Positions 1 through 37,403 of a DNA stretch of 37,403 nt are shown one piece after another. How positions within the stretch are numbered: the first letter of the stretch is position 1; each line of letters starts with the position of its first letter. Source of the stretch: Mycobacterium sp. (GTDB lineage: Bacteria; Actinomycetota; Actinomycetes; Mycobacteriales; Mycobacteriaceae); the NCBI GenBank assembly GCA_026393245.1, contig JAPLAO010000160.1:1-37403 (forward strand). Direction: 5' to 3'. The notes below the pieces were generated by a model. The model had not been told where the DNA came from and ran no database searches. It saw only the letters and a list, made by a program, of their open reading frames with translations. The position numbers and the translations under genes are program-made.

Positions 1-202
1 TCACCGCCGTGAAGACTCGCGTCGTGCCTGCGGCCGTGAGCGCGGCGACGACCGCGCTGAGGACCGCGGGCACCGTCGTCGGGCTCTACAGCGGCCACAG
101 CGTGAAGTACACCGGACCGCAGCTTAGGGGCGTCAACCTGGGCGGCTGGCTCGTCCTCGAGAAATGGATGGAGCCGTCGGTGTTCGCCGGCACCGGCGCC
201 GA
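1..202 (+). pseudogene. Fragment resembling the N-terminal part of a GH5 exo-beta-1,3-glucanase-like protein, apparently truncated near 190-205
   Basis: Frame of ORF 9..347 encodes LRGVNLGGWLVLEKWMEPSVFAGTGAED, matching the GH5 exoglucanase signature. Similarity stops abruptly and the rest of the frame is antisense to a VanZ-like gene. Confidence 0.5.
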
Positions 203-524
203 GGACGTCGGCGACCCAGTCGCCGATATCCCCGCCGGTGCGGCCAGGCGTCAGTGCCTGCAGCGTCTCGTCGACGATGCCGAAGGCGGCGACCAGTGCG
301 ACGGCGAGGACGATCCGGCCGGCGACGGGAGCCGGTGGACGCGATAGGCGCAATACGCCGGCCGCCAGCCAGCCGCCGACCCCATAGGCGAGGAAATGAT
401 TGATCTTGTCCCAGGCGATGAACGCCGCGTGGGGCAGTTCCTGCGGGGTCAGCGAGGACAGCCACAGGATGCCGCCGGCCCAGCAGAGCAGAGCGAACCA
501 GAACAACCAGGTGATTCGCGTCAT
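1..524 (-). CDS. VanZ-like membrane protein; convincing only for about 190-524, then fused to unrelated sequence and open to the window edge
   Basis: My own minus-strand translation from ATG at 524: MTRITWLFWFALLCWAGGILWLSSLTPQELPHAAFIAWDKINHFLAYGVGGWLAAGVLRLSRPPAPVAGRIVLAVALVAAFGIVDETLQALTPGRTGGDIGDWVADVLG. Start overlaps the lhr stop by ATGA. Absent from the ORF track because it runs off the window. Confidence 0.65.
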   Translation of the reverse strand, partial: MTRITWLFWFALLCWAGGILWLSSLTPQELPHAAFIAWDKINHFLAYGVGGWLAAGVLRLSRPPAPVAGRIVLAVALVAAFGIVDETLQALTPGRTGGDIGDWVADVLGAGAGEHRRLHPFLEDEPAAQVDAPKLRSGVLHAVAAVEPDDGARGPQRGRRRAHGRRHDASLHGG

Positions 525-3500
525 CGCAATCGAAGGCCGCGCGGGGTCCGGCTGAAGCCCGCGGCCAGCAGCGCTTCGCCCGTGTCGCTGTGGGCGACCT
601 CCAGGGCCGAGAGCCCGTCGATCTTCTCGATCACCATGGCGCTCACGCGGCCCGCGGTGACAAGTTCGGCCAGCGCCGCTGCAGCGGCCCGGTGCGCGTC
701 AGCATCGCGGCTGAAACTAAGTAGCGACCGACCGCCGCGCTCGCAGTACCAAACCAGTTCGCCGTCGACCAGGACGACCAGTGCGCCGGCCTTGCGGCCC
801 GGCCGATGGCCTCCGTCACCGGCGGGCCAGGGCAGCGCGGTGCCGTAGGGGTTGGCGGGGTCGGCCGCGGCGAGCACGACGGCGTCGTACTCGGTCCGGT
901 TGGAATCGACGCCCTCGGCGTAGCCGCGCAGCCGATCAACGGTCGCCGCGACAGCGAATTGCGCGCCGCCCAGGGATTCTACGAAGTAGCCGCGTTGGCA
1001 GCGGCCGGATTCCTCGAAGGCACTGAGCACCTTGTAGAGCGTGGCGAATCCACCCGGCACCCCCTCGGCGGTCACGGCTGTCCTGGTGAGTACGCCGTAA
1101 CGGTTCATCAGCAACTCTGCGGTGAAGTGTGCTCGCACCGTGGAGTCTGGTTCGCGGGCCGATACCGCTGACCAGCGCCCGGCGACGGTGGGATCCGTGG
1201 ACCGGCCCTGCGGTTGGGCAATTGCGTAGCGGCTAAGTCGCGGGACGCGGCGGTGCCGATGGGCCGGCGTGGAAGGGCGTCGTGCGCCCGGTCTGCGGCC
1301 GCCAGTGAGTATGGCGCGCACCGGGGCGAACGTGTCGCCGGTGACCCACCCGGCCCAGATCAGTTCCCAGAGAGCGTCTTTGACCGACTCGTCGTTCGGG
1401 CTGAGTTCAGCAAGCTGTCGAAAGAAGTAGGCGCCGCGTGATTCACCCGGATGGCCGAGCACGTCGAGGATCGCGCGGTGCGTGTCGGTGAGGTCGAGTT
1501 CGGCGGGAGCAGCCGACGTCATGGCCGCGGTGTCGGCGTGGTGGAATGTCACCCAGCCGTCGCTGCCGCCGATCGCCCCCGCACCCGACCAGGTGACTTC
1601 GCCGGAGGTCAGGAGTTCGTCGAGCATCGCCGGTTGGTAGCCGCGGACCCGTGGCGCGAATATCAGTGATTCGATGGCCGATGCGGGCATCGCAACCCCG
1701 GCGAGTTGGTCGATGACGGCGGCCAGTGCGTCCACTCCGGATCCAGCCGCACTGCCGACCTGCTGCCAGGCCGGCAGGAAACGCGCGTAGGCGCGGGTGC
1801 TGACCGGCTCCACCTGGGCGCGCAGCGCGGCCAGTGATCGCCGACGAAGGATCCGCAGAACCTCGGCATCGCACCACTGATCGCCACCCGCCGACTCCGC
1901 CGGCGCGTCGATGAACTCGCCGCGAACGAGTTTGGTGGCCAACGACATCCGGCTCAGCGCATCGGCAGCCACCCGGCGGCCCAGCCCGAACCGCTCGGCG
2001 GTCTCGGCGGTGGTGAACGGCCCTCGGGTGCGGGCGAAGCGGCCGAGCAGTTCGCCCAGCGGATCTGCCACCTCCTCGGTGAAACCGGCTGGCACACCCA
2101 TCGGTACGGCCACCCCCAGCGCGTCACGTAGGCGCCCGATGTCCTCGATGGCCACCCACCACCGTTGTCCCGCGTAGGACACCGGCAGCACCCGCTTGGC
2201 GGTGTGCAGTCCGTCTAGCCACGCGCCGACATCGGAAGCCGTTGAGCGAAGGGCGATCTCGTCTTCGGTGAGCGGCCCGAGCAGTCGCACCAGGTCGGCT
2301 ACGCCCTCGGCGTCGCGGGCCCAGCGATCCTCGGTCAGGTGTTGTAGCTGCCGTCCCGTCGCGGCAACGACATCGGCGTCGAGCAGTTCGCGCAACTCCA
2401 CCCGGCCCAGCAGTTCGGCCAGCAGTGCGGTGTCCAATGACAGTGCTGCCGCGCGACGTTCGGCCAACGGGCTGTCGCCCTCGTACATGAATGCCCCGAC
2501 ATAGCCGAACAGCAGCGAGGCGGCGAAGGGTGACGGCGTTGGAGTCTCGATTTCGAACATCCGCACGCGGCGACCGGCGATGCGGGCCATCAGATCGATC
2601 AGGGCGGGTACGTCGTAGACGTCCTGCAGGCATTCCCGCACCGTTTCGAGCACGATTGGGAATTCGGGATACTTGCGCGCCACGTCGAGCAACTGCGCGG
2701 CGCGTTGGCGTTGGTGCCACAGTGGTGCCCGCTTGCCGGGATGGCGCCGAGGCAGCAGCAGGGCGCGCGCTGCGCACTCGCGGAACCGGGAGGCGAACAG
2801 TGCCGAGCCGCCCACCTCCGCGGTGACCAGGGGTTCGATCTCGTCGGGTTCGAAGACGAAGATCTCCGCGCCCGGTGGCGTGTCATCGGTGTCGGGCAGG
2901 CGGACCACGATGCCGTCGTCTGAGGCCGTCGGCTTCTCGTCGATGCCGTAGCGCTCGAGCAGTCGCCGGCCCACGACCAATGCCAGTGGGCCGTTGACCC
3001 GCAGGCCGTACGGCGAGTGCAGGATCACCCGCCAGTCGCCCAGCTCGTCGCGGAACCGTTCGACGACGAGCGTGGTGTCGCTGGGCACCACGGTTGTCGC
3101 CGCACGCTGATCGGTGAGGAGTCGCCACAGGTTGTCGCCGGCGTAGTCAGCGACACCTATTGCAGCGCAGCGGTCATCGAAGTCGGCGCGATCCAATCCG
3201 GACAGCTCGCCGGTGAATCGACCGATCGCCGCGCCGAGTTCAGCAGGCCTTCCCACGGCGTCGCCGCGCCAGAACGGGAGCCGCGCTGGAACGCCGGGTG
3301 CGGGCACGACCAGCACCCGATCATGGGTGATCTCGGTGATACGCCAGCTCGTTGCGCCGAGGGCGATGACGTCGCCGGGCCGGGACTCGTAGACCATCTC
3401 CTCGTCGAGTTCGCCGACCCGCGAGGGCTTTTCGGTTGCCAGATACACCGCGAACATGCCACGGTCTGGAATTGCGCCGCCGGAGGTGACGGCCAGTCGT

Positions 3501-4960
3501 TGCGCGCCGGGTCGGCCGGTCAGGGTGCCGGTGTCGCGGTCGTAGACCAGGCGGGGCCGCAGTTCGGCGAAGTCGGTCGACGGGTATTTGCCACTGAGCA
3601 GGTCCAGTGTTGCCTCAAATGCACTCCGGGGCAGCGTCGCGAACGGGGCGCTGCGCCGGACGGTGTCGAACCACTGCTCGGCATTCAGTGGATCGATGGC
3701 ACACGCTGCCACGGTGTGTTGGGCCAGGATGTCCAGGGGGTTGGCCGGCACGCGCATGGTCTCGATCTCTCCGGCGGCCATCCGTTGCACACTGACCGCG
3801 CAGCCGATCAGGTCGGTGCGGTGCTTGGGCAGCAACACCCCGCGGGAGATCTCGCCGACCTGGTGGCCGGCCCGGCCGACCCGCTGCAGACCGCTGGCCA
3901 CCGACGGCGGTGCCTCGACCTGGATGACGAGATCGACTGCGCCCATGTCGATCCCAAGCTCGAGGCTCGAGGTCGCCACAACTGCTTTGAGTCGCCCGGT
4001 CTTGAGTTCATCTTCAACCTGGGCGCGCTGCTCCTTGGACACTGACCCGTGGTGCGCGCGGGCCAGGGGTTCGATGAGTTCGGCACCGGAACGTTCGGTG
4101 CCGATCTCGTTGATCCGGGCTGTCAGTTTCTCGGCCAGCCGACGTGAGTTCGCGAAGACGATGGTGGACGAGTGCGCCTCGATCAGGTCAACGATGCGCG
4201 CCTCGACATCGGGCCAGATGGTGTTGTTCTCCATGTTGGCCATATCCGGCACCGGCACCTGCACGGCAAGGTCGAATGTCTTGGCGGACGGCGGGGCGAC
4301 GATGGTTGCCGGTCTTCCCCCGGTCAGGAACCGGGCTACCTCTTCGGGTGGGCGCACGGTCGCCGACAAGCCAATGCGCTGGGCTGGTGTGGCCAGCAGC
4401 GCATCCAGGCGTTCCAGCGAAAGAGCTAGGTGCGCGCCTCGTTTGGTGCCTGCCACCGCGTGCACCTCGTCGATGATCACGCATTGCACGTCGGCCAGGG
4501 TGTCCCGGGCCGCCGAGGTGAGCATCAGGAACAGCGATTCGGGTGTGGTGATCAGGATGTCGGGTGGATTGGCGAGCAGTGCGCGGCGCTGGGCCGGGGG
4601 GGTGTCCCCGGAACGAACGCCGACACTGATCGTGCACGCCGACGCACCGTCCCGGTCGGCGATTCGGGAGATGCCCGCCAGCGGAGTGCGCAGGTTGCGT
4701 TCGACGTCGACGGCGAGTGCCTTCAGGGGCGAAATGTAGAGCACCCGGGTGCCGGTGCCGGGCTCATGGGCCAGCCGGTCGATCGCCCAGAGGAACGCCG
4801 CCAGCGTCTTGCCGGATCCGGTCGGGGCGACCACCAGGGTGTGCTCGCCGTCGCCGATTGCCAACCAGGCTTGCTCCTGGGCCGGGGTGGGCGCGGCGAA
4901 GGTGCCGGTGAACCAGTCCCGGGTCGCGGGCGCGAACCGGGCCAGCGGGTCGATGTTCAC
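521..4960 (-). CDS. lhr: ATP-dependent helicase Lhr (large DEAD/DEAH helicase)
   Basis: 1479 aa; Walker A APTGSGKT, DEVH box, SAT motif, QRVGRAGH motif VI; full-length Lhr architecture. Confidence 0.95.
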   Translation of the reverse strand: MNIDPLARFAPATRDWFTGTFAAPTPAQEQAWLAIGDGEHTLVVAPTGSGKTLAAFLWAIDRLAHEPGTGTRVLYISPLKALAVDVERNLRTPLAGISRIADRDGASACTISVGVRSGDTPPAQRRALLANPPDILITTPESLFLMLTSAARDTLADVQCVIIDEVHAVAGTKRGAHLALSLERLDALLATPAQRIGLSATVRPPEEVARFLTGGRPATIVAPPSAKTFDLAVQVPVPDMANMENNTIWPDVEARIVDLIEAHSSTIVFANSRRLAEKLTARINEIGTERSGAELIEPLARAHHGSVSKEQRAQVEDELKTGRLKAVVATSSLELGIDMGAVDLVIQVEAPPSVASGLQRVGRAGHQVGEISRGVLLPKHRTDLIGCAVSVQRMAAGEIETMRVPANPLDILAQHTVAACAIDPLNAEQWFDTVRRSAPFATLPRSAFEATLDLLSGKYPSTDFAELRPRLVYDRDTGTLTGRPGAQRLAVTSGGAIPDRGMFAVYLATEKPSRVGELDEEMVYESRPGDVIALGATSWRITEITHDRVLVVPAPGVPARLPFWRGDAVGRPAELGAAIGRFTGELSGLDRADFDDRCAAIGVADYAGDNLWRLLTDQRAATTVVPSDTTLVVERFRDELGDWRVILHSPYGLRVNGPLALVVGRRLLERYGIDEKPTASDDGIVVRLPDTDDTPPGAEIFVFEPDEIEPLVTAEVGGSALFASRFRECAARALLLPRRHPGKRAPLWHQRQRAAQLLDVARKYPEFPIVLETVRECLQDVYDVPALIDLMARIAGRRVRMFEIETPTPSPFAASLLFGYVGAFMYEGDSPLAERRAAALSLDTALLAELLGRVELRELLDADVVAATGRQLQHLTEDRWARDAEGVADLVRLLGPLTEDEIALRSTASDVGAWLDGLHTAKRVLPVSYAGQRWWVAIEDIGRLRDALGVAVPMGVPAGFTEEVADPLGELLGRFARTRGPFTTAETAERFGLGRRVAADALSRMSLATKLVRGEFIDAPAESAGGDQWCDAEVLRILRRRSLAALRAQVEPVSTRAYARFLPAWQQVGSAAGSGVDALAAVIDQLAGVAMPASAIESLIFAPRVRGYQPAMLDELLTSGEVTWSGAGAIGGSDGWVTFHHADTAAMTSAAPAELDLTDTHRAILDVLGHPGESRGAYFFRQLAELSPNDESVKDALWELIWAGWVTGDTFAPVRAILTGGRRPGARRPSTPAHRHRRVPRLSRYAIAQPQGRSTDPTVAGRWSAVSAREPDSTVRAHFTAELLMNRYGVLTRTAVTAEGVPGGFATLYKVLSAFEESGRCQRGYFVESLGGAQFAVAATVDRLRGYAEGVDSNRTEYDAVVLAAADPANPYGTALPWPAGDGGHRPGRKAGALVVLVDGELVWYCERGGRSLLSFSRDADAHRAAAAALAELVTAGRVSAMVIEKIDGLSALEVAHSDTGEALLAAGFSRTPRGLRLR

Positions 4961-5020
4961 CCCTGCAGCCTGCCAGGTGCCGCGCCGATGCCGCGAGCGT
5001 GCGTGCTCGTTCGGGGCGGG

Positions 5021-6298
5021 CTAGTCAATGGTGGCGTAGTCCACCCAGAGGTGTTGCGGCCCGCGGAAGACCTGGTTGTGCCGGTACGGCGGCGGATCCA
5101 CCACCAGTCGCGGCGAGCGCACCCGACGCAGGAAGACCTCGAGGGCGAGGTTGACTTCCAGCCGGGCCAGCGGGCCACCCATACAGGTGTGAATGCCGCT
5201 GCCCCAACCGAAGTGCTCGTTGTCCTCGCGTAGTGGGTCGAACCGGTCCGGGTCTTCGAACCGGCGCGGGTCGCGGTTGGCCGCAGCGTAGATCAGGTGC
5301 ACCGCGGACCCGGCCGGGATCCAGGTGCCGCCGATCTCGATGTCGGCGGTAGCGCTGCGGCTGGGGAAGAACTGCACCGCCGACTGCAGCCGTTGCACCT
5401 CCTCGATGGCGCGCGGGATCAACTCCGGCCGTCCGGCGAGAAGGTCCCACGAACCGGGGTTGCGCAGCAGTGTCATCACGCAGTTGGTGATGGTGTTGAC
5501 CGTGGAGTCGTGACCGGCCACCAGCAACAGCAGTGCGTTGGCGGTGGTATCGGCCACCGACATCGGGCCATCGGGTCCGTCGTCGTGCAGCAGCGCCGAG
5601 ATCAGGCCCTCGCCGGGTTCGCGGGCATAGCGGGCCACCAGGTCGCCGAGATAGCCGGTCAGTTTCGTGGTGCTGTCGGCGGCCTTGAGCGCCAACACTT
5701 TTCCCTCGTCGGTGTCGGCTTCGGGCCCGAGGTCCGAACCCTTCATGAAGTCGAAGATCCAGCCGTGGAACGTCGCCTCGTCGGCCACCGGAACCCCGAG
5801 AATCTGACAGATCACCGCGACCGGGATCGGGTAGGAGAAGTCATCCACCACATCCAGGCGCGTGCCGCCGCGGGCTGCGATCGTGTTTAGTAGGTCGCCT
5901 GCCAGGGCCGTGATGAAGGGTTCCATCGTCGGGATCACACCGGGGGAGTGTGGCGGCAGAAAATGACGCGACACCTGCCGGCGCATGACGTCATGTTTCG
6001 GCGGGTCGGAGGTGAGGATAGTGGCGCCGGCACCGTAGGCCTTCATATGCTCGGCACCTGGCTCCGGGGCCGGTGGTGGTTGGTCCTTCTCGCCGAACAT
6101 GCCCGACGGGCTTCGGGTGATGTCGGAACTGATCCGCGGGTCATGCGCCAGCGCCAGCAGTTCCGGATAGCCGGTGACGACGTAGGTCCGATCGGAGACC
6201 TTCGCCACCGGCGTCTGGCGCAACTCGTCGAAGAACGGGTACGGGTTAGGCCGGTGAGCGAACTTCATCGCCTCGATCCAGGCGGTTGCGGCATCCAT
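5021..6298 (-). CDS. Cytochrome P450
   Basis: 425 aa; AGHDSTVNT I-helix motif, heme-binding FGWGSGIHTCMGGPLARLE. Confidence 0.96.
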   Translation of the reverse strand: MDAATAWIEAMKFAHRPNPYPFFDELRQTPVAKVSDRTYVVTGYPELLALAHDPRISSDITRSPSGMFGEKDQPPPAPEPGAEHMKAYGAGATILTSDPPKHDVMRRQVSRHFLPPHSPGVIPTMEPFITALAGDLLNTIAARGGTRLDVVDDFSYPIPVAVICQILGVPVADEATFHGWIFDFMKGSDLGPEADTDEGKVLALKAADSTTKLTGYLGDLVARYAREPGEGLISALLHDDGPDGPMSVADTTANALLLLVAGHDSTVNTITNCVMTLLRNPGSWDLLAGRPELIPRAIEEVQRLQSAVQFFPSRSATADIEIGGTWIPAGSAVHLIYAAANRDPRRFEDPDRFDPLREDNEHFGWGSGIHTCMGGPLARLEVNLALEVFLRRVRSPRLVVDPPPYRHNQVFRGPQHLWVDYATID

Positions 6299-6327
6299 GG
6301 TCTTCGTAACTCCTGCTCGTGGCTCAG

Positions 6328-7743
6328 TCAGCGGCTGCGGGGCCGGAATTCGGCGTGGCGGTCGGTGGGGTCATGCCCGGTGAGCACGACATCGGGATTG
6401 CCGGACGGTTCCCGGGGATCGGGGAATCGGGCCGGCATCACCTCGTGGTCCACCGGTTGGTCATAGCCGGGCGGCGGTGGCGGGAACGGCGCGGACCGCT
6501 CGATCAGCGAGGCGTAGTAGGGCAGCCACTTGCCGTGGTTGAACGTCACCGCGCCGACGATGCGGCCGTTCTTGCCGTACGCGGCGGCGAACCGGCGCTC
6601 CTCCGGTGAGCCCTGAGTGAAGACGATCTCGTCGCCGAACGAACACACTCCGACGCTCTTGATGTTCACCCCGAACTGGCCGGACCAGAATGACGGCAGC
6701 GGCAGGTGCGGGCGACGGCCCACCTCCAGATTGAGCATGTTGTTGGCGGCGACCTCGGCGCCGAGAACCGCGTTATCCCAATGCTCCAGCGCTAGGAACT
6801 CGTAGCCGTACAACACATGCGGAGCGCGGGCGACGTCACCGGCCACAAAGATGTGGTCGGTCACCACGCCGTTGATGTCGAAGGCGCGGCAGCCGGCGTC
6901 GCAGCCCACGCCCCACTGGCCAGCCGCCAGGCCGGCGCCGTCGAGCCATTCCACGTTGCGGATCGAGCCCAGCGACGACGCCACCACGTCGACGTCGAGC
7001 ACAGTCCCGTCCGACAGTGTCGCCGAGCGGACGTGGCCGGAGTCGTCGCCGTGCAAGGCCGTCACCGAGGTGCCGACGCGCAGGTCCACCCCGGCGTCGC
7101 GCATCATGGACGCCGCGATGTCGCTGATCACCCCGCCCAGCGCGCCCTTGAGAGGGCCGCTGCCGCGTTCGGCCACCGTCACCGGAAGGTCCAGATCGCG
7201 GCACACCGAGGCGATCTCCGAGCCGACGAACCCCGAGCCGACGATCAGCACGCGGTTGGGTTGTGCCTTGAACGCGGCGGCCAGTGCCGCGGCGTCCTCC
7301 ACGGTACGGACGGTGAACACGCCCTGCAGCGCGGCCTCTGCCGGGTTCGGCCACGGCCGCGCCCGGGTTCCGGTGGCGATCAGCAACCGGTCATAGCCCA
7401 CCTCGTCGCCATTGCCCAGTTTCACCACATGGTTGATCCGGTCGAGGCTCACCGCCGCCACGCCGAGTTTCCAGTCGGCATCCACCCGGCGCAGCCGGGG
7501 CAGTTTGGTGTGATCGGCCGGCACCCAGCCCTTGAGTACCTGCTTGGACAGCGGCGGGCGGTCATAGGGTTCGTGCGGCTCGTCGCCGATAATGGTCAGT
7601 GATCCTTCGAAACCCAGCTCCCGCAACGCGTCTGCGGCACGCAGCCCGGCCAGTGAGGCGCCCACGATGACGATGCGGCCCTCGGCGCGGAACTTCCTGA
7701 CGATCTCGTCGAACGAGTAGATCCCGCGCAGCCCGGATGTCAC
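6328..7743 (-). CDS. NAD(P)/FAD-dependent ferredoxin reductase
   Basis: IVIVGASLAGLRAADALRELGF FAD motif, second nucleotide motif VLIVGSGFVGSEIA, ATGTRARPWP; overlaps upstream ferredoxin by ATGA. Confidence 0.9.
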   Translation of the reverse strand: MTSGLRGIYSFDEIVRKFRAEGRIVIVGASLAGLRAADALRELGFEGSLTIIGDEPHEPYDRPPLSKQVLKGWVPADHTKLPRLRRVDADWKLGVAAVSLDRINHVVKLGNGDEVGYDRLLIATGTRARPWPNPAEAALQGVFTVRTVEDAAALAAAFKAQPNRVLIVGSGFVGSEIASVCRDLDLPVTVAERGSGPLKGALGGVISDIAASMMRDAGVDLRVGTSVTALHGDDSGHVRSATLSDGTVLDVDVVASSLGSIRNVEWLDGAGLAAGQWGVGCDAGCRAFDINGVVTDHIFVAGDVARAPHVLYGYEFLALEHWDNAVLGAEVAANNMLNLEVGRRPHLPLPSFWSGQFGVNIKSVGVCSFGDEIVFTQGSPEERRFAAAYGKNGRIVGAVTFNHGKWLPYYASLIERSAPFPPPPPGYDQPVDHEVMPARFPDPREPSGNPDVVLTGHDPTDRHAEFRPRSR

Positions 7744-7955
7744 TTGGTGTCCCGATCGGCCGGCGGATCAAGCTCCAGGATGATGGCCTGCACCGGGCAG
7801 GACGCCGCCGCCCGCAGCACTTGCTGACGCTGCGACTCGTCCGGGTTGGGGTCGTAGGTGACGGCTTCCTCGCCGTTGAGTTGCAGCACATCGGGCGCTA
7901 GGGGAATGCACTGCGCATACCCCTGGCACTTGTTGAGATCGATCACCAGACGCAT
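7740..7955 (-). CDS. Small [3Fe-4S]-type ferredoxin, probable P450 redox partner
   Basis: 71 aa; KCQGYAQC...SCPVQAI, i.e. CxxYxxC...CP as in P450-associated actinobacterial ferredoxins. Confidence 0.9.
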   Translation of the reverse strand: MRLVIDLNKCQGYAQCIPLAPDVLQLNGEEAVTYDPNPDESQRQQVLRAAASCPVQAIILELDPPADRDTK

Positions 7956-7996
7956 ACCTGCGAGCCTAGTGAATCCAGGCGGCCATAATCAGGCCC

Positions 7997-9127
7997 ATGG
8001 CCGACAATTCCCCCGCTGTCCATCCGTTCCGCATCGCCGTGCCCGACGGCGACCTCACCGACCTTCGTGAGCGGCTGAGCCGCACCCGGTGGCCGGAGCG
8101 CGAATGCGTGCCGGACTGGACCCAGGGCATCCCGCTGGATTACACCCGGGAGTTGGCCGCCTACTGGGCCGACGGATATGACTGGCGGGCCCGCGAGGCC
8201 GCGCTGAATCGCTTCGATCAGTTCGTTACCGACATCGACGGCATGGATATCCATTTCATTCACCAGCGCTGTGCGAACCCGGATGCGCTGCCGCTGATCA
8301 TCACCCACGGCTGGCCCGGTTCGATCGTCGAGTTCTCGAAGGTCATCGAGCCGCTGAGCCGCGACTTCCACGTGGTGTGCCCGTCACTGCCCGGCTATGG
8401 CTTCTCCGGCAAGCCCACTGCCGCTGGCTGGAACATTGAACGCATCGCGACGGCCTGGGACATCCTGATGAAGCGGCTCGGCTACGCCCGCTACGGCGCC
8501 CAGGGCGGCGACTGGGGTGCGGCTGTCACCACTCAGATCGGACGTAACGCCTCGGGCGACGGCGGCAACGGTTGCATCGCGATCCACACCAATATGCCCA
8601 TCGCCATGCCGACGCCGGAGGCGATGGCGGACCCGACGGCCGGCGAACAGGCGGCGCTTGAGGCCCTGATCCACCACCAGCGCTGGGGCATGGGGTACTC
8701 CGAGGAGCAATCCACCCGGCCGCAGACCCTGGGTTACGGGCTGGTCGATTCGCCGGTGGCGCAGATGGCGTGGATCGTCGAGAAGTTCTGGGCGTGGACC
8801 GACTGCGACGGTCACCCCGAGAACGTCCTGAGCCGAGACGAGTTGCTGGACAACGTGATGCTGTACTGGGCCACCGCGTCGGGCGCATCGTCGGCCCGGC
8901 TCTATTGGGAGAGCTTCAAGAACCTCGCCGAAGGCGGCCGGGTCGAGGTGCCGACCGGCATAGCGGCCTTCCCCAAGGAGATCCTGCGGGCGCCGCGGCG
9001 GTGGTGCGAGCCGAAGTACAACATCACGCACTGGACTGACATGCCGCGCGGCGGGCACTTCGCCGCGTTCGAACAACCGGAGTTGTTCGTCGACGACGTG
9101 CGCACCTTCTTCAGCACCATCGGCTGA
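7997..9127 (+). CDS. Epoxide hydrolase (alpha/beta hydrolase with EHN domain)
   Basis: N-terminal EHN-like segment, HGWPGS oxyanion region, GGDWGA nucleophile elbow, C-terminal GGHFAAFEQPELF catalytic His. Confidence 0.93.
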   Translation: MADNSPAVHPFRIAVPDGDLTDLRERLSRTRWPERECVPDWTQGIPLDYTRELAAYWADGYDWRAREAALNRFDQFVTDIDGMDIHFIHQRCANPDALPLIITHGWPGSIVEFSKVIEPLSRDFHVVCPSLPGYGFSGKPTAAGWNIERIATAWDILMKRLGYARYGAQGGDWGAAVTTQIGRNASGDGGNGCIAIHTNMPIAMPTPEAMADPTAGEQAALEALIHHQRWGMGYSEEQSTRPQTLGYGLVDSPVAQMAWIVEKFWAWTDCDGHPENVLSRDELLDNVMLYWATASGASSARLYWESFKNLAEGGRVEVPTGIAAFPKEILRAPRRWCEPKYNITHWTDMPRGGHFAAFEQPELFVDDVRTFFSTIG

Positions 9128-9130
9128 GGG

Positions 9131-10219
9131 TTACGGCGCCAGCGCGGCCGTCTGCAGCGTGTCACGGATCGCGCGTTCGTAGTCCTGACTGAGGCTGCGG
9201 ATGGCGTCGTCATCGACTGCCAGCGAGGCGGCGTCGTGAATGCACCGGACCATCGTCGATCGGTCGATTTTGATCTGATGTCCGGCCGTGAACAGTTTCG
9301 ACCGGTGCCGGGCCGCGCTTAGGATCGTCTCGTACGCCGGCAGTAAACACATCAGGGAGGCGATACGATAGCCCTTGGCCCGTTGTGGCACGTCCAGCAC
9401 ATACGTTGTGGCGCTTCGCAACTCGGTGAGAATATCGTCGAGCAGATCCTGAATCCAACCGACCGGCGCGCCGCCCAATTCCAACGGTGTGTGGTCGATG
9501 TCGCGCAGCCACTCATCGGGTAGGTAGCAGATCTGACGTTCGAGGTCTTCGGCGAAATCCTTGAGTACGTTGGTCTTCTGCAGTGCGCGGCCACAGGCCT
9601 GGCTTCCTGCCAGCAGGCTCGTCGCCTCGGCGCACGACAACCCGTAGTGGTCGATGACGAGCTCGGTGCCCAACCCGCCCACGGTGCCGGCCACCGAGTA
9701 GCAGTAGTCGTTATAGGCATCGACAGTCGTTAGCACCCGCACGTCACGGTGCAGCGTCACCGACGCAGCCTGCGCCGGGTCGCAGACCGCTTCCATGCCC
9801 TTGGCCATCAGCGCAATCCAGTTCCGCAGAATCGAGCGCGTGCGGGTCGGAAAGCTGGCGTAGATCAACCACAGTGGCAATCCGCCCTCGAGTGTCATCA
9901 ACGCCCGCTCGTCCGCCGATAGTCCGGGCCAGGATGCCGCTTCCCATTCGGCCAGCAGAGCGGGCGCGGATTCGGGCTCGGCTAGCAGTCCGGTGAACTC
10001 GGCGAAGCGCTGCTGCTGCCACGCCAGGGGTTGACCGCAGTCCTCGATATTGTCCAGCGCGCGACAAAGCAGATAGGCGGTCGCCATATAGTCCTGTAGT
10101 GGGTCCTCCAACCAGGGGACGACCAGTGCGAAGGACCGTGACACCCGGTCCATCGTGATTGTGAGATAGCGACGCTGCATCGGTTTGAGTGTGTAGACGT
10201 CGAAAAGCATGGAGGTCAT
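9131..10219 (-). CDS. Squalene/phytoene synthase family protein, motifs closer to squalene synthase (FDFT-like)
   Basis: CRALDNIEDC and QKTNVLKDFAEDLER Asp-rich motifs, YCYSVAGTVG. Start set at MTSMLF (10219) rather than the ORF-track start at 10267. Confidence 0.85.
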   Translation of the reverse strand: MTSMLFDVYTLKPMQRRYLTITMDRVSRSFALVVPWLEDPLQDYMATAYLLCRALDNIEDCGQPLAWQQQRFAEFTGLLAEPESAPALLAEWEAASWPGLSADERALMTLEGGLPLWLIYASFPTRTRSILRNWIALMAKGMEAVCDPAQAASVTLHRDVRVLTTVDAYNDYCYSVAGTVGGLGTELVIDHYGLSCAEATSLLAGSQACGRALQKTNVLKDFAEDLERQICYLPDEWLRDIDHTPLELGGAPVGWIQDLLDDILTELRSATTYVLDVPQRAKGYRIASLMCLLPAYETILSAARHRSKLFTAGHQIKIDRSTMVRCIHDAASLAVDDDAIRSLSQDYERAIRDTLQTAALAP

Positions 10220-10380
10220 GTCCGGTTGCCTTTCACAAAACACCGGCGTGAGCGGGTGATGGCCCACGAGTGCGATGACGTTAGCCTAGATCCCGTAGGT
10301 TCCGGGCCCACCCCGGGCCGGATTCCGGAGGCCTTCTGATTACGATCTGTTCTGCCGACTGTGCGCCCGACCCCGCAGTT

Positions 10381-11469
10381 ATGCGAAGTCCGGGCGGCTT
10401 CACCTGGTTTTACGTCGACATCGTCGACGATCAGGGCCAGGGCGCGACCCTCATCTGGTCCTGGGGGCTGCCCTTTCTGCCCGGCTACGCCGCGGCGTCG
10501 CGCGCCGGTCGGCCGCAACTGCCGGTCGAGCGTCCCAGCGTCAATCTGGTCGTCTACGGCGGCGGCCGCGAACGGTTTTATCTGCTCTCCGAATTTCCGC
10601 CCGATCAGTGCTCCTGGGGTGATGACGGAAGGTCCTGGCGGATCGGCGACTGTTCCTTCGCCTGGATCGATACCCCGGGTGCTGCTGGTGCGGCCCCGAC
10701 CCGCGAGTTGCATGCCACCCTCGACCTCGCCCTGCCCACTGGCGGCCGGGCCACCGGGCAGTTGTGGCTCTCCGGATCGCTGCGCCGCGACTCGGAGAGC
10801 GCCGATGCCGGTGTGCCCGCCGATCCCGCCTGCACGCACCGGTGGACGCCGATGATCGGCGCGAGTCGGGGCGGACTGGAATTGCAGACCCCCGGCGGAG
10901 CGCTGCGGGTCGAGGGCAGCGGTTATCACGACCGCAACAGCGGCGCGCAACCTTTGCACGGTCTGGGTGTTCAAAGTTGGTGGTGGGGCCGGCTCGCGCT
11001 GCCTGGCCGCGACCTGATCTTCTACCGCCTGCAGCCCACCGCCGACGGAGCCGCCGCGCGCGACCTGGTTGTGGAACTCGCCGCCGACGGCACCAGCCGT
11101 GTCCGCGAGGATGCCGGCCTTGCGGTCAGCGGCTTACGGCGCAGCGCGTGGGGGCTGCGCTGGCCCACCGGTGCCACCTTCGCCGATCCGGACGGCCGGC
11201 CGGTCCAGGTGGAAGTCAGTGCGCTGCTCGACAACGGGCCGTTCTATCAGCGCTATCAGCTGCGGGGTCGCTGCGGGTCGGATGAGGGCTACGGGATCGG
11301 CGAGAACCTGGTACCCGATCGGGTCGATACGCACCTGCTGCGGCCGCTGGTGCGGATGCGCGTGCATCGGGCCGCCGGCCCCAACTCGATGTGGCTGCCG
11401 CTGTTCTCCGGCGACCGCGAGGGCCGGTTGGGTAGATTGCTGCGCGGGACCGCGGGGGCGCGGGTATGA
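10381..11469 (+). CDS. Carotenoid 1,2-hydratase (CrtC)-like protein
   Basis: GGFTWFYVDIVDDQG N-terminus, GYHDRNSGAQPL and WWWGR motifs typical of CrtC. The frame is open upstream to about 10285, so the true start is uncertain. Confidence 0.82.
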   Translation: MRSPGGFTWFYVDIVDDQGQGATLIWSWGLPFLPGYAAASRAGRPQLPVERPSVNLVVYGGGRERFYLLSEFPPDQCSWGDDGRSWRIGDCSFAWIDTPGAAGAAPTRELHATLDLALPTGGRATGQLWLSGSLRRDSESADAGVPADPACTHRWTPMIGASRGGLELQTPGGALRVEGSGYHDRNSGAQPLHGLGVQSWWWGRLALPGRDLIFYRLQPTADGAAARDLVVELAADGTSRVREDAGLAVSGLRRSAWGLRWPTGATFADPDGRPVQVEVSALLDNGPFYQRYQLRGRCGSDEGYGIGENLVPDRVDTHLLRPLVRMRVHRAAGPNSMWLPLFSGDREGRLGRLLRGTAGARV

Positions 11470-12647
11470 GCTTTGGCGGACCCCGGGCGTTGGCCGCCCT
11501 GCTGGCTCTGCCCGCGCTGATGCCGCTGGGCCTGGTGGCGTTCAACGCGGTGTGCTGGACCCGTGGCCGCGCGCTGCCCGAGGCGGCCGCAGCCGCACCG
11601 GACGGCATCAGCGTGCTGATACCGGCACGTGACGAGGTGGCCAATATCGAGCGCTGCGTCCGATCCGTCGACGCCGCGCACGGCCCGATCGCCGAGATCA
11701 TCGTCTACGACGACGGCTCCACTGACGGCACCGATGCGGTGCTTACGCGCCTGCAGGCCGAACTGCCACGCCTACGGGTGGTTACCGGTGACACGCTGCC
11801 GGTTGGCTGGGTCGGCAAACCGTATGCGCTGCAACGACTTAGCGCGCTGGCCGACTGCGACGTAATTCTGAATATCGACGCCGATGTCACACTGCGCGCC
11901 GACGGTGTACTACGGATGCTGTCATTGCTCGGCACGGCCGAGCAGGTGACGGGCGGACTTGGCGCCGCGGTGGTGACGGCGGTGCCCCAGCAGCGCACCG
12001 GAAGCTTCGTCGAACGGTTGATGATGCCGCTGTTGCATCTGTCCTATGTGGCATGGCTGCCGATGCCGCTGGTCTACCGGACCCGCGACCCGCGGGTGCT
12101 GGCGGCCAACGGACAGCTACTGATGATCCGCCGTAGCGCGCTCGAGGCGGTGGGCGGCTGGTCACGGGTGCGTGCCGAACTCGTCGATGACATGGCAATG
12201 TGCCGCGCGGTCAAACAGGGCGGCGGGCGGGTCGTCTTCGCCGACGGCGACCGGATGGCCGAGTGCCGGATGTACCCGGATGCCACCGCACTCATGCGTG
12301 GTTTCGCCAAGAACTTCTACGAGGGCATCGGCGGACATCCTGTGGCGATGATCGTCGTGATGGGTTTGCACGTGGTGTTGTTCGTCGCGCCCTACGTGGC
12401 GCTGCCCCTGGCACTGGCAACCGGCGCTGGGCAGGTGGCCGCCGCCGCCGCGGTCGGCGTGGCAGCCAACGTGTGTCTGCGGCTGATCATGGCGCTGCGA
12501 TACGGCCACACTCCGCTCAGCGTGCTGCTGCATCCGGTGGCTGTACTGGCCATGATGGGCGTGCTGGGCACCAGCTATCGGTGGAGCCGCCGCGGCGACA
12601 TCCGCTGGCGCGGGCGTTCCTACCCCGCCCGCGCCGAGCGCGCGTGA
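11466..12647 (+). CDS. Family 2 glycosyltransferase, CruC/CrtQ-like (carotenoid glycosyltransferase candidate)
   Basis: VLIPARDEVANIERCVRSV, VYDDGSTDGT, GWVGKPYAL, NIDADV and C-terminal WRGRSY; overlaps crtC-like stop by ATGA. Confidence 0.87.
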   Translation: MSFGGPRALAALLALPALMPLGLVAFNAVCWTRGRALPEAAAAAPDGISVLIPARDEVANIERCVRSVDAAHGPIAEIIVYDDGSTDGTDAVLTRLQAELPRLRVVTGDTLPVGWVGKPYALQRLSALADCDVILNIDADVTLRADGVLRMLSLLGTAEQVTGGLGAAVVTAVPQQRTGSFVERLMMPLLHLSYVAWLPMPLVYRTRDPRVLAANGQLLMIRRSALEAVGGWSRVRAELVDDMAMCRAVKQGGGRVVFADGDRMAECRMYPDATALMRGFAKNFYEGIGGHPVAMIVVMGLHVVLFVAPYVALPLALATGAGQVAAAAAVGVAANVCLRLIMALRYGHTPLSVLLHPVAVLAMMGVLGTSYRWSRRGDIRWRGRSYPARAERA

Positions 12648-13444
12648 ACACCGACGGTAAGGCCTTGGCCCGGGCCGGGGACTCCCGCCGACCGGCCTTC
12701 CTTCGCGTCACCCGGCCGTATGCGCGCCGCCGCGTTGCATGCGGTCTGGACGGGCTGTGGGTGCACGGCTTACCCGACGCCCGTGCCGCCCTGGCTGATC
12801 GACCCATCATCTTCGCGGCCAACCACGTCGCGTGGTGGGATCCGTTGGTTCTGCTGGTGCTCGATGAAGCCCTCGGCGGAGTGGGCTGGGCGATGGTGGA
12901 CGTCCGGAGTATTCGCAGCCTGCCTTTCCTGGGCTGGCTCGGCGCCCTGCCACTGGACCGCAGCACCCCCGACCGCGCCCGGGAATGCCTGCAAGCCAGC
13001 GCCGACCTGTTGGATCGGCCCGGCCGCGCGCTGTGGATCTTCCCGCAGGGCCGGCAGCGTCCGGCCCACCTGCGTCCGCTGGACTTCAAGGGGGGTCTGG
13101 GCATCCTGCATGAACACAATCCGGTTGATCTGGTCGCGGTGAGCCTCGACTACGTGTTCTTGGAACGGGACCGCCCGGCCGCGCTGGTGCGCTTCTCGAC
13201 GCCGATCTCCGGCGCGGTCGCCGGTGGGCCGATGCCCGCGGTGGAGAGCGCAGTACTGGATGGGCTGGATGTTATCGACAGCGCCGTGACGGCGGCGACT
13301 GACGGACACCGGGCCCGCACGCACCCGGGCGACCCGCTGCCCGGCTTCAGCGCACTGGTGCCGCCACGGGGACGGGCGGCCCGGGATAGCCTCGGCTCCC
13401 GGATGCTGCGGGCCGCCGGACGCGGGGATCCGCATGTCAGTTGA
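12644..13444 (+). CDS. PlsC-like 1-acyl-glycerol-phosphate acyltransferase family protein (CruD-like candidate)
   Basis: NHVAWWDP (HX4D) and FPQGRQRP motifs. GTG start at 12644 overlaps the GT stop by GTGA; the upstream part of ORF 12200..13444 lies in the wrong frame inside the GT gene. Confidence 0.85.
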   Translation: MNTDGKALARAGDSRRPAFLRVTRPYARRRVACGLDGLWVHGLPDARAALADRPIIFAANHVAWWDPLVLLVLDEALGGVGWAMVDVRSIRSLPFLGWLGALPLDRSTPDRARECLQASADLLDRPGRALWIFPQGRQRPAHLRPLDFKGGLGILHEHNPVDLVAVSLDYVFLERDRPAALVRFSTPISGAVAGGPMPAVESAVLDGLDVIDSAVTAATDGHRARTHPGDPLPGFSALVPPRGRAARDSLGSRMLRAAGRGDPHVS

Positions 13445-14793
13445 GCGTGGCGCCGATGTGCTGGTGATCGGCGCCGGTATCGGCGGACTGGCAGCCGCAC
13501 TTGCACTGGCTGCCCGCGGAGTGGGCGTGCGGGTACTCGAGGCCGGGTCGCGGCCGGGTGGCAAGGCCGGCACCGTCGAGTTGGACGGGGTGCGGGTCGA
13601 GACCGGCCCCAGCGTGCTGACCCTGCCCGAGGTGTTCGGTGGACTGTTCGCCCGCGCCGGTGTCCGCCTCGACGACGTGGTGGGCCTGCGTCGGCTGGAC
13701 CCGGGTTTCCGCTACCACTACGCCGACGGCGCTGTGCTGGACGTCGCCCACGATCCGCACCAGACGCTCGCCAACGTCCGATCGACACTGGGGCCGGTGG
13801 CGGAGCGTGAACTCGGGTCGTTCCTGGGCTACAGCCGCTCTATCTGGGCGGCGGCTGCTCCGCACTTCGTCGAGGGTCCGGCCCCGACATGGGCGGCAAT
13901 GGTCGGCCTCGCGCTGCGTCACCCGCGCGCGGTGGCGGCCATTGATCCGATGCGCAGCATGGCCGCCGGTATCGACCGCCACGTTCGGGAGCCGCATCTG
14001 CGGATGCTGCTGCGCCGTTACGCGACCTATAACGGCAGCGATCCCCGCAGCGCCCCGGCCACCCTGAATTGTATTGCGCACATTGAACTTTCCCTCGGTG
14101 GCTATGGCGTGCAGGGCGGCATCAGTGCGCTGGTGTCGGCGATGGCCGCTACCATCGAGGCCCGCGGCGGTGTTATCGAGTGTGGGGTTCCGGTCGAGCG
14201 GGTGGTGGTGCGCGACGGTGTAGCGGTCGGTGTCGAGTTGGCTGGCCGATCGCCGACCGCATGAGGTGCTGTTCCCGGCCGACTACGACGCGGAATTCGC
14301 CGATATCTTTGACCGTGACCGCCCGCCGGTGGCGCCAACGGTTTACCTGTGCGCGCAGGAACGCTGCCACGGACTGACCGGGTGGGGTGACGCCGAACCG
14401 GTATTCGCGATGGCCAACGCCCCGGCCGAACCCGAGCACGGATCGCGGGCGTCGGAGGTCTGGACCACGCTGGAGGCGGCGATGGAACGTCGGATTCGGG
14501 AGGCGGGACGCTGGAGCGACGGTGACTCGCTGGTCTGGCGGCGCACCCCGGCGGATCTGGCCGCCGAATTCCCCGGCAGCCGCGGCGCCATCTACGGCGC
14601 GGCCAGCAATGACCGGTTCGCCGCGTTCAAGCGCCCACCCAATCGGGTGCGGGGTATGCGTGGGCTGTACCTCGCCTCCGGCAGCGCCCACCCCGGCGGC
14701 GGCGTGCCGATGGCCGGACTCTCCGGCCTCGCCGCCGCTGACTGCCTCGGCGAAGACCTTGGTCTTTCGACGCTGTCACCGTCGCCCGGTTAG
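13434..14793 (+). pseudogene. CrtD/CrtI-type phytoene desaturase-like gene, broken by apparent internal deletion plus frameshift near 14245
   Basis: N-terminal ORF 13434..14264 (VIGAGIGGLAAALALAARGVGVRVLEAGSRPGGKAG...RYATYNGSDPRSAPATL) and C-terminal ORF 14230..14793 (PHEVLFPADYDAEFADIF...PTVYLCAQER...GLYLASGSAHPGGGVPMAGLSG) are both recognisable, but in different frames and missing the intervening conserved segment. Confidence 0.85.
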
Positions 14794-14804
14794 CATCGTT
14801 GCCC

Positions 14805-15482
14805 ATGCGGCTGCGGGTGGCACTGATCGCCTCGACGGCCCTTGCGCTCGCCGGTTGTGCACACACCGTGTCCGGTGCCGCGCGGTGGGACCGCGCAATG
14901 TCGATGACCGGACTGCGGGTGACCGACGCCGATCAGGTTCTGCTCGGCCCGGCAGAGATCGGCGACGTCGTCGGGGTCAGGCTGCAGGTCGACGCTGACC
15001 GGTCCCGTCCCATCGTCGGGGCATCGGCGGTGCCGGCCTGCTCGGCTCTGGACGCGGTCGGAATGTCGGCGTTCATGGGTGACTCCTGGTCGAAGTTCCA
15101 TGTGCTGTTGTTCACCGACGGCGACGCCCACGAACACGTGTTGGCCGAGGCCGTTGCGGTATACCCGGACAGCGGCGCGGCTGCTGCCGCATTCATCATG
15201 GCAACCCGCGCTGCGAAGGCGTGCGACGGTCAGCGCGCCCTGGGCACCGGTGGTGATGCCGCCTGGAGCTTCAGCGTTCCGGCGATCGACGCCGACACCG
15301 TACGCTGGCGCAAACAGCAGATCGGCATCCCGTTGACCTGGGTGTGCCATGGCGAGGCACGGTTGCGCAATAACGCTGTCCTGCAAGCGATGTCATGCCG
15401 GGCTGACGACGACGGCCGGGTCACCGTTACCGCGATCACGGACCGGATGTCGGCAACTGTGTGGGAGTTGTCGGGCCGTTGA
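14805..15482 (+). CDS. Lipoprotein with PknH-like extracellular sensor domain
   Basis: Signal peptide plus lipobox LALAGC; Cys-containing PknH_C-type pattern (VPACSAL...AKACDG...TWVCHGEARLRNN...MSCRADD). Confidence 0.8.
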   Translation: MRLRVALIASTALALAGCAHTVSGAARWDRAMSMTGLRVTDADQVLLGPAEIGDVVGVRLQVDADRSRPIVGASAVPACSALDAVGMSAFMGDSWSKFHVLLFTDGDAHEHVLAEAVAVYPDSGAAAAAFIMATRAAKACDGQRALGTGGDAAWSFSVPAIDADTVRWRKQQIGIPLTWVCHGEARLRNNAVLQAMSCRADDDGRVTVTAITDRMSATVWELSGR

Positions 15483-15714
15483 GGCCTGCGGCGAATCGTC
15501 GCACCGATTCCGCGGCTGCTGCAGCGGCGTTGTCGTGTCCCGGTTGTGCACGCGAGGTGACGGTGCCGCTTCGCGGATCCAGCACGACCTCCGCGAGTGG
15601 GTCGCCGGTGGTGGGTTCACAGACCGCCCACGCGTAGCAGGCGTCAGATGCCCACTCCTCGGGGCGCAGCGGCAGCAGATACCACGCACCGGCGTTGATC
15701 TCGACCGGTTCCAC
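15436..15714 (-). CDS. Conserved hypothetical small protein downstream of accA3
   Basis: 92 aa ORF starting 17 nt after the accA3 stop on the same strand; protein-like composition; family not recognised. Confidence 0.6.
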   Translation of the reverse strand: MEPVEINAGAWYLLPLRPEEWASDACYAWAVCEPTTGDPLAEVVLDPRSGTVTSRAQPGHDNAAAAAAESVRRFAAGLNGPTTPTQLPTSGP

Positions 15715-15731
15715 CTTCGTGTGGTGGCCGG

Positions 15732-17537
<1,806 letters not shown>

Positions 17538-17648
17538 TTAGAACCGCTTTAAGAATAGGTTCGCACGGGAGTCTAGAGCGTGGCCGTTCGGACATCGCTG
17601 CCGACGTCAATCCACAGTCTCGAGTTCTGTCGGCCCCTCCCATTACTA

Positions 17649-17664
17649 TCGAATGTATGTTCGA
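17649..17664. promoter_or_regulatory. Candidate LexA (SOS) box overlapping the DUF222/HNH start codon
   Basis: TCGAATGTATGTTCGA versus mycobacterial SOS consensus TCGAAC-N4-GTTCGA: one mismatch. Confidence 0.65.
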
Positions 17665-19060
17665 ATCTTGTGATGAGCCGACGTTGTTGGCGGCGATGTC
17701 GTGTGCGCAGCGTGACGAGCGGGCGGCGGTGGCGCGGCGGTTGTTGGCGGCGGGCCGGTTGTGTCAGGTGCGGATGGGTGATGGCGATGCGATGGATCGG
17801 TTTCAGTGGTGTGTCGATAACTGGGAGGCGGTGGCGGCGGAGGTGGCCGCGGAGTTGGGGGTGAGTCGGGGGCGGGCGTCCTCGGAGATGAATTACGGGG
17901 TGGAGTTGGTGGAGCGGTTGCCGAGGTTGGGTGCGGCGATGGCGGCCGGGTTGGTGGATTTCCGGGTGATCATGGTGGTGGTGTTTCGTACCGGGTTGAT
18001 TACCGATGCGGATGTGTTGGCGGTCATTGATGCCCAGTTGGCTGCGGCGGCGCCGGGGTGGAATGCGTTATCGCGGCGTCGGGTGACGGAGTTGGTGGAT
18101 TGGCGGGTGCGGGCACTTGATCCTGCGGCGGAGCGGGTGGTGCGTGATCGCGTGGAGGATCGTCATGTGGATATCGGTGAGTCCCAGAATGGGGTGACCC
18201 AGTTTTGGGGTGCGCTGCGCACCGCGGATGCCGCGGTGGTGGATCGGCGCCTGGATCTGGTGGCGGCGACGGTGTGCGGTGATGATTCGCGCACGAAGCG
18301 GCAGCGTCGCGCGGATGCGTTGGCGGCGTTAGCGGCGGGGCAGGACTCGATGGTGTGTGACTGCGGATCGGCGCAGTGCCCGGCCGCCGACGCTGGTGCC
18401 GCGCCGGCGCAGGTGGTGATTCATGTGTTGGCGGAGGCCGCCACGGTGTCCGGGGATGGTGCCACGCCGGGGTATCTGCCGGGGTTTGGGGCGGTGGCGG
18501 CGGAGACGGTCCGGGATCTGGCCGCCCGGGCTCGGTTGCGACCGGTCAAGGCCGCCGATGAGTTCAGTGCGGAGCCGCAGTACCGGCCGTCGGTGGCGTT
18601 GGCGGAGTTCATTCGGGTCCGGGATTTGTGGTGTCGGTTCCCGGGGTGTGATGTGGCGGCGGAGTTCTGCGATCTCGACTACAGCGTTCCGTGGGCGTTG
18701 GGTGGGGTGACGCATCCGTCGAACATGCATCTGAAATGCCGTCCGCATCATCTGCTCAAAACTTTTTGGTGCGGCGAGAATGGCTGGGCCGAAAAGCAAT
18801 CCCCGGACGGCACCATCGTGTTCACCTCGCCATCGGGGCGCACCTACACGACCACACCGGGCGGGGCCTTGTTCTTCCCGCAACTGGCCACCCCCACCGA
18901 GACACTCACCCCCGCGGTGCCGCGACCAGACTCAGCACCGGGGCGCACCCTGATGATGCCCACCCGAAAACGCACCCGCGCCGCTGAACGCGCCGCCCGC
19001 ACCGCCTGGGAACGCGGCCTCAACGAAGCACGCTGGGCCGCCGACCCACCACCGTTCTAG
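17657..19060 (+). CDS. DUF222 / HNH-signature 13E12 repeat family protein
   Basis: N-terminal DUF222 region and C-terminal [44 protein letters not shown]. Start at MFESCDEP (17657); the upstream extension of the ORF overlaps accA3 antisense. Confidence 0.92.
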
Positions 19061-19467
19061 GCGGCGCGCAACCGCCGTTTGATCCGGGTCAGCATGGCCG
19101 ACATGCCGCGCAGCCGTAACGGGCTGATCAGTGCCGCCAGGCCGAGTTCGGAATAGAAGTCATCCGGTACCGCGAGGATGTCCGCCGCCGGTTGGCCGTC
19201 GAGACCCGCCGCCAGGATCGAGGCGAACCCGCGGGTGGTCGGTGCCTCGGCCGGCGCGCTGAAGTACAGCCGGACATTGTCGCGATCGGCGGCGTCCACA
19301 TGAAGGAAGAGTGGCGACTGACATTCCGGCACCGGTTCCATTGCCGCCACGGTGAGGTCGCCGGGCAGGGCGGGCAGTTCGTTGGCGAATTCCAGCAGGA
19401 GGTTGAGCTTGTCCTGACCGGCCATCTCGGCGAACTCCGAGACCACTTCGGCCAGCGGTGCGGGCAT
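19057..19467 (-). CDS. SufE family / cysteine desulfuration-like protein (Rv3284-like)
   Basis: [35 protein letters not shown]...[11 protein letters not shown]; adjacent to sseA as in M. tuberculosis. Confidence 0.9.
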
Positions 19468-19469
19468 GC

Positions 19470-20399
19470 TCACCGGGCGCCGGCCGCGGATCCCGGTTGG
19501 TCGCCGACGGCCACCGGCACCCGCACGGCGTTGCCCCACTCCGTCCACGACCCGTCATAGTTGCGCACACCGGGGATGCCGAGCAGGTGGGTCAGCACGA
19601 ACCAGGTATGGCTGGACCGCTCGCCGATGCGGCAGTAGGCGATGTTGTTGTCGCCGGGGGTGACGAAGGAGTAGATCTCGTCAAGTTCGGCGCGGGTGCG
19701 GAACCGGCCGGTCTCGTCGGCTGCCTTGGCCCACGGCACCGAAACCGCGGTGGGGATGTGGCCGCCGCGCAACGCCCCCTCCTCGGGATAGTCCGGCATG
19801 TGGGTGCGTTCGCCGGTGTACTCCAGCGGCGAGCGGACGTCGATCAGGGTGGACGTGCCCAGCGACGCCAGCACGTCGGCCTGGAAGGCCCTGATCTGCG
19901 ATGAGCCTCTCGGGCGAAGAGCGTCGGGCACAGTGTCGTTGCGCTGCACCACGGGATAACCGGTGGTTCTCGTCTCGGGGACATCCAGTGTCGTATCGCG
20001 GCCCTCTGCCAGCCACGCGTCGCGGCCGCCGTTGAGAAGGCGGACGTCAGGGTGGCCGAACAGGGTGAACACCCAGAGCGCGTAGGCCGCCCACCAGTTG
20101 CTCTTGTCGCCGTAGATCACCACGGTGTCATCGCGCGAAATCCCTTTGCGATTCATCAGATTCGCGAACTGCTCGCCGTCGATGTAGTCGCGCACGTGCG
20201 GGTCGTTGAGGTCAAGGTGCCAATCGATCTTGACCGCGCAGGGGATGTGCCCGACGTCGTAGAGCAACACGTCCTCATTGGACTCGACGATCACCAGGCC
20301 GGGTGTGCCCAGATGTTCCGACAGCCAGTCGCCGGTGACCAGACTCTCGGGGTGGGCGTAGTCCTGCAGGGCGGCGGTGGGATCCGGGGGCAATGACAC
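19470..20399 (-). CDS. sseA: Thiosulfate sulfurtransferase (rhodanese)
   Basis: GTG start at 20399 ([26 protein letters not shown]); [25 protein letters not shown] active site. The longer ORF to 20828 is out of frame inside maf. Confidence 0.92.
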
Positions 20400-20412
20400 G
20401 AAGGCCAGCCTA

Positions 20413-20428
20413 CCGATCAGCTGATCGG
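20413..20428. promoter_or_regulatory. Perfect 16-bp palindrome CCGATCAGCTGATCGG at maf stop / sseA promoter
   Basis: Sequence equals its own reverse complement; contains the maf TGA and abuts a TAGGCT -10-like hexamer for sseA. Confidence 0.6.
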
Positions 20429-21058
20429 GTTGGCTGCCCAGAGGTCGCCGATCGACAGGCCGACCGATTCCAGTAGCCGCCGGGTCACGGCCAGGCCGAG
20501 ACCCACCACGTTGGACGGATCGCCCTCGACACCATCGACGAACCAGCCGCCCAGTCCGTCGATGGTGAAGGCGCCCGCCACATTCAGTGGTTCGCCGCTG
20601 GCGATGTAGGCGGCCAGTTCGGCCTCGGTGGGAATGCCGAACCGCACAGTAGTCACCTCCGCGGCGGTTTCGGTCGCGGCGATGCGCGCGTCGAGTATGC
20701 GGACTACGCAGTGTCCGGTGAAGAGTTGTCCGGCCCGGCCGGCCATCGAATTCCATTGGCGCCGAGCCTGTTCCGGAGTTCTGGGCTTGCCGCGGAGTTC
20801 GCCGTCGACGTAGAGCATCGAGTCGCAACCGATCACCACACAGTCGGCGGCCACGCGCGCATCCAACTCGCGGGCCACCGCGTCGGCTTTCGCACGGGCC
20901 AGCGTGGTGACGACCGCGGCCGGATCCGGGTCGGCACCGAGGGCGGCGATTGCGGCGTCCTCATCGACGCCGGACACAGCGACCAGGGGGTCGATCCCGG
21001 CGCTGCGCAGCACGCGGAGCCGGCCGGTTGAGGCTGAACCAAGCACGATGCGGGTCAT
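20417..21058 (-). CDS. maf: Maf-like nucleotide pyrophosphatase
   Basis: [66 protein letters not shown]. Confidence 0.95.
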
Positions 21059-21062
21059 GGCG

Positions 21063-21149
21063 TCATCTACTGCCCCGGGCGTACGGCCCGATCATCTACT
21101 GCCCCGGGCGTACAGCCCGATCATCGGCTGCCCCGGGCGTACAGCCCGA
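21063..21149. repeat. Three tandem copies of a 29-bp hairpin-containing repeat between accE5 and maf
   Basis: Units 21063-21091, 21092-21120, 21121-21149: TCATCTACTGCCCCGGGCGTACAGCCCGA with 1-3 substitutions. Partial fourth start (TCATCTAC) at 21150 is the accE5 stop end. Confidence 0.95.
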
Positions 21150-21392
21150 TCATCTACGGACGTGGGTCCGCTCGAGCAGGGTAATGCGCTGCCAACTGGT
21201 CATCGGGTAGCGAAGTTTGTCGACCGGATGGCCCCAGAGGTTGATTTCGGCCGGGCCGGTATCGGCCGGTGCGCCGCTCAGACCGGCCAGAACTGTGACC
21301 ACCGCTGCGATCTCGGCGTCGGTGGGATTGCCCTTGAGGATGCGAATCTCGCTCACAGGTGTCTGATCGTTCGCCTCACTCGTTCGGCTCAC
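21150..21392 (-). CDS. accE5: Acyl-CoA carboxylase epsilon subunit
   Basis: 80 aa; [23 protein letters not shown]; immediately downstream of accD5 with ATGA overlap. Confidence 0.92.
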
Positions 21393-22999
21393 AGGGGAAT
21401 ATTCCCGTGCTTCTTGGGCGGGACCTGAACCAGTTTGCGTTCCAGCAGGCGCAGCGAAGTGGCGATGTAGCCGCGGGTGTGCGAGGGCGGGATGACCGCG
21501 TCCAGGTATCCGCGCTCCGCCGCGATGTACGGATTGACCAGGGTGTCCTCGTAGTCGCGCTGCAACTCCAACCGCAGCGCGTCGACGTCCTGGCCGTCGC
21601 GCGCGGCGTCGGTGAGTTGCTTGCGGTAGACGAAGCCCACCGCGCCGGAGGCGCCCATCACGGCGATCTGCGCGCTGGGCCAGGCGACGTTGACATCGCA
21701 GCCCATGTCCTTGGAGCCCATCACGCAGTAGGCACCCCCGTAGGCCTTGCGGGTGATGACGGTGATCTTGGCGACGGTGGCCTCACCGTAGGCGTACAGC
21801 AGCTTGGCGCCACGGCGGATGATGCCGCTGTACTCCTGCTCGGTTCCCGGCAGGAAGCCGGGAACGTCCACCAGCATGACGATCGGCACGTTGAAGCAGT
21901 CGCAGGTCCGGATGAACCGCGCGGCCTTCTCCGAGGCGTTGATGTCTAGGCAACCGGCGAATTGCGTCGGCTGGTTAGCCACGATACCCACGGGTCGACC
22001 GTCCACTCTCCCGAAGCCGACGATGATGTTCTGCGCGTAACCGGCCTGCACCTCGAGGAACTCGTCGTCGTCGAGGATCCGGGTGATGACCTCATGCATG
22101 TCGTACGGCTGATTCGGCGAGTCCGGGATCAGGGTGTCCAGTTCGAGGTCCTCGTCGGTGAGGTTGTCCTCGATCGCACCCGGATGCGGCGGCGTTGAAG
22201 TGCGCGGCGGATCGGTGAAGTTGTTGGCCGGCAGGTAGCTCAGCAGTTCGCGGACATAATCGAAGGCATCCTGCTCGCCGGAGGCGACGTAGTGCGCGGT
22301 GCCGGACTTGGCCATATGGGTCTGAGCGCCACCGAGTTCCTCCATGGTGACGTCCTCGCCGGTGACGGTTTTGATGACGTCGGGTCCGGTGATGAACATC
22401 TGGCTGGTCTCGTTGACCATGATGACGAAGTCGGTTAGCGCGGGGGAGTACACGTGTCCGCCGGCCGCCGCACCCATGATCAATGAGATCTGCGGGATCA
22501 CGCCGGAGGCGAGGATGTTGTTCCGGAAGATCCGGCTGTACAGGCCCAGCGACACCACACCCTCCTGGATGCGGGCACCGGCACCGTCGTTGATCCCGAT
22601 CAGAGGACGCCCGGTCTTCAGCGCCAATTCCTGCACCTTGACGATCTTCTCGCCGTAAACCTCGCCGAGGCTGCCGCCGAACACCGTCGCGTCCTGGCTG
22701 AAGATGCATACGTTGCGGCCGTCGATGGTGCCGTAGCCGGTGACCACGCCATCGCCGACCGGCCGGTTGTCCTGCAGGCCGAAGTTGGTGCTGCGGTGGC
22801 GCGCCAGGCCGTCGAGTTCCACGAAGGAACCCTCGTCGAGCAGGGTCAGGATGCGTTCCCGGGCGGTCAGCTTGCCTTTGGCGTGGGTTTTCTCGACCGC
22901 GGCCTCGCCCACCGGATGCAGCGCCTCCTCGGCACGCTTGCGCAGATCGGCCAGTTTTCCGGCAGTCGTATGGATGTCCGGTTCGGTAACGCTCGTCAT
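21389..22999 (-). CDS. accD5: Acyl-CoA carboxylase beta subunit (carboxyltransferase)
   Basis: Start [73 protein letters not shown]. Confidence 0.96.
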
Positions 23000-23016
23000 G
23001 GGTGACGATGGTACCC

Positions 23017-23529
23017 ATGGGCTACCCCGACAATGTGCTGGCAACCGACGAGCAGGTGGCGCTGCACCGTCATCCGCACTGGAAGCGCTTGATCGCTCCG
23101 GTCATGGCGCTGTTGGTGGCGACGGCGTTGGCCGCCTTTCTCGCCGCGCTAGTCGCCAGGACCGGCTGGGATGCCAACACCAAGAGGGTGGTGTCGGCGG
23201 TGATTGCGGCGATCTGGCTGGCGTTGGTCGCCTGGCTGACGCTACGGCCGTTCCTCGCCTGGCTGACGACCCACTTCGTGATCACCGACCGGCGGGTGAT
23301 GTACCGCCACGGTGTGCTGACCCGGGCCGGTATCGACATTCCCCTGGCGCGGATCAACAGCGTCGAGTTCCGTCATGGTCTATTCGACCGGATGGTGCGC
23401 ACCGGCACCCTGATCATTGAATCGGCGTCGCAGGATCCGTTGGAGTTTTACGACATTCCGCGGGTAGAGCAGGTGCACTCGCTGCTGTATCACGAAGTCT
23501 TCGACACCTTGGATTCCGACGAGTACTGA
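23017..23529 (+). CDS. PH domain-containing membrane protein (Rv3278c-like)
   Basis: [29 protein letters not shown]; two TM segments then [29 protein letters not shown] bPH2-type domain. Confidence 0.9.
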
Positions 23530-23532
23530 CAC

Positions 23533-24132
23533 TCAATGGTTCTCGTGCGCCGATATCCGGTCCTCGATCGCCTCGGTGATACCGCCGGCGGTCAGGGCCG
23601 ATTCCAGCGCATGGTCGGGGTCACCGGCCAACTCATCGGGGAAGACCCAGCGACGCAGCGCCCAGAATCGGAATGCCATCTGCAGCAGATTGCCGATCAG
23701 GTAGGCCGAGACGAAGTCTGCGATGTTCTCCATGGTCAGCGAAACATTCGGCACCCGCAGGCCCAGTACATAGCTCGACACCCACAGTGGCGCCATGCTC
23801 AGCAACACACCCACACCGCTGACCCCGAAGAACAACAGTGCCTCATGGTGGCGTTCTCGGCCGCCGCGGTCGCGGAAACTCCACTCCCGATTGAGGATGT
23901 AGGAGGCGATCACCGCGACGATCCCGGAGATCACCTTGGCCGTCACCGGCTTGGGTTCCAGGATGGTCAATTTGAGGGTGTAGAAGATCACCGAGTCGAT
24001 GATGAATGTCGTGGCTCCGACGATCGCGAACTTGATCAGTTCATGGTGCTGTTCGGCGAAGGGCCGGATCGGCCGGGGCAACCGGGCGATCGTGGCATCA
24101 GCGAAGGACACAGTTAGCGAGTCTACGGACAT
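23533..24132 (-). CDS. GtrA-like polyprenyl-phosphate flippase family protein (Rv3277-like)
   Basis: LIKFAIVGATTFIIDSVIFYTL...ASYILNREWSFRDR...FRFWALRRWVF. Confidence 0.92.
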   Translation of the reverse strand: MSVDSLTVSFADATIARLPRPIRPFAEQHHELIKFAIVGATTFIIDSVIFYTLKLTILEPKPVTAKVISGIVAVIASYILNREWSFRDRGGRERHHEALLFFGVSGVGVLLSMAPLWVSSYVLGLRVPNVSLTMENIADFVSAYLIGNLLQMAFRFWALRRWVFPDELAGDPDHALESALTAGGITEAIEDRISAHENH

Positions 24133-24197
24133 CGCTGCAGGTTGCGTAGCGGTGCTGGTTATCGCTGCGCGTGCTCGGCTATGACACGATATTGGCC

Positions 24198-25388
24198 GTG
24201 CCGAAGGTTGCGATGGTGGGTGGCGGTCAACTGGCCAGAATGACCCATCAGGCCGCGATCGCCCTCGGGCAGAGCCTGCGTGTGCTGGCAGCGGACCCCG
24301 GTGATCCGGCCGCCCAGGTGAGCCCCGACGTCGTCATCGGATCCCACACCGATCTGGATGCGCTACGGCGGGTCGCGGCCGGCGCTGATGCGCTGACCTT
24401 CGACCACGAGCACGTTCCCACCGAACTGCTGGAAGCCCTCGTCGCCGACGGAGTAGCGGTGTTGCCGCCTCCGGGGGCGCTGGTGTTCGCCCAGGACAAG
24501 TTGGCGATGCGCCGTCGGCTCACAGAGTTGGGCGTGCCGGTGCCGCAGTTTGCGGAGGTTCGGACGGTCGACGACGTCGACGCGTTCGCCGCTCGGATCG
24601 ACGCACCGGTGGTGGTCAAGACGGTGCGCGGTGGCTACGACGGCCGCGGGGTGGTGCTGACCACCGATCGCGGACACGCCCGCCAGGTGGTGTCGGGTTA
24701 CCTCGATGCCGGTGTGCCGGTTCTGCTCGAGGAGCGGGTCTCGATGCGGCGGGAGCTTTCGGCATTGGTGGCACGCTCGCCGCTCGGGCAGGGCGCTGCC
24801 TGGCCGGTGGTGGAAACCGTTCAGCGGGAGGGGATTTGCGTCACCGTGTTGGCGCCGGCACCAGATTTGCCCGATCGGCTTGCCGTCGAGGCCGAGGCGC
24901 TGGGGCTACGCATCGCCGCAGAACTGGGTGTGGTCGGGGTGCTTGCCGTCGAGCTTTTCGAGACGACCGACGGCACGTTGATGGTCAACGAGTTGGCCAT
25001 GCGCCCGCACAACTCCGGCCACTGGACCATGAACGGCTCGACCACCAGTCAGTTCGAGCAACATCTGCGGGCGGTGCTGGACTATCCGCTCGGTGACACC
25101 CGGGCGATCGCCCCGGTGACCGTGATGGCCAACGTGCTCGGCGCCGCGGAGGTTCCGTCGATGAGCATGGACGAACGACTGCACCACCTGTTCGGCCGAA
25201 TCCCGGACGCCCAGGTGCACCTCTACGGGAAACAGGAGCGGCCGGGCCGCAAGATCGGTCATGTGAACGTTCTGGGCTCCGATCTCGGATCGGTTCGGGA
25301 GCGTGCGGAGCGGGCGGCACACTGGATATCGCACGCCCGCTGGTCTGATAATTGGGGGACCGACGGAGGGGATGAGCATGGCCGGTAA
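24198..25388 (+). CDS. purK: N5-carboxyaminoimidazole ribonucleotide synthase
   Basis: [27 protein letters not shown]-grasp; [14 protein letters not shown]; followed by purE. Likely GTG start at 24198. Confidence 0.95.
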
Positions 25389-25905
25389 CACCGCGCAGCA
25401 GCAGCAGCAGCCGCGAGTCGGCGTGATCATGGGCAGCGACAGCGACTGGCCGGTGATGGAGGCCGCCGCGACAGCACTGGCCGAATTCGACGTGCCCTTC
25501 GAGGTCGGTGTGGTGTCCGCGCACCGGACACCCGGTCGAATGCTGGACTACGCCCGCAGTGCGGCCGGCCGCGGCATCGAGGTGATCATCGCCGGTGCCG
25601 GCGGCGCGGCGCACCTGCCCGGCATGGTGGCTTCGGCCACGCCCCTGCCGGTGATCGGTGTTCCGGTGCCGCTGGCCACACTCGACGGCCTGGATTCCCT
25701 GCTGTCGATCGTCCAGATGCCGGCTGGCGTGCCGGTGGCTTGCGTGTCGATCGGCGGTGCCCGCAACGCGGGGTTACTGGCGGTGCGGATCCTCGCCTCA
25801 TCCGATCCGGGCCTACGCGCGCGGATGGAGGATTTCCAGACCGGCCTGGAAGCTGAGGTCATGGAGAAGGATCGGGCGCTGAGGGCGCAGTTGCTAGGCG
25901 AGTAA
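25372..25905 (+). CDS. purE: N5-carboxyaminoimidazole ribonucleotide mutase
   Basis: [17 protein letters not shown]...[13 protein letters not shown]...[15 protein letters not shown]; overlaps purK end. Confidence 0.96.
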
Positions 25906-25947
25906 GCACACAGGTAAATTAGCTCGGTAAAGCTTGAGGAGGCTGGC

Positions 25948-27105
25948 ATGTCAGGTAACCCGTCGTTCGATGTCTTCAAATTGCCGGACGAGCACGAGGA
26001 GTTGCGGGCCGCCATCCGCGCGCTGGCGGAAAAGGAGATCGAGCCGTACGCCGCCGCGGTCGACGAAGACGCGCGCTTCCCGCAGGAGGCCCTCGACGCC
26101 CTGAACGCGTCGGGCTTCAACGCGATTCACGTGCCCGACGAGTTCGGCGGTCAGGGAGCGGACTCGGTGGCCGCCTGCATTGTCATCGAGGAGGTCGCCC
26201 GGGTCGACGCGTCGGCGTCGCTGATCCCGGCGGTCAACAAACTCGGCACCATGGGTCTGATCCTGCGCGGCTCGGATGATTTGAAGAAGCAGGTGCTGCC
26301 GGATATCGCCAACGGCAAGATGGCCTCCTACGCGCTCTCGGAGCGCGAGGCCGGCAGTGACGCCGCCGCCATGCGGACCCGCGCGAAGGCCGACGGCGAC
26401 TTCTGGATTCTCAACGGTTCCAAGTGCTGGATCACTAACGGCGGCAAGTCCGCCTGGTACACCGTGATGGCGGTGACTGATCCCGACAAGGGCGCCAACG
26501 GTATCTCGGCGTTCATGGTTCACGAGGACGACGAGGGTTTCACCGTCGGGCCCAAGGAGCGCAAGCTGGGCATCAAGGGCTCACCCACCACCGAGCTGTA
26601 CTTCGAGAACTGCCGCGTCCCGGGCGACCGCATCATCGGCGAGCCGGGCACCGGGTTCAAGACCGCGTTGGCCACCCTTGACCACACCCGCCCCACCATC
26701 GGCGCCCAGGCGGTCGGTATCGCCCAGGGCGCAATCGACGCGGCGATCGCCTATACCAAGGACCGCAAGCAGTTTGGCCGCACGGTCGCCGACAACCAGG
26801 GTGTCCAGTTCATGCTCGCCGATATGGCGATGAAGACCGAGGCCGCCCGACTGATGGTGTACTCGGCCGCCGCCCGCGCCGAACGCGGTGAGGCCGATCT
26901 CGGATTCATCTCCGCGGCCTCGAAATGTTTCGCCTCCGATATCGCGATGGAGGTCACCACCGACGCCGTGCAACTGTTCGGCGGGGCCGGCTACACCGTC
27001 GACTACCCGGTCGAGCGAATGATGCGCGACGCCAAGATCACTCAGATCTACGAGGGCACGAATCAGATTCAGCGGGTTGTGATGTCGCGGGCTCTGCTGC
27101 GCTAG
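25948..27105 (+). CDS. fadE25: Acyl-CoA dehydrogenase (FadE25-like)
   Basis: 385 aa; YALSEREAGSDAAAM, ITNGGKSAWYTVMAVT, QLFGGAGYTVDYPVERMMRDAKITQIYEGTNQIQR; conserved location after purEK. Confidence 0.94.
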   Translation: MSGNPSFDVFKLPDEHEELRAAIRALAEKEIEPYAAAVDEDARFPQEALDALNASGFNAIHVPDEFGGQGADSVAACIVIEEVARVDASASLIPAVNKLGTMGLILRGSDDLKKQVLPDIANGKMASYALSEREAGSDAAAMRTRAKADGDFWILNGSKCWITNGGKSAWYTVMAVTDPDKGANGISAFMVHEDDEGFTVGPKERKLGIKGSPTTELYFENCRVPGDRIIGEPGTGFKTALATLDHTRPTIGAQAVGIAQGAIDAAIAYTKDRKQFGRTVADNQGVQFMLADMAMKTEAARLMVYSAAARAERGEADLGFISAASKCFASDIAMEVTTDAVQLFGGAGYTVDYPVERMMRDAKITQIYEGTNQIQRVVMSRALLR

Positions 27106-27920
27106 TCCGGCGACGATGCAGGCCGTAGGTGGGTGATATCGCCCGCGGAGACCTCCACGGTCTGGGTGCCGGTGTCGATGGACAGTTGGCCGCTCTCGCC
27201 CAGATCGGTTGCGACACCGATGATTTCGCGGTCGCCGGGCAACGTTGCGCAGACCCGGGTACCCAGCGTTGAACTCAGGCGACGATAGTCCGCGACCAGG
27301 AGCGTGTCGGATCCGCCGGCTGAGCGCCAGCGGTCGATGCGGACGCTGAGTTCGGCCAGCACGGCACCCAGCAGTACGCTGCGGTCCAGCATCGTCGAAC
27401 CCAACATGAGCAGTGACGTGGCGCGCGGATCGGGTGCCTCATCGGCCGTCAGCGTCACGTTGAGGCCTAGGCCCACCACGATCACCGCATCGGGTGCGGC
27501 GACCTCGGCCAGGATGCCGGCAAGTTTTCCCCCGCCGACAAGAACATCGTTGGGCCACTTCAGTTTTGCGTCCACTCCGGTGGTGGACCGGACAGCATCG
27601 ACCACCGCGATGCCGGTGAGCAGCGGCACCCAACCCCAGGCTGTCGCCGGAACCCCGCTCGCGGCTATGCCCACCGACAGCGCGATCTGCGATCGGGGCG
27701 GAGTCGACCATGCGCGTCCGTTGCGGCCCCGGCCAGCACTCTGATGTTCGGCGATCAGCACCGCGCCGTCGATGTCCTCCCCGGCGGCGTGCCGGGCCAG
27801 CAGATCGGCATTGGTGGACCCGGTTGTTTCCACCACGTCCAGGCGGTGCCACGGAAGGTTCGGGCCGATCAGATTGCGGCGCACCGCAGTGACATCCAGC
27901 CGCGTCCGGGTGCTGCTCAT
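27102..27920 (-). CDS. birA: Biotin--[acetyl-CoA-carboxylase] ligase
   Basis: VVETTGSTNADLLA, AEHQSAGRGRNGRAWSTPP, KLKWPNDVLVGGGKLAGIL, VVGLGLNV. Confidence 0.95.
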   Translation of the reverse strand: MSSTRTRLDVTAVRRNLIGPNLPWHRLDVVETTGSTNADLLARHAAGEDIDGAVLIAEHQSAGRGRNGRAWSTPPRSQIALSVGIAASGVPATAWGWVPLLTGIAVVDAVRSTTGVDAKLKWPNDVLVGGGKLAGILAEVAAPDAVIVVGLGLNVTLTADEAPDPRATSLLMLGSTMLDRSVLLGAVLAELSVRIDRWRSAGGSDTLLVADYRRLSSTLGTRVCATLPGDREIIGVATDLGESGQLSIDTGTQTVEVSAGDITHLRPASSPD

Positions 27921-27965
27921 GGCGGAAAGCCTAGGACCACCATCCGTAGGCTAGGTTGTGGCCTC

Positions 27966-28391
27966 GTGACTACCTCTAATCTCCTGCGCCGCTTCGCCAC
28001 TGTGCTCGGCGCGCTATCCATCGCCGGTTTCGCTCTTCCCGGAGTCGCCTCCGCCGATGACCCCAATGCGGTTCCGCCCGCGCTACTCAACACCCAGTGC
28101 TCGCTGGATCAGCTGATGGCCGCCACCAAGGTGGCCGACCCGATCGCCTACGGCGCGATCGTGGAGAAGTACAGCTCCGAGCCCAAGTGGATCCAGGGTG
28201 GCGTGGTGTACCACTTCAACCTGCTGCTGCAGAAGCCGCCGCAGGAGCGTCAGGCCGAGGTCGACCAGCTGGCCAACGTTTTCCCGGTCTACATGAATCT
28301 ACTCCGCACCCAGGAGCCGACCGCGGACGCGGTCGCGGCCAAGTGCCCGAGCTTCCCGGCGGAGGATCCGTCGGTGTGGAACCTGAGCTAA
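27966..28391 (+). CDS. Secreted hemophore-related / small heme-binding-like protein
   Basis: Signal peptide LLRRFATVLGALSIAGFALPGVASADD; short helical domain with two Cys (TQCSLDQLMAAT...VAAKCPSFP) typical of mycobacterial hemophore-like proteins; GTG start. Confidence 0.72.
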   Translation: MTTSNLLRRFATVLGALSIAGFALPGVASADDPNAVPPALLNTQCSLDQLMAATKVADPIAYGAIVEKYSSEPKWIQGGVVYHFNLLLQKPPQERQAEVDQLANVFPVYMNLLRTQEPTADAVAAKCPSFPAEDPSVWNLS

Positions 28392-29116
28392 CTGGAGTCC
28401 AGCGTCCGGGTGACCTTCTCGGTCGCCCGGCGGCGGTCGAGTAGTGCCGGGTCCGGATTGGCCAGCAGCACCAGCGAGGCGCCTGCGGCGAAAACCGCCA
28501 GCAGGTTGTCGATGATCTCGGCGCCGGTTGACCACGGCTGTGCCGACATGACGCGGTCGGCCGCGGTGAGGCCGACGGTTGCAGCGCGACGCTGTGCCGC
28601 GTCGAGCACCTCGTCGGCCGATCGGCCGTCCAGAGCCGGGCCCGGATGTCGTTCGGGCACAACCTGATCGCCGTGTACTCGGACGGCGGTGGCGTAATCG
28701 GTCACGCCGATCGGCAGGCTCGACGCGGCCTTGCCGAACGGGTCCAGTGACAACACCGCCACCTCACCACCGGCCACGGTCTCGTCGGCTTCGGCAAGAC
28801 GGTCGGCGGTGCACAGTGCGATGTCGGCGTCTCCGGAGCACACCACCTCCGCGCCAATCCACCACGCGCCCAGCAGGACCGCGGCGGTCTGCCAGTGCGC
28901 GGGCAGCAGTATCGACACCCGGGTGCCCGGGCCGGCGCCGAGTTCGTCGCGCAGCAGGTTGGCGGTCTTGGCCGCCCAGTTCGCCAGTGTCACGGCTGAC
29001 AGTTCGATGCGTTCACCGACCGCATCGTCGTAGTACGTGATGCGGGGGCCTTTTGGGTCGGCCGAGAGTATCGGGGTCAGCAGCGCGTCGGTCAGATTGG
29101 TCATCAGTTGACGCAC
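28388..29116 (-). CDS. TIGR03089 family protein (Rv3268-like, adenylating-enzyme-like N-region)
   Basis: MTNLTDALLTPILSADPKGPRITYYDDAVGERIELSAVTLANWAAKTANLL; conserved next to the LCP gene. Confidence 0.85.
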   Translation of the reverse strand: MRQLMTNLTDALLTPILSADPKGPRITYYDDAVGERIELSAVTLANWAAKTANLLRDELGAGPGTRVSILLPAHWQTAAVLLGAWWIGAEVVCSGDADIALCTADRLAEADETVAGGEVAVLSLDPFGKAASSLPIGVTDYATAVRVHGDQVVPERHPGPALDGRSADEVLDAAQRRAATVGLTAADRVMSAQPWSTGAEIIDNLLAVFAAGASLVLLANPDPALLDRRRATEKVTRTLDSS

Positions 29117-30615
29117 TTGGGGTCATTAGACCCCGCGGTGATCACCGGCGACGCCAGTGGCGCGTCAACGGCCGTGGCCGCATCGTCGGCGGATTGCTGG
29201 TCCACCATCGCCGAGGTCGGCAGGGTGCCGTCGAGTCCGGACCCCGGACCGGCGTAGTCGGCGGCAAGTACCACTCGCACGGTTCCGGGAGGAATCGATG
29301 AATCGGCGACGATCGGCAGTCCGCCGAGGTCCCGGGCGACCGCCTGGGCGCCAACGTCATCTGCGGTGGCGGCCTGAACCTGGCTTTCGACCACCTTCGT
29401 CTTGTCGTTGTTCCCGGTGGTGCCGGCGGTGAATCCGACGGCGCTGAGTCGCTCCGAGACAGCGCCCGCCAATCCGTTGATATCGGTGTCGTTGATGACG
29501 TCTGCGGTGGTCTGTTCGGGGGAGTAGGCAACCTTCTCGATCTTGCCCGCCGCCTGGTCCTGCAGCAGTCCGGCCACCCAGTCCTTCACTCCTGCCGGGT
29601 CGACCCGCACCACCGACTGCATTCCGTCATCGCTCCAGCCGTCTTCGGCCAGGACCGGGATGGTGGCGAATGCCACGTTTCCGGCGGCCAACTTCTGCAG
29701 TTGTTTGACGAAATCCATCACATCCCAGCCCGTCGAGATCACCACCGAGCGTTGGATGGCATCCTGCAGACGATTCAGAGTTGTCGGGCTGCTCAGCGTT
29801 CGACCCGAAATCACCTGGTGGGCAAGCGAAGCCATCACCACCTGCTGACGTACCACCCGGTCGAGATCCCCGCGCGGCAGGTCGTGACGTTGCCGGACGA
29901 AGCTGAGCGCCTGCGGGCCGTCGAGCCGCTGCCAGCCGGCCGGGAAGTCGGCACCCGAAAGTGGTTCGTAGACAGGGTCTTTGAGGCATACCTCGACGCC
30001 GCCGAGGGCGTCGGTGATCAGTGAGAAGCCCAGCAGTCCGATCTCGGCATAACGGTCGACGGTGACACCGGTGAGGTCGGCGACGGTCTTGATCAGGGCG
30101 TTGCGGCCCGCCTCGACCGCACGGGGTTCGGCTTCGGTCGGATCCATGCCCTGGTTCTCGACGAGTTCCTTCATCCGGTCCAGCTTGACCTCTCCGTACA
30201 CCCCGTTGATCTTCGTTTTGCCCAGCCCCGGCGCCTCCACATAGGAGTCGCGCGGAATCGAGATCGCCGTCGCGGAGCGGCCGTTGTCCGGGATCCGGAT
30301 CAGGATGATGGTGTCGGTGTTGGTCGCGACGTCATCGCCGGCGTGCAGCTGGGCGAGTTCGTCTCCTGAGAGTGGATTGCCGTGGGCGTCGGTGCGGCTG
30401 TCCATGCCGACCAACATGATGTCGAGTGCGCCGTCCCTGCTGCCGCCACCGCCCAGGATGCCGGTGGCGAAGTGGAAGATGCCGCTTTCGAACGATCGGA
30501 CCGAACCCCAGGCGACACCGGTGCTGACCATGATCAGCACGGCCAGCAGTGCGGCCACCGTGCGCCCCATCGGGCGCCCACGCGTCACTACCGTCACTTC
30601 CGTCTCAGCTGGCAC
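29104..30615 (-). CDS. LCP (LytR-CpsA-Psr) family protein with C-terminal LytR_C domain (Rv3267-like)
   Basis: N-terminal TM; ALDIMLVGMDSRTD, ISIPRDSYVEAPGLGKTKINGVYGE, LSFVRQRHDLPRGDLDRVVRQQ. Confidence 0.94.
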   Translation of the reverse strand: MPAETEVTVVTRGRPMGRTVAALLAVLIMVSTGVAWGSVRSFESGIFHFATGILGGGGSRDGALDIMLVGMDSRTDAHGNPLSGDELAQLHAGDDVATNTDTIILIRIPDNGRSATAISIPRDSYVEAPGLGKTKINGVYGEVKLDRMKELVENQGMDPTEAEPRAVEAGRNALIKTVADLTGVTVDRYAEIGLLGFSLITDALGGVEVCLKDPVYEPLSGADFPAGWQRLDGPQALSFVRQRHDLPRGDLDRVVRQQVVMASLAHQVISGRTLSSPTTLNRLQDAIQRSVVISTGWDVMDFVKQLQKLAAGNVAFATIPVLAEDGWSDDGMQSVVRVDPAGVKDWVAGLLQDQAAGKIEKVAYSPEQTTADVINDTDINGLAGAVSERLSAVGFTAGTTGNNDKTKVVESQVQAATADDVGAQAVARDLGGLPIVADSSIPPGTVRVVLAADYAGPGSGLDGTLPTSAMVDQQSADDAATAVDAPLASPVITAGSNDPKCVN

Positions 30616-30682
30616 CTGCCCAGGCTACTGGCGATAGGGCCGCTTACCCGGTAGCTGAAACCGGCGTGCCAGACTCCTAGGC

Positions 30683-31561
30683 GTGGCGACGAGGATGGTG
30701 ATTACCGGTGCGGGTGGCCAGGTCGGCGGTTTCCTTGCTGGTGAGGCGGCCTTCCGTGGCTACGACGTGGCGGCCCTGACCCGCCGGGATTTCGATATCA
30801 CCGATGAAGCGGCCGCCGAACGCGTGCTCCGCGCCGGCGATGTGGTGGTCAATTGCGCGGCCATGACCAATGTCGACGCGGCCGAGACCGATCCGGACGG
30901 CGCCCACCTGATCAACGCCGTCGGTCCGGGTAATCTCGCCCAGGCCTGCGCCCGGGTCGGTGCCCGCCTGGTGCACGTGTCGACGGATTATGTCTTCAGT
31001 GGCGACCATGATCGCCCCTATGAGATCACCGACGGCACCGGACCGCTGAGCGTGTACGGGCGGACCAAACTCGACGGGGAGCACGCGGTACTGAGCGCAC
31101 TGCCCGACGCTCACGTCGTCCGAACCTCCTGGGTGTACACCGGTGGCGATGGAACCGATTTCGTAGCCGTGATGCGCAGGTTGGCTGCCACCGACCGCGT
31201 CATCGACGTGGTCGATGACCAAACCGGCGCGCCCACGTATGCCAGGGATCTGGTGGCCGCCCTACTCGAGATCGTGGCCGGCGATGTCCGTGGGCCGATC
31301 CTGCACGCGTCCAATGCCGGCGCGGTCAGCAGATTCGAGCAGGCGCGGGCGGTGTTCGACGAACTTGGTGCGGATCCGGATCGGGTGCGCCCGGTCAGCA
31401 CCGCCGCGGTTCCGCGCCCGGCCCACCGCCCGGTGTACTCGGTGCTGTCGATGGTGGACTCGACCCGGGCCGGTCTGACCGCACTGCGGCCGTGGCGTGA
31501 GGCCTTGGCGGAGGCGCTTGCCGTACCACTGGCCGGCCAGCCGATAACCTCGACGCCGTGA
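30683..31561 (+). CDS. rmlD: dTDP-4-dehydrorhamnose reductase
   Basis: VITGAGGQVGGFLAGEA, VNCAAMTNVDAAE, VSTDYVFSGDHDRPYEITDGTGPLSVYGRTKLDGE. Confidence 0.95.
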   Translation: MATRMVITGAGGQVGGFLAGEAAFRGYDVAALTRRDFDITDEAAAERVLRAGDVVVNCAAMTNVDAAETDPDGAHLINAVGPGNLAQACARVGARLVHVSTDYVFSGDHDRPYEITDGTGPLSVYGRTKLDGEHAVLSALPDAHVVRTSWVYTGGDGTDFVAVMRRLAATDRVIDVVDDQTGAPTYARDLVAALLEIVAGDVRGPILHASNAGAVSRFEQARAVFDELGADPDRVRPVSTAAVPRPAHRPVYSVLSMVDSTRAGLTALRPWREALAEALAVPLAGQPITSTP

Positions 31562-32439
31562 GTGCTGAGCCGGCCCTGACGGTGGTCACGGTGACGTATT
31601 CGCCGGGCTCGCATCTCGACCGGTTCCTGTCATCGCTGACGGTGGCCACCGACCGACCGCTGACGGTGGTGATCGCCGATAACGGTTCGAGCGACGGCAC
31701 GCCCGAGGCGGCGGTCGAACGTTACCCGGGCACCCGACTTCTGCGCACCGGGGCAAACCTCGGCTATGGAACCGCCGTCAACCGGGCGGTGGCCACAGTG
31801 CCGCCCGATCAGGAATTCATCCTGATCGCCAATCCCGACGTCACGTGGGGGCCGGGCAGTATCGATGCGCTGACGGACGCCATCGGCCGCTGGCCCCGCG
31901 CCGCCACCCTGGGCCCGCTGATTCGTGACCCCGACGGCTCGGTCTACCCGTCGGCCCGTCACCTGCCCAGCCTCATCCGTGGCGGGATGCACGCCGTGGT
32001 CGGCTTCGCCTGGAAAGCCAATCCATGGTCGAAGGCCTATCGCCAGGAACGTCTGGAGCCCAGCGAACGACCGGTGGGCTGGTTGTCGGGATCGTGTCTG
32101 CTGGTGCGCCGCACGGCATTCGACGCCATCGGTGGTTTCGATGAGCGCTATTTCATGTACATGGAGGACGTCGACCTCGGCGAGCGGTTGGGTAGGGCGG
32201 GCTGGCTCAACGTCTATGTGCCGGACTCGGAGATCCTGCACGACAAAGGACACTCGACCGGCCGGGAACCGGCACGCAACCTGCGGGCCCACCACGACAG
32301 CACCTATATCTATCTGTCTGATCGGCATGGCCGACGGTGGCAAGCACCCCTGCGCTGGACGATGCGGGCCGCACTGGAGGTACGGGCCCGCGCGGCGGTC
32401 CGCAAGTCGCGCCGGATGCTGACTAGGGGGACACGATGA
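31558..32439 (+). CDS. wbbL: Rhamnosyltransferase of the arabinogalactan linker (GT2)
   Basis: LTVVTVTYSPGSHLDRFLSSL, VIADNGSSDGTPEAAVERYP, GGFDERYFMYMEDVDLGERL; between rmlD and manB. Confidence 0.92.
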   Translation: MSAEPALTVVTVTYSPGSHLDRFLSSLTVATDRPLTVVIADNGSSDGTPEAAVERYPGTRLLRTGANLGYGTAVNRAVATVPPDQEFILIANPDVTWGPGSIDALTDAIGRWPRAATLGPLIRDPDGSVYPSARHLPSLIRGGMHAVVGFAWKANPWSKAYRQERLEPSERPVGWLSGSCLLVRRTAFDAIGGFDERYFMYMEDVDLGERLGRAGWLNVYVPDSEILHDKGHSTGREPARNLRAHHDSTYIYLSDRHGRRWQAPLRWTMRAALEVRARAAVRKSRRMLTRGTR

Positions 32440-33506
32440 GTGCAGTGGACGCGGTAGTCCTGGTGGGCGGCAGGGGCACCCGGATGAGGCCGCTGACGCT
32501 GGCGGTACCCAAGCCCTTACTGCCGACCGCCGGGTTACCATTCCTGACCCATCTGCTGTCCCGGATCGCCGAGGCCGGTATCGAGCACGTGATTCTCGGA
32601 ACCGCTTACAAGGCAGAGACTTTCGAGGCCGAGTTCGGTGATGGTGCGAGGCTCGGCCTACAGATGGAGTACGTCACCGAGGAGCGGCCGCTGGGCACCG
32701 GCGGCGGAATCGCCAACGTCGCATCGACGTTGCGCGGCGACACCGTCATGGTGTTTAACGGTGACGTGCTGTCCGGTGTGGACCTGACCGCGATGCTCAC
32801 CGCCCATCATGAGCGCGACGCCGACGTCACGCTGTATCTGGTCCGGGTTGCCGACCCGCGTGCGTTCGGTTCGGTGCCCACCGACGCCGACGGCAATGTG
32901 TTGGCATTCCTGGAGAAGACCGATGATCCGCCGACCGATCAGATCAACGCCGGCTGCTACATCTTCAAACGAGAGATCCTCGACCGCATCCCGCGCGGCC
33001 GGGCGGTATCGGTGGAACGTGAGGTCTTTCCGGCACTGCTGGCCGACGGGGCGAAGGTGTGTGGCTTCGTCGACTCCGGCTACTGGCGCGATATGGGCAC
33101 ACCCGAGGACTTCGTTCGAGGTTCGGCGGACCTGGTGCGCGGACTGGCCCCGTCGCCGGCACTCGGCGGCCGCCGCGGTGAAAGTCTGGTGCACGACGAC
33201 GCGACGGTGGCGCCCGGTGCGGTACTCGTCGGCGGCACCGTGGTGGGCAGCGGCGCGCAGATCGGACCCGGGGTGCGCCTCGACGGCGCGGTGATCTTCG
33301 ATGGCGCCACCGTGGAGGCCGGTGCGGTGGTGGAACGCTCCATCATCGGTTTCGGCGCGCGGATCGGACCGGGCTCGCTGATCCGGGACGGCGTGATCGG
33401 CGACGGCGCCGACATCGGAGCGCGATGCGAGTTGCTGCGCGGCGCCCGGGTGTGGCCCGGGGTTCTCATCCCGGATTGCGGTATTCGCTACTCCAGCGAC
33501 GGCTAG
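32436..33506 (+). CDS. manB: Mannose-1-phosphate guanylyltransferase / NDP-sugar pyrophosphorylase (Rv3264c-like)
   Basis: VVLVGGRGTRMRPLTLAVPKPLLPTAG nucleotidyltransferase motif; C-terminal left-handed beta-helix hexapeptides. Confidence 0.88.
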   Translation: MSAVDAVVLVGGRGTRMRPLTLAVPKPLLPTAGLPFLTHLLSRIAEAGIEHVILGTAYKAETFEAEFGDGARLGLQMEYVTEERPLGTGGGIANVASTLRGDTVMVFNGDVLSGVDLTAMLTAHHERDADVTLYLVRVADPRAFGSVPTDADGNVLAFLEKTDDPPTDQINAGCYIFKREILDRIPRGRAVSVEREVFPALLADGAKVCGFVDSGYWRDMGTPEDFVRGSADLVRGLAPSPALGGRRGESLVHDDATVAPGAVLVGGTVVGSGAQIGPGVRLDGAVIFDGATVEAGAVVERSIIGFGARIGPGSLIRDGVIGDGADIGARCELLRGARVWPGVLIPDCGIRYSSDG

Positions 33507-34029
33507 CCGCATCCACGAGACGGATCAGTCCAGCGTCGGTCCCATCGGGCAGTTGGTCGATCGGCCACCACCTCAGATCCAGTGATTCATCGCTGATGGC
33601 GATCTCGGCTTCGGGCGCGGCGGTGGCGATGAATTGCAGGTCGAGGTGTCGGGTCGGGACACCCAGCGAACAGGTCACCGAATGCACATGAACCGCAGCG
33701 AGATTCGGGTTCAGGTGCAGATCGGTAATCCCGGATTCCTCGGTGGCCTCGCGCAGTGCGGCACCGAAAATGTCGACGTCGGTGTCCTCGCAGTGCCCAC
33801 CCAGCTGCAGCCATCGTCCGAAGCGGGGATGCAGGGTCAGCAGCAGCTTATGCGCGGCGTCGTCGACGACGAGGGTGGACGCGGTGATGTGGCCGGCAGC
33901 ACAGGCCCTGCGGCAACTGTCGGGTCGGGCGTACAGGAAGGCCAACACCGCGTGCCGCAGCGCATCCTGGTCGGGGTCGGTCGTATTCCAGTCGGTCAGC
34001 AACGCGATCGCTGATTCGCGCACGCTCAC
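33466..34029 (-). CDS. NUDIX hydrolase
   Basis: [28 protein letters not shown]; overlaps fbiB stop by ATGA. Confidence 0.9.
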
Positions 34030-35396
34030 CGTCGGACCAGTTGGTCGCCGACCGGTGCAGGGTCACGAGGATGCGGCGGCTCGTCGGGGTAGCCGATCGC
34101 CACTGCGCCCAACGGATACCAGTCCGGCGGCAGTTCCAGAACGTCGCGCACCACGTCCGGAGCGAAGATGGTCGATCCGATCCAGCAACTGCCGACTTCC
34201 CGGACGGCAAGTGCGACCAGCAGGGCCTGCACCGCGGCACCCACGGCCACGGTGAACATGGTGTGTTCGGCTGCGGTGCGCACCGGGTCGGGATAGTGGT
34301 GCGCGCCCTCGGGCACCAGGAACGGGATCACGACTTCGGGTGCGTCGTAGAGAATCCGGCCGCGATCCACCCGTCGATCGATCGCTTCGGCCGGTTTGCC
34401 GTCCGCGGCGAGGTCGGCGCGCCACGCCTGCGTCATCCGGTCCAGAAGTGCACTGCGCCGCGCGCGGTCGGCCAGCCAGACGAAGCGCACCGGGCGGGTG
34501 TGATGTGGGGCCGGTGCGGTCAGCGCCTCGGCGACGGCGGCCTCGATCAGCCCCGCCTCGATCGGCTGCGTTGTGAAAGTGCGTACCGACCGGCGCAGCA
34601 ATTGGGCCTGCTGTCGGCCGAGTTCGATCGCTTCGGCGGTACCGAGCCAGAACAGGTCGTCCTCGCCACTGCGCAGCAGACGCGCGGCGTCCGATCCGTC
34701 ATCGCGCATCGTCAGGCCGCGCACCACCGCCACCGGCACCGCGGTCAGTTTGCCCTTCACCAGGTCGGCCGCGGCGGCGATCTCGTCGGCGACGGCGACC
34801 TCGGTGACCAGGAGTTCATTACCGTGGCCGTCGAACGCGCCGGCGTAGCCATGCAGCACAGGCACCCCGGCCGAGCCGATCGCGGCATCGGTCTGCCCAT
34901 TGCGCCAGGCGCGGCCCATGGTGTCGGTGATGATCACCCCGACCTCGACGCCGAGGATTTCACGTAACGCGCTGCGCAACCTCGTCGCGCTGGCATCCGG
35001 GTCAACCGGCAGGAGCGCCAATTCCGTTGTGGCGACATTGGATCCGTCGACTCCGGCGGCGGCCTGGATCAGACCCTGACGGTTCTCGGTGATCAGGGTC
35101 TTTCCCTTGCGTGCCAGTACCCGCACCGCCTCAGAGTCGATCAGCCTGCGGCGCAATGCATCCCGCTCATCCGGATCGGCGGGGGCAGTGACAATGCGGC
35201 CCTCACACTTGGACACCGCCTTGCTGGTGACGACGACGACGTCGCCGTCCCGTAGCCACGGTGCGGCCGAGGCGATGGCAGCGGCCAGATCATCGCCGGG
35301 CCGGAACTCGGGAAGTCCGGGTACCGGCAGGATCTCGACGGCCGCCGCGGTTCCATGGTCGCCAGGTTCGCCGGGATCGCCGGGGTCGTGCGTCAC
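34026..35396 (-). CDS. fbiB: Bifunctional F420 biosynthesis protein (gamma-glutamyl ligase + nitroreductase-like domain)
   Basis: 456 aa; [34 protein letters not shown]-terminal [12 protein letters not shown] nitroreductase-like domain. Confidence 0.95.
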
Positions 35397-36414
35397 AGCA
35401 TCACCCCGGCGAGGTCCAATCCGGCGCGGACCATTTCGGCGGTGGCCGCCGGATCGGACATCAGCAGCGGGATCGACTTCACCGTCACACCGGGCACATC
35501 GGCATAGTCCTGGTCACTGACCAGCCAGTAATCCAGCAGTCCGGTGGCCGACCGGGCGCCGTAGTGCCGGCCGACCGCCTCCGAACTCGTCTCAACACCG
35601 ATAGCGGTTAGACAGTCATCGGCCATCCCGCGCAACGGCTTTCCGCCGATGATCGGCGAGTATCCGATCACCGGGGCGGCAGTGGTGCGCAGCGCACCCC
35701 GGATACCGCCAATGGCCAACGTCGCACCGATGCTGACGACGGGGTTGGACGGCGCCAGCATGACGACGTCGGCTCCGGTGATCGCCTCGACGACTCCCGG
35801 ACCGGCCACCGCCTTTTCGGATCCGACGAAGGCGAAGCTGTGCGTGGGGATCCGGGCGCGGTAGCGCACCCACCACTCCTGGAAATGGATGGCCCGACGA
35901 TCGCCGCTGTCCGGATCCGTGACGACTACGTGGGTTTCGGACCTGTCGTCACTGGCCGGCAACAGCGTGGCACCGGTGACCAGCGGGCGCATAATGCCTC
36001 CGTCACCGCAGACAGCGGGTATCCCGCACGCAGCATCTGGCTGCGCACCAGATGTGTCGCGAGGTCGCGGTCGCCGAGGCCGAACCAGTCAGGTTGCACG
36101 CCGTAAGCGGCCAATTCCTCTTTGGCATGCCAGGTTTCGTCGCGGTGTCCCCAACCCCGCTCGGGGTCGATACCGCCACCGAGGGTGTACATACAGGTGT
36201 CGAGGTCCGGGCAGATGCGAACGCCGAACATCCACGCGTCATCGCCGATATTGACCACCGCGGTCAGTTGGTGAACAGGATCGGTCTCGGCCGCGGAAGT
36301 CTCGCCTGACTCGCCCGGCATCTGCTCGTTGAACTGTCCCAGTCCCAGCAGTCGCTGCACCCCCAGCAGAAACCGTGCGCCCCCGATTCCGCCGACGAGA
36401 ACCGTGATCTTCAC
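35393..36414 (-). pseudogene. fbiA: 2-phospho-L-lactate transferase FbiA, interrupted by an apparent 1-nt frameshift near 35971-35975
   Basis: N-terminal ORF (VKITVLVGGIGGARFLLGVQRLLGLGQF...THLVRSQMLRAGYPLSAVTEALCARW) and C-terminal ORF (GATLLPASDDRSETHVVVTDP...HFQEWWVRYRA...) are continuous FbiA sequence in two frames. Confidence 0.9.
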
Positions 36415-36618
36415 ACCGACCGACACTAGGCGGTCGGCTCGCACGCGGTCACGCTGGCGTCACCGCGTAGACACGCCACGGTGACGACACGCCGGAATTC
36501 CAGAGGAAAGTGGTATTCAATTCGGCGATATGCCTTGACCGCGGCACGTCGGCACTGTCTAATCACACCAGTGTCATTTCCCGGTCGACCTGCCGGTTTC
36601 GGTGCGGCAGACCGTGAT

Positions 36619-36634
36619 TCGACCAAATGTTCGA
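36619..36634. promoter_or_regulatory. Candidate LexA (SOS)-like box upstream of whiB2
   Basis: TCGACCAAATGTTCGA versus TCGAAC-N4-GTTCGA: one mismatch; 47 nt upstream of the whiB2 ATG. Confidence 0.5.
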
Positions 36635-36680
36635 ATAAACCGAATTGGCACAACGCTTACCAAAGTAAGGAGGGGCGGAT

Positions 36681-37049
36681 ATGTCCTACGACCAATTTCT
36701 CGGCGATCAGTTTCTGAACGCGTTAGGCGAACCGCACATCGGCACTGGGTCGTCGTTCATCGGAAACCTGGCCCGGACGCATTTGAGTCTGGTGCCGGAT
36801 TCGACAGACTTGATGGCGGCGCAAGGCGATGAGGATCAGTGGCAGGAGCGCGCACTATGCGCGCAGACCGATCCCGAAGCGTTCTTCCCGGAGAAGGGTG
36901 GCTCGACCCGTGAGGCCAAGCGCATCTGCCTGGGCTGTGATGTGAAGGATGAATGCCTGGATTACGCACTGGCCAACGACGAGCGCTTCGGTATCTGGGG
37001 TGGCCTCTCCGAGCGGGAGCGCCGGCGCCTCAAGCGCGGCATCATCTAG
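36681..37049 (+). CDS. whiB2: WhiB-family [4Fe-4S] transcriptional regulator WhiB2
   Basis: ALCAQTDPEAFFPEKGGSTREAKRICLGCDVKDECLDYALANDERFGIWGGLSERERRRLKR; four Cys; AAGGAGG RBS; divergent from fbiA. Confidence 0.95.
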   Translation: MSYDQFLGDQFLNALGEPHIGTGSSFIGNLARTHLSLVPDSTDLMAAQGDEDQWQERALCAQTDPEAFFPEKGGSTREAKRICLGCDVKDECLDYALANDERFGIWGGLSERERRRLKRGII

Positions 37050-37403
37050 TCCTCGCCGATGGTGGGGTCGATGACAGCGGGTTCGACCCCCAGGTAGGTG
37101 GCCACCTGTGCCACCAGGATCTCGTGAAGTAGATCGGTCAGGTCAACCGAGTCCTTGGCTCGACGTTCTATTGGCTTGCGAAACAACACTATTCGGGCGC
37201 GCGTGGGGTCACCGCGCACATCAACCCCGGCCGGTATCAAGCGGGCCAAAGCTATCGGCCCATCCGCCACCACCTCCGGCGGCCACTGCACGCTGTCAGG
37301 ATCCTTGGGAACGATGCGCGGAATCTCATCCACGGCGACGTCCAGGCCAGCGAGCCGGTTGTGCCAACGCCGCTCAATGGGTTCGTATGCCTCCAGGACC
37401 GCC
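37046..37403 (-). CDS. Metallopeptidase-like family protein (Rv3259-like), 5' end beyond window
   Basis: RIVLFRKPIERRAKDSVDLTDLLHEILVAQVATYLGVEP; my extension of the frame upstream gives AVLEAYEPIERRWHNRLAGLDVAVDEIPR to the window edge. Confidence 0.8.
   Translation of the reverse strand, partial: AVLEAYEPIERRWHNRLAGLDVAVDEIPRIVPKDPDSVQWPPEVVADGPIALARLIPAGVDVRGDPTRARIVLFRKPIERRAKDSVDLTDLLHEILVAQVATYLGVEPAVIDPTIGED

Follow-up and report, generated by a model that had tools for sequence, protein, structure and literature searches.

In green sulfur bacteria, CruC glycosylates and CruD acylates a hydroxylated carotenoid, giving OH-chlorobactene glucoside ester. Mycobacteria are known to make phleixanthophyll-type tertiary glucosides; the one paper found here to mention phleixanthophyll concerns Nocardia. 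Salinixanthin, found in Salinibacter and Rhodothermus, is a monocyclic carotenoid glucoside fatty-acid ester. The myxobacton ester of M. xanthus is made with CrtYc/CrtYd, CrtC and CrtD, the glycosyltransferase (orf6) and the acyltransferase (orf9) being assigned by proposal only (PMC8156234). All of the M. xanthus carotenoid genes except crtIb lie in one locus together with carA/carH. M. smegmatis has the isorenieratene cluster crtIBYcYdUV, and the paper that describes it reports no module made of crtC, a glycosyltransferase, an acyltransferase and crtD (PMC4694148).

The stretch analyzed here (the window, 37,403 nt) is the whole of contig C12 in a mycobacterial draft assembly of 3.35 Mb (364 contigs, 97.8% complete). 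It contains the following features.

5021-6298, minus strand: P450 gene
6328-7743, minus strand: FAD ferredoxin reductase gene
7740-7955, minus strand: 4Fe-4S ferredoxin gene
7997-9127, plus strand: epoxide hydrolase gene
9131-10267, minus strand: squalene-synthase-like gene of the SQS_PSY family (PF00494, E=7.4e-32; TIGR01559, 65.6 bits)
10381 (ATG; likely start CTG 10336) to 11469, plus strand: crtC-like gene, carotenoid 1,2-hydratase (NCBIfam CrtC, E=6.6e-19)
11466-12647, plus strand: GT2 glycosyltransferase, putative carotenoid O-glycosyltransferase (Glycos_transf_2, E=1.7e-17)
12644-13444, plus strand: PlsC-like acyltransferase, putatively acylating the sugar (PF01553, E=1.7e-9)
13434-14264, plus strand: crtD 5' fragment, FAD-binding half of a 1-hydroxycarotenoid 3,4-desaturase (CrtD model, 216.9 bits)
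14230-14793, plus strand: crtD 3' fragment, in another frame (CrtD model, 129.3 bits)
14245/14246, plus strand: junction of a 152-bp deletion that shifts the crtD frame (nucleotide alignment with nine intact relatives)
14799-15482, plus strand: PknH_C-type lipoprotein gene, right border of the insertion (PF14032, E=8.5e-19)

Profile matches recovered the genes that an earlier note on this DNA had listed, i.e. the P450 trio, the epoxide hydrolase and the SQS_PSY, crtC-like, GT2 and PlsC-like genes. That note had also described a divergent overlapping run. The overlaps are real (4, 4 and 11 bp), but crtC, GT2, plsC and crtD are co-directional on one strand throughout, the squalene-synthase-like gene being the only member divergent from them, and crtD, which had been counted as one gene, is split over two frames by the 152-bp deletion. 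An in-frame CTG at 10336 aligns with the GTG or TTG crtC starts of relatives, and crtC translation probably begins there, upstream of the ATG at 10381.

The CrtC-like protein scored 68.3 bits against the NCBIfam CrtC model, below the equivalog cut-off of 400, while profile-profile comparison with purple-bacterial CrtC gave a probability of 98.9 (E=1.4e-17). Its residues H153, W155, Y182 and D184 (numbered from the ATG) align with the essential His, Trp, Tyr and Asp of Rubrivivax CrtC, which are His239, Trp241, Tyr266 and Asp268 as identified by mutation in R. gelatinosus (PMC4717167). The H-x-W and Y-x-D motifs are invariant among 15 mycobacterial sequences. As these residues are kept and the equivalog cut-off is missed, we class the putative hydratase as CrtC-like. 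The models nearest to the GT2 protein were HpnB (134.8 of 379 bits) and CruG (119.1 of 600 bits), both matches lying below the curated cut-off, as did those of the crtD fragments to the CrtD model. The GT2 motifs DAD and VDDM are invariant in 19 mycobacterial and myxobacterial homologues, and the PlsC-like motifs HVxxWD (H-x4-D) and PQGRQR in 13. No match to solved structures was found for CrtC, GT2 or PlsC, and the substrates of the predicted glycosyltransferase and acyltransferase are assigned by gene context. Pairwise comparisons of the four module genes gave dN of about 0.13-0.21 and dS of about 0.7-0.9; crtC, GT2 and plsC still have open reading frames under constraint.

Of 298 genomes of the genus, 15 yielded a CrtC, all of them small drafts; the 394 genomes sampled from the rest of the class yielded none. 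The record titles of the carriers include lakes and other waters, and many are named as lake MAGs. The order crtC-GT2-plsC-crtD is conserved in all nine genus relatives with spanning contigs (64-82% identity) and also in further named MAGs. The same four genes occur in the same order in five Myxococcota-type contigs (L083, L091, L098, L101 and L103), meaning contigs labelled Myxococcota, deltaproteobacteria or uncultured bacteria. In four of these five, crtB, crtI or crtE lies no more than 5 kb from the cassette, and CarH-like MerR+B12 proteins are encoded in L083, L101 and L103. Homologues of the module in Myxococcota-type MAGs are 35-70% identical to it, and the closest non-mycobacterial sequence found was the cassette of L083 (GC 0.76; 65-70%). 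On this deltaproteobacterial MAG contig, the segment 6579-14666 holds a CarH-like MerR+B12 protein gene, crtB, crtE and crtC-GT2-plsC-crtD. Four records (L068, L071, L075 and L098) are titled Bifidobacterium breve or Klebsiella pneumoniae; since they carry mycobacterial or myxobacterial cassettes, these titles look misassigned.

In a tree of CrtD, with sequences from purple bacteria and CrtI as outgroups, the sequences grouped with purple CrtD and not with CrtI (100/99), and the mycobacterial ones were nested in the Myxococcota group with L083 as sister (92/90), a support that is moderate. All carriers of the module are fragmentary draft genomes. The CrtC tree did not resolve the nesting. From the CrtD nesting, the linkage to carotenoid genes on the donor side and the absence from other sampled Actinomycetes, we infer the direction of transfer: in the simplest reading, the module was apparently acquired horizontally from a myxobacterium-like donor.

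The carotenoid core of this genome lies on another contig (C323). It consists of crtE-crtI-crtB-crtYc-crtYd, followed by a methyltransferase gene and by the start of an FAD enzyme gene cut by the contig end. The FAD enzyme is complete in relatives and is taken to be CrtU from its position and from the M. smegmatis cluster (PMC4694148), which is of the same type as the core on C323 and in relatives. The crtYc and crtYd products in L017 have a lycopene cyclase domain above cut-off. Of the 14 other crtC-positive genomes, 12 have a crtI match (69-93%), and CrtYc was detected in only 8 of all 15. In the core clusters of G726, G803 and G642 (L151, L154 and L158), crtYc and crtYd seem to be missing or reduced, the methyltransferase gene following crtB almost directly, which suggests acyclic carotenoids there.

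We consider it likely that 10336-14793 is an operon-like psi-end module of Myxococcota origin, taken up by a clade of Mycobacterium with small genomes, mostly from lakes, and that it modifies the native C40 carotenoid to a glycoside ester. The predicted sequence of steps, with its substrates, sugar and acyl group, is as follows. The native crtE-crtI-crtB-crtYc-crtYd(-crtU) genes would supply a C40 carotenoid with an open (psi) end. CrtC would add water at C-1',2', giving a tertiary alcohol, and CrtD, where intact, would introduce a double bond at 3',4'. A sugar would then be transferred to the hydroxyl by the GT2 protein, and a fatty acyl group to the sugar by the PlsC-like protein; the product, a carotenoid glycoside ester resembling myxobacton ester in type, would be anchored in the membrane. 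With crtD inactivated, the expected product in this strain lacks the extra double bond; it would be a 1'-hydroxy-gamma-carotene glycoside ester or, with CrtU, a hydroxychlorobactene-like one. The CrtC residues, the GT2 and PlsC motifs, the conserved gene order, the Myxococcota clusters and the C40 core thus lend support to the earlier idea of a hydrate-glycosylate-acylate pathway.

The gene set of myxobacton-ester synthesis is present here, with crtC, crtD, glycosyltransferase and acyltransferase genes together and CrtYc/CrtYd in the core. The carB locus of M. xanthus has the same psi-end enzyme types and a heterodimeric lycopene cyclase, orf6 and orf9 being likened to our genes by type. It differs in gene order, and the mycobacterial locus is a tail module alone, with the native core elsewhere, no ketolase seen next to the module and a broken crtD. 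The predicted chemistry (tertiary hydroxyl, glycosylation, acylation) is also that of CruC and CruD of green sulfur bacteria, a likeness by chemistry that CrtU could extend by making the ring end aromatic; the nearest relatives found for the module are, however, Myxococcota genes.

The earlier note had drawn a wider pathway, with its own P450 system and with the P450 and epoxide hydrolase possibly acting on the same carotenoid or terpenoid backbone. Physical adjacency speaks for such a role, in this stretch only. The order lhr-P450-FdR-Fd-EH is found in the mycobacteria G752 and G884, which lack crtC, with the PknH_C lipoprotein gene further along, and on cassette-free contigs in the crtC-positive genomes G636, G788, G803 and G801. 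In G803 about 50 bp separate the epoxide hydrolase gene from the PknH_C gene. A block made up of the P450 trio, the epoxide hydrolase, the PknH_C lipoprotein and accA3 is thus found elsewhere without the cassette. P450 orthologues (56-80%), accompanied by reductase and ferredoxin, occur in 82 other genomes of the genus among the matches listed, only nine of which are crtC-positive. The P450, reductase, ferredoxin and epoxide hydrolase genes are therefore ancestral mycobacterial neighbours outside the pathway. Synteny speaks strongly against their membership, and we see almost no chance that their products act on the carotenoid. The note's own caveat that the P450 half could be an unrelated neighbour was thereby confirmed. 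The conservation of neighbourhood that it had proposed to check holds for the crtC-GT-AT-crtD half and fails for the P450/epoxide hydrolase half, which is not linked to crtC in relatives, so that the crtC-GT2-plsC-crtD run stands and the unit around it was drawn too wide. Among the loci fetched, the squalene-synthase-like gene and the cassette (9131-14793) lie between the epoxide hydrolase and PknH_C genes in this genome only. Where relatives have long contigs, the cassette mostly lies near argG/argH-, mpg- and tyrS-like genes, as read from their translations. In some relatives sigF adjoins accA3; here it was not found at 15482-15732.

A second neighbour, the squalene-synthase-like gene, raises the possibility that the substrate of the module is a C30 backbone derived from squalene. 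This gene adjoins crtC here, and close homologues are found in seven of 296 genomes of the genus, all crtC-positive. Yet in none of the six other carriers were they found next to the cassette, the remaining crtC-positive genomes yielded no homologue, and six MAGs with a Myxococcota-type cassette gave weak partial matches only. The Myxococcota cassette is accompanied by the C40 genes crtE, crtB or crtI, the present genome has a C40 core, and no squalene cyclase was found in it. The protein itself reached 65.6 of the 286.75 bits set as the cut-off of TIGR01559 and showed weak structural matches to squalene and dehydrosqualene synthases. A C30 substrate is thus very unlikely; shared ancestry may explain the overlap between the carriers of the two genes, and we leave the squalene-synthase-like gene out of the proposed pathway.

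The state of crtD bears on whether the C40 module is functional in this strain. The 5' piece covers positions 1-262 of the 485 of the CrtD profile and the 3' piece, in another frame, 321-483, so that crtD looks broken, without a single complete reading frame. Alignment showed a single clean, out-of-frame gap of 152 columns at 14245/14246, nine of nine relatives being intact. The genome is a draft in 364 contigs, and an assembly artefact might be suspected. This is improbable given that the loss is clean, that no long repeat that could mislead a short-read assembler was seen by eye at the junction and that crtD has no other large gap relative to its homologues. The module may also be decaying in this genome, the loss of crtD being the first step and no glycoside ester being made. 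Consistent with this would be the absence from the core cluster of some relatives of crtYc/Yd, as well as the failure to find sigF, on which pigmentation depends in M. smegmatis (PMC4694148). The earlier remark that sigF is missing was right for this stretch, and searches of the remaining contigs of the 97.8%-complete assembly, and of G788, G726, G655 and G737, also gave no orthologue. However, crtC, GT2 and plsC are open and under constraint, and CrtC, the glycosyltransferase and the acyltransferase would make a glycoside ester with no need of CrtD. The loss also appears to be recent, since the crtD pieces are still about 80% identical to an intact copy, with dN near 0.13 and dS of 0.75-0.92. 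A dead or dying module is therefore unlikely, though less so than an artefact, and we retain the reading of a C40 module that makes a glycoside ester without the 3',4' double bond.

A microbial rhodopsin of the xanthorhodopsin type, with the glycine and tyrosine of the carotenoid site, is encoded in 10 of the 15 crtC-positive genomes, this one included, and in one (G884) of the two crtC-negative genomes tested. The rhodopsin of the present genome (L205/L211, G000:C91:3637-4281, minus strand) is of the xanthorhodopsin type and is shortened by the contig end. It reads WGLLSTIPF and TWGVYPIAY, and has the equivalents of Gly156 and Tyr207 of xanthorhodopsin, the glycine and tyrosine that serve as criteria for a carotenoid site (PMC12308411). 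Alignment of the relative L203 with Gloeobacter rhodopsin, Kin4B8 and xanthorhodopsin (3ddl) showed a D-T-E motif and the same two equivalents. Because a xanthorhodopsin-type protein with the carotenoid-site glycine is encoded here, an antenna role of the pigment is a testable, speculative option. The predicted product resembles salinixanthin, but the latter has a 4-keto group needed for binding, and no ketolase was seen next to this module. The antennae studied so far have a 4-keto or 3-hydroxy ring, which counts against an easy conclusion, as does the presence of the rhodopsin in the crtC-negative G884. Also against it, by eye, no retinal-forming gene was recognized beside the rhodopsin in the crtC-positive loci whose flanks were read, whereas a Blh-like protein is encoded next to it in G884. 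We consider it unlikely that the acylated glycosyl carotenoid serves, at least in part, as a salinixanthin-like antenna for the proton-pump-like rhodopsin, which would make planktonic mycobacteria carotenoid-assisted photoheterotrophs.

These results illustrate how gene proximity in a single genome may point to a spurious pathway, the P450 half dropping out once neighbours are compared. They extend the myxobacton-ester type of carotenoid module to mycobacteria, apparently through inter-phylum transfer, with L083 as a plausible donor-type contig. The module offers a compact set of three or four genes for testing the myxobacterial glycosyltransferase and acyltransferase assignments, and the present strain supplies a variant that naturally lacks an intact crtD. 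Should the pigment pair with the rhodopsin, this would explain how uncultured lake mycobacteria use light.
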